Assembly: GCA_000981645.1 (NCBI GenBank)
Contig: LAQC01000003.1
Coordinates: 69,104-128,255, forward strand
Direction of reading: 5' to 3'
Source of the DNA: Cryomorphaceae bacterium ASP10-05a
GTDB lineage: Bacteria; Bacteroidota; Bacteroidia; Flavobacteriales_D; Sanyastnellaceae
Length of the DNA: 59,152 nucleotides
Shown here: positions 1-59,152 of the stretch, in pieces
Numbering within the stretch: the first letter of the stretch is position 1
Layout of the letters: every line of letters begins with the position of its first letter
Made by a program: the position numbers and the translations under genes
Notes under the pieces: generated by a model
What the model was told of the DNA's origin: nothing
What the model saw: only the letters and a program-made list of their open reading frames with translations
Databases searched by the model: none

Positions 1-250
1 AGTCTACTCGAGTAAATAAATAAGAACTACTGAGGTTGTCAAACAAAGCCAACGTATCCTCTGAACCAGCCAAGAATTTATTGGATTCATTGATCTGAAA
101 ATTAGCAGACACCTCCATTTGATTTTTTTGTAACACCCCAGTAGCAGCTCCTCCTGCGATGGGACTTCCAGACCCGCCTGAACAACAGCCTTGTGCCCAT
201 GAAAAACTTGATATTGAAAGGGATATCAAAGTAAGTAGTACAATGCGCAT
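1..250 (-). CDS. Exported protein of unknown function, 3' end off the left edge
   Basis: The start codon is at 250 and the reading frame stays open to base 1, giving about 83 residues of a longer protein. Residues 1-20 form a signal peptide (MRIVLLTLISLSISSFSWAQ). The mature N-terminus is rich in Cys and Gly (GCCSGGSGSPIAGG). It starts 10 bases after the T9SS thioredoxin-like gene and shares its operon, whose first gene encodes a heavy-metal-associated domain. That context suggests an envelope protein linked to metal or redox handling, possibly an outer-membrane barrel. This is inference, because the diagnostic part lies outside the window. Confidence 0.75.
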   Translation of the reverse strand, partial: MRIVLLTLISLSISSFSWAQGCCSGGSGSPIAGGAATGVLQKNQMEVSANFQINESNKFLAGSEDTLALFDNLSSSYLFTRVD

Positions 251-260
251 GAATGAAATG

Positions 261-1049
261 TTATTTAGAAACGATAAACCGAAGAATTTCAGAACTATCA
301 TTTGTAGTTATTCTTAGAAAATAACTTCCGTTAGTCAAATCTGTAAGGTCAACTGTTTTAGTGTGAGTTCCTTTTCCTAATTTTTCTGTGGCTTCAGAAG
401 ACAATACCTCAGCTCCAACAGCATTCGTTATGTCCATTTTCACCTCAGCCGCCTGGTCTAAACTGTAAGATACCTGAAGCGAATTGGCTGCGGGGTTAGG
501 AAATGATTCTAGTTGAGAGAGAGATTCAGTTTTGATTTCTTCTACACCGACCACAGCTTGATTCTCGGCTAATGCTAAGTCTAGGGCAGCTTCAAATCCT
601 TCTGTCGAACTGTTTTCATTGAAGTAAACTTGGTGATTCGCTCCTGATAATAAAACTATTTTTGGCATCCCATCTACGCCATAATCAGACATCGAAACTG
701 CTGAGTTAACTATAGTCCCGGCATTAAGCATTTGATATTGCTCTACCCATGACACTAAAGATCCACATTGAGTATTGGCATAATCATCTACAATGAAGTA
801 ATCTATTTTGTTGGGATGGCTGTCATTAAAACTCTCAGTATATGCATAAGCATTGAGAGGATCTACAATACAGGTAGCACAGGGCATTACCCAAGCCAAT
901 AGTACAATCTTTCCTTGGTCTAATTTGGAGAAAAGGCTATAAGAATCTCCATAGCAGTCATTAACAGTAAAGTCAGTAGCAGTGGTTTGTCCAAAACAAT
1001 GTAAGAATGCCATTGCTGTAAGAATGCTTACAAGTAAAAGTTTTTTCAT
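261..1049 (-). CDS. Thioredoxin-like protein with T9SS C-terminal sorting domain
   Basis: 262 residues. A signal peptide (about 1-20) is followed by a thioredoxin-fold region with a CATC motif (Cys57, Cys60) after a hydrophobic strand, placed as in TlpA/ResA-like proteins. Residues about 182-262 are a type A T9SS sorting domain: it opens with FPNPAANSL, has a GTHTKTVDL strand and ends in FLRITTNDSSEILRFIVSK. The protein should be exported by Sec and carried across the outer membrane by the type IX system. Its substrate is unknown. The gene lies between the HMA-domain gene and the exported-protein gene in one minus-strand operon, so a role in metal or redox chemistry at the cell surface is plausible. 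Confidence 0.85.
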   Translation of the reverse strand: MKKLLLVSILTAMAFLHCFGQTTATDFTVNDCYGDSYSLFSKLDQGKIVLLAWVMPCATCIVDPLNAYAYTESFNDSHPNKIDYFIVDDYANTQCGSLVSWVEQYQMLNAGTIVNSAVSMSDYGVDGMPKIVLLSGANHQVYFNENSSTEGFEAALDLALAENQAVVGVEEIKTESLSQLESFPNPAANSLQVSYSLDQAAEVKMDITNAVGAEVLSSEATEKLGKGTHTKTVDLTDLTNGSYFLRITTNDSSEILRFIVSK

Positions 1050-1073
1050 TTTTATTAATTAAAGAAGGTTTGG

Positions 1074-1406
1074 TTATCTATCGTATTGGCAGCAGTGATG
1101 AAGGTTATCGTAATCTGCATCGGTAGCCTTAAATATAGGAGTGTCGTAGCCAGAAGATGCCACAGCTTTCTGTATTTCTTCAAGAGTAATAACTTCTGGA
1201 TCAAATTTGACTTTTACAAGTTGTTTTGTAGGATTCCACTTAAAAGATGAAATTCCTTTTAAAGATTTTACAGAATTCTCAATGGTTGTTTTACACATTA
1301 AGCAATTTCCCTTTACACTAAATGAATCTTTAATAATTTCAATTGGAGCCAGTTGAAAGCTAAAAAACACAACTGACACGGCCAACATATATCTTATTCC
1401 TTGCAT
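1074..1406 (-). CDS. Heavy-metal-associated (HMA) domain protein, exported
   Basis: 110 residues. A hydrophobic N-terminus (about 6-20) acts as signal or anchor. It is followed by a single HMA fold (about 26-92) with the metal-binding CxxC at Cys35-Cys38 (GNCLMCKTTIE). The C-terminus ends with HHCCQYDR, a second possible metal site. The family (CopZ/MerP-like) binds Cu(I), Hg or similar soft metals. An exported position makes this a MerP-like periplasmic binder rather than a cytosolic CopZ chaperone. It is the first gene of the three-gene minus-strand operon, with 24 bases to the next gene. The metal cannot be read from the sequence. Confidence 0.85.
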   Translation of the reverse strand: MQGIRYMLAVSVVFFSFQLAPIEIIKDSFSVKGNCLMCKTTIENSVKSLKGISSFKWNPTKQLVKVKFDPEVITLEEIQKAVASSGYDTPIFKATDADYDNLHHCCQYDR

Positions 1407-1848
1407 GGATTTTCTATTGTTTTTAAATTATTGAACACTCTGAGTAGACTCAAATAGGGTCTGCAGGGAACAACAGCCTTTAAAGGTAGTAAAATTAAAA
1501 ACAGTTGAAAATATATATTAATCGAAATAGGGTTAACTATCACTAAAACAGCGGTGTACAGGAAACTACAATATGGGGTTAACTATCGGAAAGCTAAAAT
1601 GGAGCAGAATTTAAACCTGTGCCTTGAAATCGGTCAAGTTTAGGGGGTTCATTTGGAAAAAACATTGATGAGTTATGCCGCGGTGCAATGTGTTGTTGCT
1701 CTTGGAGCTACTCATGGCACGTCCTAAAAAGCTGCAGAGGGAATTCTAATCCCTTCTAATTCAATACGATTTCCAGATGTTTACATCATATTTAGGCATG
1801 AATACAATAATGAAATTAATACATCGTTAATCTATGTATCAATAAACA
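1407..1848. other. Intergenic region with a 12-bp direct repeat
   Basis: This 442-base gap separates the divergent HMA operon and padR. It holds two copies of GGGTTAACTATC, at 1530-1541 and 1576-1587, spaced 46 bases apart and each containing the palindrome GTTAAC. Near padR there is a periodic array of ATGTAT words, annotated separately. I see no convincing gene, RNA or mobile-element remnant in the rest. Confidence 0.5.
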
Positions 1849-1869
1849 ATGTATATTTGTACTATGTAT
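1819..1869. promoter_or_regulatory. Candidate PadR operator: hexamers at 15-base intervals
   Basis: ATACAT at 1819 and ATGTAT at 1834, 1849 and 1864 start exactly 15 bases apart. The first copy is inverted and the next three are direct. They span the -7 box and the start codon of the padR gene. PadR-type repressors commonly bind their own promoter, so this is a likely autoregulatory site. The assignment is inferred from position and spacing. Confidence 0.5.
1852..1859 (+). promoter_or_regulatory. -7 box of the padR promoter (TATATTTG)
   Basis: A perfect TAnnTTTG. Its last base is 5 bases before the ATG at 1864, so transcription should start at or next to that ATG, giving a leaderless message. 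The earlier in-frame ATG at 1849 overlaps the box and is therefore unlikely to be the start. Confidence 0.65.
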
Positions 1870-2202
1870 TCAAAAGAATTAGTGAAAGGCACCCTGAATG
1901 TAATCGTCTTAAATCTCTTAGCAGAGAATGGAAGGATGTACGGCTATGAGATATTCTCCAGGGTAAAGGAAGTAACCGATGAGAAAATCCTATTGAAGGA
2001 TGGGTCGTTATACCCAGCGCTTCAGAAGCTTACTAAGCTAGGAATGCTCACCGTGGAGGAAGAAATAGTGGGAGGAAGAAAGCGGAAGTATTATAAGCTC
2101 ACAGAGGAAGGAAGAGTGAGAAACCATGAATACCTGGCAGAAATCAAAGACTTCTTTCAAACGATGAATAAAATTCTCTCTCCAAATACGAGTAACGCAT
2201 GA
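1864..2202 (+). CDS. PadR family transcriptional regulator
   Basis: About 112 residues from the ATG at 1864. It is a PadR winged helix (about residues 1-80): KGTLNVIVLNLLAENGRMYGYEI, a Gly-rich DGSLYPALQKL segment, then the wing GGRKRKYYKLTEEGR. A short C-terminal helix likely supports dimerisation. PadR proteins are mostly local repressors, often induced by small molecules or envelope stress. The next gene overlaps by four bases (ATGA) and encodes a membrane protein, the usual PadR pairing. An array of ATGTAT words over the promoter suggests self-regulation. I chose this start because the -7 box covers the upstream ATG at 1849. Confidence 0.9.
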   Translation: MYSKELVKGTLNVIVLNLLAENGRMYGYEIFSRVKEVTDEKILLKDGSLYPALQKLTKLGMLTVEEEIVGGRKRKYYKLTEEGRVRNHEYLAEIKDFFQTMNKILSPNTSNA

Positions 2203-2825
2203 AACTCAGTAGATCACAATTAGAATTTATCCAAGAGCAGCTATCCAATGAGCGCTTCAGGAATCACGAGCTAAAGGAAGAATTATTCGACCACCTATGC
2301 AGCGTAGCTGAAGAAAAATATACTGGAAACGGGTCTTTTAAAGATTTCGTGGAAAAGGAAACCCACGAGATAGCTCCGCACGGATTAAAACAATTAGAAG
2401 TTCACACCAATTACGCATCCTATTCAAAACCATTTATCGCCATGAAAAAGTTGACATACACCACCGGTCTTTTAGCATCAGTTTCATTAGCTACAGGCAT
2501 TTTATTCAAATTAATGATGTGGCCTGGAGCTACCATGCTTTTATTAATCGGAGTTATTTTATTATTCTTGGTATTCATCCCATACATGGCTTATGAAGGC
2601 ATGAAGTCTGGAGTAGTAGCTAAAGGAATAGATAAAACCAGAGTACTCATCGGAGTGATTTCATCAGTAATAGTGGGTTTATCCGTGGTTTCTAAATCTC
2701 TCCACTTAACTGGAGCCAATGTGGCATTTGTTCTAGGTATGGCACTGTTTATTCTGGCGTTCCTCCCGCTCTACTTCATAAAACTTTATAAGAATAACGC
2801 TCCCTCCACTCAAAAGGTAGATTAG
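2199..2825 (+). CDS. PadR-linked membrane protein of unknown function
   Basis: 208 residues, translationally coupled to padR by the ATGA overlap. Residues 1-70 are a soluble helical region (SRSQLEFIQEQLSNERF, ELKEELFDHLCSVAEEK). This resembles the HAAS-type domain found in membrane proteins next to PadR regulators. About four transmembrane helices follow (roughly 85-105, 110-130, 145-165, 172-195), then a basic tail. In such pairs the membrane protein is thought to work with the regulator, as sensor or target. The exact role is unknown. No enzyme motif is visible. Confidence 0.8.
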   Translation: MKLSRSQLEFIQEQLSNERFRNHELKEELFDHLCSVAEEKYTGNGSFKDFVEKETHEIAPHGLKQLEVHTNYASYSKPFIAMKKLTYTTGLLASVSLATGILFKLMMWPGATMLLLIGVILLFLVFIPYMAYEGMKSGVVAKGIDKTRVLIGVISSVIVGLSVVSKSLHLTGANVAFVLGMALFILAFLPLYFIKLYKNNAPSTQKVD

Positions 2826-2862
2826 TAATTTCAATCTACTGGTCTGTCTAAATCCCTTCACC

Positions 2863-2870
2863 TATCTTTG
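2863..2870 (+). promoter_or_regulatory. -7 box upstream of the TauE/SafE gene (TATCTTTG)
   Basis: A perfect TAnnTTTG ending 8 bases before the ATG at 2878, so the leader is at most a few bases. It gives the TauE-M20-ACMSD genes a start of transcription separate from padR. Confidence 0.6.
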
Positions 2871-2877
2871 GCTCATA

Positions 2878-3285
2878 ATGAAAACCAAGATGGATTTTAG
2901 TGTCATTTTAATATTAGTAGCCATTGGCATTACTGCTGGAATATTGAGCGGTTTTGTAGGTGTAGGAGGTGGTGTAGTCATCGTGCCATGCCTGATTTAT
3001 TTCCTGGGCATGACTCAGTTTCAGGCGCAGGGAACGAGCCTTACACTCATGCTCCCGCCTATCGGGATTCTGGCCTTTATGAATTACTATAAAGCTGGAA
3101 ATGTAGATTTGAAATACGCCCTTATAATAGCCGTAGCTTTTGTTATTGGTGGATACTTCGGTTCTAAATGGGCCATGAAACTGCCTGAGGCCAAGGTGAA
3201 ACTTATCTTTGGAATTATTATACTTTATGCAGCCATTCGAATGATAATTTCAGGATATTCACAGCTAAATACGCCCGAGGTTTGA
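2878..3285 (+). CDS. TauE/SafE-family small membrane permease
   Basis: 135 residues with about four transmembrane segments. The family signature is the Gly-rich stretch GILSGFVGVGGGVVIVPCL near residue 21, followed by FQAQGTSL. The protein is about half the usual TauE/SafE length (about 250 residues, two repeats), so it probably works as a dimer of single repeats. Family members export organosulfur compounds, sulfite or other small anions. The substrate here is not known. Its stop overlaps the TTG start of the downstream amidohydrolase, so the two are translationally coupled and may handle the same compound. Confidence 0.8.
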   Translation: MKTKMDFSVILILVAIGITAGILSGFVGVGGGVVIVPCLIYFLGMTQFQAQGTSLTLMLPPIGILAFMNYYKAGNVDLKYALIIAVAFVIGGYFGSKWAMKLPEAKVKLIFGIIILYAAIRMIISGYSQLNTPEV

Positions 3286-4457
3286 TAGATAAGATTAAGC
3301 ATAGAATCAAGGAATTAGAGTCTGAACTGCTGGAAATAAGAAGGCACATTCACACGCATCCTGAACTTAGTTTTGAGGAAGTGGAGACTGCCAAGTATAT
3401 CAGTGCAACGTTAACGCGCCATAACATAGAACACAAAACAGGAATAGCAGGAACTGGAATTCTGGCTATTATCAATCCTGAAAAAACCAATAGAATAGCT
3501 TTACGTGCCGATATCGATGCACTCCCTATTTTGGAGGAATCTGGAGCTTCTTACGCATCGCAAAACACGGGTGTAATGCACGCCTGTGGGCATGATGTGC
3601 ACACTACATGTGCTTTAGGAGCTGCTATCGTACTGAATGAATTCAAAGAAGAAATTAACGGAAGGGTAGAAATCATATTCCAACCTGGAGAGGAAAAACT
3701 GCCCGGTGGCGCTAGTTTAGTGCTAGGGGAAAAGGCTTTTGGAGACGAATTGCCTTCAGCTATTTTTGGGCAGCATGTGTTCCCAGAATTGGAAGTAGGA
3801 AAAGTAGGATTCCGCCCTGGAATATATATGGCGAGTACCGATGAGTTGTTCTTTACCATTAAAGGAAAAGGCGGTCATGGAGCTATGCCGCATAAGAATA
3901 TAGATCCTGTGGTGGTGGCTGCAGAGATTATTTGTGCATTGCAACGCGTACCTAGTAGAAGAGCCAATCCGATTATACCCACGGTGCTCAGCATAGGAAA
4001 AGTAGAGGCGAAAGGCGCCACCAACGTGATTCCAAACGAAGTGAAAATGGAAGGAACCTTCAGAACGTTAGATGAAAAATGGCGCTATGAAGCTCACGGA
4101 CTTATTAAACAAACGGCAGAGGGAATAGCAGCGGCTCACGGAGCTACGGCAGACGTAGAAATCAGAATTGGATATCCTTTTCTGACTAATGATGTGGCGG
4201 TTACGGAAGAGGCTATACTAGCGGCCAAAGAATATGTGGGAGAGGAGAATGTGGTGGAATTAGACGTGCGAATGACGGCAGAGGATTTCGCGTATTATTC
4301 TCAGGTAATGCCTGCGTGTTTTTACAGACTGGGAACGGCCTCTGCAGATGGAAGTAACTCGGCTGGAGTACATAATTCCAAGTTCAATATAGACGAATCA
4401 GCCCTGCTCATAGGAGCGGGCTTAATGGCTTATCAGGCCTATAAAAAATTAAAGTAA
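3282..4457 (+). CDS. M20 family metal-dependent amidohydrolase
   Basis: 391 residues. It has the M20D (hippurate/N-acyl-amino-acid hydrolase, IAA-amino-acid hydrolase) pattern: RRHIHTHPELSFEE near the N-terminus, LRADIDALPI, the metal-binding MHACGHDVHTT, FQPGEE, then GHGAMPH in the lid domain and MTAEDFAYY near the C-terminus. Family enzymes release an amino acid from an N-acyl conjugate in the cytoplasm using a di-metal centre. The start is a TTG overlapping the stop of the TauE/SafE gene, and no better start is visible. The ACMSD-like gene follows after 10 bases, so the three form an operon. The substrate is not determined. Confidence 0.9.
   Translation: MIDKIKHRIKELESELLEIRRHIHTHPELSFEEVETAKYISATLTRHNIEHKTGIAGTGILAIINPEKTNRIALRADIDALPILEESGASYASQNTGVMHACGHDVHTTCALGAAIVLNEFKEEINGRVEIIFQPGEEKLPGGASLVLGEKAFGDELPSAIFGQHVFPELEVGKVGFRPGIYMASTDELFFTIKGKGGHGAMPHKNIDPVVVAAEIICALQRVPSRRANPIIPTVLSIGKVEAKGATNVIPNEVKMEGTFRTLDEKWRYEAHGLIKQTAEGIAAAHGATADVEIRIGYPFLTNDVAVTEEAILAAKEYVGEENVVELDVRMTAEDFAYYSQVMPACFYRLGTASADGSNSAGVHNSKFNIDESALLIGAGLMAYQAYKKLK
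3939..3947. repeat. TTGCAACGC motif copy in the M20 gene
   Basis: Coding strand reads GCA TTG CAA CGC, Ala-Leu-Gln-Arg. Confidence 0.65.
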
Positions 4458-4467
4458 TTTCTCTCTT

Positions 4468-5553
4468 ATGGCTAGAAAACTTAGAATAAACGGTCACTCT
4501 CATTTACTTCCTTACCCTGAGCAGATTCCTGCTTTTATGAAGGAGAAAGAGATTTTTTGGGTAGATGATGAGCGCAAGTATATGCTCCAGAAAGGATGGA
4601 AGCGCCCTGTTACTGATTCTAGTTTTTTCTTAGATGAAAAGCTAGAGTGGATGGAGAAGAATGATCTGGATCATGCTGTAGTATTGAATCTTTCTCAGTT
4701 GTATGGAAATGGCTTGAGGCTAGAGGAGATGAAGAAAGTACTCCGTTTCCAGAATGATTTTAACGCTAAGGTGCAGCATGATAATCCTTCTAAATTCTCT
4801 TGTGGATTCGTGGTTCATCCTGGATTTGTTCAGGGAGCGTTGTGGGAGATGGAGCGCTGCGTAGAGGAGTTAGGTCTTCGCTTATTGTGCCTGCCTACTC
4901 ACTTTATGGATTCTATAGGAACATGGAGGTGCATTTTTGATGAGGAAACGGAACCGATTTTCGAGTTGGCCAATAAGTATAATCTAGCCGTGGAGGTTCA
5001 TCCGTATGATGGTGATAAAATGATTAAGCTAGAGAACACTGCTTGGCGTTTTCATCTGGTATGGATGCTCGCTCAGTGCGGAGATGCGTATCACTTCTTC
5101 ACGCTAAAAGGCTACCAGGAGAAATACCCGAATATGAGAACTTGTTTTGCTCATGGAGGTCAGTTGGCACAAATGAATTTAGGGAGAAGAATTCAAGGAT
5201 TCGATGGGCGCCCAGATTTATTCGAGGGCATGACGCACCCTAGAAAAGCCGTGGGCCATCCTAATATTTTCTTCGATACGCTGGTACATGACACAGATTC
5301 TCTAAAGTTGATGATAGATCGTCAGGGAAGTAATCAAGTGATTATGGGACTGGATGATCCATATCCATTGGGAGAAATGGAAAGTCTGCCACAGAGTTCT
5401 TATCCGGGAAAAATATTAGACTTAGCACTAGAGAAAGGAGTTATTTCTGCGGAGCAAAAAGACCAGATATGGGAGGATAACGTGCTTAGGTGGTTATTCG
5501 GTGAAGATGAAGAGGGAAAGAACGAGCTGGTAAAAACCATTTTAGGAGAATAA
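4468..5553 (+). CDS. ACMSD-like amidohydrolase (aminocarboxymuconate-semialdehyde decarboxylase family)
   Basis: 361 residues. It aligns by eye with ACMSD along its length: metal ligands His10 and His12 in NGHSHLLP, a mid-protein VEVHPYDGD, CFAHGG, the arginine-rich GRRIQGFDGRPDLFEG, FFDTLVHD, and the catalytic Asp in GLDDPYPLGE. ACMSD decarboxylates 2-amino-3-carboxymuconate semialdehyde, a step after kynurenine 3-monooxygenase in tryptophan breakdown. A kmo gene is encoded 12 kb away, which supports this job. It is last in the TauE-M20 operon. A related decarboxylase specificity cannot be ruled out. Confidence 0.8.
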   Translation: MARKLRINGHSHLLPYPEQIPAFMKEKEIFWVDDERKYMLQKGWKRPVTDSSFFLDEKLEWMEKNDLDHAVVLNLSQLYGNGLRLEEMKKVLRFQNDFNAKVQHDNPSKFSCGFVVHPGFVQGALWEMERCVEELGLRLLCLPTHFMDSIGTWRCIFDEETEPIFELANKYNLAVEVHPYDGDKMIKLENTAWRFHLVWMLAQCGDAYHFFTLKGYQEKYPNMRTCFAHGGQLAQMNLGRRIQGFDGRPDLFEGMTHPRKAVGHPNIFFDTLVHDTDSLKLMIDRQGSNQVIMGLDDPYPLGEMESLPQSSYPGKILDLALEKGVISAEQKDQIWEDNVLRWLFGEDEEGKNELVKTILGE

Positions 5554-5584
5554 AAAAAGCCCTTAGATTAAATATCTAAGGGCT
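5552..5584 (-). terminator. Intrinsic terminator of recQ, shared with the convergent operon
   Basis: An 11-bp perfect stem (5558-5568 with 5574-5584, AGCCCTTAGAT) has a 5-base loop. On the minus strand it is followed by a run of seven T, so it mainly serves recQ. On the plus strand the hairpin is present without a good U tract. Confidence 0.85.
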
Positions 5585-5607
5585 TCGTTACGAATAGTAT
5601 GTGTTGT

Positions 5608-7803
5608 CTAATTAGCTACCTCAGAATAGAATTTAATTCTAACTGCTCTAAGTTCTTCTTCGGTAAAATCACCTTCAAACTCCTCTTCTGCAGCTCCTAT
5701 GTCTGGTGTTTCAGCTTCCATGAAGTACTCGAAAATATCTTCTATAGAATCCTCGTCTAGAATTTCATTTATGTGGTAATCTATATTGAGCTTGGTTCCG
5801 CTAGAAACTATGGCGTCCATCTCATCTAGAATTTCATTCAGGTCTTTTCCTTTTCCTTTAGCTATATCCTCAAACGGCAATTTTCTATCTACAGTAGTAA
5901 TAATGTGGACCTTCAATCCACTTTTATTTACCACCGACTTAAAGACCATATCATTCGGTCTGTCTATGTCATTTTCGTCCACATATTCTTTTATGAGGTC
6001 TAAGAATGGCTGGCCGAATTTTCTAGCTTTCCCTGATCCTACACCACCCACTTTAGTGAGTTCTTCTATGGTAAAAGGATATTGCATAGACATTTCTTCT
6101 AAAGATGCTTCAGAAAAAATTACATAAGGCGGGAGTTCTTTCTGCTTAGAGATTCTTTTTCTTTCGTCTTTAAGCATTTGGAATAAAAGCAGGTCAGTCG
6201 TTCCGCCTCCTGCTTTAGTAGTGGCAGATACGGGAGAGTCATCCACTTCTTCGAAGTTCATTTCTTTAATCAGAATGAATGACTTCGGAGAGGCTATGAA
6301 CTCTCTGCCTTCTACAGTGAGTTTTAGCGTTCCGTAAGTCTCTACTTCTTTGCGCAGCAATCCATTTACTACTCCCTGACGGGCTACGGCATTCCAGAAT
6401 TTATCATCTTTATGTGCTCCTTTGTTCCAGAATGGATTCTTCTCCATTTTATAGGTCTTCATCTCTGAAGAATTTTTCCCCACTAGAATATCAGAAATAA
6501 ATCTGGCTTTATGTGCTTCCTTCACACTTTCTGCCGTTTGAAGAAACATCTTCATTTCATCTTTCCCTTCGAACTTCTCTTTAGGAAAACGCATATTATC
6601 ACATAACTCAGCTCCGGGTCCATTTACTTCATCAAACTCTTCTCCGAAATAATGAAGTAAGAACTTTCTTCTGCACATAGAAGTTTCTGCATAAGCCACT
6701 ACTTCAGCTATGAGTTGCATACCTACTTCTTGCTCAGCTATAGGCTTTCCTTGGAGAAATTTCTCTAGTTTCTCCATGTCTTTATAACTGTAGAAAGCGA
6801 TGCAGTTTCCTTCTCCTCCATCTCTTCCAGCTCTTCCGGTTTCCTGGTAGTAGCTTTCTAAACTTTTCGGCATATCATTATGAATAACGAACCGCACATC
6901 TGGCTTGTCTATTCCCATTCCGAATGCTATGGTAGCCACTATTACGTCTACCTCTTGCATCAAGAAGTCGTCCTGCACTCTGCCCCGTTGATTGGCATCC
7001 ATTCCTGCATGGTAAGCCTTGGCGTTGAGGCCATTTACCTGCAGCGTTTCTGCTATTTCTTCTGTCTTCTTTCTGCTTAGACAGTAGATGATTCCAGACT
7101 TGCCTTCGTGGTCTCGCACATATTTTATAATCTGCTTGAGCACTTCAGTCTTAGGTCTAATCTCATAATAAAGATTATCTCTATTAAATGAAGCCTTGAA
7201 CACCCGGGAGTCTTTCATCCCTAAGTTTTTCTGAATATCCTGCTGTACTTTAGTTGTGGCAGTAGCTGTTAATGCTATAATAGGCACATCTGCTATTTGG
7301 TTGATTATTTCTTTTAGTCTTCTGTACTCTGGTCTGAAGTCATGACCCCATTCAGAGATACAGTGCGCTTCATCTATAGCCATAAAACTAATTTTCACTC
7401 CCCTCAAAAACTCTATATTGGCCTCTTTGGTTAAAGATTCGGGAGCTACATAGAGTAATTTAGTCTCTAGATTAGTTACATCTTCTTTTACCTGTGCGGT
7501 TTCTGTTTTATTTAAACTAGAGTTAAGGTAGTGAGCTACGCTATCTTTTTCGCAGAAACCACGGATGGCGTCTACCTGATTTTTCATCAGTGCTATTAGC
7601 GGGGATACCACTATAGCCACACCCTCAGTCATGAGAGCAGGTAACTGATAGCACATTGATTTTCCTCCGCCCGTGGGCATGATAACAAAGGTGTCTTGGC
7701 CTTTCAGTAAGGTTTTAATAACTTCTTCTTGCTCTCCTTTGAAAGATTGAAATCCGAAGTACTTTTCTAAAGCTTCTTTTGGTTCAGCGATTAACGTCGT
7801 CAT
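5608..7803 (-). CDS. recQ: ATP-dependent DNA helicase RecQ
   Basis: 731 residues. A superfamily 2 helicase core carries motif I TGGGKS (about 44-49), DEAH box (144-147), LTATAT (178-183) and GRAGRDGG. A RecQ C-terminal region follows, then an HRDC-like domain (about 535-610) and a helical C-terminal extension. RecQ unwinds DNA 3'-5' in recombination and replication-fork repair. The usual RecQ zinc cluster (one Cys, then CxxCxxC) is not intact: after CRRKFLLHYFG only one further Cys is seen (ELCDNM). It lies divergent from kdsD. A weak -7 box (TATCTTTA) sits at 7830-7837 on the minus strand. Confidence 0.95.
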   Translation of the reverse strand: MTTLIAEPKEALEKYFGFQSFKGEQEEVIKTLLKGQDTFVIMPTGGGKSMCYQLPALMTEGVAIVVSPLIALMKNQVDAIRGFCEKDSVAHYLNSSLNKTETAQVKEDVTNLETKLLYVAPESLTKEANIEFLRGVKISFMAIDEAHCISEWGHDFRPEYRRLKEIINQIADVPIIALTATATTKVQQDIQKNLGMKDSRVFKASFNRDNLYYEIRPKTEVLKQIIKYVRDHEGKSGIIYCLSRKKTEEIAETLQVNGLNAKAYHAGMDANQRGRVQDDFLMQEVDVIVATIAFGMGIDKPDVRFVIHNDMPKSLESYYQETGRAGRDGGEGNCIAFYSYKDMEKLEKFLQGKPIAEQEVGMQLIAEVVAYAETSMCRRKFLLHYFGEEFDEVNGPGAELCDNMRFPKEKFEGKDEMKMFLQTAESVKEAHKARFISDILVGKNSSEMKTYKMEKNPFWNKGAHKDDKFWNAVARQGVVNGLLRKEVETYGTLKLTVEGREFIASPKSFILIKEMNFEEVDDSPVSATTKAGGGTTDLLLFQMLKDERKRISKQKELPPYVIFSEASLEEMSMQYPFTIEELTKVGGVGSGKARKFGQPFLDLIKEYVDENDIDRPNDMVFKSVVNKSGLKVHIITTVDRKLPFEDIAKGKGKDLNEILDEMDAIVSSGTKLNIDYHINEILDEDSIEDIFEYFMEAETPDIGAAEEEFEGDFTEEELRAVRIKFYSEVAN

Positions 7804-7816
7804 ATTGGTAATTTCC

Positions 7817-7824
7817 TACTTTTG
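7817..7824 (+). promoter_or_regulatory. -7 box for kdsD-tatC (TACTTTTG)
   Basis: A perfect TAnnTTTG in the recQ/kdsD divergent gap. It gives a leader of about 65 bases before the kdsD start at 7894. Confidence 0.5.
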
Positions 7825-7853
7825 TGACTTAAAGATAACACTAAAACTTTTGC

Positions 7854-7862
7854 GCGTTGCAA
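7854..7862. repeat. GCGTTGCAA motif copy, recQ/kdsD intergenic
   Basis: A 9-base copy of the iterated word described in the findings. Read on the minus strand its TTG is 22 bases upstream of the weak recQ -7 box. On the plus strand it lies in the kdsD leader. Confidence 0.7.
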
Positions 7863-7893
7863 TGTTTTTGAGTGTTTATTAATAACACTTCTT

Positions 7894-8856
7894 TTGAAAG
7901 ATAATAACAGCATTATTGATTCCGCAATAAAAACGCTTCAGTTAGAAGCCACATCGGTTTTGGGCCTAACTGAATTTATAGATGACTCGTTCTCTGCCAC
8001 CGTAAACCTGGTCCATGCGATGAAAGGCAGGTTGATTATTTCCGGTATTGGGAAGAGCGCCATCATAGCTCAAAAAATAGTAGCTACCCTTAATTCTACA
8101 GGAACTCCAGCGGTATTTATGCATGCTGCAGATGCTATTCACGGGGATTTAGGTTTGGTACTGAAAGATGATGTTGTCCTTATAATTTCCAAGAGTGGAA
8201 ATAGTCCTGAGATTAAAGTGCTTAGCTCATTAGTGAAGTCTCGTGGAAATATTCTGATAGGAATGGCAGGCAACATGACTTCTGATTTAGCTACGAAATC
8301 TGATCATGTTTTAAACACTACGGTAAGCGCAGAGGCTTGTCCAAATAACCTCGCGCCTACTTCTAGCACTACTGCTCAAATGGCCATGGGGGACGCTTTG
8401 GCTGTTTGTTTGATGGATTTAAAAGGGTTTGGCTCAGAGGATTTTGCAAAGCATCATCCGGGAGGAGCGCTAGGTAAAAAACTCTTTGTAAGAATAAATG
8501 ATGTGTTGGTAGAAACATCCACTAGTGTTTCTGCAGAAACCAAGGTGAAAGATGTAATTTTAGCCATTAGTTCTAGTAGACAAGGAGCCACGACAGTGGT
8601 AGATGGAACTAAAATCTTGGGAATAGTAACAGATGGAGATTTAAGAAGAATGTTAGAGTCTAATGCCGACATTCATATCGTTTCTGCAGCAGATATTATG
8701 ACTAAGAGCCCCAAGCAAATAGAGCTGAGTGAACTGGCAGCTGAAGGGTTTAGACTGATGGAAAAGTTCAATATTACTCAGTTAGTAGTTACAGAGAATA
8801 AGGAGTACAGAGGATTAGTTCATCTTCATGACATTTTAAAAGAAGGGATTTACTAA
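7894..8856 (+). CDS. kdsD: Arabinose-5-phosphate isomerase (KpsF/GutQ family)
   Basis: 320 residues. An N-terminal SIS sugar-isomerase domain (about 35-180; ISGIGKSAIIAQK, FMHAADAIHGDLG, ISKSGNSPEIK, CPNNLAPTSSTT) is followed by a pair of CBS domains (about 205-320). It converts ribulose-5-phosphate to arabinose-5-phosphate, the precursor of Kdo for lipopolysaccharide. The start is a TTG at 7894; no ATG fits the frame upstream. Its stop TAA overlaps the tatC ATG by one base, so the two are translationally coupled. The recQ-kdsD-tatC order is common in Flavobacteriia. Confidence 0.92.
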   Translation: MKDNNSIIDSAIKTLQLEATSVLGLTEFIDDSFSATVNLVHAMKGRLIISGIGKSAIIAQKIVATLNSTGTPAVFMHAADAIHGDLGLVLKDDVVLIISKSGNSPEIKVLSSLVKSRGNILIGMAGNMTSDLATKSDHVLNTTVSAEACPNNLAPTSSTTAQMAMGDALAVCLMDLKGFGSEDFAKHHPGGALGKKLFVRINDVLVETSTSVSAETKVKDVILAISSSRQGATTVVDGTKILGIVTDGDLRRMLESNADIHIVSAADIMTKSPKQIELSELAAEGFRLMEKFNITQLVVTENKEYRGLVHLHDILKEGIY

Positions 8857-9668
8857 TGAGTAAAGAAAAGGAAATGAGTTTCTTGGACCATCTGGAGGAG
8901 CTTCGTAAAAGGCTTATCTGGATAGTTCTTTCTATAGCCGTAGGAGGCACGTTGATGTTTGTTTTTCAGTCTCAGGTAGAGTCTGTGTTAAGCGGGCCTA
9001 GGAATTCTGATTTTGTGACGTATAAATTACTTTGTAAGCTTTCTCAAGCCTCCGGATTAGATGATTCTCTTTGTTTTACAGATGTAGATTTTGAACTTCA
9101 GGGAACTACTATGTTGGCCAATTTTACAGCTCACTTTATGGTAAGTATCATAGGCGGAATTATTATTGCATTTCCGTTTATTTTCTATCAGTTATGGCTG
9201 TTTATCAAGCCAGGGCTTAAGAATAATGAGATTAGTGCAGTAAATGGAATATCTATTGGCACGAGTTTGCTTTTTTTCAGCGGAGTTTGCTTTGGGTATT
9301 TTGTTCTAGCTCCCTTGTCTGTAAGATTTTTAGGAACGTATGAATTTGCTGGGGCAGTTATGCGGCCTAATGTGATGAGTTACATAAAACTCGTGGCGTC
9401 TTTATCTCTGGCTACTGGAATCATTTTTCAACTTCCTGTGGTAATTTATTTTCTGGCTAAAATCGGAATTGTAACACCTGAAGGACTGAGAAAATATAGA
9501 AAACACACACTCGTAGCGGTGTTAGTTCTAGCAGCTGTAATTACACCACCCGATGTGTTTAGTCAAATACTGGTGGCTTTCCCTGTGCTGATTTTGTATG
9601 AATTCAGCATTAGAATAGCAGCTCGAGTTCAGAAGAAAGAAAGTACTAATGCTATCATTTCTCGATAA
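8856..9668 (+). CDS. tatC: Sec-independent protein translocase subunit TatC
   Basis: 270 residues with six predicted transmembrane helices. The N-terminus has the TatC signature FLDHLEELRKRLIW. The central FQLWLFIKPGLKNNE-type segment (FYQLWLFIKPGL) and the late helix region YRKHTLVAVLVLAAVITPPD are diagnostic. TatC is the receptor for twin-arginine signal peptides in the inner membrane. Between TM1 and TM2 there is a longer periplasmic loop with two Cys, typical of Bacteroidota. The start overlaps the kdsD stop by one base. No tatA gene is present in the window. Confidence 0.95.
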   Translation: MSKEKEMSFLDHLEELRKRLIWIVLSIAVGGTLMFVFQSQVESVLSGPRNSDFVTYKLLCKLSQASGLDDSLCFTDVDFELQGTTMLANFTAHFMVSIIGGIIIAFPFIFYQLWLFIKPGLKNNEISAVNGISIGTSLLFFSGVCFGYFVLAPLSVRFLGTYEFAGAVMRPNVMSYIKLVASLSLATGIIFQLPVVIYFLAKIGIVTPEGLRKYRKHTLVAVLVLAAVITPPDVFSQILVAFPVLILYEFSIRIAARVQKKESTNAIISR

Positions 9669-9682
9669 GAAATAGTAGGTTG

Positions 9683-10447
9683 TTACTCCAGCTCAAAAGG
9701 AGCTTCTGAAAAATCGTCTTTCGTCTTGTATTTCGCAGCATTATTAATCCTATCTGAAAGATCGGGGTGTGTACTGAAAAAGGCAGGAATTTCTATGGAT
9801 TGGTCTTTTGTGTGGGTTTTTAACTTTATAAAAACAGTGGCCATGTGTACTGGTTTAAGTCTAGATTTTTCTAATAGCTTCAGACCAAAATCATCTGCTT
9901 CTTCCTCATGATTTCTACTGAAAGAAGTAGAAACGGTATGCGAAATAACTTTAGCTAGAATAGAAGGGTCTCCTCCTGAGCTAATTAAAATAAGGACAGC
10001 TACTCCTAAATCTCTGGATAGCTTGGTAAGGACATGGCGGTGTTCCACATGGCCCATTTCATGGGCTATTATGGCTGCAAGCTGTTCTGGTGTCTCACAA
10101 AAATCTACTATTCCTGTGGTGATAAATATATGACCTCCCATTCCTGCAAACGCATTTATTTGAGTGCTATTCACTAAGTGAAACTCATAATTAAAACGAC
10201 TTGTTTTTAAGGAACCCAGAAGTCTATTCTGGATGGTGTCTATGATCAAGGTCTTGGCGGAGTCATTGGATTCTCCTCCTAAGTCTCCGATGATTTGCAA
10301 CGCCATTTTATCACCTAAGCTCTCTTCCATTTCAGAGGAAACAGAGAGGTCTATGTCAGTTGATGGTATAAGCAAAATGAATGCATACCAGCAGACTAAA
10401 AAGAGCAGGATAATAGTAATAAGCTCTTTATATATTTTTCCTAGCAT
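9683..10447 (-). CDS. M48 family metallopeptidase
   Basis: 254 residues. An N-terminal transmembrane helix (about 8-27) is followed by a periplasmic M48 domain with the zinc site HEMGH (His129, Glu130, His133) and the third ligand region NHEEEADDFGLKLL near residue 180. Family members (BepA/LoiP/HtpX relatives) degrade misfolded membrane or outer-membrane proteins. It is the last gene of a three-gene minus operon, 10 bases after the DUF4870 gene. That linkage to two small membrane proteins suggests envelope maintenance, but no partner is established. Confidence 0.9.
   Translation of the reverse strand: MLGKIYKELITIILLFLVCWYAFILLIPSTDIDLSVSSEMEESLGDKMALQIIGDLGGESNDSAKTLIIDTIQNRLLGSLKTSRFNYEFHLVNSTQINAFAGMGGHIFITTGIVDFCETPEQLAAIIAHEMGHVEHRHVLTKLSRDLGVAVLILISSGGDPSILAKVISHTVSTSFSRNHEEEADDFGLKLLEKSRLKPVHMATVFIKLKTHTKDQSIEIPAFFSTHPDLSDRINNAAKYKTKDDFSEAPFELE
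10295..10303. repeat. TTGCAACGC motif copy in the M48 gene
   Basis: Coding strand reads GCG TTG CAA (Ala-Leu-Gln, residues 49-51 of the peptidase). Confidence 0.7.
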
Positions 10448-10457
10448 GCCCAGTGAG

Positions 10458-10976
10458 TTACTTAGGTGGAGCGTTTACATGGCCAGTTGCAGCGCTGTCT
10501 GGTCCAGAGAAAGCACGGTGATAGGCCAGTTTTCCAAAAAACAAGAAGTAGTACATTCTTCCTTTTCTAGCTCTTACAGCGCCCACTATGCTGAATATAA
10601 AGTATAATAAATTGGCAGTAATTACTACACACAAGTAGCCCCAGAATAATGAGTTTTCTGCGAAAGGGTTATCCGATTCCCAGGTTTCGGGATTCCCAGT
10701 GATCGTTAGAATTCTGATGGTCCAAAATATAAGTCCTGCATTTAAAATAGTAGTAGGGAACTGAGAGTAAAGAGACTGGAGGGTATGAAACTTCACAAAA
10801 CGCCCTTTGTTCCTATTTACATAATAATAAACAACAGCGGCTATTAAATTAATGATGGGGAGCGGCAGACCAGCTGCCAATGCTCCGAACATCATTAAGT
10901 ATGCACCCATAGCATCTTCACGTTCTCTCGTGGAAACTTCTTCTGGCTGTGGTATTTCTGCATATATTCTACTCAT
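10458..10976 (-). CDS. DUF4870-type membrane protein
   Basis: 172 residues. Three to four transmembrane segments contain the DUF4870-like pattern: an N-terminal helix with GALAAGLPLPIINLIAAVVYYYVNR, then KGRFVKFHTLQSLYSQ, then a pair of helices and a basic ARKGRMYYF. The family function is not known. The start codon overlaps the stop of the DUF4389 gene by one base, so the two are translationally coupled. The M48 peptidase follows after 10 bases. Confidence 0.75.
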   Translation of the reverse strand: MSRIYAEIPQPEEVSTREREDAMGAYLMMFGALAAGLPLPIINLIAAVVYYYVNRNKGRFVKFHTLQSLYSQFPTTILNAGLIFWTIRILTITGNPETWESDNPFAENSLFWGYLCVVITANLLYFIFSIVGAVRARKGRMYYFLFFGKLAYHRAFSGPDSAATGHVNAPPK

Positions 10977-11599
10977 TATTCAGTACTAGCAGATTCAATT
11001 TTTTCGTCTTCAACATCTGGTTTACTAGAAAACGGAGGATATTCATCTGACATGTACCCCATGTATAGATTGACTCTTGTAGACCATCTTATTGTTCCAA
11101 CCTGAAACTCATGCCAGCTTTTAGGATAGCTTCCTGTAAATAGAACTGACCAGAACGATAAAAAGTTAAGTATCATTCCCCATATCGCTCTGAAGTACAG
11201 GATAAATACATGAGGTAGGATAACATAGATAGCTCCAAACAATGTCTTAAGTAAATGTGTACCTCTACTTAACTTCTCTGGATAAGGAACTTCTAGTGTA
11301 GTGTTATCATCTGTTCCACTTAGTCCAAATGCTGGATAACCGTCTGAAAGGTTAAGTATTCGGGCTTGAAGACGGAGGTTCCATCGGAGTAAATTTACCT
11401 GGTATTCGAAGAAACTTTCAGGATGTCTCCCAGTAAATAAAATAACCCACCAAGCTATGAATCTAAGAATAGAACCCCAAATAGCACAAAATAGTAAGAG
11501 AAATAGGTGTGGAATAAAAATATAAAAAAGACCGAAAAAAGCCCTTAAAAGTAGTTCGCTACGAGAGTAGCTTTCTTGATGTTTGATAGAAAGTTGCAT
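10976..11599 (-). CDS. DUF4389 membrane protein with an internal duplication
   Basis: 207 residues made of two copies of the same unit (about 12-95 and 108-190). Each has a FGxxYxxxPHxFxL helix, an AIWGxILxF helix, LFTGxxP, then an amphipathic FEYQVNLLRWNLR / HEFQVGTIRWSTR segment and GYPAF / EYPPF. This is the DUF4389 arrangement. There are four membrane helices in total. The function is unknown. It heads the operon with DUF4870 and the M48 protease. A weak -7-like TATTTTTA is at 11623-11630 on the minus strand. Confidence 0.75.
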   Translation of the reverse strand: MQLSIKHQESYSRSELLLRAFFGLFYIFIPHLFLLLFCAIWGSILRFIAWWVILFTGRHPESFFEYQVNLLRWNLRLQARILNLSDGYPAFGLSGTDDNTTLEVPYPEKLSRGTHLLKTLFGAIYVILPHVFILYFRAIWGMILNFLSFWSVLFTGSYPKSWHEFQVGTIRWSTRVNLYMGYMSDEYPPFSSKPDVEDEKIESASTE

Positions 11600-11831
11600 G
11601 ATTGTTTTGTTTGTTAAGCTTTTAAAAATAGCACATTCAACGACTCCATGATAGATTCGTGATAAATTATTTTACTCCACTTCTGCTCAATCAATCTTTA
11701 AATGACTCATTTTTCAGAATAATGTGCGGCCAATTGGTAAAGACTTTTGTAGAACTAATTAGTGGGTGCTGACTCTAATACTTCACGGCAGATTCCTCTA
11801 ACTTTTTTTAATTCTTCCTAGAACACCTTTG

Positions 11832-12224
11832 TTAGATTTTGGGCTCTATGAAGTCCCATTTGTTTCCATATAAATCTTCGAACACCACCACCTTTCCGAA
11901 ATCTTTTTCTGTAGGTTCGGTGACGAATTTCACATTATGCTGCTGCATGTGCTTTACATCTCTCCAGAAATCATCCGTGTACAGAAACATAAATACTCTG
12001 CCCCCAGTTTGATTTCCTACTGAGGCCATTTCTTTTTCGCTTTTAGCCTTTGATAAAAGGAGAGCACACTGAGTATCTCCTGGTGGAGCTATGATGACCC
12101 ACCTTTTTTCGGGGCTGCGCTGCACATCTTCCACTACTTTAAATTTCAACACTTCGGTATAAAAGGCCAGCGCCTCATCATGGTCTTTTACCATTAATGT
12201 CACTCTGGAAATGTGCTGATTCAT
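11832..12224 (-). CDS. VOC (glyoxalase/bleomycin-resistance fold) family protein
   Basis: About 130 residues from the ATG at 12224, which begins MNQHISRVTLMVKDHDEALAFYTEVLKF, the usual VOC opening. An upstream in-frame ATG at 12272 would add 16 residues unlike the family, so I prefer the internal start. Paired beta-alpha-beta-beta-beta units follow, ending VVVFEDLYGNKWDFIEP. VOC proteins bind a divalent metal and act on many small molecules or as resistance proteins. The substrate is not indicated by the neighbours. It appears monocistronic. Confidence 0.85.
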   Translation of the reverse strand: MNQHISRVTLMVKDHDEALAFYTEVLKFKVVEDVQRSPEKRWVIIAPPGDTQCALLLSKAKSEKEMASVGNQTGGRVFMFLYTDDFWRDVKHMQQHNVKFVTEPTEKDFGKVVVFEDLYGNKWDFIEPKI

Positions 12225-12468
12225 AGTTTGTGTTTTAGCGGATTTTAGGCCAAAAAAAGATGTTTTAAGCATTTAAATACTAATAATGGACTATTTAAGT
12301 GCTTTTCGTTCTCTTTTCGCTTGTTTTTTTAAGTAGATATATATCTAACTAAGGCTCTAATTAGCGCGTTAAAATTAGTACTAGGAAAGCTATATCTAGA
12401 AGGGAAATACTCCTGTTGGTTTATCCCCCTCTAAATGCAGTTTAGGCTTTCTAGTAACCGGTGCAGTA

Positions 12469-12972
12469 TTATTTTAATTCCGGCCATTTTACAGTGTCAT
12501 CATCTATGAAGTGCGGGCTCCATTGAACTTCACTTAAACTGTCTTCGTCAAACCAAAAATTCATTCCGAGTTTATCAGAAAAGATTAGTTCGTGTGATGG
12601 GTTTTCGCTTGATGACAAGTCGTCAAATCCGAGATCATCTACTCCCTTATCTTTCAGTTTGCTTTTGAACTCTTCTTTGGATAGGCCTATGGGCGTGAAA
12701 TCCAAAAATTGATAGTCAGCTGAAGTGATCGCTATCGTCACTAGACGCCAGTCATCTTCCTTGTCGAACCCAAGAGATAATTCAAGTTCGTCAAAATGCC
12801 AGCTTTCGGTTTCATCCTCCTCTGACTCAGTATAGGAGAAGCTTTCCTTTTCGTCTGGTTCTCCTAGAAGTGATGTTACATCTTCTCTTTGAAGACCGAA
12901 TTTTAATTCTCCAAGTCCTTCTCCCTCTACTATGAGGTTAATATTTATGTTTCCGTCTTTTACTACTTTCAT
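12469..12972 (-). CDS. Unknown protein, two BamE-like half repeats
   Basis: 167 residues, very acidic, with no signal peptide or membrane helix. I do not recognise the family. The opening GLGELKFGLQREDVTSLLGEPDE resembles the helix-turn of BamE/SmpA-type folds, and a second weaker copy follows at LDFTPIGLSKEEFKSKLKDKG. The region between them alternates strands rich in Trp and acidic residues (ESWHFDELELSLGFDKEDDWRL). It sits 27 bases downstream of the PLP enzyme on the same strand and may be co-transcribed. A cytosolic binding or immunity-like role is possible but not supported by anything specific. Confidence 0.65.
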   Translation of the reverse strand: MKVVKDGNININLIVEGEGLGELKFGLQREDVTSLLGEPDEKESFSYTESEEDETESWHFDELELSLGFDKEDDWRLVTIAITSADYQFLDFTPIGLSKEEFKSKLKDKGVDDLGFDDLSSSENPSHELIFSDKLGMNFWFDEDSLSEVQWSPHFIDDDTVKWPELK

Positions 12973-12999
12973 TGCGTTATCTTTTATTTGGGATGTTTT

Positions 13000-14844
13000 T
13001 TAAATCTCGTTCACGAAATTTAAAAAGACTTTTTTATGAAGCTCAAGGTCCATGTTAGGAGAAAGTGCTACTCGTGCTATATAGTCTTTGTCTCCTTCTT
13101 TGGTGGTTCCTTGAGTAGAGGTCGCGGGTATGGTCCAGTAACATCCGTTTAACTGTCCGTAACTCACGCAATATTTACTCTCATCAGGGATTTCGCTGAT
13201 CATTAAATTGATCAGTTTATGATTTAAGGCTCTTTTATAAGATTCCCTTTCTTCGTCAGTGCCGCCTTTAGTAGGAAGATCTAATGAAAATACAGAGGGG
13301 GTAAATCCTTGTTCGGCTAATTCTTCTGAGACAAAATTGATTTTGGCTTCTGGCAAAGTTTCGTTGATGAAATTCACAAACTCACGTGTGTTCTTATAGG
13401 CATCATGAATTCGTTGTTTCATGGAGGGCATTTGTTTTGCTAATAATTCGTATTGCAGATTTGTAGCTTCGTTATCACATAGGATGAGATGCTGTTCTAT
13501 TTTCTCCATCAAAACCTTAGCCTTACTATTTGCAACGCAATAACCAGCAGTACATAAGCCGCCACTAGGAAATTTAGATCCACTGGCATATGAAATGGTT
13601 CGCACCTCAGATAAGATGTCCTCTTCACCCAAGAAGTGAACATTGGGACAAAATGTTTGATCTAAAATAAAAACAGGGTCTACTGCTAGTTCACCAGTTG
13701 CTGTCTTGCGGGGTGCACTTAAGACCTCCTTTAATTTTATAAGATCGGGTACTTCGACTCTGGGGTTCGTTGGGATTTCAGCAATGATATATGGGATAGC
13801 ATCTTGGCTAGCTATTTTAGCTAAGACTGTATCAATGCTCTGTACCATATCATTATCTCCATCCACTGGTAAGTCCACCACTTCCACATTATCAATGCAG
13901 GCTGCTACTCGTCTTGCTTGGTCATTCGTTCCGCCATAACAATTTGGTGGAACGATGATTTTGATAGCCTTTCCTTTATGTTTTTCTAGCGCATCATGAA
14001 TTAGACCCATCATGATCGCATATTGAATAGAGAGTCCACTTGAGCCAACAACTGCTTTGGTGTTGGTTCCTGTAATCTTTTTAATTGAATCTAAGACAAG
14101 AGTCTTATTCTTCTCTAAGTTACTTATGTTGGCCTCAACAGAAGAATTTTCTATTAGTGATTTTAGTGCTGCTAGAGAATTGACAGGGGTCATGGCTATG
14201 GTTTCTCTTCTGCGGAAATGCTGAATTTCTGAGATATAACTGTAGTTTTCTTTACCATTCACTACTAATAGACTTCCCAGTTGAGAATGAATGTTTACGA
14301 AAAAGTCAATATTTGAGTTGAGGTCGAATTTGGAAATTTCATCTTGCTGTGAAATGAGAACTGTGCTTCCATTGAATGCCGATATCTCTTCTGACTTCTC
14401 TACACGCTTTAAATCAAAATTATACCCGTAAATACTTCTTAGTATTTCTGAATCAAAAAACTCGGGTAATTCACCAGTGTAAATGATTTGGGTGTTTTTA
14501 TTATCTAATAAATTTTTTCTTAGAATAGCCAAAACAGGAGCCGTCTGTGACGAAAAACTGATAGCACTATCTGGGGATAGCTTGTTTAAGCTAGAAATTA
14601 CCCATTCCAGTATGCAAGATAGCGGATGACCTAATCGAATGTAATCATAGGCAGTAGGCAATTTACTTAGAGCCTCGGCTTCAGAATTATTGTCTTTAAA
14701 TAGGTGTTCAAACTGGTCTAAGAACTGAGATTTAGCCAATTTTTCATCATAAATATCTAGTCGATGAGTGGTTAGCTTCAGCCAGCCAGCCGGCATGTTG
14801 TCTAACACCTCTTTAACATAATTGAATATATTTTTCTCTTCCAT
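13000..14844 (-). CDS. PLP-dependent enzyme (Cys/Met-metabolism fold) with an extra N-terminal domain
   Basis: 614 residues from the ATG at 14844. The C-terminal half (about 260-614) is a fold type I PLP enzyme: VVGSSGLSIQYAIM, PPNCYGGTNDQARR, IAEIPTNPRVEVPD, ILDQTF with the ring-binding Asp (about 395), and SYASGSKFPSGG with the Schiff-base Lys (about 424). It resembles cystathionine synthase/lyase-type enzymes. The N-terminal 240 residues have no catalytic motif and may be a degenerate partner domain. The exact reaction is unknown. A TTG-initiated form at 14868 is unlikely because the -7 box covers it. Confidence 0.8.
   Translation of the reverse strand: MEEKNIFNYVKEVLDNMPAGWLKLTTHRLDIYDEKLAKSQFLDQFEHLFKDNNSEAEALSKLPTAYDYIRLGHPLSCILEWVISSLNKLSPDSAISFSSQTAPVLAILRKNLLDNKNTQIIYTGELPEFFDSEILRSIYGYNFDLKRVEKSEEISAFNGSTVLISQQDEISKFDLNSNIDFFVNIHSQLGSLLVVNGKENYSYISEIQHFRRRETIAMTPVNSLAALKSLIENSSVEANISNLEKNKTLVLDSIKKITGTNTKAVVGSSGLSIQYAIMMGLIHDALEKHKGKAIKIIVPPNCYGGTNDQARRVAACIDNVEVVDLPVDGDNDMVQSIDTVLAKIASQDAIPYIIAEIPTNPRVEVPDLIKLKEVLSAPRKTATGELAVDPVFILDQTFCPNVHFLGEEDILSEVRTISYASGSKFPSGGLCTAGYCVANSKAKVLMEKIEQHLILCDNEATNLQYELLAKQMPSMKQRIHDAYKNTREFVNFINETLPEAKINFVSEELAEQGFTPSVFSLDLPTKGGTDEERESYKRALNHKLINLMISEIPDESKYCVSYGQLNGCYWTIPATSTQGTTKEGDKDYIARVALSPNMDLELHKKVFLNFVNEI
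13530..13538. repeat. TTGCAACGC motif copy in the PLP enzyme gene
   Basis: Here the word is read in a different frame: TGC GTT GCA AAT (Cys-Val-Ala-Asn). Confidence 0.7.
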
Positions 14845-14865
14845 ATTTCCCTTCTTTTGATAGGT

Positions 14866-14873
14866 CAAATGTA
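14866..14873 (-). promoter_or_regulatory. -7 box of the PLP enzyme gene (TACATTTG)
   Basis: A perfect TAnnTTTG on the minus strand, 22 bases upstream of the ATG at 14844. A purine-rich stretch (AAGAAGGGAAA) lies between box and start and may be the ribosome-binding site. Confidence 0.6.
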
Positions 14874-15022
14874 TAGGTTAATTGGGCTTGAATTATAAGT
14901 GTTATAGGACGTTTTGTTACTTTATTGAGTTTGATTTTTTTATATTTAAACGATGAAATTTTTACGGACATGGGTAAAGGAGAGAATAGTTTTTTAAAAG
15001 AATTTGCATAATCATAGAAACG

Positions 15023-15697
15023 ATGAATAACAGAGAAGATATTCCTAAAAAGCAGCGAGAGCCATGGCCAATTAAAGAGGTTATGGAACAGGTGTATGCG
15101 ATGAAGCTTTGGGGTGGTCGTGCAGTTGATTTTTATTCAGGTTCAGGTTCTCATGATTCTGAGTTGGTAACTCCGTATATAGAGGTTTTAACCTCCTTTT
15201 TGACTTCTTTTAAAAGCCCTATTACGTTATGTGATCTAGGGTGTGGAGATTTTAATGTTGGAAAGGACCTAGTGAAGTACACGAAGAAATATATCGCAGT
15301 GGATATAGTATCAGACCTGATAGAACGCAACAGGAAAAAATTTAAAGAAGATCATTTAGAATTCCATTGTTTGGATGTCGTAGCAGATGATTTGCCAGAG
15401 GGAGATTGTGCTTTGGTAAGGCAGGTGTTACAACATTTATCGAATTCAGAAGTGCAAAGAATAGTGGATAAACTGACCGAATTTAAATATGTTATTCTGA
15501 CGGAGCATCTGCCTGATGGAGATTTTGAAGCTAATAAGGATATTATTACAGGGCAAGGGATAAGACTAAAAAAGCAGAGTGGTATAGACTTATTGTGCCC
15601 CCCGTTTAATTTCAAAGTATTAAATGAGAAAGTGTTATTATCCGTTGCTGTGTCTGATCATAATGGTGTTATCGTAACTACACTTTATGAAACTTAA
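15023..15697 (+). CDS. Class I SAM-dependent methyltransferase
   Basis: 224 residues. A Rossmann-type methyltransferase with motif I TLCDLGCGDFNVG (about 68-80), the acidic end of strand 2 in YIAVDIV, and CALVRQVLQHLSN as motif IV/post-motif. The N-terminal WPIKEVMEQVYAMKLWGG region is typical of bacterial small-molecule methyltransferases. The substrate is not known. It is divergent from the PLP enzyme, with 178 bases between the starts, so the two could share control. Downstream is a decayed TonB receptor, which gives no clue to function. Confidence 0.85.
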   Translation: MNNREDIPKKQREPWPIKEVMEQVYAMKLWGGRAVDFYSGSGSHDSELVTPYIEVLTSFLTSFKSPITLCDLGCGDFNVGKDLVKYTKKYIAVDIVSDLIERNRKKFKEDHLEFHCLDVVADDLPEGDCALVRQVLQHLSNSEVQRIVDKLTEFKYVILTEHLPDGDFEANKDIITGQGIRLKKQSGIDLLCPPFNFKVLNEKVLLSVAVSDHNGVIVTTLYET

Positions 15698-15764
15698 TTA
15701 ATGAGTTGATTTTAAAATAGAAAAGTAGCTGCAATTTCTCTCAGTGTTCCAAGAGAAAATATTT

Positions 15765-16547
15765 GATATGATAATCTGAGTGCCATGGGTGGAGTTACAC
15801 ATGAGCTGGGTAAAGGTTGGAAAGCAACGTATACCATAGGTTCTGCACCAAGAAATCCAGAAGTGAATGAGCTTTACAGTAATGGCTTACACCAAGGAGT
15901 TAGTGAGATTGAACAAGGGGGTACAACTCTTAGCAAAGAGACTTCAGTTGAAAATAGCTTACCGCTAAAAGGAAGTTTAAAAAAAAGGGTTGTTCTATCA
16001 TTAGGTAATTAATTTTTACATCATTCTTAATCTACAAGATGAAATGCGGTTAACGATACGTGGCGCTTTTCCTGTGTTCAAACACGAACAAACAGATACA
16101 CGATTAATGGGGTTTGATTCAGCGGTAACTCATATAGCCACTATGCGAATTAATATGAAAGGGAAATCCAGTTATTTAAAAGGAGACGACAGAGGGAATC
16201 AGTTGCCGTTAGTTTATATGCCATCAAATAATATTTATACTGAATTAAACTATCAACTCCTTGAATTAGGGAGCCTCTCTAATGTGGGTTTTCAAATTAA
16301 CAGTCGGGTTGTCTTTGAACAAAAAGAATTACTTTCTTCTCAAGATTCTGTGGCTGCACCTGAGTGATATTACTGGATAGGTTTAAAGGTGTCAGCAGAA
16401 AATAAATTGCCTAAGCTAAGATTAAGCCTGTTCGTAAGAGCAGAAAACTTACTTAATGAAACTTACCGAGAGTATCTTAATCGTCAACGTTATTTTGCAG
16501 ATGATTTGGGATTTAACTTAATAGTGGGTGTAAATATTTCATTTTGA
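15765..16547 (+). pseudogene. TonB-dependent receptor remnant (C-terminal third)
   Basis: Three pieces make up the end of a TonB-dependent outer-membrane receptor. The first (15785-16012) encodes APRNPEVNELYSNGLHQG, a classic barrel motif. A frameshift near 16010 moves the frame, which continues from 16011 as NFYIILNLQDEMRLTIRGAF and on through a QTDTRLMGFD strand. A TGA at 16365-16367 interrupts it, and the same frame resumes to 16545 with FVRAENLLNETYREYLNRQR and a final Phe. The N-terminal plug and most of the barrel are missing. Loss is therefore clear: one frameshift, one stop and a truncation. It is flanked by the methyltransferase and kmo. Confidence 0.9.
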
Positions 16548-16560
16548 AAAGGCATTTTGC

Positions 16561-17904
16561 TTATAAGTTTTCTAGCTCATTTAATACAGCTTGTTCCACT
16601 TCTTCAGTGTCCCATACTTTTGATATATCTGGTCTATCCATTACGCGTTTCATGATAGCATCTTGGAGTTCGCCATTGCGCAGCGCTTCATCGTAAGGAG
16701 TGTGACTGAAGGTGACTTGACTGTATAAAGGGAGCCACTTGTCTGGATGTTTTGTGGTGATTTTACGTTCTATTTTTTTCTGCAGAAGCCATTGCTCATT
16801 GGCGGTGAGGTCACGCATCTCTACATAATTTCGAAGTGCCAGTTCTGATATGGCATCTGCTTCTGGAGCACGCTTGGCTGAGAACTGTGAGAATACTTGG
16901 TCCCATTCCCAGTCGTCCTGTTCAAATAAATCATTAAACACCGTGCAGTCTTCAAATCCACTGTTCATGCCCTGTCCGTAGAATGGAACTATGGCATGAG
17001 AGGCATCGCCCATAAGGCATATTTTGTCTTGGTAATGCCATGGAGAGCAACGCACTGTTACCAAGCTAGCCGTAGGATTTTCATTGTAATCTTTTAGCAG
17101 GTCTGGAATAAGAGGAAGCGTATCAGGGAAGGTTTTTTGGAAGAAATCCATCACTTTCTCATCTGTATCTAGCGAGTTAAAAGAAACTTCTCCGTCATAA
17201 GGGAAAAAGAGTGTAAGCGTAAAACTCCCGTCTATATTGGGGAGCGCTATGAGCATAAACTGCCCACGCGGCCATATATGGAGCGAGTGCTTGTCTAGCT
17301 TGTGCGTGCCATCAGCATTGGCAGGAATGTGTAATTCCTTGTAGCCATGCTCGAGGTATTTTTGAGAGAAATTAAATTTATCCGTTTTCATTAACCTCAG
17401 TCTTACCGCACTAAACGCCCCGTCTGTCCCTATGATTCTATCGTATGCTTTTTCAGAGGCTTCTTTGGTGTGAAGGTCTTGAATTTTAAGCGCATTGGTA
17501 TTCAAATCGATATCTTTCACTTGCTGGTTAAAGAAAAACTGCACATTAGGATATTCATCTGCTTTTATGAGCAGCTGTTTATTTAGCTCGCCTCTACTTA
17601 CAGAATAAATAGCTTGATCATCAAAACCATAAGGCTGAAAGCTCTGGTTCCCCTCCACATCATGCACCATACGGCCCTTCATAGGAATGGCTATTTTCTC
17701 TATTTCATCACTGATACCTGCACCTTTCAGTGCTTTCCAGCCTCTATCACTCAGGGCTAGATTTATAGACCTTCCGGCCACTAGTTTAGCATCTCTAATG
17801 TCTGATCTGCGCTCGTATATAGACACTTCAAACCCTTTTCGGGCCATGTAAATGGCTTGTAAACTTCCTACTAATCCTGCTCCTATAATGGCTATTTTAT
17901 TCAT
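16561..17904 (-). CDS. kmo: Kynurenine 3-monooxygenase
   Basis: 447 residues. A flavoprotein monooxygenase with the FAD motif IGAGLVGSL at the N-terminus, the KMO-specific AGRSINLALSDRG, YSVSRGELNKQL, and the second FAD motif GDASHAIVPFYGQGMNSGFEDC. It hydroxylates kynurenine at C3 with NADPH and oxygen in tryptophan breakdown, giving 3-hydroxykynurenine. The ACMSD-like gene at 4468 would act later in the same route. The trans-sulfuration gene lies 4 bases upstream, so they share a transcript. The C-terminal membrane anchor of eukaryotic KMO is absent, as in other bacterial enzymes. Confidence 0.95.
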   Translation of the reverse strand: MNKIAIIGAGLVGSLQAIYMARKGFEVSIYERRSDIRDAKLVAGRSINLALSDRGWKALKGAGISDEIEKIAIPMKGRMVHDVEGNQSFQPYGFDDQAIYSVSRGELNKQLLIKADEYPNVQFFFNQQVKDIDLNTNALKIQDLHTKEASEKAYDRIIGTDGAFSAVRLRLMKTDKFNFSQKYLEHGYKELHIPANADGTHKLDKHSLHIWPRGQFMLIALPNIDGSFTLTLFFPYDGEVSFNSLDTDEKVMDFFQKTFPDTLPLIPDLLKDYNENPTASLVTVRCSPWHYQDKICLMGDASHAIVPFYGQGMNSGFEDCTVFNDLFEQDDWEWDQVFSQFSAKRAPEADAISELALRNYVEMRDLTANEQWLLQKKIERKITTKHPDKWLPLYSQVTFSHTPYDEALRNGELQDAIMKRVMDRPDISKVWDTEEVEQAVLNELENL

Positions 17905-17908
17905 GGTT

Positions 17909-19060
17909 TTATCCTATTGCTTGTCTTAAATCTTCTAGTATATCTTCTGTATCCTCTACACCTACGCTTAGCCTAATAAGAGAATCAGTAATCCCTGATT
18001 TCTCTCTAGTTTCCTTAGGAATACTAGCGTGAGTCATAGTTGCTGGGTGACCTATAAGAGATTCTACACCTCCTAAAGATTCTGCTAGTGTGAACACCTC
18101 ACATTTAGCCAGTACGTTATGTGCAGCCTCTAGGCTATCCTTTTTCATGGTGAAACTGACCATTCCACCATAAGTTCTCATCTGAGTGGCAGCCACTTTG
18201 TGGCCTGGGCTATCTGCTAATCCTGGGTAATATACCTTATCTACCTTTGGATGATGGCTCAACATTGTAGCCACGGCACCCGCATTAATAGCATGCTGTT
18301 TCATTCTAAGATGAAGTGTTTTTAGTCCTCTCAGAACTAAGAAACAGTCTTGCGGCCCTGGAATGGCTCCACATGAATTTTGTAATCTGTAAAGTTCTTT
18401 TGCCAGCGCATCATCATTGCATACAATAGCTCCCATAACGGTATCGGAGTGTCCTCCTAAATACTTAGTAACCGAGTGCATAACGATGTCTGCTCCTAGG
18501 TCTAATGGAGTCTGGTTATAAGGCGTTGCAAAGGTGTTATCTACCGCCAACAGTGCTCCGTGAGCTGCTGTTACTTCTGCTATAGATTTAATGTCTGCTA
18601 TCTTAAGCGTAGGGTTGGTAGGAGTTTCTAGCCAAACTAGCTTAGTCTTATCTGTAAGGTGCGGTTTTAGCGTCTCACCATCGGTAAGATTAATGAAGTT
18701 AAATGTGATGCCATAATGAGCATAAACCGTGGTAAAAAGTCTGTACGTTCCACCATATACATCACCTATCGAAATCACTTCATCTCCAGGTCTAAGGATT
18801 TTTATAATATTATCTATAGCAGCCATTCCTGAACCAAAGCACAAGCCGTATTTTCCGTTTTCCAATACTGCTAGCGCACTCTCCAAAGCCGATCTAGTCG
18901 GATTACTGGATCGAGCATAAGCATGTCCTTTGTGCTCTCCTAGAGCGGTTTGGACAAAAGTAGATGTTTGAAAAATCGGAGTCATAATAGCCCCAGTACT
19001 TGGGTCAGGCTCTATTCCAGCGTGGATGCACTTGGTGCCGAATTTCATGTCTTTCTTCAT
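17909..19060 (-). CDS. Trans-sulfuration PLP enzyme (cystathionine gamma-synthase/lyase family)
   Basis: 383 residues from the ATG at 19060 (MKKDMKFGTKCIHAG). A longer frame from 19102 would overlap the -7 box, so I reject it. Family marks: PIFQTSTFVQ, YARSSNPTR, CFGSGMAAID, the PLP Lys in HSVTKYLGGHSD and SLGGVESLIGHPATMTHA. Enzymes of this family make or split cystathionine, linking cysteine, homocysteine and methionine. The SLGGVESL signature cannot separate synthase from lyase or homocysteine synthase. It is the first gene of an operon with kmo, an unusual pairing since kynurenine catabolism is not directly sulfur metabolism. Confidence 0.88.
   Translation of the reverse strand: MKKDMKFGTKCIHAGIEPDPSTGAIMTPIFQTSTFVQTALGEHKGHAYARSSNPTRSALESALAVLENGKYGLCFGSGMAAIDNIIKILRPGDEVISIGDVYGGTYRLFTTVYAHYGITFNFINLTDGETLKPHLTDKTKLVWLETPTNPTLKIADIKSIAEVTAAHGALLAVDNTFATPYNQTPLDLGADIVMHSVTKYLGGHSDTVMGAIVCNDDALAKELYRLQNSCGAIPGPQDCFLVLRGLKTLHLRMKQHAINAGAVATMLSHHPKVDKVYYPGLADSPGHKVAATQMRTYGGMVSFTMKKDSLEAAHNVLAKCEVFTLAESLGGVESLIGHPATMTHASIPKETREKSGITDSLIRLSVGVEDTEDILEDLRQAIG
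18523..18531. repeat. GCGTTGCAA motif copy in the trans-sulfuration gene
   Basis: Coding strand reads TTT GCA ACG CCT (Phe-Ala-Thr-Pro), a third frame for the same word. Confidence 0.7.
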
Positions 19061-19080
19061 CTTTATTTTTACTCGCGTAG

Positions 19081-19088
19081 CAAAGATA
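19081..19088 (-). promoter_or_regulatory. -7 box of the trans-sulfuration/kmo operon (TATCTTTG)
   Basis: A perfect TAnnTTTG on the minus strand, 21 bases before the ATG at 19060. This places the start of transcription downstream of the alternative ATG at 19102. Confidence 0.65.
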
Positions 19089-19102
19089 AATGAATGAAGC
19101 AA

Positions 19103-19354
19103 CGAGATGATGAAACGATGTCACAATGTGTGACGAATCCTTTTGAAGTGTATGCGTTACTTACTATGAGAAAAAGGTTTCCTCCATTAAATGGAACCTA
19201 GATCTTCTAGTTTCGGGAGTCACTTCTCTAAGGTGTTCAGTTTAGATGCTGTAAAATTGAAGTGTGGTAATTCCGCTTTTACTGTTTCCGTATAGCGCTA
19301 TGGATTAGCGTAGCTATGAGGAATAGACAAGATGCTCTCTAGTAATTCTTGAAC
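19103..19354. other. Intergenic region, no feature recognised
   Basis: About 250 bases between the trans-sulfuration promoter and the nrdA terminator. I see only a short imperfect hairpin (AGGTTTCC...GGAACCT near 19168-19192) and no open frame of interest. Confidence 0.4.
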
Positions 19355-19393
19355 AAAAAAAACGCCTCTTGATAAATCAAAAGGCGTTTTTAA
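19355..19393 (-). terminator. Intrinsic terminator of nrdBA
   Basis: Stem AACGCCT/TTGAT (19361-19373) pairs with ATCAA/AGGCGTT (19376-19388), with one mismatch. On the minus strand a run of eight T follows directly. The plus strand also has five T, so it may work both ways. Confidence 0.85.
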
Positions 19394-19451
19394 TAGAGAT
19401 AAAAATTATCAGTTACTAACTTAATAGTTTCTTATTCAAATAAGGAATGGT

Positions 19452-21821
19452 TTAACTACCACACATATCGCAGTCGTCTCCGTTATCAATAGAACATGCC
19501 ATAGCTTCTTCGTCCTCTTGTCTTTCCTCTTCGGTTTTAGCCACTGGAGCTACTTCTTTGTATTTCTTGTCTACTGTGAACTTGATAGCGTCTGTAGCTG
19601 CCTTCGTTCTTAAGTAATACATTCCAGTTTTTAAACCTGACTTCCAACCATAAAAATGCATTGAACTCATTTTTTTGAAGTTTGCATTCTCCATGAAAAT
19701 ATTCAATGACTGTGATTGGTCAATGAAAGCTCCTCTGTCTGCAGCCATGTCTATAATTACTTTTTGAGAAATTTCCCAAGCCGTTTTATAAAGTGCTTTT
19801 AGATTTTCTGGAACTTCTTTTATTCCTTGAACAGAACCATTAGCCGCGATGAGTTTATTCTTCATCTCGTCATTCCATAGTCCTAATGCGTTCAAGTCTC
19901 TTAATAAATGCTTGTTCACGATGATGTATTCACCAGAAAGGACTCTTCTCGTATAAATATTAGAAGTGTAAGGCTCGAAGCATTCGTTATTTCCTAAAAT
20001 TTGAGCAGTAGATGCAGTAGGCATAGGCGCCACTAGAAGAGAATTTCTCATTCCTTTTTTTACTATCTCAGCTTTCAGTGTTTTCCAGTCCCATCTATCA
20101 GAAGGAGTTACTCCCCATAAATCTGGCTGAAGCTTCCCTTTAGAAGCTGGTGAACCTTTGAACGACTCATACGCTCCTTCTTCTATAGCTAAGTCCTTAG
20201 AAGCTGTACAAGCTGCGAAGTATATAGTTTCGAAGATTTCTTTATTCATGACCCTAGCCTCAGGAGAATCGAAAGGGAAACGCATTTTAATAAACGCATC
20301 TGCTAATCCTTGAATACCTATTCCAACTGGACGGTGACGCATGTTAGAGTTCTCAGCTTCTTTTACGGGGTAATAGTTTCTATCTATTACTTTGTTTAAG
20401 TTCTTAGTTACTCTATAAGTTACTTTGTAAAGCTCTTTGTGATCAAACTCTCCATCTATTACGAATTTAGGAACTGCTATACTCGCTAGGTTACATACCG
20501 CCACTTCGTCTGGTGCTGTATATTCCATAATCTCAGTACAGAGGTTAGAACTCTTAATAGTTCCTAAGTTTTTCTGATTAGATTTCTCATTGGCGGCATC
20601 TTTATAAAGCATATAAGGAGTACCCGTTTCTATCTGAGATTCTAAGATTTTAAACCATAGCTCTTGAGCTTTGATTGTTTCTCTTCCTTTTCCTTCAGTT
20701 TCATACTTGGTATAAAGCGCTTCGAATTCTTTTCCGTAAACATCAGAAAGGCCAGGACATTCGTTTGGACACATTAATGTCCAGTTTCCACCATCTTCTA
20801 CACGCTGCATGAATAAATCACATACCCACATTGCGTAGAATAAATCTCTAGCTCTTTGTTCCTCTTTACCATGGTTTTTCTTAAGGTCTAAGAAATCCAT
20901 AATATCTGCATGCCATGGCTCGATGTAAATAGCGAAAGAACCTTTTCTTTTTCCTCCACCTTGGTCTACGTATCTAGCGGTGTCGTTAAACACTTTCAGC
21001 ATAGGTACTATTCCGTTAGAAGTTCCATTGGTTCCTTTGATGTAAGATCCTTTAGCTCTTATGTCATGTATAGAAAGACCGATTCCTCCAGCACTCTGAG
21101 AAATTTTAGCGCACTGCGTGAGCGTGTCATAAATCCCATCGATACTATCTTCTTTCATCGTAAGTAAGAAACAAGAAGACATTTGAGGTTTAGGAGTTCC
21201 AGCGTTAAATAACGTCGGAGTAGCATGTGTAAACCATCCTTGGCTCATCATGTTATAAGTCTCTATCGCAGATTCTATATCATCACCATGTATTCCTACA
21301 GAAACTCTCATGAGCATGTGCTGAGGTCTCTCAGTCACCTGACCTAATGTTCTTAATAGGTAAGATCTCTCTAAGGTTTTAAAACCAAAGTAATCATAGT
21401 TGAAATCTCTATCGTAGATAATCGTAGAGTCTAATCTCTCTGAATTATCCATAATAGTTTTGTAAACATCCTCTGCAACTAGAGAAGCATTCGCTCCAGT
21501 TTTAGGGTCTTTATATTCATAAAGATCAGTCATCGTTTGACTAAACGATTTCTTGGTGTTTTTATGTAAGTTACTTACAGCTATTCTAGAGGCTAGCTGA
21601 GCATAATCTGGATGCGTAGTGGTGTTAGTAGCGGCTATTTCTGCGGCTAAATTATCAAGTTCAGATGTGGTTACACTATCATAAACTCCCTCGATGACCT
21701 TCATGGCCACCTTTAATGGGTCTACTGCTACGTTTAATCCGTAACATAATTTTTTAACTCGGGCGGTAATTTTATCAAATTGTACCGTCTCTTTTCGGCC
21801 ATCTCGTTTTAATACATACAT
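19452..21821 (-). CDS. nrdA: Ribonucleoside-diphosphate reductase, large (alpha) subunit
   Basis: 789 residues. An N-terminal ATP-cone (about 1-90; [18 protein letters not shown]) senses dATP/ATP. The barrel carries the active-site Cys regions MSSCFLLTM and NLCTEIMEY, plus [17 protein letters not shown]. The C-terminus ends CDMCGS, the CxxC pair that re-reduces the active site. It is a class I enzyme making dNDPs from NDPs and needs the radical from the beta subunit. It lies 141 bases downstream of nrdB in the same direction. The overall sequence looks closer to eukaryotic-type R1 than to E. coli NrdA. Confidence 0.95.
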
Positions 21822-21962
21822 GGTGTTGCTCCTGTGTGGTTATAAGGTTAGTAATGGGTGAATTTAGAGAGAATAGTTCTCTCACATGAAATAAACACTT
21901 AATTCACGGTTACTGTGGTTCTATAGATTTGTTTAGGTATGCGGGGTGTTCAGCGGGTCAGA

Positions 21963-22949
21963 CTAAAAGTCTTCGTCTAAACTGAACGTTTGTGATTCCT
22001 TTCCAGTCATTACGCCAGCTTTAGCGTATTCACCTACTCGTTTCTCGAAGAAGTTCGTCTTTCCTTGTAGAGAAATCATTTCCATGAAATCAAAAGGGTT
22101 TGTAGCATCATATACTTTCTCACATCCTAACTCTACTAATAGTCTGTCTGCCACAAACTCGATGTATTGAGTCATAAGGTTAGAGTTCATGCCTATTAGT
22201 CTTACTGGAAGTGCATCCGTTACGAAGTCTTTTTCTATATCTACTGCGTCTACGATAATCTTTTTAACGTCTTCTGGGTCTAGCTTGTTTTGGATATGAT
22301 CGTTATAAAGTAAACAAGCAAAATCACAGTGCAGACCTTCGTCTCTTGAGATTAATTCGTTAGAGAAAGTTAGTCCTGGCATTAATCCTCTTTTCTTTAA
22401 CCAGAAAATAGAACAAAATGAACCTGAGAAAAAGATTCCCTCTACAGCAGCAAAAGCTACTATCCTCTCAGCGAAGTTACCGTTGTCAATCCATCTCAAT
22501 GCCCAATCAGCTTTCTTTTTTACACAATCTAATGTTTCTATCGCATTAAAAAGCATGTTCTTTTCGGCTGTGTCTTTGATGTAGGTGTCTATCAGTAAAG
22601 AATATGTTTCTGAATGAATATTCTCCACCATTATCTGGAAACCATAAAAGAACTTAGCTTCAGTATACTGAACTTCAGCTACGAAATTTTCTGCTAGGTT
22701 TTCATTAACGATACCATCACTAGCAGCGAAAAAGGCAAGAACATGTTTTATGAAGTGACGCTCGTCATCGTTTAATTTCTTTTCCCAATCTACTTGATCT
22801 GCTTCTAAATCTATTTCTTCAGCAGTCCAAAAGCTAGCTTCCGATTTTTTGTAGAAAGCCCAAATATCATCATGTATTATGGGGAACAGAACAAACCTGT
22901 TTGGATTGTCCTCTAAAATTGGTTCTGGTAATCTATTTGTTTCTGCCAT
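21963..22949 (-). CDS. nrdB: Ribonucleoside-diphosphate reductase, small (beta) subunit
   Basis: 328 residues. Ferritin-like di-metal protein with ligand segments [41 protein letters not shown] (Glu, His and the region of the radical Tyr) and [14 protein letters not shown]. The C-terminal FSLDEDF is very close to the R2 tail peptide (FTLDADF) by which eukaryotic R2 docks to R1. This fits a eukaryote-like class Ia enzyme. It is the first gene of nrdBA. A palindrome and a candidate promoter lie about 160-200 bases upstream. Confidence 0.95.
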
Positions 22950-23134
22950 CTTACTGAATGTTTTGGAGTCGAAGGGGCATTGCCTATCGGCTCTTAGTTT
23001 GGGGTTCTGATATTTTATTTGTTGACCTTGGCTCCTCGGTTACTGAAGTCAATTGGTATGCTTAGAACGGAATTTCTACAAAAGCAGAATTCGTATGTTT
23101 TCTAGACTTTACAAATATTGAGTTTTTATTTCTT

Positions 23135-23150
23135 GTTTAGTCAACTAAAC
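23135..23150. promoter_or_regulatory. Palindrome upstream of nrdBA, candidate operator
   Basis: GTTTAGT at 23135-23141 pairs with ACTAAAC at 23144-23150 around a CA centre. On the minus strand the central TTG could be the -33 element of the AATATTTG box, so a protein bound here would block nrdBA transcription. It does not match the NrdR-box consensus that I know. No regulator gene is adjacent. Confidence 0.4.
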
Positions 23151-23514
23151 AATTCACAATTGGACATAGTTTTACACACTCATTCCACATGCTGCTGTAT
23201 CTTTGATTAGTTCGTGAAACATTGGCGTTTATCAAGTGTGGAGGAAGTTTCAATAACCCTAGTTTTTTCTGTTCATTTCTTTTTTACAGATGATTTAGGC
23301 TTGCAATTGATTGATAATAATAAGATTAGAAGGGAGTATGGAAAACGTGTTAAAAAAATAGCTTGCTGAGTTCGTGTTTGCATGTTATAGCTCTAGAATA
23401 AAAAGGGTGATTGTGTTTAATGACTCAGCCAATATGTCATACGCAGATTCGTTGGAATGATTTATGACATTGGCTAGTAGTATTTGAATGCATGCAGGAG
23501 GTTTTGAATTATTT

Positions 23515-23523
23515 TTGCAACGC
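23515..23523. repeat. TTGCAACGC motif copy upstream of secA
   Basis: Lies 49 bases before the secA ATG; its TTG is 20 bases upstream of the likely -7 region of secA. Confidence 0.7.
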
Positions 23524-23571
23524 GAAAATTTGGGCTATAGTTTCCCGAAATAACACTGAGAAATAGACATA

Positions 23572-26500
23572 ATGATAGGTTCAATAAATAAATTAATAAA
23601 GAGGTTCGTAGGAGATAAGGCTGAAAAGGACATCAAATTAATGAATCCTTTAGTAGATAAGACCAATGAGTTCTTCGCTACATACGCTACCTTAACTAAC
23701 GATGAGCTAAGAGGGAAGGCTGAAGAGTTAAAACAAAGAATAGCCGACTATATAGCTGAAGAGGAAGATGAGATTAAGGAGATTAAAGCTAAGGCTGATG
23801 AAGAGGGCGTATCGATTACTGATAAAGAAGACTATTTTGAGAGAATAGATAAACTCACAGAAACATCTGACGAGAAGTTAGAGGAGGTTTTAAATGACAT
23901 TTTACCTGAAGCTTTCGCTACTATAAAAGAGACTGCTAGAAGGTTTATGATAAATGATGAGGTAGAAGTTACTGCCTCCCAAATGGATAAAGATCTGGCT
24001 GCAGAAAGAGATGCGATAGAAATCCATGGAGATAAGGCACATTGGAAAACTGCTTGGAATGCTGCAGGCGCTGTTATAAAATGGGAGATGGTGCATTATG
24101 ATGTTCAGCTCATAGGGGGTGTAGCTATGCACCAAGGTAAAATAGCCGAGATGCAAACGGGGGAGGGGAAAACATTAGTAGCCACGCTGCCTATGTTCTT
24201 AAATGCATTAGCGGGTAGAGGTGTTCACTTAGTTACGGTGAATGATTACCTAGCTCGAAGAGATAGTGAGTGGATGGGGCCTATTTTCGAATTCCATGGC
24301 TTAACTGTAGACTGTATAGACAAGCACAGGCCTAACTCTGAAGAAAGAAGAAATGCTTATAAAGCGGATATTACCTATGGGACGAATAATGAATTCGGTT
24401 TTGATTACCTAAGAGATAATATGGCTTCTGAGGTAGAGAGTTTAGTTCAAAGAAAACCCCATTATGCGATCGTAGATGAGGTGGATTCTGTGCTGGTGGA
24501 TGAGGCTAGAACTCCATTGATTATTTCCGGTCCAACTCCTAAAGGAGATGAGCATGAATTTGATGCGCTTAAACCTAAAATTCAGGCTATTGTAAACGCC
24601 CAGAAACAATTGGCGTTGCAATTTTTAGCTGATGCTAAAATCAAATTAAAAGGGATAGCTGAAGGAGAGGTTTCAAAGGAGGATGCCAAAGAGGGTGGAA
24701 TGTCATTGCTACGCGCATTTAGAGGACTGCCAAAAAATAAAGCACTCATAAAGTATTTAAGTGAAGAGGGGGTAAGAGCCCAGCTTTTAAAAACAGAAGG
24801 GTTTTATATGCAGGATAATAGCCGTGAAATGCACCTAGTAGATGCAGAGCTATTATTTATGATAGATGAAAAAACAAATGCTATAGAGCTACAGCCTAAA
24901 GGATTAGAAATAATAGGGAAAGACCTGGATGATGATAATTTCTTCATCATGCCTGATGTAGGGTCTGATATGGCAGATATAGAAAATGGCGAGGGAAGTG
25001 ATGAGGATAAGTTAGCTAAGAAGCAGGAGCTGATGAATGACTTCGGTATAAAATCTCAAAGAGTTCATACAATCAACCAATTATTAAAGGCATATACTTT
25101 ATTCGAAAAAGATATAGAGTATGTAGTAATGGATAATAAGGTGAAAATCGTAGATGAGCAGACGGGACGTATCATGGAAGGTAGACGTTACTCTGATGGA
25201 TTGCACCAAGCTATAGAGTCTAAAGAAAATGTAAAGGTAGAGGCTGTTACACAGACATACGCTACGGTTACTCTTCAAAACTTCTTTAGAATGTACCATA
25301 AACTGTCTGGTATGACAGGAACAGCAGAAACTGAAGCAGGAGAATTATGGGATATTTACAAGTTAGATGTTGTTATAATTCCTACAAACAGACCTATAAC
25401 TAGAGATGATAGGGATGATTTGCTTTTTAGAACTAAAAGAGAAAAGTACAACGCTGTAATAGATGAAATAGTAAAGTTAACAGAACAAGGAAGACCAGTG
25501 CTAGTGGGGACTACTAATGTTGAGGTGTCTGAGCTGCTAGGGAAGATGTTGGATATGAGAGATATCAAGCATAATGTACTGAATGCTAAAATGCATCAAC
25601 GTGAGGCAGAGATAGTGGCTGAGGCTGGAAATGACGGGCAAATTACCATAGCCACGAATATGGCTGGTAGGGGAACCGATATCAAGTTAAGCGCTAAAGT
25701 GAAAGCTGCAGGTGGTTTAGCTATTGTAGGTACTGAAAGACATGATTCTAGAAGGGTAGACAGACAGTTAAGAGGTAGGGCTGGTAGACAGGGAGATCCT
25801 GGTTCTTCTCAGTTTTTCGTGTCTTTAGAGGATGACTTGATGAGACTTTTCGGTTCTGACAGAACAGCTAAGGTGATGGATAGAATGGGCTTCAAAGAAG
25901 GCGAGGTTATCCAGCATGGAATGATTACTAAGAGTATAGAAAGAGCGCAGAAGAAAGTAGAAGAGAATAACTTCGGAGTAAGAAAGCGTCTTCTTGAGTA
26001 TGATGATGTAATGAATGCTCAGAGAGAGGTGATCTATAAAAGAAGAAGAAACGGATTAGATGGCGAGAGACTAAAGCTGGATTTAGCTAACATGTTTTAT
26101 GACATGGCTCAGGAAGTGGTTTCTGCGTATTCTCCAACTAAAGATTTTGAGAATTTCAAATTAGCTACGTTAGCTAGACTTTCTATAGACACCCCATTTT
26201 CTCAAGATGAATTTGACTCTAAAAAACCAGAGGAGTTAACTGGCCAGTTATATGTAAATGCCAATGCTAATTACGAAAAAAGAGCTCAATCTATGGCAGA
26301 CCAGGCATTCCCTGTGATTGCTAGAGTTTTTGAGGATGAAGCCAATAGCTACACGAACATGGCGGTACCCTTCTCTGATGGTAGAAAGCAACTAAACATA
26401 GTAGCCAACATAGAAAAAGCCCATGAATCTAAAGCTAAGACATTAGTAGAAGACTTAGAAAAAGGGGTTACTCTTTCGGTAATAGATAATAAGTGGAAGG

Positions 26501-26919
26501 AGCATTTAAGAAACATGGATGATCTTCGTCAGAATGTTCAATTCGCATCCCATGAGCAGAAAGATCCATTACTTATATACAAGTTCGAATCTTACGAGTT
26601 GTTTAAGAAGATGATTAGTGAGGTAAACGAAGAGGTTTCTTCATTCTTAATGAAATGTTCTTTACCTATCAATGAGAATCAAGTTCAGGGGGCGGACAGC
26701 GTTAGAAAAACGGCATCACCGCAAGGGGTAGCTCAAAAATCAAACGTGATGAATTCCTCTGAAAGGGCTGCAGCAGCAAGATCAGGAGGAAATCCAAACG
26801 CAGCTGTTCCCAGGCCAAAGGCTCAGCCGATTAGAGTAGAAGCCAAGGTGGGGAGAAATGAACCTTGTCCGTGTGGTTCTGGTAAGAAGTTTAAATCTTG
26901 TCATGGAAAACAGGGCTAA
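23572..26919 (+). CDS. secA: Preprotein translocase ATPase SecA
   Basis: 1115 residues, longer than E. coli SecA (901), mainly through insertions common in Bacteroidota: an acidic stretch near 50-75 and a region at about 330-460. Walker A is AEMQTGEGKTL, and DEVDSVLVDEARTPLIISG, NMAGRGTDIKL and RQLRGRAGRQGDPG are diagnostic. The C-terminus is a zinc-binding SEC-C motif, CPCGSGKKFKSCHG, used to bind SecB or the ribosome. SecA drives protein export through SecYEG. The gene stands alone, with its own promoter region and a strong terminator. Confidence 0.97.
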   Translation: MIGSINKLIKRFVGDKAEKDIKLMNPLVDKTNEFFATYATLTNDELRGKAEELKQRIADYIAEEEDEIKEIKAKADEEGVSITDKEDYFERIDKLTETSDEKLEEVLNDILPEAFATIKETARRFMINDEVEVTASQMDKDLAAERDAIEIHGDKAHWKTAWNAAGAVIKWEMVHYDVQLIGGVAMHQGKIAEMQTGEGKTLVATLPMFLNALAGRGVHLVTVNDYLARRDSEWMGPIFEFHGLTVDCIDKHRPNSEERRNAYKADITYGTNNEFGFDYLRDNMASEVESLVQRKPHYAIVDEVDSVLVDEARTPLIISGPTPKGDEHEFDALKPKIQAIVNAQKQLALQFLADAKIKLKGIAEGEVSKEDAKEGGMSLLRAFRGLPKNKALIKYLSEEGVRAQLLKTEGFYMQDNSREMHLVDAELLFMIDEKTNAIELQPKGLEIIGKDLDDDNFFIMPDVGSDMADIENGEGSDEDKLAKKQELMNDFGIKSQRVHTINQLLKAYTLFEKDIEYVVMDNKVKIVDEQTGRIMEGRRYSDGLHQAIESKENVKVEAVTQTYATVTLQNFFRMYHKLSGMTGTAETEAGELWDIYKLDVVIIPTNRPITRDDRDDLLFRTKREKYNAVIDEIVKLTEQGRPVLVGTTNVEVSELLGKMLDMRDIKHNVLNAKMHQREAEIVAEAGNDGQITIATNMAGRGTDIKLSAKVKAAGGLAIVGTERHDSRRVDRQLRGRAGRQGDPGSSQFFVSLEDDLMRLFGSDRTAKVMDRMGFKEGEVIQHGMITKSIERAQKKVEENNFGVRKRLLEYDDVMNAQREVIYKRRRNGLDGERLKLDLANMFYDMAQEVVSAYSPTKDFENFKLATLARLSIDTPFSQDEFDSKKPEELTGQLYVNANANYEKRAQSMADQAFPVIARVFEDEANSYTNMAVPFSDGRKQLNIVANIEKAHESKAKTLVEDLEKGVTLSVIDNKWKEHLRNMDDLRQNVQFASHEQKDPLLIYKFESYELFKKMISEVNEEVSSFLMKCSLPINENQVQGADSVRKTASPQGVAQKSNVMNSSERAAAARSGGNPNAAVPRPKAQPIRVEAKVGRNEPCPCGSGKKFKSCHGKQG
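24613..24621. repeat. GCGTTGCAA motif copy in secA
   Basis: Reads GCG TTG CAA, Ala-Leu-Gln, in the Bacteroidota-specific insertion of SecA. Confidence 0.7.
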
Positions 26920-26944
26920 CGCACAAAAATATTTTTAGTTTTAA

Positions 26945-26981
26945 AAAGCGCCATTCATTTTCTTGAATGGTGCTTTTTTTT
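26945..26981 (+). terminator. Intrinsic terminator of secA
   Basis: An 11-bp stem (26947-26957 with 26964-26974, one G-U pair) is followed by eight T. A short A-run on the left lets it also serve the convergent DUF72 gene. Confidence 0.9.
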
Positions 26982-26996
26982 GAATTCTATATTCTT

Positions 26997-27896
26997 TTAG
27001 AATAAGCTGCCCTGCTCTTGAATCATAGAGGGCACTTTTACCGATATTCCTGTTTTTTCTTCAAGTAGTTTCCCAAATAGGATACACGTTTCTGGAGTTT
27101 TAATGCTGTTGAATTGATGCATCCAAATGTGAACGTGGTTAAGTCCGTTTTCCATCCAGTACTGGATTCGATCAGCCCATTGGGTAAGCCTAACTTCATC
27201 TGATGGATCTAGGTCATACCCGCCAAATCTCAAGATGAGAGTATCGGAGGTCATTCTCATGTGAAGAGCATCTCTCCTTCCCGCAGTAGCCGAGATGACA
27301 GCTGAAATGTTTCTCTCCTCTATAAGAGTCCAAACTTTTTCAGCTTCGCTATTTCCAGTAAACCACTCAGGATGTCTAAATTCGATGGCTAGGCTAAAGT
27401 CCTCGGGGATGGTTTTTAAATAGTCTACTAATCGGTCGGCATATTTAGGCGAGTAATCCGGGCGCAGCTGAATAAAGCTAGGGCCCAGTTTTTCTTCAAA
27501 GTGAGAAATAGCCAAGAGAAACTCATCAGTTAACCCTTCTGAATTAAGGAACCGTCTATAGTGAGTAATGAGGTTCGGAAACTTCGGGCAAAATAGAAAC
27601 TCTTCACTGCTGAAATTCTTCCACTTGGAAATTATTTCTGGACCATGAATTTTATAATGAGTCGCGTTAAGCTCAATGGTATTGAATTGCTTGCAGTATT
27701 CTACCCCCATTTGGTCAGCTTTCGTCTTGGCTGGAAAAATTTTCCCTTTCCACTTCGGGATGTTCCACATGGTTCCGCCGAGGTAGATTTTTTTCTCTTC
27801 TAGGCGTTGCAACGCGAGGTTACTTAAAGTATGCGGATGGTCGGGAGGGAGAATAAATTCTATTCCTGAAAGGTCTTCTAGTTTTCCGAATTTCAT
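26997..27896 (-). CDS. DUF72 family protein
   Basis: 299 residues. DUF72 (YecE-like) TIM-barrel pattern: GGTMWNIPKWKGKIFP, FNTIELNATHYKIH, FCPKFPNLITHYRR, LGPSFIQLRPDYSP, AIEFRHPEWF and MRMTSDTLILRFGG. The biochemical function is not firmly known. Related proteins often occur near sugar or DNA-repair genes. It appears monocistronic, convergent with secA, and is followed upstream by a long intergenic region. Confidence 0.88.
   Translation of the reverse strand: MKFGKLEDLSGIEFILPPDHPHTLSNLALQRLEEKKIYLGGTMWNIPKWKGKIFPAKTKADQMGVEYCKQFNTIELNATHYKIHGPEIISKWKNFSSEEFLFCPKFPNLITHYRRFLNSEGLTDEFLLAISHFEEKLGPSFIQLRPDYSPKYADRLVDYLKTIPEDFSLAIEFRHPEWFTGNSEAEKVWTLIEERNISAVISATAGRRDALHMRMTSDTLILRFGGYDLDPSDEVRLTQWADRIQYWMENGLNHVHIWMHQFNSIKTPETCILFGKLLEEKTGISVKVPSMIQEQGSLF
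27804..27815. repeat. Full GCGTTGCAACGC palindrome in the DUF72 gene
   Basis: The complete 12-base palindrome. The coding strand reads GCG TTG CAA CGC, Ala-Leu-Gln-Arg. Confidence 0.75.
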
Positions 27897-28462
27897 GGTT
27901 CCGCGAATCTAGATAAAAACTCACTACTCCGTTTGTTCAGTGCAGAGCTATTCTGCCCCGCTTTTATCATTAATACCTTGGCATTTTCTCCTTGGCCTTT
28001 AAAGTTTCGTGCCTAGGAAAGAATACAGCGACTTCTTTAACGAATAGATTATTCCACTATTTGGTAGGGTTTGTATTCCTGATAAAAACTCCCAATTTTG
28101 GGAAGTAATTGTTAAGCCTGCATCATTTAGTTTCTAACATTTTAACTATAAGCGCTTTGTGATTTAAAATATTCATTTAGAGGAACGTTGAAACAATTCT
28201 TTTTAGAGAAAAAAATACTTTTTTACTTTTTACTGTAACATTCTTTTTTCCATACACGTATTACCCCTTGTAAGTTCTCATGTAGAGATATTAGATAGTT
28301 TAATTGTTTTCATTTATTTACCATCAAGGGCCACTCATCGGAGTAGCCCTTGATATTTTAAACTAGTTTGGTTTTATTATTTCGGGACACTATTTTCTAA
28401 GGAGTCCCCATATTTGCGTTGAAAATCACAAAGACAACTTAGTCTTTCAAATTTATTTTAAT
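27897..28462. other. 566-base intergenic region with an orphan hairpin
   Basis: Apart from the hairpin at 28324-28353 I find no gene. A near -7 box (CATATTTG) lies about 50 bases before the redoxin start at 28463. The rest is AT-rich with no obvious repeat. A small RNA ending at the hairpin is possible but not shown. Confidence 0.4.
28324..28360 (+). terminator. Orphan terminator-like hairpin
   Basis: TCAAGGGC (28324-28331) pairs with GCCCTTGA (28346-28353), and ACTC with GAGT inside it, with one mismatch and a 4-base loop. TATTTTA follows on the plus strand. No annotated gene ends upstream on this strand within 1.4 kb, so it may end an unknown transcript. Confidence 0.5.
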
Positions 28463-29080
28463 ATGAAAACAGTATTGTTAGCGTTATCGTTATTGGCCTC
28501 TGCGGCATTTTCGGTAGATGTAAATGAAGTTTTAGAGATCGGAAAAAAAGCCCCTATGCCTGATCATAAAATGATGGACGTATCAGGAAAAACACTTTCG
28601 TTAGATGACATTAAGGAGGAAAATGGATTGTTGGTAGTATTCTCTTGTAACACTTGTCCATTTGTAGTTGGAGGAAGAGGAGAGGGTTGGGAAGGAAGAT
28701 ATAATGAGGTGTATGACCAGTGTAAGGAGCTAAGGATAGGAATGGTGCTAGTTAACTCTAATGAAGCTAAAAGAGATGGTGACGACAGCTTGGAGAAGAT
28801 GAGAACTCATGCAAAACAGGAAGGATATAGAAGCTATTATGTGGTAGATGAAAAGTCTGCCCTAGCAGATGCTTTCGGAGCCAGAACGACACCACATATT
28901 TATATGTTCAATAATAATATGGAGCTGGCTTATAAAGGAGCTATAGATGATAATGTGGATTCTTCTGCTGAAGTGAAGGAGCCTTGGTTAAGTAATGCCA
29001 TTACTAATTTAGCTGCAGGAAAGAAAATTGATCCTAATTCTACGAAGAACTTAGGTTGTAGTATTAAAAGAGTAAAATAA
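28463..29080 (+). CDS. Exported redoxin (thioredoxin-like, AhpC/TSA superfamily)
   Basis: 205 residues. Signal peptide about 1-17, then a peroxiredoxin/redoxin fold: IGKKAPMPDHKMMDVSGK, the strand LLVVFSCNTCPFV with Cys62-x-x-Cys65, NSNEAKRDGDDSLEKM, and ARTTPHIYMFN with the cis-Pro loop. The CNTCPF motif is typical of a redoxin subfamily often annotated as a thiol-disulfide or alkyl-hydroperoxide family protein in Bacteroidota. The partner and substrate are unknown. It is a single gene with its own terminator. Confidence 0.85.
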   Translation: MKTVLLALSLLASAAFSVDVNEVLEIGKKAPMPDHKMMDVSGKTLSLDDIKEENGLLVVFSCNTCPFVVGGRGEGWEGRYNEVYDQCKELRIGMVLVNSNEAKRDGDDSLEKMRTHAKQEGYRSYYVVDEKSALADAFGARTTPHIYMFNNNMELAYKGAIDDNVDSSAEVKEPWLSNAITNLAAGKKIDPNSTKNLGCSIKRVK

Positions 29081-29101
29081 TAACTCAAAAATAGGGGGAA
29101 T

Positions 29102-29133
29102 AAAAAAGGCGACCACTACTGGTCGCCTTTTTT
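29102..29133. terminator. Bidirectional terminator between redoxin gene and queA
   Basis: Perfect 8-bp GC-rich stem GGCGACCA (29108-29115) / TGGTCGCC (29120-29127), with six A before and six T after. It serves both convergent genes. Confidence 0.92.
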
Positions 29134-29149
29134 GTGAAAATGTTTTTAT

Positions 29150-30199
29150 TTAGATCACTAACATAGCGTCTCCATAAGCAAAGAATCTGTATTCTTCTTT
29201 TATCGCCTCTTGGTAAGCTTCCATAGTTAAGTCATAACCAGCAAACGCTGCTACAAGCATCATTAGTGGGCTTTGTTCAGTGTGAAGGTTAGTCACTAAG
29301 CTATCAGCAATTTTAAAATCGTAAGGAGGGAATATAAATTTATTAGACCATCCTGAATAAGGTTTAAGCTGGTCATAAGTGCTCACGCTAGTTTCTAAAG
29401 ACCTCATAGTAGTGGCTCCTATAGCACATATTCTTTTCTTTTTCTCCATTACAGCATTTACTCTTTCAGCAGTTATTAGAGGAATCTCCAATTGTTCGCT
29501 ATCCATTTTGTGCTTGGTAAGGTCTTCTACTTCTACTGCTCTAGATGTTCCGAGTCCTATATGCATAGTAAGCTCAGAGAAGTCAATTCCTTTTATCTCT
29601 AAACGCTTCATTAATTGCTTACTGAAGTGTAATCCAGAAGTAGGAGCTACTACAGCACCTTCTTGTGAGCCATAAATCGTTTGAAACCTCTCTTCATCTT
29701 CTGGCTCTACGGGTCTGTCTATGTATTTAGGAAGAGGTGTTTCTCCTAATAAAGCTATAGTAGCTTTAAACTCGTCATGTGTGCCATCAAAAAGGAACCT
29801 TAAAGTTCTTCCTCTAGAAGTCGTGTTATCTATAACCTCCGCTACTAGCTCATCGTTTTCTCCGAAGTAAAGCTTATTTCCAATTCTAATTTTTCTAGCG
29901 GGATCCACTAAAACGTCCCATAATAAACTTTCTCTATTTAGTTCTCTTAATAGAAAAACTTCTATCACCGCTCCAGTCTTTTCTTTGTTTCCGTACATAC
30001 GAGCAGGAAATACTTTAGTGTTATTAAGCACCATCATGTCTCCATCTTCGAAATAGTCTATAAGCTGATGAAAGTGTTTATGCTCTATTTTTCCAGAATC
30101 CTTATGTACAACCATTAACCGAGACTCATCACGGTTTTCCGTTGGACGCTGAGCTATTAATTTTTCTGGAACTTCTAATTTAAACTGAGATAATTTCAT
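29150..30199 (-). CDS. queA: tRNA preQ1(34) S-adenosylmethionine ribosyltransferase-isomerase
   Basis: 349 residues. QueA pattern: [80 protein letters not shown] and [18 protein letters not shown]. The enzyme transfers and isomerises the ribose of SAM onto preQ1 in tRNA to give epoxyqueuosine. It lies 83 bases downstream of truB on the same strand, so two tRNA-modification genes may be co-transcribed. No other queuosine gene is in the window. Confidence 0.95.
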
Positions 30200-30282
30200 G
30201 CTTGATAAAGAACTTTTTGGTGAAAATTTTTAAGACCGGCAAAAGTAGAAAAAATAAGATGGATAGCCTAATTATATCTACT

Positions 30283-30990
30283 CTATAGAGCATTCAACGT
30301 GTCTATGAACGAATCAGGAGTAAGAGCGGTACGGACACTGAAATGGCCGATAGACTCCCTCCTTAAAACGGTAAGGTGTCCACCATTATCAAGTTCTAAC
30401 CCCAAGTCTCTGGCTAAAGAACGAATATAAGTTCCTTTACTGCAGGTGATATTGAACTCTACATCTGGAATATTTGGGCTTTTAGTGTCAAACGTTTTTA
30501 CTTGAACTTTCCTTGATTTTAATTCGACCTCTTTCCCAGCTCTAGCTAGTTTGTACGCTCTTTTTCCATCCACTTTCTTCGCGCTGAAAATAGGAGGGAT
30601 CTGGTCTAGCTCACCGGTTAGAGTTTTTGCGGCCAACAGAATTTTGTCTGGTGTTAAATCGTCTGTTTTGAATTCCTGATCCACTTCAGTTTCTAAATCA
30701 TAACTAGGTGTAGTAGACCCTAGTTTTATAGTCCCACTGTATTCTTTTTCTAACCCCATCAATTCATCTACTTTCTTAGTGAATTTTCCTGTGGCTATAA
30801 TGAGCAGTCCTGTAGCTAAAGGGTCTAAGGTGCCTGCGTGACCTACTTTGATCTTCTTGATTTGAAGTTTTTGACAAATATTATATCGGATTTTTTTAAC
30901 TACATCAAATGATGTCCATCCATAAGGTTTGTCTATTAATATCAATTGTCCGTCTAGAAACTCTAGAGTCTCTCCATTCCAATGGTTCAT
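30283..30990 (-). CDS. truB: tRNA pseudouridine(55) synthase TruB
   Basis: 235 residues. Catalytic Asp56 lies in KVGHAGTLDPLATGLL. Upstream is DKPYGWTSFDVVKKIR, and further on are YSGTIKLGSTTPSYD, QIPPIFSAKKVDGKRAYKLARAG and CSKGTYIRSLARDLG. The C-terminal PUA-like domain of E. coli TruB is missing, as usual in the short Bacteroidota form. It makes pseudouridine 55 in the T-loop of tRNA. It is upstream of queA on the same strand and divergent from the prenyl synthase gene. Confidence 0.95.
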   Translation of the reverse strand: MNHWNGETLEFLDGQLILIDKPYGWTSFDVVKKIRYNICQKLQIKKIKVGHAGTLDPLATGLLIIATGKFTKKVDELMGLEKEYSGTIKLGSTTPSYDLETEVDQEFKTDDLTPDKILLAAKTLTGELDQIPPIFSAKKVDGKRAYKLARAGKEVELKSRKVQVKTFDTKSPNIPDVEFNITCSKGTYIRSLARDLGLELDNGGHLTVLRRESIGHFSVRTALTPDSFIDTLNAL

Positions 30991-31154
30991 TTTTCTACTG
31001 CTATAAATTCAGAGGTTCCAAAAGTAATAATCCTACCGTTTAACTAAGGATAAAGTGCGATTCCTTTTTTAGTAAAACAACGCTCGGAATATGGATATAT
31101 AACGTAAATATAAAAATGACATTTTATTCAGAGCGATTATCATGTGCTAGTAGT

Positions 31155-31162
31155 TACATTTG
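31155..31162 (+). promoter_or_regulatory. -7 box of the polyprenyl synthase gene (TACATTTG)
   Basis: A perfect TAnnTTTG ending 10 bases before the ATG at 31172, so the message is nearly leaderless. Confidence 0.6.
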
Positions 31163-31171
31163 CCATCCTGA

Positions 31172-32146
31172 ATGCAGTCAGTAGCTGACATAAAAGCACC
31201 TATTTCTAATGAGCTCAAAATCTTTGAGTCTCATTTTAAGAACTCGCTTAAAAGTGAGGTTTCTCTTTTAGATAAGATTACGCACTATATTATTAAACGG
31301 AAGGGGAAACAAATGAGACCTATGTTCGTCTTCCTTTGTGCCAAGCTTAACGGAGAAATAAATGATGATACATATACGGCTGCCAGTTTAATAGAACTTC
31401 TTCATACAGCTACTTTAGTCCATGATGACGTGGTAGATGATGCCAGTCACCGAAGAGGGTTTTTTAGTTTAAACGCACTCTGGAAAAATAAAATAGCAGT
31501 TTTAGTTGGGGATTATCTTTTAAGCAGAGGTCTTTTACTTTCCGTAGAAAAAGGCCAGTTTAAGCTCTTAGGTATAGTTTCGAAAGCGGTCCAGGAGATG
31601 AGTGAAGGAGAGCTTCTGCAAATGGAAAAAGCTAGGAAGTTAGATATAGATGAAGAGCAGTATTTTAAAATTATTAGGCAAAAGACGGCATCTTTAATTG
31701 GTGCATGCTGCGCTGCTGGTTCAGCCTCGGTTAACGTAGGTTTGGAAAAGCAAAACGAGATGCATTCCTTTGGTGAATTGGTGGGGATGGCTTTTCAAAT
31801 AAAAGATGATTTGTTCGATTATCAGCTAATGAATAAAACGGGTAAGCCGACTGGAATAGACATCAAGGAACGGAAAATGACGCTCCCTCTGATTTATGCC
31901 TTGAATCATGCAGAGAGAAGTAAGAGAAAGTGGTTAGTGAACTCAGTGCGTAAGCACAACGAAAATAAAACTAGGGTAAAGGAGGTGATGGAATATGTAA
32001 GAGGTAGTGGAGGAATCGAGTATGCTACTGATAAAATGAATGAGTACGCTCAGTCAGCATTGAAATTATTAGAAAATTTTAGCCCATCTCCTTCTAGAGA
32101 TTCTCTAGCCGCTCTCGTAAATTACACTATATTAAGAGAAAAATAA
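31172..32146 (+). CDS. Polyprenyl diphosphate synthase
   Basis: 324 residues. Trans-prenyltransferase with the first Asp-rich motif HDDVVDDASHRRG (Asp85-Asp90), the second FQIKDDLFDY, and GKQMRPMFVFL before them. It builds the long isoprenoid tail of quinones from isopentenyl diphosphate. The chain length cannot be read reliably. The bulky residues before the first motif (LIELLHTATLV) fit a long-chain enzyme such as octaprenyl or solanesyl synthase (IspB). The stop TAA overlaps the lipoprotein start by one base. Confidence 0.9.
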   Translation: MQSVADIKAPISNELKIFESHFKNSLKSEVSLLDKITHYIIKRKGKQMRPMFVFLCAKLNGEINDDTYTAASLIELLHTATLVHDDVVDDASHRRGFFSLNALWKNKIAVLVGDYLLSRGLLLSVEKGQFKLLGIVSKAVQEMSEGELLQMEKARKLDIDEEQYFKIIRQKTASLIGACCAAGSASVNVGLEKQNEMHSFGELVGMAFQIKDDLFDYQLMNKTGKPTGIDIKERKMTLPLIYALNHAERSKRKWLVNSVRKHNENKTRVKEVMEYVRGSGGIEYATDKMNEYAQSALKLLENFSPSPSRDSLAALVNYTILREK

Positions 32147-32652
32147 TGAGATTTTTGCCATCGTTCTTTAGTCTAATTGTTCTTTTTTGTTACACCTCAT
32201 GTGGACAGAAGGAAGGTGAATTTATAGCTGATAAGCATCCAAGTGGCTCTGCAAAAAAAGTTATCGAGTTTAAAGGGGACTCTACTCATCTAGTAAGAAT
32301 GGTTGAGTTTTTTGAAGCCGGGGATACATCCAGAGTAGCATATTATGAGGAGGATGGAAAAACATTAAGGGCAGAAATTATATACTATCCCAATAAAGAA
32401 ATAAAACAATCTGGTCAGTACAATTACGGCCAACGTTATGGCGTTTGGAAAGCGTTTTTCCCCTCAGGGCAGCTACAGAGCATTAGAAATTATAATGAAG
32501 CGGGTAGAGAAGAGGGCTTATCTAATGTTTACAAGCTAGAAGGAGGATATTACTATCTTTTTATCTCTGGGTATTTCAGTAATGGAGAAAAAAGAGGCGC
32601 ATGGAAGTTCTTCAACAGAAATGGGGATGTGATAAAAGCCACTAACAACTAA
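32146..32652 (+). CDS. Lipoprotein with MORN/YwqK-like repeats
   Basis: 168 residues. Signal peptide ending in a lipobox at Cys19 (CYTSC). The mature part holds repeats of the YwqK/MORN type: NKEIKQSGQYNYGQRYGVWKAFFPSGQLQSIRNYNEAGREEG and ISGYFSNGEKRGAWKFFNRNGDV. Such repeats are strand-rich and often occur in surface lipoproteins of Bacteroidota. Their job is unknown. The start overlaps the prenyl-synthase stop, so the genes are translationally coupled. Confidence 0.8.
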   Translation: MRFLPSFFSLIVLFCYTSCGQKEGEFIADKHPSGSAKKVIEFKGDSTHLVRMVEFFEAGDTSRVAYYEEDGKTLRAEIIYYPNKEIKQSGQYNYGQRYGVWKAFFPSGQLQSIRNYNEAGREEGLSNVYKLEGGYYYLFISGYFSNGEKRGAWKFFNRNGDVIKATNN

Positions 32653-32768
32653 GATTCAAAAGGACGCTGTTTACAATATCTTGTTTAAAACTACCGTTCT
32701 AAGAGCGCTTATTTCCTGCGGGAGTCTCTAAATTTACTTAGCTATTTTACAAACTATAGTAGTCTTTC

Positions 32769-33710
32769 ATGAATGATTTTGTTTTAAAAAAACCAGCTAT
32801 TTTTAGTGTTATTGCGTTTCTATTTATTTCGTTTCAATTATTTGGGAACGAGAGAATAACGAGATCTGATTACATCCAGAAGTGGAAAGATGTTGCTATC
32901 CAAAACATGCAGGAATTCAATATTCCAGCCAGTATTACCTTAGCTCAAGCTATTCTTGAAAGTGGTGACGGAAACTCTGATTTAGCCAAAGCATCAAACA
33001 ACCATTTCGGTATTAAATGTCATGACTGGAAAGGAGAGCGAGTGTATTATGATGACGATAAAAAAGGAGAATGCTTCAGGAAGTACAAGAATGCGAGTGA
33101 GTCATTTGATGATCATAGCCAATTTTTAAAAAGAAAAAGATATGCTTCGCTTTTCGAATTAGATATTAAAAATTACAAAGGGTGGGCCAAAGGATTAAAA
33201 AAATGTGGTTACGCTACCAACCCTGCTTATGCTAAACTTCTAATAGGAATAATAGAGAAAAACGAATTACACAAGTATGATGAGGAATCTGTCGAGGGAC
33301 AAGCAGAAGAAATTAAGGCCAAACCTCGCAGTAAAAATGGAAAAAAAATACCTTCCAGTATTCTGCTTTCGGCTTCTAGAAAAGTAGACGTAAGTGAGAA
33401 TAGAATAAAATTCACCTTAGCCAAAGAAGGTGATACAGCCGAGAAAATTGCTGTTGAATTGGGTCTGCCAGTTTGGACGCTAAGAAAGTACAATGACTTA
33501 TCTCAGAACACCGCTTTGTCTGAAGGGGAATTGATTTATCTGCAGCCTAAGAGGTCTAAGTCTACCCAAGCTGAACATACTGTTCAAGCAGAAGAGTCTA
33601 TGAGAAGTATTTCTCAAAGGTTTGGCATAAGGTTAAAGAGGTTGTATAGAAAGAATGGAATTACAGTCGGTTCCGAATTGAAGCCAGGCACGACCCTCAT
33701 TCTTCGATAG
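32769..33710 (+). CDS. Peptidoglycan glucosaminidase (GH73) with two LysM domains
   Basis: 313 residues. Hydrophobic signal segment about 10-26. A GH73-type glucosaminidase domain (about 32-170) has the catalytic Glu64 in SITLAQAILESGDG, SNNHFGIKCHDWKG and FRKYKNASESFDDHS. Two LysM modules follow (about 212-260 and 268-313), which bind peptidoglycan. It likely cleaves N-acetylglucosaminyl bonds in the cell wall during growth or division. It has its own transcription unit 117 bases after the lipoprotein gene. Confidence 0.9.
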   Translation: MNDFVLKKPAIFSVIAFLFISFQLFGNERITRSDYIQKWKDVAIQNMQEFNIPASITLAQAILESGDGNSDLAKASNNHFGIKCHDWKGERVYYDDDKKGECFRKYKNASESFDDHSQFLKRKRYASLFELDIKNYKGWAKGLKKCGYATNPAYAKLLIGIIEKNELHKYDEESVEGQAEEIKAKPRSKNGKKIPSSILLSASRKVDVSENRIKFTLAKEGDTAEKIAVELGLPVWTLRKYNDLSQNTALSEGELIYLQPKRSKSTQAEHTVQAEESMRSISQRFGIRLKRLYRKNGITVGSELKPGTTLILR

Positions 33711-33789
33711 TCTAACGAATTAAATTCAGTAAGGCGAGATTAAAAAGAGAGCCAGAGTAAGAATCAGACAAAACCTCACGTCAATCCGT

Positions 33790-33797
33790 TACCTTTG
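33790..33797 (+). promoter_or_regulatory. -7 box of the hmgA-hppD operon (TACCTTTG)
   Basis: A perfect TAnnTTTG ending 19 bases before the hmgA ATG, consistent with a leader of about 14 bases. Confidence 0.65.
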
Positions 33798-33815
33798 AAT
33801 TAAACTTGTTTTATA

Positions 33816-34970
33816 ATGCCATTTTATCAAAAGTTAGGCGAGATACCGTCTAAAAGACATACAATATTTAAAAGCGAGAAAGATGAATTTTACTATGAGC
33901 AGCTTTTTGGTACAGAAGGCTTTCACGGAATGTCATCTCTTTTATACCATACACACCGTCCTACGCAGATAAAATCTGTAGGAAAAGCAGTATCAGTTGA
34001 GCCTATAGCGGCTGTAGATAAGCACATTACACCTAGAATGTTAAAAGGATTTCAGGTCAATCCGGAAAATGATTATCTAGAAAGCAGAAAAGTAATGATG
34101 TTTAATAATGACCTTCATATTTCAGTGGCGGCACCATTAAAAGGAAATGAGGACTACTTCTATAAAAATGCAGATGCAGACGAAGTCATTTTCATCCATG
34201 AGGGAACCGGTAAGCTTAGAACGCTTTTAGGAAATATTTCATTCGGACCTGGAGACTATCTGGTTGTTCCTAGAGGAATAATTTATCAGATCAGATTTGA
34301 TACAGAAAAGAACAGGCTATTCATAGTAGATTCATTTAGCCCTATTGTTACGCCCAAGAGATACCGAAATGAATTTGGCCAGTTATTAGAACATTCGCCT
34401 TACTGCGAGCGAGATATTAGAATTCCCGATGAACTAGAAACCCATGATGAAAAAGGAGAGTTTACCATTAAAATAAAAAAACAAGGAATGCTTCACAGCG
34501 TGGTCTATGCAAGCCATCCTTTTGATGTTGTTGGTTGGGATGGCTATAACTATCCTTATGCCTTCTCAATCCATAATTTTGAACCTATAACAGGTAGGGT
34601 TCATCAGCCACCACCAGTGCACCAGACTTTCGAAGCGCATAACTTTGTGATCTGCTCGTTTTGTCCAAGGTTATATGATTACCATCCACAAGCAGTTCCT
34701 GCACCCTATAACCATAGTAATATAGATTCGGATGAGGTGCTGTATTATGTCGATGGCGACTTTATGAGTAGAAAGCATGTAGAGAGGGGGTTTATGTCCC
34801 TTCATCCAGGAGGCATTCCTCATGGTCCACACCCCGGAACCATGGAGAAAAGTATAGGACAAAAAGAAACTAAGGAGTTGGCAGTAATGGTAGATACATT
34901 CAAACCGCTAAAATTAACAGCAGAGGCTATGAATATAGATGACGGCAGCTATGTTACCTCTTGGGTGTAA
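33816..34970 (+). CDS. hmgA: Homogentisate 1,2-dioxygenase
   Basis: 384 residues. Cupin-fold Fe(II) dioxygenase: the N-terminal GEIPSKRHTIFKS, ADEVIFIHEGTGKLRTLLG, FGPGDYLVVPRGIIYQI, VVGWDGYNYPYAFSIHNFEPITGRVHQPPPVHQTF with the Fe-binding His/Glu region, and SLHPGGIPHGPHPG near the C-terminus. It opens the ring of homogentisate to maleylacetoacetate in tyrosine breakdown. hppD follows after 18 bases. The next enzymes of the path (isomerase, hydrolase) are not in the window. Confidence 0.95.
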   Translation: MPFYQKLGEIPSKRHTIFKSEKDEFYYEQLFGTEGFHGMSSLLYHTHRPTQIKSVGKAVSVEPIAAVDKHITPRMLKGFQVNPENDYLESRKVMMFNNDLHISVAAPLKGNEDYFYKNADADEVIFIHEGTGKLRTLLGNISFGPGDYLVVPRGIIYQIRFDTEKNRLFIVDSFSPIVTPKRYRNEFGQLLEHSPYCERDIRIPDELETHDEKGEFTIKIKKQGMLHSVVYASHPFDVVGWDGYNYPYAFSIHNFEPITGRVHQPPPVHQTFEAHNFVICSFCPRLYDYHPQAVPAPYNHSNIDSDEVLYYVDGDFMSRKHVERGFMSLHPGGIPHGPHPGTMEKSIGQKETKELAVMVDTFKPLKLTAEAMNIDDGSYVTSWV

Positions 34971-34988
34971 TTATTTAAATTAGATAAA

Positions 34989-36128
34989 ATGAAAAAAGAC
35001 GACACATCTTTGGAATTAGAGAAAATAGTTCCACAAGCAGAAGATTTTTTACCTCTTTTAGGAACTGATTATATCGAGCTATATGTTGGTAATGCTAAGC
35101 AAGCAGCTCATTATTATCAAACTGCTTTTGGGTTTCAGCCCTTAGCATATGCCGGTTTAGAAACAGGGATGGCAGATAGAGCCAGTTACGTGCTGCGTCA
35201 AGAAAAAATCACCATTGTGCTTACTAGCCCTTTAAATAGCGACAGTCCTATTAACGAGCACATAAAGAACCATGGAGATGGAGTAAAAGTAGTAGCGATA
35301 TGGGTTGATGATGCTGCCAAATCTTGGGAGGAGACCACCAGTAGAGGAGGAGCATCTTGCTTAGAGCCCGAAGAAATAAATGATGCTCATGGAGTAGTAA
35401 AGCGCTCGGGAATTCATACATACGGAGAAACACTTCATTACTTTATCGAAAGAAAAAATTATTCAGGAGTATTTTTGCCAGGGTATGTTGAATGGAACCC
35501 TGCTTATAAGCCAGCCAGTGTAGGACTGAAATTTGTAGACCACATAGTAGGAAATGTGGGGTGGAATGAAATGAATAAATGGTGTGAATTTTACGCCAAA
35601 GTGATGGGTTTTGCACAGTTAGTCTCATTTGATGATAAAGACATTTCCACAGAGTATACTGCCCTTATGAGTAAGGTGATGAGTAATGGAAATGGGAGAA
35701 TTAAATTCCCTATAAACGAGCCAGCAGAAGGAAGGAAAAAATCACAAATAGAAGAATATATAGACTTCTATAATGGAGCAGGAGTTCAGCATATCGCACT
35801 ATCTACGGATAATATTATAGAGACAGTAAAAGCGTTGCAATCCAGAGGAGTGGAATTCCTAATTGTTCCAGCTATATATTATGATACAGTACTAGACCGA
35901 GTAGGTGAGATAGATGAGGATCTAGAACCACTCAAAGAGCTTGGGATATTAATAGACAGAGATGACGAAGGCTACCTTCTTCAAATTTTCACTAAGCCAA
36001 TTCTAGATAGACCTACGATGTTCTTTGAAATCATTCAAAGAAAAGGCGCGCAATCTTTTGGAAAAGGTAACTTTAAAGCTCTTTTTGAGGCTATTGAGAG
36101 AGAACAAGGGCTGAGGGGAACTTTGTAG
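34989..36128 (+). CDS. hppD: 4-hydroxyphenylpyruvate dioxygenase
   Basis: 379 residues with two VOC-type halves. The C-terminal one carries the Fe(II) ligands: His in GLKFVDHIVGNV, His in GAGVQHIALSTDN, and Glu in MFFEIIQRKG near residue 364. It converts 4-hydroxyphenylpyruvate to homogentisate, feeding the hmgA product. Both genes form a small operon under one -7 box. Together they degrade tyrosine via homogentisate. Confidence 0.95.
   Translation: MKKDDTSLELEKIVPQAEDFLPLLGTDYIELYVGNAKQAAHYYQTAFGFQPLAYAGLETGMADRASYVLRQEKITIVLTSPLNSDSPINEHIKNHGDGVKVVAIWVDDAAKSWEETTSRGGASCLEPEEINDAHGVVKRSGIHTYGETLHYFIERKNYSGVFLPGYVEWNPAYKPASVGLKFVDHIVGNVGWNEMNKWCEFYAKVMGFAQLVSFDDKDISTEYTALMSKVMSNGNGRIKFPINEPAEGRKKSQIEEYIDFYNGAGVQHIALSTDNIIETVKALQSRGVEFLIVPAIYYDTVLDRVGEIDEDLEPLKELGILIDRDDEGYLLQIFTKPILDRPTMFFEIIQRKGAQSFGKGNFKALFEAIEREQGLRGTL
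35832..35840. repeat. GCGTTGCAA motif copy in hppD
   Basis: Reads GCG TTG CAA, Ala-Leu-Gln, in the sequence TVKALQSRG. Confidence 0.7.
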
Positions 36129-36181
36129 TGATTACTTCGTATACCTAGCAGGAATTCGATTATTTAACTAGCTTAACACGA

Positions 36182-36718
36182 ATGAAGCAGATATTAACTT
36201 TAATAGCAACAGTGACTTTATCTTTAGCGGCACATAGCCAGCTAGAGATGAATAACACCAAAACTGTGGCTGTAGTTAAGGGGAGTTATATTTATAATTT
36301 TGCTAAGAACTGTCAGTGGGATGAGTCCTTTTACGAAACGGAAGTATTTAAAATGGCCGTTTATGGTGATAGCGACTTGTATAATGAACTCATAGATAAA
36401 TACGATAATAGACCTATAAATAACCAGGTCGTAGAGGTCGTTTGGGTTACAGACTTGGATATGCTCTTTGATGAACAAATAGTATTTCTCTCTGAAGTTA
36501 AGAAAAATGATTTAATTCTAGCCAGTGATATAGCTGAGGAAAATGGCTCTTTACTCATCACGGATTTTAATGGCGCCATTTCTCTTGGATCCATTATTAA
36601 TTTTGTGATTGTTGAGAATACGATATCATTTGATTTAAACTTAACGCAGGCAGTAACAAATGGTATTAATTTAGGAAATAGAATGAATAACTGGGCAAAT
36701 AAAATAGTTGAGCAATGA
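36182..36718 (+). CDS. YfiR family (DUF4154) protein, exported
   Basis: 178 residues. Signal peptide about 1-19. The mature protein shows the YfiR pattern: VVKGSYIYNFAKNCQW, FKMAVYGDSDLYNELI, NQVVEVVWVTDLD, NDLILASDIAEENGSLLITDF and IINFVIVENTISFDLNLTQA near the C-terminus. In Pseudomonas YfiR is a periplasmic repressor of the diguanylate cyclase YfiN. Here no cyclase is adjacent. The stop overlaps the TPR gene start (ATGA), and a SpoIIE-type phosphatase follows, so the trio may form a signalling unit. That link is inference. Confidence 0.85.
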   Translation: MKQILTLIATVTLSLAAHSQLEMNNTKTVAVVKGSYIYNFAKNCQWDESFYETEVFKMAVYGDSDLYNELIDKYDNRPINNQVVEVVWVTDLDMLFDEQIVFLSEVKKNDLILASDIAEENGSLLITDFNGAISLGSIINFVIVENTISFDLNLTQAVTNGINLGNRMNNWANKIVEQ

Positions 36719-37599
36719 AGTACCTACTACTATTTACATTAGCTCTTTTGAGCTCCAATGCGATTTCTCAAAATGAGGAATTAGTAAACAATGCCTTGGA
36801 AGCATACAAAGAAGGTTCTTTCTTAGAAGCAAAAAGTCTTATAGATGAGTCTATTACTTTTGTTGAGAATGATATGAGTCCGAAAGTATGGAATTTCAGA
36901 GGGCATATCTATAAGCAACTTTATAAAGAATCTATTCAGGACCAGGGCGCTAGCTACAGAGACGAAGCGGTAGCTTCATTTAAAAAATCTTGTGAGTTAT
37001 CTTCTGATGGGCAGTATTATCCGGATAACATTAAGGCGCTAGAATACTTATCAGCTACTTATTTTAATGATGCAGTAGATAGCGTTCTTAAATTGAAATA
37101 CAATGGTGGAGATAATCCAGTACAATTTTTCCAAAACTTTAAAGAGCTTAAACTATGGCTGAAGCCTCAAGAAGGGGTGAAAGCTGAGGAATTGATGTTC
37201 CTAAAAATGCTAGCTCAGAGTTATGAGAAAATCCACACTAAGCACGATTCAGAGGATAGGGAGAGTATTCTAAAAGCGATTAGCTACTATGAACAAGCTC
37301 TTGGGTTAGATGCTCAAGACTATGAAGCTAATTTTAATTTGGCGATAATACATTATAATGAAGGAGCTCGTTTAATAGGAGGGATTAGCTATAAAACTGG
37401 GATGGATGAACTAATCAGTATTCAAACGAGATGTGTCGAGTACTTCAGACATGCTCTTCCGTTTATGAAAAAAGCTGAATCTTTAAGGCCGAATAGAGTA
37501 GAATCTCTTAAAGGTTTAATGTTCATTAATAGAGCTCTTAATAATTTTGATATCTATCTAGAATATAAATCGAAGTTAGATGAGATTTTGAATAATTAG
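36715..37599 (+). CDS. TPR-repeat protein, exported
   Basis: 294 residues. Signal peptide about 1-18, then several tetratricopeptide-like helix pairs (for example residues 20-60, 75-115, 195-245). The A-x-x-F-x-x-A spacing is visible in ALEAYKEGSFLEAKSL and DYEANFNLAIIHYNEGARL. TPR proteins mount other proteins. It overlaps the YfiR gene by four bases (ATGA) and precedes the phosphatase by 135 bases. No partner can be named from the sequence. Confidence 0.75.
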   Translation: MKYLLLFTLALLSSNAISQNEELVNNALEAYKEGSFLEAKSLIDESITFVENDMSPKVWNFRGHIYKQLYKESIQDQGASYRDEAVASFKKSCELSSDGQYYPDNIKALEYLSATYFNDAVDSVLKLKYNGGDNPVQFFQNFKELKLWLKPQEGVKAEELMFLKMLAQSYEKIHTKHDSEDRESILKAISYYEQALGLDAQDYEANFNLAIIHYNEGARLIGGISYKTGMDELISIQTRCVEYFRHALPFMKKAESLRPNRVESLKGLMFINRALNNFDIYLEYKSKLDEILNN

Positions 37600-37734
37600 T
37601 CTATTAGGCTCTTTTAGTAGTGTAAGTATTTAGATGATCAGCGTGTAGGAAAATTCGCACACCTTCATAGTCAATTAGGCCTTAAAAGGAATGTAAAAAA
37701 GCCCGTTCTTTGAGGTCGACGCTTATTTCTAATT

Positions 37735-39537
37735 ATGAACTTTAAGTTTACTATATCAAGGAAGATTTCATTGGGCTTTGGACTATTTATCCTAGTGGTG
37801 GCGGTGGTTCTTTTTATAACCACCAGAACTCTTACAGAGAGTATCGCTCTGACTAGAGATATAAATGAACGTCATTCTCCAGCTCTTTATCATTTAAACA
37901 TCTTAAAAAATAATGTTTCAGAATCTGTAGCGTTAGCAGAAAACTGGGTATTGTATCAAACTCGAAGTGATAACCCCTCTAAGCTTAAGCTGGAAAAGCT
38001 GGTAAAACAAGACATTCCTAATAAAACAGTGGATCTATCGGCATTTACTAGTGGTTGGGGGTTAGAAGATAGACTTATCCTTGAAGAAATAACCGAAGAA
38101 ATCCAGACACTTACAGTAGTTTATGAGGAAATTAAAAGTATACTTCCATCATTCGAGAGCTATAGTCCTATAAACATGATGAATGCCGAGTTCTTAATAG
38201 AAGATGAGAATAAAGTAGATACTATCTCTAAACAGTTGTATGAGTTTATAGGAACCCTTATCGATAGGCAGCAAAAGGTTATTAGCGCTAAGAGTAAGTT
38301 AATGGCTGAGTCTTTCAGTAGGCTACTTACAGAGCTGGTAGTCATTTTTATCTTTGTGCTTTTTTCTGGAGTTATTATTGCTCATTTTACTATTCGGTCT
38401 ATAGTTAAGCCAGTAAAATTTCTAAAGAGAATACTTCTTTACTTGGGAAAAGGAATATTCCCAACCACCACGATGAATATCTCAAATGATGAAATTGGAG
38501 ACATGAGTTTTGCAGTGAAAAGACTTGTAGAAGGACTGAAGAGAACTACTGAATTTGCGAATGAAGTAGGCGCAGGAAATTTTGACGCCAAGTATGAACC
38601 ATTAAGTGAAGATGACGAGCTAGGAAGAGAACTGCTGAAGATGCGCGATGACCTAGCAGAAAATGAAAAATACTTAGAGCTTAAAGTACAAGAAAGAACG
38701 GATGAAGTAGTAAGACAGAAAGAGGAGATAGAAAACCAAAAAGAAAAAGTAACAGAACTTTACAAAGACCTTACAGATAGTATTAATTATGCCAAAAGAC
38801 TGCAGGAAGCCATCTTGCCAGGTGACGAGGCCATTTCGAAGTGTTTTCCAGAGTCCTTTGTGTTATACCGACCTAAAGCTATAGTAAGCGGAGATTTTTA
38901 CTGGTTTAAAGAACAGAAAAATGAAGTAATGTTTTCTGTTGTAGACTGCACTGGTCATGGTGTTCCAGGAGCATTCATGAGTTTGGTCGGTTATAACGCC
39001 ATTAATCAAGTGGTAAAGACTAAAACGAACCCTTCAGAAATCCTTAAAGAGGTAAGTAAATTAGCGACAGAAACATTGCAAAGTAGAGATGCGGGTGAAA
39101 TGAAAGTCCAAGACGGGATGGACATGGCGTTTTGCACAATTAACCCAGCAACATTAATGTTGGAATATAGTGGCGCATTTAATCCTGCTTACATTGTGCG
39201 TGGTGGAGAATTAATTGAACTGCGCCCAGACAAAATTGCTATAGGGGCTTATAGCGAAGGTGTAACAGAATTTTCGGACATTAATTTTAAGCTTCAGGCT
39301 AACGATATTATCTATCTATTCTCAGATGGATACGCAGACCAATTTGGAGGACCTGATGGAAAAAAGTTTATGCGTAAAAAATTCAAAGCACTCTTACTAG
39401 AGATCAGAGAGCTTCCTATGCTTGTTCAGCGAAAAGAGCTTTATTCTCGACTCGTAGAATGGCAGGGGCGTGAATCACAAGTAGATGATATTTGTGTATT
39501 CGGCATTAAAATCACTGCAGACTCCATGCAGAATTAA
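37735..39537 (+). CDS. Membrane receptor with HAMP and SpoIIE/PP2C phosphatase domain
   Basis: 600 residues. TM1 about 14-32, a periplasmic helical sensor region (33-200), TM2 about 203-226, a HAMP domain (about 227-282), a second HAMP-like or linker segment, a coiled coil (about 310-355; QKEEIENQKEKV), and a SpoIIE-like PP2C domain (about 365-595). The phosphatase motifs include SGDFYWF, VVDCTGHGVPGAFMSL, KVQDGMDMAFC and DIIYLFSDGYADQFGG, all with expected metal-ligand Asp residues. It likely dephosphorylates an anti-anti-sigma-type or unknown partner in response to a periplasmic signal. The YfiR and TPR proteins just upstream are candidate inputs. Confidence 0.88.
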   Translation: MNFKFTISRKISLGFGLFILVVAVVLFITTRTLTESIALTRDINERHSPALYHLNILKNNVSESVALAENWVLYQTRSDNPSKLKLEKLVKQDIPNKTVDLSAFTSGWGLEDRLILEEITEEIQTLTVVYEEIKSILPSFESYSPINMMNAEFLIEDENKVDTISKQLYEFIGTLIDRQQKVISAKSKLMAESFSRLLTELVVIFIFVLFSGVIIAHFTIRSIVKPVKFLKRILLYLGKGIFPTTTMNISNDEIGDMSFAVKRLVEGLKRTTEFANEVGAGNFDAKYEPLSEDDELGRELLKMRDDLAENEKYLELKVQERTDEVVRQKEEIENQKEKVTELYKDLTDSINYAKRLQEAILPGDEAISKCFPESFVLYRPKAIVSGDFYWFKEQKNEVMFSVVDCTGHGVPGAFMSLVGYNAINQVVKTKTNPSEILKEVSKLATETLQSRDAGEMKVQDGMDMAFCTINPATLMLEYSGAFNPAYIVRGGELIELRPDKIAIGAYSEGVTEFSDINFKLQANDIIYLFSDGYADQFGGPDGKKFMRKKFKALLLEIRELPMLVQRKELYSRLVEWQGRESQVDDICVFGIKITADSMQN

Positions 39538-39552
39538 GCTAAACCTTAGCTT
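39536..39552. terminator. Short hairpin over both convergent stop codons
   Basis: AAGCTAA (39536-39542) and TTAGCTT (39546-39552) form a 7-bp stem with an ACC loop and contain most or all of both stop codons. There is no T-run, so termination is uncertain. Confidence 0.35.
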
Positions 39553-40397
39553 GGCATGTATCCTCCAAAAGAGCTGTAAGTTAAAATGTGAGTTTCTACT
39601 GGATTAAGAACCATCACGGGAATCTGTGATGAATTCTCTATCATCTGCTGAGCATAATTAGTACCGAAGATTCCGAATAATCCATTATCAGGGATATTCA
39701 TAATAGCTATTAAATCACCAGTAACAGCAGCCGAATGTTTTACTACATCTTTCACAAAAGCTGAAGTAGAACTCGCAGATTCTGTGATTTTAGTAGTGCA
39801 CTCTAAACCTTCTTCTTTGAAGAAATTAGCAGCGAACTTGATGTTTCTGTTTAATTGGTTTCTAAGATATTCATCCTTCTCTCCTGGAGAAATCAAGTGT
39901 ACTCTAGATTTAAAATAATGCGCCATCTTAGCGGCTAATTTTAATTTTTGTTTTGTCTCTTTATGAAGATCTAATGGAACCATAATATCGTCATATGCAT
40001 TCGGCCCTACACCTTTTTCTTGAGTTATGATAAAAGGAACACTTGAGCTAGTAACTATTTTTAGCGCCCTACTCCCAGTAATAAATTGCATTCCCTGCAT
40101 ACCATGAGTTCCCATAATAATAAGAGAAGCGTCCATCTCTACAGCCGCGCTATCTATATCTTCATAGATGTTTCCTATTCTACCTACCACCTCTACATCT
40201 AGGTCTAAAGTCTTTTTAACACGCTCTTTTAGAGCATTTAATTTCAGCCTGGCTTCATTTAAGTTCTTTTTATGTTCCACTATATGAATCACATAAACCT
40301 TTGAGTTTGTAGCTAGGGCTACCGCTTTTGCATGTTCTATAGCGATATCACTTACATGAGTGAAGTCCGTTGGAACTAGGATCTTTGTTGTTGCCAT
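39546..40397 (-). CDS. Universal stress protein with two Usp domains
   Basis: 283 residues from the ATG at 40397 (MATTKILVPTDF). An upstream frame from 40427 overlaps the -7 box and is rejected. Two tandem Usp-like domains (about 4-140 and 148-280). The first has LVPTDFTHVSDIAIEHA and the ATP-site GTHGMQGMQFITGSRALKI. The second opens DDIMVPLDLHKETKQKLKLAAKMA and has a degenerate nucleotide site (NIPDNGLFGIFGTNYAQQMI). It acts in the cytosol, with a role in stress survival. It is convergent with the phosphatase gene and divergent from metG. Confidence 0.9.
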   Translation of the reverse strand: MATTKILVPTDFTHVSDIAIEHAKAVALATNSKVYVIHIVEHKKNLNEARLKLNALKERVKKTLDLDVEVVGRIGNIYEDIDSAAVEMDASLIIMGTHGMQGMQFITGSRALKIVTSSSVPFIITQEKGVGPNAYDDIMVPLDLHKETKQKLKLAAKMAHYFKSRVHLISPGEKDEYLRNQLNRNIKFAANFFKEEGLECTTKITESASSTSAFVKDVVKHSAAVTGDLIAIMNIPDNGLFGIFGTNYAQQMIENSSQIPVMVLNPVETHILTYSSFGGYMPS

Positions 40398-40424
40398 TTT
40401 TGAGCGTGTTTTTTTGTCGTAAAA

Positions 40425-40432
40425 CAAAAGTA
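40425..40432 (-). promoter_or_regulatory. -7 box of the universal stress protein gene (TACTTTTG)
   Basis: A perfect TAnnTTTG on the minus strand, 28 bases before the ATG at 40397. Confidence 0.6.
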
Positions 40433-40582
40433 CATTAAAGCTGCAAGTAATGTGATTTAAACGAATTACTAATTTTTATTTTACACCAAAAATTCGTTAA
40501 AGCTCTTTTGTCAATCACGTTATTAGAATGTCAAAGGAAATCGGTTACATCTGTTCTGTATTTTAAAGTGATTCTCTATTGA

Positions 40583-40591
40583 GCGTTGCAA
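40583..40591. repeat. GCGTTGCAA motif copy in the metG promoter
   Basis: Its TTG ends 21 bases before the metG -7 box, where the -33 element is expected. Confidence 0.7.
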
Positions 40592-40609
40592 TGCTCCAAT
40601 AAAACCAAG

Positions 40610-40617
40610 TATCTTTG
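40610..40617 (+). promoter_or_regulatory. -7 box of metG (TATCTTTG)
   Basis: A perfect TAnnTTTG, 21 bases before the GTG start of metG. Confidence 0.65.
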
Positions 40618-40637
40618 ACCTTTGAAAATCGCTTCCC

Positions 40638-42719
40638 GTGGAAAACACTAAGAAAAAACACTTAATAACTTCAGCCCTTCCTTATGCCAATGGACCATTG
40701 CACATAGGTCATCTAGCTGGAGCATACCTGCCAGCAGACATTTATGCTAGGTTCCTAAGAATGAATGGTGAAGATGTAGCTTTTATCTGTGGTTCAGATG
40801 AACATGGCGCAGCTATTACATTAAGAGCAAAAAAAGAAGGCGTAACGCCTAAGGAAATAGTAGATAAATACAATGGAATTATCTCTAAGTCCTTCGAGGA
40901 ATTTGGAATTTCATTTGATATGTATCATAGAACATCTGCTCCAGAGCATCACCAAACAGCGCAGGATTTCTTTAAAGTTCTAGAAGAAAAGGGGTCGTTT
41001 GAAAAGAAAACATCAGAGCAATATTATGATGAGAAAAATGACCAATTCTTAGCAGATAGATATATCTCAGGAGAGTGTCCTAAGTGCGCTAACCCTGATG
41101 CGTATGGTGATCAGTGTGAAAAATGTGGAAGTACATTATCCCCATCAGAATTAATAAACCCCAGATCTACTATTTCAGGGGAAACGCCTGTAATGAAAGA
41201 GACTTCACATTGGTATTTGCCTATGAATCAGCATGAAGAATGGCTGAAAGAATACATAGAAATAGGAGAGTATGAAGGGAAGACACACCATAACGTAAAA
41301 GAGTGGAAAAATCATGTGATAGGCCAGTGCAAAAGCTGGATAGATGGCGGGTTAATGCCACGAGCTATGACCAGAGACCTCAACTGGGGAGTGAAAGTAC
41401 CGGTGGAAGGAGCCGATGGAAAAGTACTCTATGTTTGGTTAGATGCTCCCATAGGATATATTACTGCTACCAAAGTTTGGGCAGAGAAAAATGGAAAGAA
41501 CTGGGAAGACTATTGGAAAGGAGAAAACTCCGAGATAGTACATTTTATAGGTAAGGATAACATAGTGTTTCACTGCATTATCTTCCCGATACTGCTTAAA
41601 GAACATGGAGGATTTAATCTTCCAGTAAACGTTCCTGCCAACGAGTTCATGAATCTAGAAGGCGATAAGATTTCTACTTCTAAAAATTGGGCGGTTTGGC
41701 TTCATGAGTATTTAGAAGAATTCCCAGGAAAACAAGATGAATTAAAGTATGTACTCACCTCTATTATGCCTGAAGCCAAGGATAGTGAGTTTACATGGAC
41801 AGACTATAAAGACAGAATAAATAACGAGCTAGCCGATATTTTAGGAAATTATCTAAATAGAGTAATCGTGTTAACGCTAAAGTACTATGATGGAGTAGTA
41901 CCAGAAGTAGCGTTGCAACGCGAAGATGAAGAAGCACTAGACGAAGCATTGTCATCTGCGCAGCAAGTATCAGAATCTATAGTAAAGTACAGATTTAGAG
42001 AAGCGCTTTCCGCAGCTATGAATATGGCTAGAATCGGAAACAGACAGCTGCAGGCATTAGAGCCATGGAGACTACAGAAAACAGACCCCGAAAGAGTGAA
42101 GTCTATAATGCTCGCTCATCTTCAGATAGCAGCCAATATAACGGTGGCACTGGCTCCCTTTTTACCGAATAAAGCCGCACAAATAGCGCAGGCTTTAGGA
42201 GTTGATAATAAGACATGGACATTCTCTCAAGAGAAAGTAGCCAAAGGAAGCACTATCCAGAAAATGGATATTTTATTCGAAAAAGTAGAAGACGAGACTA
42301 TACAAAAACAAGTAGAAAAATTGGAAGCGAGTAAAACAGATAATGCAGCAGCTGCAGTCGAGCCAGTAGAGACTCGTGCTCAAAAAGAAGAAATAGCTTT
42401 CGATGATTTCATGAAAATAGACATGAGAGTAGGGACTATCATAGAAGCTGAAAAAGTAAAAAAAGCAGATCGACTACTAAAACTTTTAATAGACACAGGG
42501 ATAGATAAAAGAACTGTGGTAAGTGGAATAGCTCAGAGCTTCACCCCAGAAGAAGTCATAGGAAAAAAGGTCACCGTTCTTTTAAACCTAGCTCCTAGAA
42601 AGATAAAAGGCATAGAAAGTCAGGGAATGATTCTTATGGCAGAAAATGCAGAAGGAAAGCTGTCATTCCTTCAGCCAGATGGCAAGCATGGTTCAGCTGC
42701 AGGAGATGGAGTAAGTTGA
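40638..42719 (+). CDS. metG: Methionyl-tRNA synthetase
   Basis: 693 residues from a GTG start; the downstream sequence MENTKKKHLITSALPYANGP fits the family's N-terminus. Class I signatures are HIGH (22-25) and the KMSKS equivalent KISTSKN. A zinc knuckle CPKCANPDAYGDQCEKCG lies in the connective domain. The C-terminal 110 residues (FDDFMKIDMRVGTIIEAE onward) form a Trbp111/EMAP-II-like tRNA-binding domain that also drives dimerisation. It charges tRNA-Met. The gene has its own promoter and is the last native-looking gene before the accessory segment. Confidence 0.97.
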   Translation: MENTKKKHLITSALPYANGPLHIGHLAGAYLPADIYARFLRMNGEDVAFICGSDEHGAAITLRAKKEGVTPKEIVDKYNGIISKSFEEFGISFDMYHRTSAPEHHQTAQDFFKVLEEKGSFEKKTSEQYYDEKNDQFLADRYISGECPKCANPDAYGDQCEKCGSTLSPSELINPRSTISGETPVMKETSHWYLPMNQHEEWLKEYIEIGEYEGKTHHNVKEWKNHVIGQCKSWIDGGLMPRAMTRDLNWGVKVPVEGADGKVLYVWLDAPIGYITATKVWAEKNGKNWEDYWKGENSEIVHFIGKDNIVFHCIIFPILLKEHGGFNLPVNVPANEFMNLEGDKISTSKNWAVWLHEYLEEFPGKQDELKYVLTSIMPEAKDSEFTWTDYKDRINNELADILGNYLNRVIVLTLKYYDGVVPEVALQREDEEALDEALSSAQQVSESIVKYRFREALSAAMNMARIGNRQLQALEPWRLQKTDPERVKSIMLAHLQIAANITVALAPFLPNKAAQIAQALGVDNKTWTFSQEKVAKGSTIQKMDILFEKVEDETIQKQVEKLEASKTDNAAAAVEPVETRAQKEEIAFDDFMKIDMRVGTIIEAEKVKKADRLLKLLIDTGIDKRTVVSGIAQSFTPEEVIGKKVTVLLNLAPRKIKGIESQGMILMAENAEGKLSFLQPDGKHGSAAGDGVS
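41910..41921. repeat. Full GCGTTGCAACGC palindrome in metG
   Basis: Reads GCG TTG CAA CGC, Ala-Leu-Gln-Arg. CGC is a rare Arg codon in this gene, which mostly uses AGA. Confidence 0.75.
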
Positions 42720-43011
42720 TAGATGATATAGCTAATTTTCATAAGTTTATCGGGTAGTTTGATGGGTTACGCCCTAATAGTTAAATGAACAGCCAATGCT
42801 TTCTTTAATAAATTCGTGTTTATAGGTTGTGTCTTACTTAATGCTATTGCAGTTTAGCTCTCTTTTTCTGATGCATGATAAGACGGGACTAAAATTTACA
42901 TACCGGTTCTGTGGTCCATGCTGTCGTTATTTATAGGTCTTATTCTATATGCCGATAGTCTTTTTTATAGTTTTATGTAAGTACTATCTTTCTAATATTT
43001 AACCTTAATCT
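42720..43011. other. Intergenic region, no feature recognised
   Basis: About 290 bases after metG, AT-rich, with stop codons in all frames. It leads into gene fragments and may be decayed sequence of the same insertion scar. Confidence 0.35.
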
Positions 43012-43013
43012 TC

Positions 43014-43142
43014 TTATAAATCTGGACGAAGCTCTTCGGTTCTTTTAAGTGCTTCTGCTTCTCGCCAAGCTTCAATTCTTGACGTATGACCGCTTAATAG
43101 AATATCGGGGACCTTCCAGTCTTTGTATTCTGAAGGTCTAGT
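43014..43142 (-). pseudogene. trmD: trmD 3'-end fragment (tRNA m1G37 methyltransferase C-terminus)
   Basis: 43 codons including the stop encode [18 protein letters not shown], then ...[22 protein letters not shown]. This is the conserved C-terminal end of TrmD. A TAA stands in frame just before the Thr codon, so the rest of the gene is absent here. A full trmD must exist elsewhere, since it is essential. A 3'-end fragment like this is a hallmark of integration into, or recombination with, that gene. Confidence 0.85.
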
Positions 43143-43166
43143 TTAGATAGGTGAAGCCAGTAAATA

Positions 43167-43274
43167 ATGCAAGAATTCTATTTAGATGAGTTTTGCTACA
43201 AACTAAACCGAAGAGACCTTGGATCTAAGGTTTTTGAAAGACTTGCTCTAGCGATTGCTAAATCCTATTGGTGA
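43167..43274 (+). pseudogene. IS1595-type transposase remnant (C-terminal 35 codons)
   Basis: It encodes MQEFYLDEFCYKLNRRDLG and ...SKVFERLALAIAKSYW before a TGA. The (Y/N)LDEFCYKLNRR stretch with a following Phe-x-Arg-Leu matches the end of ISXO2/IS1595-like transposases. The catalytic DDE part is missing. No terminal inverted repeat was recognised. It is a dead insertion-sequence scar. Confidence 0.7.
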
Positions 43275-43438
43275 ACTCTGGGGAATCAGATTAACTTTTA
43301 TCGCAGATAGGATAGTATCTGAAGTTATAAGCGCATTACATCTTAGCATCAAAGCAAAAGACAATTTACCCGTTCAGCCTGTGATAATTTAACCGTACAA
43401 TCAAGACCATAGCTAATCAGGCGTTTGTATTTTGTCTA

Positions 43439-43470
43439 AAACATTTTTTAGACTTGTCTAAAAAATGTTT
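43439..43470. promoter_or_regulatory. Perfect 15+15 bp inverted repeat, candidate MntR/DtxR operator
   Basis: AAACATTTTTTAGAC (43439-43453) and GTCTAAAAAATGTTT (43456-43470) are exact reverse complements around TT. The core TTTAGAC-TT-GTCTAAA has the size and symmetry of DtxR/MntR-family operators. It ends 9 bases before the -7 box, so it covers the -33 region. A further half site, GTCTAAAA, is at 43434-43441. Autorepression of the mntR-transporter operon by metal is the likely role. Confidence 0.7.
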
Positions 43471-43479
43471 TCCTTTCAT

Positions 43480-43487
43480 TATATTTG
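43480..43487 (+). promoter_or_regulatory. -7 box of the metal-transport operon (TATATTTG)
   Basis: A perfect TAnnTTTG, 20 bases before the regulator's ATG and directly after the inverted repeat. Confidence 0.7.
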
Positions 43488-43506
43488 TGAACATATTTAA
43501 CATTCA

Positions 43507-44169
43507 ATGAATTCGTTTACTGAAGAAAATTATTTAAAAGCCATTTTTAAGCTGAGCTTGGGAAGTAACAAAGATGTTTCTACGAATGCAATAGCGGAGC
43601 AATTAGATACCAGAGCTTCTTCGGTTACTGATATGATAAAAAAATTATCAGACAAAAAACTAGTGAAACATGTTAAATACAAAGGGGTTAGCTTAACTGG
43701 AAGCGGAAAAAAAATAGCAGTTTCCATTGTCCGAAGTCATCGATTATGGGAAGTTTTTTTGGCAGAAAAATTACATTTCAAATGGGATGAAGTGCACGAA
43801 TTTGCCGAAGAATTGGAACACATCAAGTCAGATGAACTAACAGAAAGATTAGATGCTTTCTTGGGATTCCCAAAGCACGATCCGCATGGAGATCCTATCC
43901 CTGATAAAGAGGGTAACATTAATAGACACAAAGATATTACTGTAGCAAATCTTAAGCTAAACGAGAAAGGTGTTATTGTAGGTGTAAAAGATCACTCTAA
44001 GAGTTATTTAAAATATTTAGAAAGACTTGATCTAATTCTGGGAACAGAAATTGAGGTAAAAGATGTTGTTGATTTTGACCTTTCGATTACCCTCTCAGTC
44101 AATGAGACATTTAGCGTAAGTATTTCAAATCAAGCAAGTAAAAACCTAATTGTTAAAAAGTTAAAGTAG
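43507..44169 (+). CDS. DtxR/MntR-family metal-dependent regulator
   Basis: 220 residues. Winged helix (about 1-70; ENYLKAIFKLS, STNAIAEQLDTRASSVTDMIKKL), dimerisation and metal domain (about 71-145) and a C-terminal FeoA/SH3-like domain (about 150-220). By comparison with Bacillus MntR, His79, Glu101, Glu104 and His105 match its His77, Glu99, Glu102 and His103, while Asp8 and Glu11 are replaced by Asn8 and Lys11. It should repress the transporter genes that follow when metal (Mn or Fe) is plentiful. It is 2 bases from the binding-protein gene. Confidence 0.9.
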   Translation: MNSFTEENYLKAIFKLSLGSNKDVSTNAIAEQLDTRASSVTDMIKKLSDKKLVKHVKYKGVSLTGSGKKIAVSIVRSHRLWEVFLAEKLHFKWDEVHEFAEELEHIKSDELTERLDAFLGFPKHDPHGDPIPDKEGNINRHKDITVANLKLNEKGVIVGVKDHSKSYLKYLERLDLILGTEIEVKDVVDFDLSITLSVNETFSVSISNQASKNLIVKKLK

Positions 44170-44171
44170 AG

Positions 44172-45110
44172 ATGAATAAAAAATATTTTTTTTCCGTTAA
44201 CCTGATAATTGGTCTAGTTTTATGTGCAACACTTTTTTCATGTCAATCTGAAACAACCGATACAACTGCCTCAAAAAAATTAAATATAGTTTCTACTACT
44301 GGAATGATTGGCGATGCTGTACACAACGTTGTTGGGGACAGTTCTGAAGTGATTACTTTAATGGGACCAGGAGTTGATCCTCATCTTTACAAGGTGACAC
44401 AAAGTGATATAAAGAAGTTATTGAATGCTGATGTCATCTTTTACAACGGCTTGCATTTAGAGGGGAAAATGGGAGAGATTTTGGATCAAATGAGTAAAGA
44501 AAAACCTGTTATTTCCGTATGTAGTGGTCTGTCTGAGAAACAATTAAGAGCTACTAGTGAATTTCAAGGGAATTATGATCCTCACATCTGGTTCAGTGTT
44601 CAAAATTGGACAGATGTTGTGGAGTTTATTGGTAAAAATCTCTCTGAAATTGATCGAGATCATGCTTCTTTTTATCAAACGAATACAGCAAAACATGTAG
44701 AGGAATTAACTTTATTACATGCGTGGACTACCGATAAAATTAAAACTATCCCTGAAAAACAAAGAGTATTAATTACTGCACATGACGCTTTTGGTTACTT
44801 TGGAAGAGAATATAATATGAAAGTGAAAGGGTTACAAGGTCTTTCAACAGCTTCTGAATATGGATTAAAAGATGTGACCAATCTGGTTGATTTTATTTCC
44901 GAAAATAAAATTAAAGCAGTGTTTGTTGAAACTTCTGTATCTGACAGATCCATAAAAGCAGTGATGGAAGGATGCAAAGCCAAAGGGCATAATGTTAGAA
45001 ACGGTGGAACTCTTTATTCTGATGCTATGGGAGAAAAAAACAGGCCTGAGGGAACTTACATTGGAATGGTAAAACACAATGTAACAACTATTGTTGAAGC
45101 CTTGAAATAG
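44172..45110 (+). CDS. Metal ABC transporter substrate-binding lipoprotein (TroA/ZnuA type)
   Basis: 312 residues. Lipobox Cys24 (CATLFSC), so it is anchored to the membrane. Metal ligands by family position are His71 (GVDPHLYK), His138 (YDPHIWF), His204 (TAHDAFGYF) and a late Asp (YSDAMG, about 287). A His-His-His-Asp set resembles TroA, which takes Mn and Zn; the Mn-selective PsaA has Glu at the third place. It delivers metal to the ABC permeases that follow. It is co-transcribed with the regulator. Confidence 0.9.
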   Translation: MNKKYFFSVNLIIGLVLCATLFSCQSETTDTTASKKLNIVSTTGMIGDAVHNVVGDSSEVITLMGPGVDPHLYKVTQSDIKKLLNADVIFYNGLHLEGKMGEILDQMSKEKPVISVCSGLSEKQLRATSEFQGNYDPHIWFSVQNWTDVVEFIGKNLSEIDRDHASFYQTNTAKHVEELTLLHAWTTDKIKTIPEKQRVLITAHDAFGYFGREYNMKVKGLQGLSTASEYGLKDVTNLVDFISENKIKAVFVETSVSDRSIKAVMEGCKAKGHNVRNGGTLYSDAMGEKNRPEGTYIGMVKHNVTTIVEALK

Positions 45111-45154
45111 TCTAATGACGGTTCTAAAAACCATTCGCAAAAAAAACAACTTTT

Positions 45155-45943
45155 ATGAATATCCAAGTAGATAACCCAGTATTAGAAGTTCATGACCTTA
45201 CAGTAAGTTACGATAAAAAGCCAGTGCTCTGGGATGTCGACTTTACTATTCCCTACGGAAATTTAGTAGGAATTATCGGTCCGAACGGTGCCGGAAAATC
45301 TACCTTGATAAAAGCCATAATGGGCCTTGTTCCAAAGGGGAGTGGTTATATAAAACTTTACGATGATTCATTAGACAGCGTAAGGCACAAGGTTAGTTAT
45401 GTGCCTCAACGAGAATCTGTTGATTGGGATTTTCCTGCAAGTGTTTTAGATGTTGTTTTAATGGGGAGATATGGTAAAAAGGGTTTATTAAAAAGAGTAT
45501 CAAAAAAAGATAAAGAAATCGCCTATGAAAGTCTGAAAAGAGTAAATATGCTCGATTTTGCTAGCAGGCAAATATCTCAACTTTCTGGAGGCCAGCAGCA
45601 AAGAACATTTTTAGCAAGAGCATTGGCTCAAGAGGCAGATCTTTACTTGATGGATGAGCCATTTGCCGGAGTTGATGCTGCTACTGAAAGATCTATTGTT
45701 GATCTTTTACTGGAGATGAGAAAAGAAGGTAAGACTATTGTTGTAGTTCACCATGACTTACAATCCGCCATCGATTATTTTGACTGGACACTTTTATTAA
45801 ATACACGATTAGTCGCTTCAGGCCCAACCGAAAAGGTCTTTACTACAGAATTACTGCAAGAAACGTATGGTGGTAAATTGACCTTATTATCTAAAATTGG
45901 TGATTTAATGAAAGAAAAGCAATTTCCTGCTAGGGAAAAATAA
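45155..45943 (+). CDS. Metal ABC transporter ATP-binding protein
   Basis: 262 residues. Complete ABC ATPase: Walker A GPNGAGKST, Q-loop in YVPQRESVDWDFP (a typical metal-transporter form), signature LSGGQQQR, Walker B LYLMDEPFAGVD and switch His in VVVHHDL. It energises uptake of Mn/Zn/Fe with the two permeases downstream. 44 bases after the binding protein, 2 bases before the first permease. Confidence 0.93.
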   Translation: MNIQVDNPVLEVHDLTVSYDKKPVLWDVDFTIPYGNLVGIIGPNGAGKSTLIKAIMGLVPKGSGYIKLYDDSLDSVRHKVSYVPQRESVDWDFPASVLDVVLMGRYGKKGLLKRVSKKDKEIAYESLKRVNMLDFASRQISQLSGGQQQRTFLARALAQEADLYLMDEPFAGVDAATERSIVDLLLEMRKEGKTIVVVHHDLQSAIDYFDWTLLLNTRLVASGPTEKVFTTELLQETYGGKLTLLSKIGDLMKEKQFPAREK

Positions 45944-45945
45944 TA

Positions 45946-47265
45946 ATGTGGTTATTTGAACAAATAGTAGAGTTCTTTTCTTTTCAAGATGTCAATATTC
46001 GTTATGTGGCACTGGGAACACTATTACTCGGAGCAAGTTCCGCAGTAGTAGGCTGTTTTACATTTTTAAGAAAAAAAGCATTGGTTGGCGATACAATTGC
46101 CCACTCGATCCTTCCTGGTATTTGTTTAAGTTTTATTATTTTCAAAACCAAAGATCCGTTAATGTTGTTGCTTGGTGCAATGCTTTCTGGTTGGCTGTCA
46201 GTTTATGTCGTTGATTATATTTCAGCCAATTCCAAAATTAAACCTGACACAGCCATAGGACTTACGCTATCCGTATTTTTTGGTGTTGGTATTCTATTAT
46301 TAACACACATTCAACATTCGGGAAATTCAGCTCAAGCAGGGTTAGATAAATTCTTGTTCGGAAAAGCAGCTTCATTAGTTCAAAATGATGTGATCACTTT
46401 TGGCATCGTTAGTGTGATTTTGATAGGTACGATCATCCTCTTTTTTAAACAGTTTTCTTTAATTTCTTTTGATGTCCATTTCGCTAAAACAATTGGACTT
46501 TCTGTTAGAACCTTTGAGGTAATTCTTTCCACTATTACTGTTTTGGCTGTCGCTATTGGTATCCAAACTGTTGGCGTAGTCTTAATGGCAGCCATGTTAA
46601 TTACACCGGCAGCGGCAGCGAGGTTCTGGACGGATAAGTTAAAGGTAATGGTAATCATTGCGGCTATTATTGGAGGGGTTTCAGGAATATTTGGAGCTTT
46701 TATTTCTTACACAGCACCTTCTATGCCAACCGGACCATGGATAGTTGCAGTTTTATCATTTATTGCAATTGGCTCTATGTTGGTGGCTCCTAAAAATGGG
46801 GCGATCTCAAAAAGCAGAAAACAAAAGAAAAATCAACGGAAAATTCTAGAAGACAACATCATAAAACTCTTGTATAAATTGGGTGAAAAAGAAAATGAGT
46901 TCTTTAAAAATCGCTCAATTAGAACCCTTAAAAATTACAGAGAATACCCAGAAAAGAAACTTTTAAAAGGGTTAAACATTTTAAAGAAGAAAAACCAAGT
47001 GGTACTTGTAAATGATTTATGGGTGTTGACCGAAGAAGGCAAAAAAGCTGGAATGAGAGTTGTTAGAATCCATCGATTGTGGGAGCTTTATTTGACAACA
47101 TATTTACGGATTGCCCCTGATCATGTGCATGAAGACGCAGAAACGATAGAACACATTATTACACCAGAAATGGAGTCAAAATTAGAGCACTTATTAGATT
47201 ATCCTGAAAAAGATCCTCACTCCGCTAACATCCCCTACAAAAACGAAAAGGATATTAATGAGTGA
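45946..47265 (+). CDS. Metal ABC permease fused to a DtxR/MntR-like repressor domain
   Basis: 439 residues. Residues 1-285 are an ABC-3 family permease with about eight to nine helices (RKKALVGDTIAHSILPGI, IQTVGVVLMAAMLITPAAAARFWTDKL). A basic linker (KSRKQKKNQRK, 289-299) joins a DtxR/MntR-like region (about 297-439): a winged helix, then VRIHRLWELYL and HVHEDAETIEHII. Asp303, His376, Glu399, Glu402 and His403 match five of the six MntR metal ligands; the sixth (Glu11) is Ile306. Chlamydial YtgCR has the same architecture and releases its repressor by cleavage. Whether cleavage happens here is unknown. Confidence 0.88.
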   Translation: MWLFEQIVEFFSFQDVNIRYVALGTLLLGASSAVVGCFTFLRKKALVGDTIAHSILPGICLSFIIFKTKDPLMLLLGAMLSGWLSVYVVDYISANSKIKPDTAIGLTLSVFFGVGILLLTHIQHSGNSAQAGLDKFLFGKAASLVQNDVITFGIVSVILIGTIILFFKQFSLISFDVHFAKTIGLSVRTFEVILSTITVLAVAIGIQTVGVVLMAAMLITPAAAARFWTDKLKVMVIIAAIIGGVSGIFGAFISYTAPSMPTGPWIVAVLSFIAIGSMLVAPKNGAISKSRKQKKNQRKILEDNIIKLLYKLGEKENEFFKNRSIRTLKNYREYPEKKLLKGLNILKKKNQVVLVNDLWVLTEEGKKAGMRVVRIHRLWELYLTTYLRIAPDHVHEDAETIEHIITPEMESKLEHLLDYPEKDPHSANIPYKNEKDINE

Positions 47266-48121
47266 TTTTTGGATCATATTAACAGGCTGTTTGGCTTCAG
47301 TTTCCTGTGGCCTATTGGGCTGCTTCCTTATTCTCAGACAAATGGCAATGGTTGGAGACGCTATTTCTCACGCTGTATTGCCGGGAATTGTCATCGCTTT
47401 TTTATTTTCTGGTTCTTTGGATTCTGTGCCAATGTTAATCGGTGCCGCTACTTTTGGGGTGATTACTACTTACCTTATTGAACTCTTTAACAAAAAAGGA
47501 GGCTTACAAAAAGATGCTTCCATCGGAATCACATTTACCTGGCTATTTGCTATTGGGGTCATACTTATATCGCTTTACGCCGATGATGTGCATATTGACC
47601 AGGATTGTGTTTTGTTTGGAGAGATAGCTTATGTGGCGCTTGAACCGCTTGTTTCGTACATTCCAGGGCTAAGCGCACCATCAACAGTTTGGGTTTTATT
47701 TATTGTTATGCTACTAATTATTGCGATGATAATTTTTGGTTACAAAGGATTGTTCTTAACCACATTCGATCCTTCTTTTGCTGCTGCAATTGGGGTGTCA
47801 ACAGTGGTGTGGCACTATTTATTGATGAGTGCCGTTTCGGTGACTACGGTGGTTTCTTTCGAATCGGTAGGAGCAATATTGGTAGTTGCCTTATTAATTG
47901 CACCAGCTGCAACTGCTTATCTAATTACTGACAAATTGCCTAAAATGCTCGTCATTGCGGCTTTGGTTGGTGTTATTGCTTCTTTTGGTGGTTATTATTT
48001 GGCGGTTTGGCTCGATGCCTCTGTGGCTGCAGCTATTGCATCCGTTCTCGGTATTGAGTTCACCCTCGCATTTCTATTCTCTCCACAAGATGGAATAATT
48101 ATTAAACGATTAAGGAGATAA
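47258..48121 (+). CDS. Metal ABC transporter permease (second subunit)
   Basis: 287 residues of the ABC-3 family, with eight to nine membrane helices. LRQMAMVGDAISHAVLPGIVIAF, ESVGAILVVALLIAPAATAYLITDKL and SPQDGI near the C-terminus are typical. It carries no extra domain. It overlaps the end of the fused permease by eight bases, so translation is coupled. The two permeases likely form a heterodimer. It is the last gene of the operon. Confidence 0.93.
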   Translation: MSDFWIILTGCLASVSCGLLGCFLILRQMAMVGDAISHAVLPGIVIAFLFSGSLDSVPMLIGAATFGVITTYLIELFNKKGGLQKDASIGITFTWLFAIGVILISLYADDVHIDQDCVLFGEIAYVALEPLVSYIPGLSAPSTVWVLFIVMLLIIAMIIFGYKGLFLTTFDPSFAAAIGVSTVVWHYLLMSAVSVTTVVSFESVGAILVVALLIAPAATAYLITDKLPKMLVIAALVGVIASFGGYYLAVWLDASVAAAIASVLGIEFTLAFLFSPQDGIIIKRLRR

Positions 48122-48148
48122 AGGTTCTTGGTAATGATGGGGTGAAAC

Positions 48149-49138
48149 TTACTTCCAAAGTTCGGTGAGAAAGCGCATAACATTTTTACTACTGATCCCT
48201 TCAATGGCATCTGGTGAAACCTGCTGAGAGATTGTTTCAATAATCGAAGGATAGCGGCTTGCATTGTCATGCTCTTTAAAATAAAAAGGAACTCTTGACC
48301 GGTCAGGATGACTGTCAGTAGAGAAATAATCAGCTCCAAAGCAAATTGAGTTGAAACCTCCAAGTTTAATTCCGTAATTGATATGCCGGTAAAGGGCATT
48401 AGAGTCCTCGTTATGGACAAATGCCCTTAAGAAATTAACTCCAATGATTCCCCCCCGTTGGATGATTTCTTTTGCAATGTTGTCCGGGAGGTTGCGCACA
48501 TGATTAAAAACCTTTCGGTAATTTGAATGACTCGCTAGAATAGGCACCTTCAAGTTATGTTTAGAAAGGTATTCGAGAATGTCTTGGGCTAAGGCATCAC
48601 TGGCATGTGAAAAATCAACCGCAATTTTTTTCCCATTCAGATACTGAAGTAAATTTTCACCATCTTCCTTTAACCCTGCTTCGCTGTTATTCCCACCCCC
48701 AAATCTATTTTCTGCATGATGTGTAAAACCAATATATAAGATTCGTTTTGTGTTGGTGATGATTCTCTCCAAACGCGCTAAACCAATTTTCAGCGGCTCA
48801 TCCTCTTCGCAAAACCCGGAGGCGTTTTCAATCGCTGCAATCATACCTAATTTTGACGAAGTAGCAATTTGTTTCAGGGTGTTTATGTCATGGACCAAGG
48901 TGCAGTCATTAGGATATTCGGCAAGGAAGGATGCAAAGATCTCACTTTGTCTTAAGGCCAATGCTGTGCTTCCATTTTTGGTAGCCGTAAAAATAGCCAT
49001 CACCTGCAGTTTTACATTTCCTTCAACCAACGCTGGAAAGGAACAACCAATACCCTCTCGTTTGAAAGGGTCTGGATTGGGCATATTTAGCATATGTGCG
49101 AGCAAATCGCAATGCAGATCAATAACTGGAGACTTCAT
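48149..49138 (-). CDS. M19 membrane dipeptidase family protein
   Basis: 329 residues. M19 (renal dipeptidase) marks: the first zinc pair in VIDLHCDLL, the bridging Glu in AAIENASGF, YIGFTHHAENRFGGG, VDFSHASDA, PILASHSNYRKV, GGIIGVNFL and FGADYFS. The enzyme splits dipeptides with a zinc pair. There is no signal peptide. It is convergent with the transporter. Arg and Ile codon choice (more CGN, ATT/ATC) looks different from housekeeping genes in the window, where AGA and ATA prevail, which hints at recent arrival. Confidence 0.88.
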   Translation of the reverse strand: MKSPVIDLHCDLLAHMLNMPNPDPFKREGIGCSFPALVEGNVKLQVMAIFTATKNGSTALALRQSEIFASFLAEYPNDCTLVHDINTLKQIATSSKLGMIAAIENASGFCEEDEPLKIGLARLERIITNTKRILYIGFTHHAENRFGGGNNSEAGLKEDGENLLQYLNGKKIAVDFSHASDALAQDILEYLSKHNLKVPILASHSNYRKVFNHVRNLPDNIAKEIIQRGGIIGVNFLRAFVHNEDSNALYRHINYGIKLGGFNSICFGADYFSTDSHPDRSRVPFYFKEHDNASRYPSIIETISQQVSPDAIEGISSKNVMRFLTELWK

Positions 49139-49310
49139 TTATATATCTGGTTTTATAGTGGTTCCTTAGTGAGGATTATGAAGATTCTGTTCTTGTTGTT
49201 CAATTGGCTATAACGACCTGGCTGAGAAACGCAGGGGAGGTTAAAACGCTGCCCTTTCAGTTTAGCGCTTAGCCAAATCGGTGGATTTTGTTTTTAATTT
49301 ATTTATCCTT

Positions 49311-49333
49311 AAAAGCCAACTCAACGAGTTGGC
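49311..49333 (-). terminator. Terminator-like hairpin downstream of the small membrane gene
   Basis: GCCAACTC (49315-49322) and GAGTTGGC (49326-49333) form a perfect 8-bp stem with an AAC loop. On the minus strand TTTT follows. It lies 73 bases after the stop of the gene at 49407. Confidence 0.55.
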
Positions 49334-49406
49334 GTAGTTTCAACTAAACACTGAATTTTAATACACTACTGGAAGCTCTATTTGAAATGTATAGAATTGT
49401 CTGATG

Positions 49407-49784
49407 TTATATTTCTTCTTCAATCGGTTTCGTGGTTTCTCTATTTTTTCGAGCGTTTATAAAGCTCTTAACAAAAAATACCATTGCGCCTATTGTACTT
49501 AAGATCATTATTGCTACGCGGAGAAAAGCAGCATTGTCACCTCTATCCATAGCTCCAAAAACGGGTTTAATTAGACCGATTAAGACAATTATGGTAAGTA
49601 ATACAGCAATGTGAGCTATAATTTTATTTTCTTTCTTTACGCCTTTATTAAGTGTCAATAATATAATTCCTATAGCTGTCGGAATTAGAGCCGTAACAGA
49701 AGGTGTGTCTGATGACAAGTACCCCCAAGAGGATAATATTATCAAAGTAATTGCATTTATTAAACTTGCTATATGTGTTTTCAT
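49407..49784 (-). CDS. Small membrane protein of unknown function
   Basis: 125 residues with four predicted helices (about 6-22, 30-45, 57-75, 86-108) and a charged C-terminal tail (KNRETTKPIEEEI). I do not recognise the family with certainty. No catalytic or binding motif is visible. It sits alone in the accessory segment with structured intergenic DNA on both sides, which suggests it moved as a one-gene unit. Confidence 0.7.
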   Translation of the reverse strand: MKTHIASLINAITLIILSSWGYLSSDTPSVTALIPTAIGIILLTLNKGVKKENKIIAHIAVLLTIIVLIGLIKPVFGAMDRGDNAAFLRVAIMILSTIGAMVFFVKSFINARKNRETTKPIEEEI

Positions 49785-49909
49785 TTCATGTTTATTTTAA
49801 AGTATACTAAGGCAAAATTAAAATCTATTTTTTCATAAATTATCCCGCCCATATTCGGGATAGCAAATAATTCTATACCACGAATTGCAAGGTACAAAAT
49901 CTTCACTAA

Positions 49910-49959
49910 GCCATATTTTCCTGGCAGTAAATTTTGAAGCCATGGTCCGAAAATATGGC
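49910..49959. repeat. Nested inverted repeat
   Basis: GCCATATTTTC (49910-49920) pairs with GAAAATATGGC (49949-49959), and inside it TGGC with GCCA. The fold is a long imperfect hairpin. A smaller one (ATCCCG...CGGGAT) is at 49842-49861. The function is unknown; it could be a recombination or regulatory structure. Confidence 0.5.
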
Positions 49960-50055
49960 GCAAACTTAACAAAAACTACTATTGAACCGAATACGCTCTA
50001 AAGCAAACTAGAAACTAAGAGATCACTCTTTGTTAGCATACGTTTTTTAGATTTA

Positions 50056-51153
50056 TTACTGAATCATTAATTTTTTTGAAAAAATCATTTTTCCTTTAGA
50101 ATCTTTGGCTGTTAAAAAATAGACTCCTCTAGTTAGATCTGCTATCTGAATTGATGGATTATGTGAGGTTTTTCTTAATATTCCAGCGGCATCATAAATT
50201 TCTACAACCGAAAAATCAATTCCTTTCAATTCTATGTAATTGGAAGTTGGATTGGGGTAAATACAAGCTTTCTTTAAATAGAGAGCATCAATATTTATCG
50301 TCGATTGCTCAAGTTTATAAAGAGATGGATTCCCACTAAAATGCTCTTCTGCGGTAAGATAGTATTCATTGGCTTGGAGGTGAGTTATGCCCTCTATCTG
50401 AATGGATGATCCAGAAGGTGTATCTAATAGATAACGATTAACTGTCCCGTCCGAAAAATCAGTTGAAGAAAAACCGTTTATCTCCACGACAAAAGGATAG
50501 GCAAAGGTATAGCCAGAGAGTAAAACGATATTTTCTGTATCATCATATGAGCCGCCTGTTATTAGTCCTTGAACGTCTATACTGTCTATTTTTTCTATTT
50601 GGTAGGTTCCGGGTGTTTTAGGTAAAGCGTAGATGTTAGTCCAATTATTTCCCCAGTTTTTAGTAAAAATGAATAGGCTGTCATTACAAGAGATTATCGC
50701 TTCTGCGTCAAAATTTGTAGAAAATGTACTTGGAGTAAAATTGGTTTGATCCAAGTAAGAAAAATTGATCGTATCGGCAGTGACAGTATCGTTAGGAGTC
50801 GTTAAATAATCTGAAATTGGTAGACGATAGATTTTGAGGTCATTTCTTGTTCCGCTATTATTTCCGAAATCAGCGATATATATATAGGCATCGTCATGAC
50901 AAATATCCTCCCAATCAGTATTCGTAGCGTTTTCGATTACTACAGAACGGGTAATATTTCCAGAGACATCATCTAACTCATAGAGAGTGGGGTTTCCTCC
51001 GGAATCATTATGTGTAATGAGTTTTCCGTCTAAATAAATCAAGCCTGAGGACTCCTCAATAAAACTTTCAAGAGTTGTTACGAGTGATATTTGTTGTCCA
51101 TGGCAGAGTGATGAGAAAGTGAACACAAAAAATAAAATGTATATTAATTTCAT
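50056..51153 (-). CDS. Secreted protein with T9SS sorting domain
   Basis: 365 residues from the ATG at 51153, where the signal peptide MKLIYILFFVFTFSSLCHGQ begins; a longer frame from 51240 adds 29 residues without a known signal. The body looks like a beta-propeller-type fold with repeated strand motifs (LITHNDSGGNPTLYELD, ICHDDAYIYIADFGNNSGTRNDLKIYRL). The C-terminus (about 290-365) is a type A T9SS sorting domain: YPNPTSNYIEL and DLTRGVYFLTAKDSKG. It is exported to the surface; the substrate is not known. Inverted copies of GTTAGCATAC (50032-50041 and 51181-51190) flank it. Confidence 0.85.
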   Translation of the reverse strand: MKLIYILFFVFTFSSLCHGQQISLVTTLESFIEESSGLIYLDGKLITHNDSGGNPTLYELDDVSGNITRSVVIENATNTDWEDICHDDAYIYIADFGNNSGTRNDLKIYRLPISDYLTTPNDTVTADTINFSYLDQTNFTPSTFSTNFDAEAIISCNDSLFIFTKNWGNNWTNIYALPKTPGTYQIEKIDSIDVQGLITGGSYDDTENIVLLSGYTFAYPFVVEINGFSSTDFSDGTVNRYLLDTPSGSSIQIEGITHLQANEYYLTAEEHFSGNPSLYKLEQSTINIDALYLKKACIYPNPTSNYIELKGIDFSVVEIYDAAGILRKTSHNPSIQIADLTRGVYFLTAKDSKGKMIFSKKLMIQ

Positions 51154-51239
51154 AATTGATTTTTTGCTTTTTAGTGAGATGTATGCTAACGTATGTGTAT
51201 ATGCACTAGTACATATATCCGCACTATATATTAAGGTCA

Positions 51240-51577
51240 CTAATCTAGCAAATTTTTGATTGCACTCAGTTGATCTGCTCTTACATGTGTGTAAATTTCA
51301 GTAGTTTTAGATGATGAATGCCCCAGTAATGGCTGGATGTATCTGAGGTCTGTTCGTGATTCTAATAAATGAGTGGCGAAACTATGTCGGAGTATGTGAG
51401 GAGTTACTGAAATCCTGATACCTGCTTTTTTATCCGCTACTTTTATTACTTTCCTCCAAAATATCCTTCAAATAACCACCCTTTTGGTCTGTACTTTTTG
51501 AAGTACGTTCTTAAATCTTTCAGCATGTTGTCGTCTAATAGTATGCAGCGGTCTTTTCCACCTTTGGCATTTTTTAC
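51240..51577 (-). pseudogene. Tyrosine recombinase (integrase) remnant
   Basis: The C-terminal half of a phage-type integrase in two frames. The upstream piece encodes KNAKGGKDRCILLDDNML and on to [11 protein letters not shown]; after a frameshift near 51450 the other frame has [35 protein letters not shown] and the end at 51240. These are the HxxR box, the LGH box and the catalytic Tyr. The N-terminal domain is missing. Its 5' end overlaps the last codons of asd. It is inactive. Confidence 0.88.
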
Positions 51578-52560
51578 ACCAGCCCCTTCTTCACTAAATA
51601 TTCTCCAATCTGAACTGCATTAGTAGCAGCACCTTTTCTGAGGTTGTCTGTAACTACCCACATGTTTAAGGTGTTCGGTTGGCTTTCATCTCTGCGTATT
51701 CTTCCTACGAATACATCGTCCTTGTCATTCGCCATTAATGGCATGGGGTAGGTGTTGGTATCGGTATTATCCTGAACCGTTATTCCTTCGGTTTCGTGCA
51801 GCATCTTTCTCAGCTCTCCTAAATCAAAATCTTTAAGAAACTCCACATTAATGGACTCCGAATGACCGCCTGTTACAGGCACTCTAACTGCGGTAGCGGT
51901 AACATTAATAGAAGGGTCTAAAATCTTTTTGGTTTCTTTGGTCAGCTTCATTTCTTCCCTTGTGTAGCCGTTATCTAAGAATACATCACAGTGAGGAAGG
52001 CAGTTCATGTCTATTTTATAAGGATAAGCCATTTCGGTTTCCTTGCCAGCGCGTTCGTTTTCTAATTGGTTCACCGCTTTCACCCCAGTTCCAGTAATGG
52101 ATTGATAGGTAGACACCACCGCTCTTTTTACTCCATATTTGTCATGCATAGGTTTTAGAGCCATTACCAGTTGAATGGTAGAACAGTTAGGGTTGGCTAT
52201 AATTTTATCGGTAGCAGTTAATTCCGAAGCATTTATCTCTGGAACGATTAGTTTATGGTCTGGACTCATTCTCCATGCAGAAGAATTATCTATGACCGTA
52301 CATCCAGCCTCTGCGAATTTTGGCGCCCATTCTAAGCTCGTTTCTCCACCAGCAGAAAAAATAGCGAGATCACACTTCATGTCTACAGCAGTCTGCATTC
52401 CCACTACAGCAAAATCATTTCCTTTATAGCTGATTAATTTCCCCACGCTTTTTTCTGAAGCTACAGGAACCAATACCTCCAATGGAAACCCACGCTCAGC
52501 CAAAACTTTTAATACCATCGTCCCCACTAATCCCGTGGCTCCTACTACTGCTACTTTCAT
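51574..52560 (-). CDS. asd: Aspartate-semialdehyde dehydrogenase
   Basis: 328 residues. NADP-binding AVVGATGLVGTMVLKVL, catalytic Cys126 in NPNCSTIQ, TYQSITGTGVKAVNQL, VPVTGGHSESINVEF and GRIRRDESQPNTLNMWVV. It reduces aspartyl phosphate to aspartate semialdehyde for lysine, threonine, methionine and diaminopimelate. The stop codon directly abuts the integrase remnant, marking the edge of the accessory segment. Length and motifs are complete, so the gene is intact. Confidence 0.95.
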   Translation of the reverse strand: MKVAVVGATGLVGTMVLKVLAERGFPLEVLVPVASEKSVGKLISYKGNDFAVVGMQTAVDMKCDLAIFSAGGETSLEWAPKFAEAGCTVIDNSSAWRMSPDHKLIVPEINASELTATDKIIANPNCSTIQLVMALKPMHDKYGVKRAVVSTYQSITGTGVKAVNQLENERAGKETEMAYPYKIDMNCLPHCDVFLDNGYTREEMKLTKETKKILDPSINVTATAVRVPVTGGHSESINVEFLKDFDLGELRKMLHETEGITVQDNTDTNTYPMPLMANDKDDVFVGRIRRDESQPNTLNMWVVTDNLRKGAATNAVQIGEYLVKKGLV

Positions 52561-52595
52561 GCTTTAAATAATTGATATAACGCAGACAAAACTAG

Positions 52596-52603
52596 TATAT
52601 TTA
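52596..52603 (+). promoter_or_regulatory. -7 box of the lamin-tail protein gene (TATATTTA, one mismatch)
   Basis: TAnnTTTA, 11 bases before the ATG at 52614. The last G of the consensus is replaced by A. Confidence 0.4.
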
Positions 52604-52613
52604 CCCCTCAAGA

Positions 52614-55600
52614 ATGTTCAGCGATTTGAAAAAAGTAAACATCTACCTACGGTTAATTATTGTGTCTGTTGTCTGCGTTGCAACGCACACATTATCAGCA
52701 CAAATACTTGCAGATGATTTCCAAGACGGAAACGTCACTTCTAACCCAACATGGGAAGGGAATACAGAGGATTTCACAGTCAACTCTAGCAGCCAACTCC
52801 AACTAGATGCTACGGCAGCAGGAATGTCATACCTCTCCACCCCAGTAGGTCAAAGCGCTCCTACAGAAACTGAGTGGAGGTTTTATATAAAGCAGAGCTT
52901 CTCTGGGTCAGATAATAATACGTCCAGGCTTTACTTGATGTCTAGCTTGCCAACTCTTGATTACACAGGAACTGGCGGTGCTTCAGTTCAGGGCTATTTT
53001 CTTCAGTTCGGTGAGGGCGGTTCAGATGATGCTTTAAGATTAGTCAGAAACGATTCAGATGGAACGACCACCGATATCGCTGAAGGAACGGCTGGGTTTG
53101 TGTCTAGCTCTTTTGAAATCACGGTAAAAGTGGTAAGAACAGCTTCGGGAGATTGGGAGATTTGGGCAGATGCTAATGCAGGAGAGGAATTCTCACTCCA
53201 AGCCACGGGAACAGATGCCACCTATAGTTTTGTAAACTACTTCGGTTGGGTATGTAAATACACTTCCAGTAATGCCGATAATTTTTTCCTAGACGATGTG
53301 TACATAGGAGAGCCTTTGGTAGATAACGAGGCTCCAGTTTTAACACAACTCACCGTGGATTCTGCTTCAGAGTTAACAGTAGAGTTCAATGAGCCTTTAA
53401 ACGAAGTTTCAGCAGAAATACTTTCTAATTACTCAGTATCCAGCGGAATAGGGAGTCCTATGGCAGCCATATTTACTGCTCCTAATCGGGTAACGCTAAC
53501 CTTCGGAACTAGCTTTCCGTCTGATGAACAATTGACCCTAGCAGTCACAGGAGTGACAGATGTCATAGGAAATGAAATCTCATCAACAGAAGAGCAGTTC
53601 ACCTATTTCGAAATTAGTGAACCACAGCTAGGAGATATCATCATCAATGAGATTTTCGCAGACCCTACGCCTGAGGTTGGACTTCCAGATACAGAATGGT
53701 TGGAATTACACAACACTTCTGAAAACGCCTTTGATATATCGCTGTTGGAGTTTTATAATACCACTACACTAAACCCTATAGAGAGTTATGTCCTCCCTGC
53801 TGGAGGTTACGTTATTATTTCTAATGAAGCCGGAACCTCTGCGTTGCAAACTTTTGGAGAAACCGCCTCTGCAAGTTCATTTACTGCATTGAGTAATTCA
53901 GGAGATAGCCTTACGTTGGTATATAACGGAACTGTAATCGACAGGGTGGTGTATGAAGATGACTGGTATTCAGATGCTGTAAAAGACGATGGAGGATGGT
54001 CTTTAGAGCGTATAAATCCTAACGCATTATGCAGCAGCAGTCAAAACTGGATAGCGTCTAATTCTCCGCTCGGAGGATCTCCAGGAGCTCAAAATTCTGT
54101 AAATGATGAAACACCAGATACCGAAGCGCCTGCTATAATTTCGGCTTCTTTAATTAACGAGACCTTAATTTTCTTGCAAGCAGATGAAATTTTAAACGAG
54201 GTTTTAGAGATAACAAATTTCTCTATTTCTGGAGGATACGAAATCTCAGCCGTTCAGCTGACTTCCACAGCCAATGGGATTCTGGTAACTTTAGATGAGC
54301 CAGTGGAAGTAGGAGTGCCGTTTACCATCACCGTTTATAGCCTTACAGATTGTGAAGGAAATGAAAATACCTCCATTACGGAATGGCAAATAGCGTCAGG
54401 TTTTCCCGCAGAGGTTGGAGATATTATTATAACAGAAATTATGGCAGACCCTTCTCCACAGGTAGGGCTTCCCGAGGTGGAATATGCAGAACTCTATAAT
54501 GCCTCTAATTTATTTATAGACATTTCAGATGCCGATTTTAGCGGAGCCACATTTACATCTTCTGTTATTCTAGCTCCTGGGGAGTATAGGGTGATTATGA
54601 GTGAAGAAGATATAGCGGGTAATTTTATTTTCAGCGGAGCATCTGGCATGACTGGATGGGGAAGTACTTTCCTTACTAATTCTGGTAAAGAGCTAATTCT
54701 AGCTACTTCAAATGGAGTGATAGATGAGGTGACTTATGACAATACGTGGTACCAAGACTCTGGTAAAGACGATGGAGGCTGGTCATTAGAGTTAATTAAC
54801 CCTTCTCATCCATGCAGTGACAAAGCCAATTGGAGCGCTTCAGAAAGTGTTTTTGGTGGTTCTCCGGCGGAGCTAAACTCAGTGTTTTCCTTAGCTGAGG
54901 ACACTCAAGCTCCTCAAGCAATATTGGTCTATGCTTTTCTCTCTAATTCCATTTTTATAGAATTTGATGAGCCGGTTAACGAATCTTCTTTTTCTTCTGC
55001 AGTAATTTCATTGAGTGGAGAGAGTTCTACCAGCATCACTGCGCAGGGTTTAAGAAGTATCATCGTTAATTTCCAAGAGGGATTGACTCCTGTTCTAGAG
55101 TTTACTCTATCCATTTCTGGTATAGAAGATTGTTGGGGAAATGCTATTGCTACGCAGGAAGTAATAATAGGCCTACCCGAACCAGCAGAAGCAGGAGATT
55201 TAATCATAAATGAAGTTCTTTCTAATCCACGCGGGTCAGGCTCGGATTATGTAGAGGTTTATAACAATTCCAACAAGATTATAAGTCTTCAAAACTGGCA
55301 GCTCGCCACTAGGAATGCTGGCCTCATAGACAGTCAAGAACTAATCACAGAGTTCCCTCTTCCTCTATTTCCAGGAAATTATGCGCTGCTCACGGAGTCA
55401 CTGGAGGATGTAGCAGAAAATTACCCAAATGCGGCTGTGAATACGTTCATCGTAATGGACTTGCCGGCATACAGTAATGATGAGGGAGATGTGGTTTTAC
55501 TACTGCCAGATAATGAAATTAGCGATGAGTTTGGGTATTCTTCAGACTATCATTTCGATCTTTTAGATGACACAGATGGAGTCTCATTAGAGCGGATTAG

Positions 55601-56024
55601 CTTTACTGTGCCTACACAAAACTCAGACAACTGGTCAAGCGCAGCAGAAAGCGAAAACTATGGATCTCCTGGGTACAGAAATTCCCAAACCCAATCCGAA
55701 ACGACTGCTGAAGGAGCAGTTTCTGTTTATCCTTCAGTATTTTCTCCTGGTGGATCTCAGGATATAAATAACCTAGAGATTTCGTATTCATTTAGCGCTA
55801 ACTCTCAAGCGGCTAGTGTTACTATCTATTCTAAGGATGGCGTGAAAACGAGAGCGTTAAAATCCAATATTCTCATAGGTTCTGAAGGGACTTTCTTTTG
55901 GGATGGAGCAGATGATCAAGGGAGAGCAGTTCCTATTGGAATTTATGTAATTTACTTCGAAGTATTTGGTTTAGATGGAAATGTACAAGGGTATAAGGTT
56001 CCTGCCACTGTAGCTTACAGGTAA
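52614..56024 (+). CDS. Large exported protein with three lamin-tail domains
   Basis: 1136 residues. Signal peptide about 1-30. Residues about 32-235 form a beta-sandwich region. Three lamin-tail domains start near 338, 600 and 860 (GDIIINEIFADPTPEVGLP, GDIIITEIMADPSPQVGLP, GDLIINEVLSNPRGSGSDY). Ig-like domains with EAP- openings separate them. The end (about 1037-1136) is a FlgD-like fold, FFWDGADDQGRAVPIGIYVIYF. Lamin-tail proteins in Bacteroidota are usually secreted and may bind DNA, polysaccharide or the cell surface. A classic T9SS tail was not recognised. The stop overlaps the DUF4271 start by one base. Confidence 0.85.
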   Translation: MFSDLKKVNIYLRLIIVSVVCVATHTLSAQILADDFQDGNVTSNPTWEGNTEDFTVNSSSQLQLDATAAGMSYLSTPVGQSAPTETEWRFYIKQSFSGSDNNTSRLYLMSSLPTLDYTGTGGASVQGYFLQFGEGGSDDALRLVRNDSDGTTTDIAEGTAGFVSSSFEITVKVVRTASGDWEIWADANAGEEFSLQATGTDATYSFVNYFGWVCKYTSSNADNFFLDDVYIGEPLVDNEAPVLTQLTVDSASELTVEFNEPLNEVSAEILSNYSVSSGIGSPMAAIFTAPNRVTLTFGTSFPSDEQLTLAVTGVTDVIGNEISSTEEQFTYFEISEPQLGDIIINEIFADPTPEVGLPDTEWLELHNTSENAFDISLLEFYNTTTLNPIESYVLPAGGYVIISNEAGTSALQTFGETASASSFTALSNSGDSLTLVYNGTVIDRVVYEDDWYSDAVKDDGGWSLERINPNALCSSSQNWIASNSPLGGSPGAQNSVNDETPDTEAPAIISASLINETLIFLQADEILNEVLEITNFSISGGYEISAVQLTSTANGILVTLDEPVEVGVPFTITVYSLTDCEGNENTSITEWQIASGFPAEVGDIIITEIMADPSPQVGLPEVEYAELYNASNLFIDISDADFSGATFTSSVILAPGEYRVIMSEEDIAGNFIFSGASGMTGWGSTFLTNSGKELILATSNGVIDEVTYDNTWYQDSGKDDGGWSLELINPSHPCSDKANWSASESVFGGSPAELNSVFSLAEDTQAPQAILVYAFLSNSIFIEFDEPVNESSFSSAVISLSGESSTSITAQGLRSIIVNFQEGLTPVLEFTLSISGIEDCWGNAIATQEVIIGLPEPAEAGDLIINEVLSNPRGSGSDYVEVYNNSNKIISLQNWQLATRNAGLIDSQELITEFPLPLFPGNYALLTESLEDVAENYPNAAVNTFIVMDLPAYSNDEGDVVLLLPDNEISDEFGYSSDYHFDLLDDTDGVSLERISFTVPTQNSDNWSSAAESENYGSPGYRNSQTQSETTAEGAVSVYPSVFSPGGSQDINNLEISYSFSANSQAASVTIYSKDGVKTRALKSNILIGSEGTFFWDGADDQGRAVPIGIYVIYFEVFGLDGNVQGYKVPATVAYR
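52675..52686. repeat. Full GCGTTGCAACGC palindrome in the lamin-tail gene
   Basis: The complete 12-base word lies within the signal-peptide codons (TGC GTT GCA ACG, Cys-Val-Ala-Thr). Confidence 0.75.
53841..53849. repeat. GCGTTGCAA motif copy in the lamin-tail gene
   Basis: Reads GCG TTG CAA, Ala-Leu-Gln, in the first lamin-tail domain. Confidence 0.7.
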
Positions 56025-56731
56025 TGATGAGAGTTAATTTCACCGAAATACCCGCTCCGCTATTGAGGGAATCCTACTTGTTAGGAGAGCCGTGGATGTT
56101 TTATGTTTTGATATTTATAGGAGTGTTAACAGCGGGTACTCAGTGGAATTATTCTAAGAACATCAGAGAGATTTTTTATGCAGTCATAAATATTCGCATG
56201 CTCAGAGAAATACTGAGAGAAGAAATAGTTTTAACTAGCAGAACTAGCCAGTTGCTTATAGTTCTGTCTCATCTATCTTTAGCTGTGTTTTTTTACTTAT
56301 CTCTTTCTTATTATGAGATAGGTATAGCTGGAGTATGCCTTTCAGGATTTTTAAAGTATCTGCTGATATTGACTATTATTACCTTCATTTACTTTGTTAA
56401 AATAGTAATAATCCGAGGGATGAGACTCCTGTTTAATGGGGATTATTCGCTTAGAGAATATGAGTTTAATTATGGCTTGCTTTTGAAGGTTGCGGGTCTC
56501 GGGTTGTTCCCGCTTAGTCTTTTACTGGCGTATTCTAAATTCATTCGTAGTGATGTTTTGGTAGTGGCAGGGCTGATTCTAATAGTAGCCAGTATAGTTT
56601 GGAGATGGGCTCGAGGCTGGTTAAACGCGGTGACAAACAGAATTTCTATTGTCTATATTATTTTATACCTTTGCACGCTCGAAATTTTACCTGCGGTGGT
56701 ATTATTAAAAGTTCTGCTTGTCAGGTCTTAA
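56024..56731 (+). CDS. DUF4271 membrane protein
   Basis: 235 residues with about six to seven transmembrane helices. The DUF4271 pattern includes NIREIFYAVINIRMLREILREE near the N-terminus, then FYLSLSYY, IYFVKIVIIRGMRLLFN and EYEFNYGLLLKVAGLGLFPLSL. The function is unknown. In Bacteroidota it is regularly followed by hemD, as here (24 bases). Its ATG overlaps the stop of the lamin-tail gene; a second ATG three bases on is also possible. Confidence 0.85.
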   Translation: MMRVNFTEIPAPLLRESYLLGEPWMFYVLIFIGVLTAGTQWNYSKNIREIFYAVINIRMLREILREEIVLTSRTSQLLIVLSHLSLAVFFYLSLSYYEIGIAGVCLSGFLKYLLILTIITFIYFVKIVIIRGMRLLFNGDYSLREYEFNYGLLLKVAGLGLFPLSLLLAYSKFIRSDVLVVAGLILIVASIVWRWARGWLNAVTNRISIVYIILYLCTLEILPAVVLLKVLLVRS

Positions 56732-56755
56732 TAGTACTGCTCCTAAAACAAGAAA

Positions 56756-57517
56756 ATGATGGAGGCTAAAGTAAAGGAAAAAGTTAAAACGATCTTAATT
56801 TCTCAACCAAAACCTGAGGGCGATAATAAGTCACCTTATACCGCTTTATCTAAGAAACACAAGCTTAAGATTGATTTTAGACCGTTTATTCATGTAGAGC
56901 CTACTCATGCTCAGGAATTCAGACAGAATAGAATTTCTATACTTGAGCATACGGCTATTATATTCACTTCTAGAGTTGCGGTAGACCACTTTTTTAGAAT
57001 GTGTGAGGAGACGAGAGCCACGGTTCCTGATACCATGAAGTATTTCTGCTTAAGTGAGACTACAGCCTTTTATTTACAGAAGTATGTAGTGTATAGAAAG
57101 AGAAAAATATTTCACGGTAGAGTTACTTTCGCAGAGTTAGTGGAGATTATGAAGAAACACAAGCAAGAGAAATTCTTAGTTCCTTGTTCTAATCTTCTTA
57201 AGCCGAGTATCCCCGAGCTGCTTATAGAGAATAAATTTCACCACAGCATAGCTCCTATGTACAGAACGGTATGTAGTGACTTGAGTGATCTGGCAGATGT
57301 GAAGTATGATATGTTAGTTTTCTTTAGTCCTTCAGGTATAGAGTCGTTGATGAAAAACTTCCCTGATTTCAAGCAGGGAGATACAGTGTTGGCTACTTTC
57401 GGTCCTACGACTGCTAAGGCTGCTGAAGCAGCAGGATTAAGAATAGATGTTCTAGCTCCGCACCCAAAGGCTCCTTCAATGTCTATGGCTATACAGCAAT
57501 ACATAACAGGTAAATAA
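56756..57517 (+). CDS. hemD: Uroporphyrinogen-III synthase
   Basis: 253 residues. HemD fold with two lobes: VKTILISQPKPEGDNKSPY, IIFTSRVAVDHFFRM, YDMLVFFSPSGIESLMKNFP, TVLATFGPTTAKAAEAAGLR and the C-terminal VLAPHPKAPSMSMAIQQYI. It closes hydroxymethylbilane to uroporphyrinogen III for haem. HemD is poorly conserved, so the call rests on fold motifs and the DUF4271-hemD-rnpA context. Two adjacent ATG codons can serve as start. Confidence 0.88.
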   Translation: MMEAKVKEKVKTILISQPKPEGDNKSPYTALSKKHKLKIDFRPFIHVEPTHAQEFRQNRISILEHTAIIFTSRVAVDHFFRMCEETRATVPDTMKYFCLSETTAFYLQKYVVYRKRKIFHGRVTFAELVEIMKKHKQEKFLVPCSNLLKPSIPELLIENKFHHSIAPMYRTVCSDLSDLADVKYDMLVFFSPSGIESLMKNFPDFKQGDTVLATFGPTTAKAAEAAGLRIDVLAPHPKAPSMSMAIQQYITGK

Positions 57518-57545
57518 AAGGAGGTTACTTCTTCATTTACAACCA

Positions 57546-57938
57546 GTGAATTCACCTAGAAAACTTGAGAAAAAAGAACTTCTTTCCAGTAAGAAGTCAA
57601 TCCAATCCATCTTTGACAATGGACGAATAATAAAGGCCTACCCGTTATTTATTTCGTTCGAGGTGGTTAGCTCAGAGCATTCTGAAATTAAAGTGCTTTT
57701 TTCTGTGAGTAAAAAAAGGCAGAAACTAGCTGTTCGTAGAAATGGAATTAAACGAAAGCTCAAAGAATCGTATCGACTCAATAAGTTACCTTTGCGAGAG
57801 TTCACTTTAAAAGAAGGGTTAAGTCTTAATCTTATGATTATCCAAGTAACCGGTGACGAAGTGCCTTATTCTACCATCGAAAAGAAAATGATAAAAGGCC
57901 TGTCTAAACTAAAGGAAAGTTTAATTAAATCGAATTAG
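57546..57938 (+). CDS. rnpA: Ribonuclease P protein component
   Basis: 130 residues from a GTG start. The basic RNA-binding signature RRNGIKRKLKESYRLNK (about 60-76) and KVLFSVSKKRQKLAV before it are diagnostic. It helps the RNA subunit remove 5' leaders from pre-tRNA. The RNA gene (rnpB) is not in the window. It lies 28 bases after hemD and 4 bases before the S41 protease, so all are likely co-transcribed. rpmH is not next to it, as is normal in Bacteroidota. Confidence 0.92.
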   Translation: MNSPRKLEKKELLSSKKSIQSIFDNGRIIKAYPLFISFEVVSSEHSEIKVLFSVSKKRQKLAVRRNGIKRKLKESYRLNKLPLREFTLKEGLSLNLMIIQVTGDEVPYSTIEKKMIKGLSKLKESLIKSN

Positions 57939-57942
57939 ATTC

Positions 57943-59152
57943 ATGAGAAAGCTGACAAAGAGATTTTATATTAACCTGTTGGGTCTACTAGTGCTATTCT
58001 CGCTGTCATCAGCGGCTGTCGTTAAATATTTTGATGTTTCTAAAAACTTGGAAGTATTCACCACCCTTTATAAAGAGCTGAATCTTTATTATGTGGATGA
58101 AACTAATCCAGGAGAGTTAATGAAAACAGGCATAGACGCTATGTTAGAATCTCTGGATCCATATACCGTGTATTATCCAGAGTCAAGAATAGAAGATGCT
58201 CGCTTCATGCAGACCGGACAGTATGGAGGAATAGGAATAGATGTTGAAAGTATAGACGATAAGATTATTATCAATGAAGTTCTACAAGGTTTTCCCGCTG
58301 CGAGTGAAGGGCTAAAGCCGGGAGATGAAATTATCAGCATAGATGGTCAACTTCTCAAAGAGTTAAAGCCGGATCAGTTAGACGGCCTGCTTAAAGGAAA
58401 TGTAGGAACCTCTCTAACCATTGCGTATAGAAGAGCCAATGAACAAAAAGAGGTTCTGCTAACTAGAGCACAGATTAAGATAAATGAAGTGCCGTATTTT
58501 GGTATGATAAACGAAACTGACGGGTATATAAAACTCACTAGTTTTACTAAAACATCTAGTATGAGCGTTCGCTCTGCTTTAATAAGTTTAAAGTCTAAAA
58601 GTGGAGCCCAAAGAATAGTTCTCGATTTAAGGGGGAATGGCGGTGGTCTTCTGAGGGAGGCAGTAAATATTGTAGGTCTTTTTGTAGATAAAGGAGAGCT
58701 AGTAGTAAGTACTAAAGGTAAAATAGAGAGCTGGAATAAAGTGTACGAAACTAAAGCAGCTCCTGTAGCTCCAGACATGCCCTTAATCGTCCTGGTGGAT
58801 GAGAATTCAGCCAGTGCGTCAGAAATAGTAAGTGGAGCCCTTCAGGACTTAGATAGAGCCGTAGTGATTGGGAGACAAAGTTTTGGAAAAGGGCTGGTTC
58901 AACGGACCAAAGATTTAGTCTACAATTCTAAGATGAAATTAACTATAGCTAAATACTATATCCCTAGTGGAAGATGCATCCAAAGATTAGATTACTCCAA
59001 TAAAGAAGATGGAAAGGCTACGGCCGTAGCGGATTCATTAATAAAACCTTTTGAAACTAGAAAAGGCAGACCCGTTTTTGATGGTAGAGGTGTAGACCCC
59101 GATGTTCTCATTGAGAAATCTGTTGAGAGTGAACTATTAAAAAGTCTGAAGA
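57943..59152 (+). CDS. S41 family C-terminal processing peptidase, 3' end off the right edge
   Basis: At least 403 residues and still open at the window end. N-terminal signal anchor (about 8-28). A CtpA-type N-terminal region (YYVDETNPGELMKTGIDAMLESLDPYT) is followed by a PDZ domain (about 88-170; GIGIDVES, PGDEIISIDGQ) and the S41 catalytic region: RIVLDLRGNGGG, VLVDENSASASEIVSGAL (catalytic Ser) and GRQSFGKGLVQ (catalytic Lys). Such periplasmic proteases trim C-termini of envelope proteins. It follows rnpA by 4 bases. It starts at the ATG at 57943. Confidence 0.92.
   Translation, partial: MRKLTKRFYINLLGLLVLFSLSSAAVVKYFDVSKNLEVFTTLYKELNLYYVDETNPGELMKTGIDAMLESLDPYTVYYPESRIEDARFMQTGQYGGIGIDVESIDDKIIINEVLQGFPAASEGLKPGDEIISIDGQLLKELKPDQLDGLLKGNVGTSLTIAYRRANEQKEVLLTRAQIKINEVPYFGMINETDGYIKLTSFTKTSSMSVRSALISLKSKSGAQRIVLDLRGNGGGLLREAVNIVGLFVDKGELVVSTKGKIESWNKVYETKAAPVAPDMPLIVLVDENSASASEIVSGALQDLDRAVVIGRQSFGKGLVQRTKDLVYNSKMKLTIAKYYIPSGRCIQRLDYSNKEDGKATAVADSLIKPFETRKGRPVFDGRGVDPDVLIEKSVESELLKSLK

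Follow-up and report, generated by a model that had tools for sequence, protein, structure and literature searches.

Within the window (the whole stretch of 59,152 nucleotides that was analysed), one permease of a metal importer is joined by a five-residue turn to what is, in the predicted structure, a complete DtxR/MntR-type fold (aa 286–430), and a separate MntR-type repressor is encoded in the same gene string. The best explanation, to which we give a probability of about one in two, is that repression of the operon falls to the free MntR and that the fused domain serves as a tethered sensor of metal, which most likely feedback-inhibits transport. The free MntR would bind the palindrome at 43438–43471 and repress the operon when metal is plentiful, and the fused DtxR domain would have given up DNA reading and kept the sensing of metal. 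Held beneath the membrane by a short helix, it would bind metal from the cytoplasm and change its fold in response, which would most likely keep the importer at rest (feedback or trans-inhibition). Control of transport by the fused domain is what we infer from the predicted anatomy and the pattern of conservation.

The features on which the analysis draws are, in window coordinates:

43438–43471, no strand: putative operator with 16-bp perfect arms and a 2-bp centre, AAAACATTTTTTAGAC-TT-GTCTAAAAAATGTTTT, 35 bp before mntR
43507–44169, plus strand: free DtxR/MntR-type repressor, 220 aa (PF01325 1.8e-15, PF02742 8.8e-32, FeoA 1.3e-10)
44172–45110, plus strand: metal-binding lipoprotein (substrate-binding protein, SBP) of the TroA/YtgA/MntC type (PF01297 1.9e-80)
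45155–45943, plus strand: ABC ATPase of the metal importer (PF00005 4.8e-31)
45946–46785, plus strand: permease part of the fusion, aa 1–280, C-type ABC-3 (PF00950 5e-65)
46801–46893, plus strand: linker helix and DtxR alpha1 of the fusion, aa 286–316, with N304 and K307 (from the model)
46912–47037, plus strand: winged helix of the fusion, aa 323–364, fold kept and sequence unconserved
47056–47235, plus strand: metal-binding/dimerisation part of the fusion, aa 371–430 (PF02742), near-invariant in 75 fusions
47258–48121, plus strand: second permease, D-type, without an extra domain (PF00950 8.6e-53)

The five genes form one plus-strand string in the order mntR, SBP, ATPase, fused permease and second permease (43507–48121), with an 8 nt overlap between the fusion gene and the second permease gene. 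The string holds a TroA/PsaA-like SBP, an ATPase and ABC-3 permeases, the components by which Mn/Fe (TroA/PsaA)-type ABC importers are recognized, and by these matches the importer is of the Mn/Fe type within the Tro/Ytg/Psa group, with its exact metal putative, because the SBP matches TroA and the permease matches 7kyo/7kyp. The closest solved structure to the SBP is Treponema TroA (1toa, E 5.5e-73), with which its three His and Asp ligand positions align, and we take these to be metal ligands; that to the permease part of the fusion is the Mn ABC permease 7kyo/7kyp (1.4e-36 for 7kyo). The ATPase scores 1.7e-73 against the NCBIfam model for Mn/Fe ABC ATPases, which is under that model's cut-off. 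Scans of the locus for promoters and terminators returned nothing useful. A third DtxR-type protein lies elsewhere in the window's genome (G000:C4:1724-1948, an open frame of 236 aa).

The free copy (43507–44169) has the features of an ordinary DtxR/MntR repressor, namely PF01325 and PF02742 domains and a conserved upstream operator. Its domains follow the order DNA-binding, metal/dimer and FeoA/SH3, and its best PDB match is the Mn repressor 5zr4 (5.1e-39). The repeat placed by the initial annotation at 43439–43470 is indeed present, as the inverted repeat at 43438–43471, and its 22-bp core TTTTTTAGACNNGTCTAAAAAA finds its sole exact match in the genome at this site. The motif TTTAG-N6-CTAAA, which in the window forms the core of the repeat with the 16-bp arms, precedes mntR without mismatch in 19 of 45 homologous loci, where shuffled sequence would give about 0.06, and mostly lies 30–56 bp before the mntR start. 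We did not find it upstream of mntR in the Pontibacter-type loci (L037–L100), where the operon promoter or the operator may lie elsewhere; the recognition helix of the free MntR in these loci is unchanged despite the missing operator. From its protein family and the conserved operator, the free MntR is predicted to repress transcription in the ordinary metal-dependent way.

The fusion itself is an open reading frame of 439 aa (45946–47265), in which Pfam matches ABC-3 at aa 18–280 (E 5e-65) and Fe_dep_repr_C (PF02742) at aa 362–430 (E 1.1e-23), and in which the Pfam scan gave no match to the DtxR DNA-binding family PF01325. An AlphaFold2 model of aa 290–439, built with 36 natural relatives, has a mean pLDDT of 90.6 and contains all DtxR elements (alpha1, the helix-turn-helix, the two-strand wing and the metal/dimer helices), and its top Foldseek matches are the Mn repressor DR2539 (with and without DNA), followed by ScaR, SloR and IdeR. 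The initial annotation had described a permease with a C-terminal winged helix and a DtxR metal/dimer domain and had called for a fold prediction as a check; Pfam, for the metal/dimer domain, and the predicted fold, for both parts, bear the description out, and with a DtxR fold in the model (pLDDT 90.6, Foldseek) the claim survives on this point. The FeoA/SH3 domain of the free MntR is absent from the fused copy.

In the full-length model the last transmembrane (TM) helix spans aa 262–280 and a continuous helix at aa 286–316 runs on through alpha1 (block pLDDT 92–94), with only residues 281–285 between the two and no disordered tether between permease and DtxR domain. The turn residues are conserved (P282 in 72 and G285 in 74 of the 75 fusions). 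Since only these five residues precede a confident helix, the coupling of the domain to the membrane is short and apparently rigid in the model, rather than a floppy tether. An internal translation start that would yield a free repressor was sought and rejected, with no ATG within aa 278–370 and nothing convincing among GTG and TTG codons.

The fused domain seems well equipped to bind metal. The metal/dimer part carries H376, E380, H395, E399, E402, H403, D423 and H425, and among the 75 fusions H376, E380, H395, E402, H403 and H425 are kept in all 75, D423 in 74 and E399 in 73; we take these positions to be the metal ligands of MntR, ScaR, SloR and DtxR. The initial annotation had counted five of six MntR ligands, and of these H376, E399, E402 and H403 are present; its fifth, Asp303, is not the equivalent of Asp8. 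In HMMER alignments (the one to SloR made from the 36-sequence fusion profile), D303 pairs with the Glu that precedes the MntR Asp8 position, and N304 pairs with the Asp of the ScaR/SloR motif 'EDYLK'. Position 304 is Asn and position 307 is Lys in 75 of 75 fusions, so that N304 and K307 occupy the MntR Asp8 and Glu11 positions in the fused copy as N8 and K11 do in the free one (N8 in 96% and K11 in 100% of 45 free MntRs). The earlier description of a free MntR-type regulator with Asn8 and Lys11 in the same operon is therefore accurate (43507–44169, in the same gene string). The idea built on it, that the two sensors have complementary ligand losses, goes back to a one-residue misalignment and is ruled out by the alignments of the fused and free proteins: both lack one identical pair of ligands, so there is no complementarity. 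Also kept are the second-site residues E380, H395, D423 and H425, which were missing from the earlier ligand list, and the alignments show every other metal ligand intact in the fused as well as in the free protein. The suggestion that the fused domain could sense the metal being imported is supported to the extent that its conserved ligands predict an ability to bind metal.

Conservation of the DNA-reading part follows a different course. Across the 44 loci that hold both fused and free genes, the pairwise identity of the winged helix (aa 323–364) is 37% in the fusions vs. 62% in the free MntRs, and that of the metal/dimer stretch is 75% vs. 78%, for an interaction between copy (fused or free) and part (winged helix or metal) of 0.22 (95%: 0.09–0.34). 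The split recurs in both halves of this set: the fused vs. free values are 53 vs. 81% for the winged helix and 90 vs. 89% for the metal/dimer part in the 22 Pontibacter-type loci, and 33 vs. 55% and 70 vs. 74% in the 22 other loci. For the recognition helix alone (approximately aa 335–348 of the fusion) the identities are 39% for fused and 71% for free copies, and in the 18 loci with an exact operator they are 42 and 66%; the conserved operator together with this last pair of values indicates that the operator goes with the free protein. PF02742 matches 36 of 36 fusions and PF01325 none of the 36 (E 0.01), with PF01325 matching all 7 free MntRs scanned, so the fused winged helix has the fold but not the sequence signature of a DtxR-type DNA reader. 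From these comparisons, the fused copy probably no longer reads DNA, and it is therefore more likely to throttle the importer than to switch genes.

This relaxation is selective. That the fused winged helix is decayed noise is ruled out by the fold predicted at pLDDT 90.6 and by purifying selection, which acts on it between close relatives. The fused winged helix is also more basic than the free one (+4.8 vs. +2.0) and may make weak or non-specific contact with DNA or with the membrane. The fusions have near-invariant residues that differ from free MntR, namely E314, R332 (91%), R371 (97%), H393, T406-P407-E408 and E410, and the absence of R332, R371, H393, T406-P407-E408 and E410 from the free protein points to a second function under selection.

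The fusion is not confined to the window's genome, a possibility that relatives from a scan of genome contigs rule out. The profile scan returned 79 loci, of which 75 usable full-length fusions, including the window's, form the alignment set (41–86% identical over the best segment), and a search of other Bacteroidota, proposed at the outset, has thus found about 75 relatives. Nearly all belong to Bacteroidota (Pontibacter, Chitinophagales, Saprospiraceae, Cyclobacteriaceae); one relative is labelled Ignavibacteria and another Kapabacteria. Of 395 genomes sampled evenly across the phylum, 27 have, among the matches listed, a fused frame of at least 420 aa at E ≤ 1e-25. Sampling of 113 relatives from the window's GTDB family, three of them from the same genus, gave no fusion: they have unfused permeases or none, which leaves the window's genome as the sole one with it in that family. 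Such a distribution suggests that the operon was either horizontally acquired or widely lost in the family.

Nineteen genomes were examined with PF02742, and 16 of the 17 that bear a fusion also have a separate DtxR protein (220–292 aa), so the repressor job is already filled. No free DtxR was found in the remaining one (G114, locus L073), which, provided its assembly is complete, would have the fused copy as its sole DtxR-type sensor. The free gene is not adjacent to the fusion in many loci, and fused and free DtxR domains form separate, well-supported clades. We advance tentatively, at slightly less than even odds, the broader proposal of a Bacteroidota-wide conversion of a DtxR repressor domain from DNA-binding regulator to allosteric metal gate in an ABC importer.

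Permease–DtxR fusions are usually read through the chlamydial example, that is, as repressors stored on the transporter. Applied to the window, this would make the C-terminal domain a second repressor of the operon beside the free MntR, either cut from the permease or still attached to it, which we consider unlikely. The likeness to Chlamydia trachomatis YtgCR drawn in the initial annotation is confirmed as regards architecture, with an ABC-3 permease and a C-terminal DtxR domain in one polypeptide, conserved metal residues and a four-part operon of SBP, ATPase, fused permease and second permease. YtgABC(R)D has the same gene order with one of its two permeases fused, and in YtgCR, too, an ABC-3 permease continues into a DtxR domain of some 139 aa (compared by description, not by sequence), so that the fused domain has about the length of the functional C-terminal 139 aa of YtgC (PMC6504234). 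The chlamydial protein binds DNA and represses (PMC5599777, PMC6504234), its cleavage has been described (PMC5599777), and the model of a released or tethered repressor has experimental support in Chlamydia (PMC5599777, PMC6504234, PMC7755916). The intact DtxR fold of the model and the basic winged helix would also suit a repressor. Against this stand the unconserved recognition helix and wing where the operator is conserved, the failure of PF01325 to match any of the 36 fusions, the near-constant presence of a free MntR (16 of 17 genomes), the short confident linker helix with no disordered stretch, and the lack of an internal Met codon at aa 278–370. The two systems also differ in their regulators: in Chlamydia no iron-dependent regulator besides YtgR has been identified (PMC6504234), whereas the window's operon includes an MntR that stands apart from the fusion, along with a conserved operator. 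Of the two-tier or membrane-tethered control first suggested, the arrangement of two sensors on one transporter therefore stands, and the tethered or released repressor is weakened.

Other relatives place the fused copy in a similar light. Treponema TroABCDR, whose TroA is the best solved relative of the SBP, links TroABCD to the DtxR-type TroR, which is a separate protein, whereas the window has separate and fused DtxR copies. The free Mn-responsive members of the DtxR family (ScaR, SloR, DR2539 and MntR) share the fold and the primary and secondary metal-site residues with the fused copy, which differs in having Asn and Lys at Asp8/Glu11, no FeoA/SH3 domain and an unconserved recognition helix. 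For an importer that senses its own substrate, the nearest precedents are MetNI and ModABC, in which a small cytoplasmic substrate-binding domain on an importer subunit stops import when substrate is abundant (PMC10710835); the summary of the trans-inhibition mechanism in that paper does not mention DtxR. The likeness to MetNI and ModABC (ModBC) is that of an importer subunit with a substrate-binding domain attached on the cytoplasmic side, but there the domain sits on the ATPase, has another fold and has been demonstrated to inhibit, whereas in the window it would be a DtxR fold on one permease, with inhibition as our inference. In the first class of fusions only one permease carries the domain, so that dimerisation of the sensor would call for two transporters or another partner.

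A metal relay or buffer, in which the domain catches ions leaving the permease and passes them on or limits free metal without any gating, would fit the two near-invariant metal sites, the relaxed DNA reading and the position directly after the last TM helix. We regard it as quite improbable, since the whole DtxR fold, winged helix included, is under purifying selection that a simple buffer does not need, and since DtxR-type sites bind metal in the micromolar regulatory range.

That the fused domain instead heterodimerises with free MntR at the membrane, tying repression to the abundance or state of the importer, appears very improbable. The two proteins do have a dimerisation fold and a ligand set in common, their genes lie in one string in the paired loci, and the single fused permease of each class-1 operon leaves a dimer partner free, but the fused and free domains have their own conserved residues in their separate clades, and in many loci the free gene is elsewhere. 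Just as hard to credit is a leftover domain that dimerises only to stabilise the importer, without sensing, for which the relaxed winged helix and the existence of unfused C-type permeases (L005–L009 in the window's family, and L106), which shows that the domain is dispensable for transport, can be cited, since metal ligands kept at 97–100% are unneeded by a mere scaffold.

The architecture is already known from 11 phyla (Thompson et al. 2012, as cited in PMC5599777). We found no description of a fusion that coexists with a free MntR and its conserved operator, of a relaxation confined to the DNA-reading part, or of a class of fusions on the D-type permease. The literature searched contained no published DtxR domain gating an ABC importer and no Bacteroidota fusions, which is weak evidence as subscription papers were mostly outside it. 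Taken together, the comparisons suggest that a large group of free-living bacteria use the fused domain to sense metal and not to read DNA. If feedback inhibition by the fused domain is true, it would add a new kind of feedback to ABC metal import and put a classic repressor fold to a new use, with one fold controlling both transcription (as free MntR) and transport (as the fused copy) in the same operon. The comparisons also raise the question for other phyla, Chlamydia included, of which fusions still read DNA.

Sensor domains are joined to both permease types. A second class consists of six fusions (L125–L130, for example L126 2265-3758 and L128 2369-3637) with the DtxR domain on a D-type permease; in the permease tree they group with the D-type second permease (support 100), and in the regulator tree a branch (99/99) separates every fused row from the free ones. 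These two placements imply that the domain was fused twice or moved between permeases, and the history would be either two fusion events or one fusion followed by a swap. The canonical Asp ('ED..K') is kept in 5 of the 6 class-2 fusions, L130 having been left out of the scoring, and L125 has a FeoA tail that passes the Pfam cut-off, L126 a weak one. In L128–L130 a look next to the ATPase gene turned up no second permease; a homodimeric importer there would put two sensor domains side by side.

Two further arrangements were seen at the margins of this collection. L125 (1807-3291) is an orphan permease–DtxR–FeoA fusion with no SBP or ATPase gene found in the surrounding 5.5 kb, and its neighbours, judged by eye, are a formiminotransferase-like gene and a sodium/solute symporter-like gene. 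Two Chloroflexota permeases, one C-type and one D-type (L109 5851-7167 and L111 3928-5223), appear by eye to end in a winged-helix-like remnant without the metal/dimer domain, for which Pfam gave no confirmation; this pattern is the reverse of the erosion seen in Bacteroidota.
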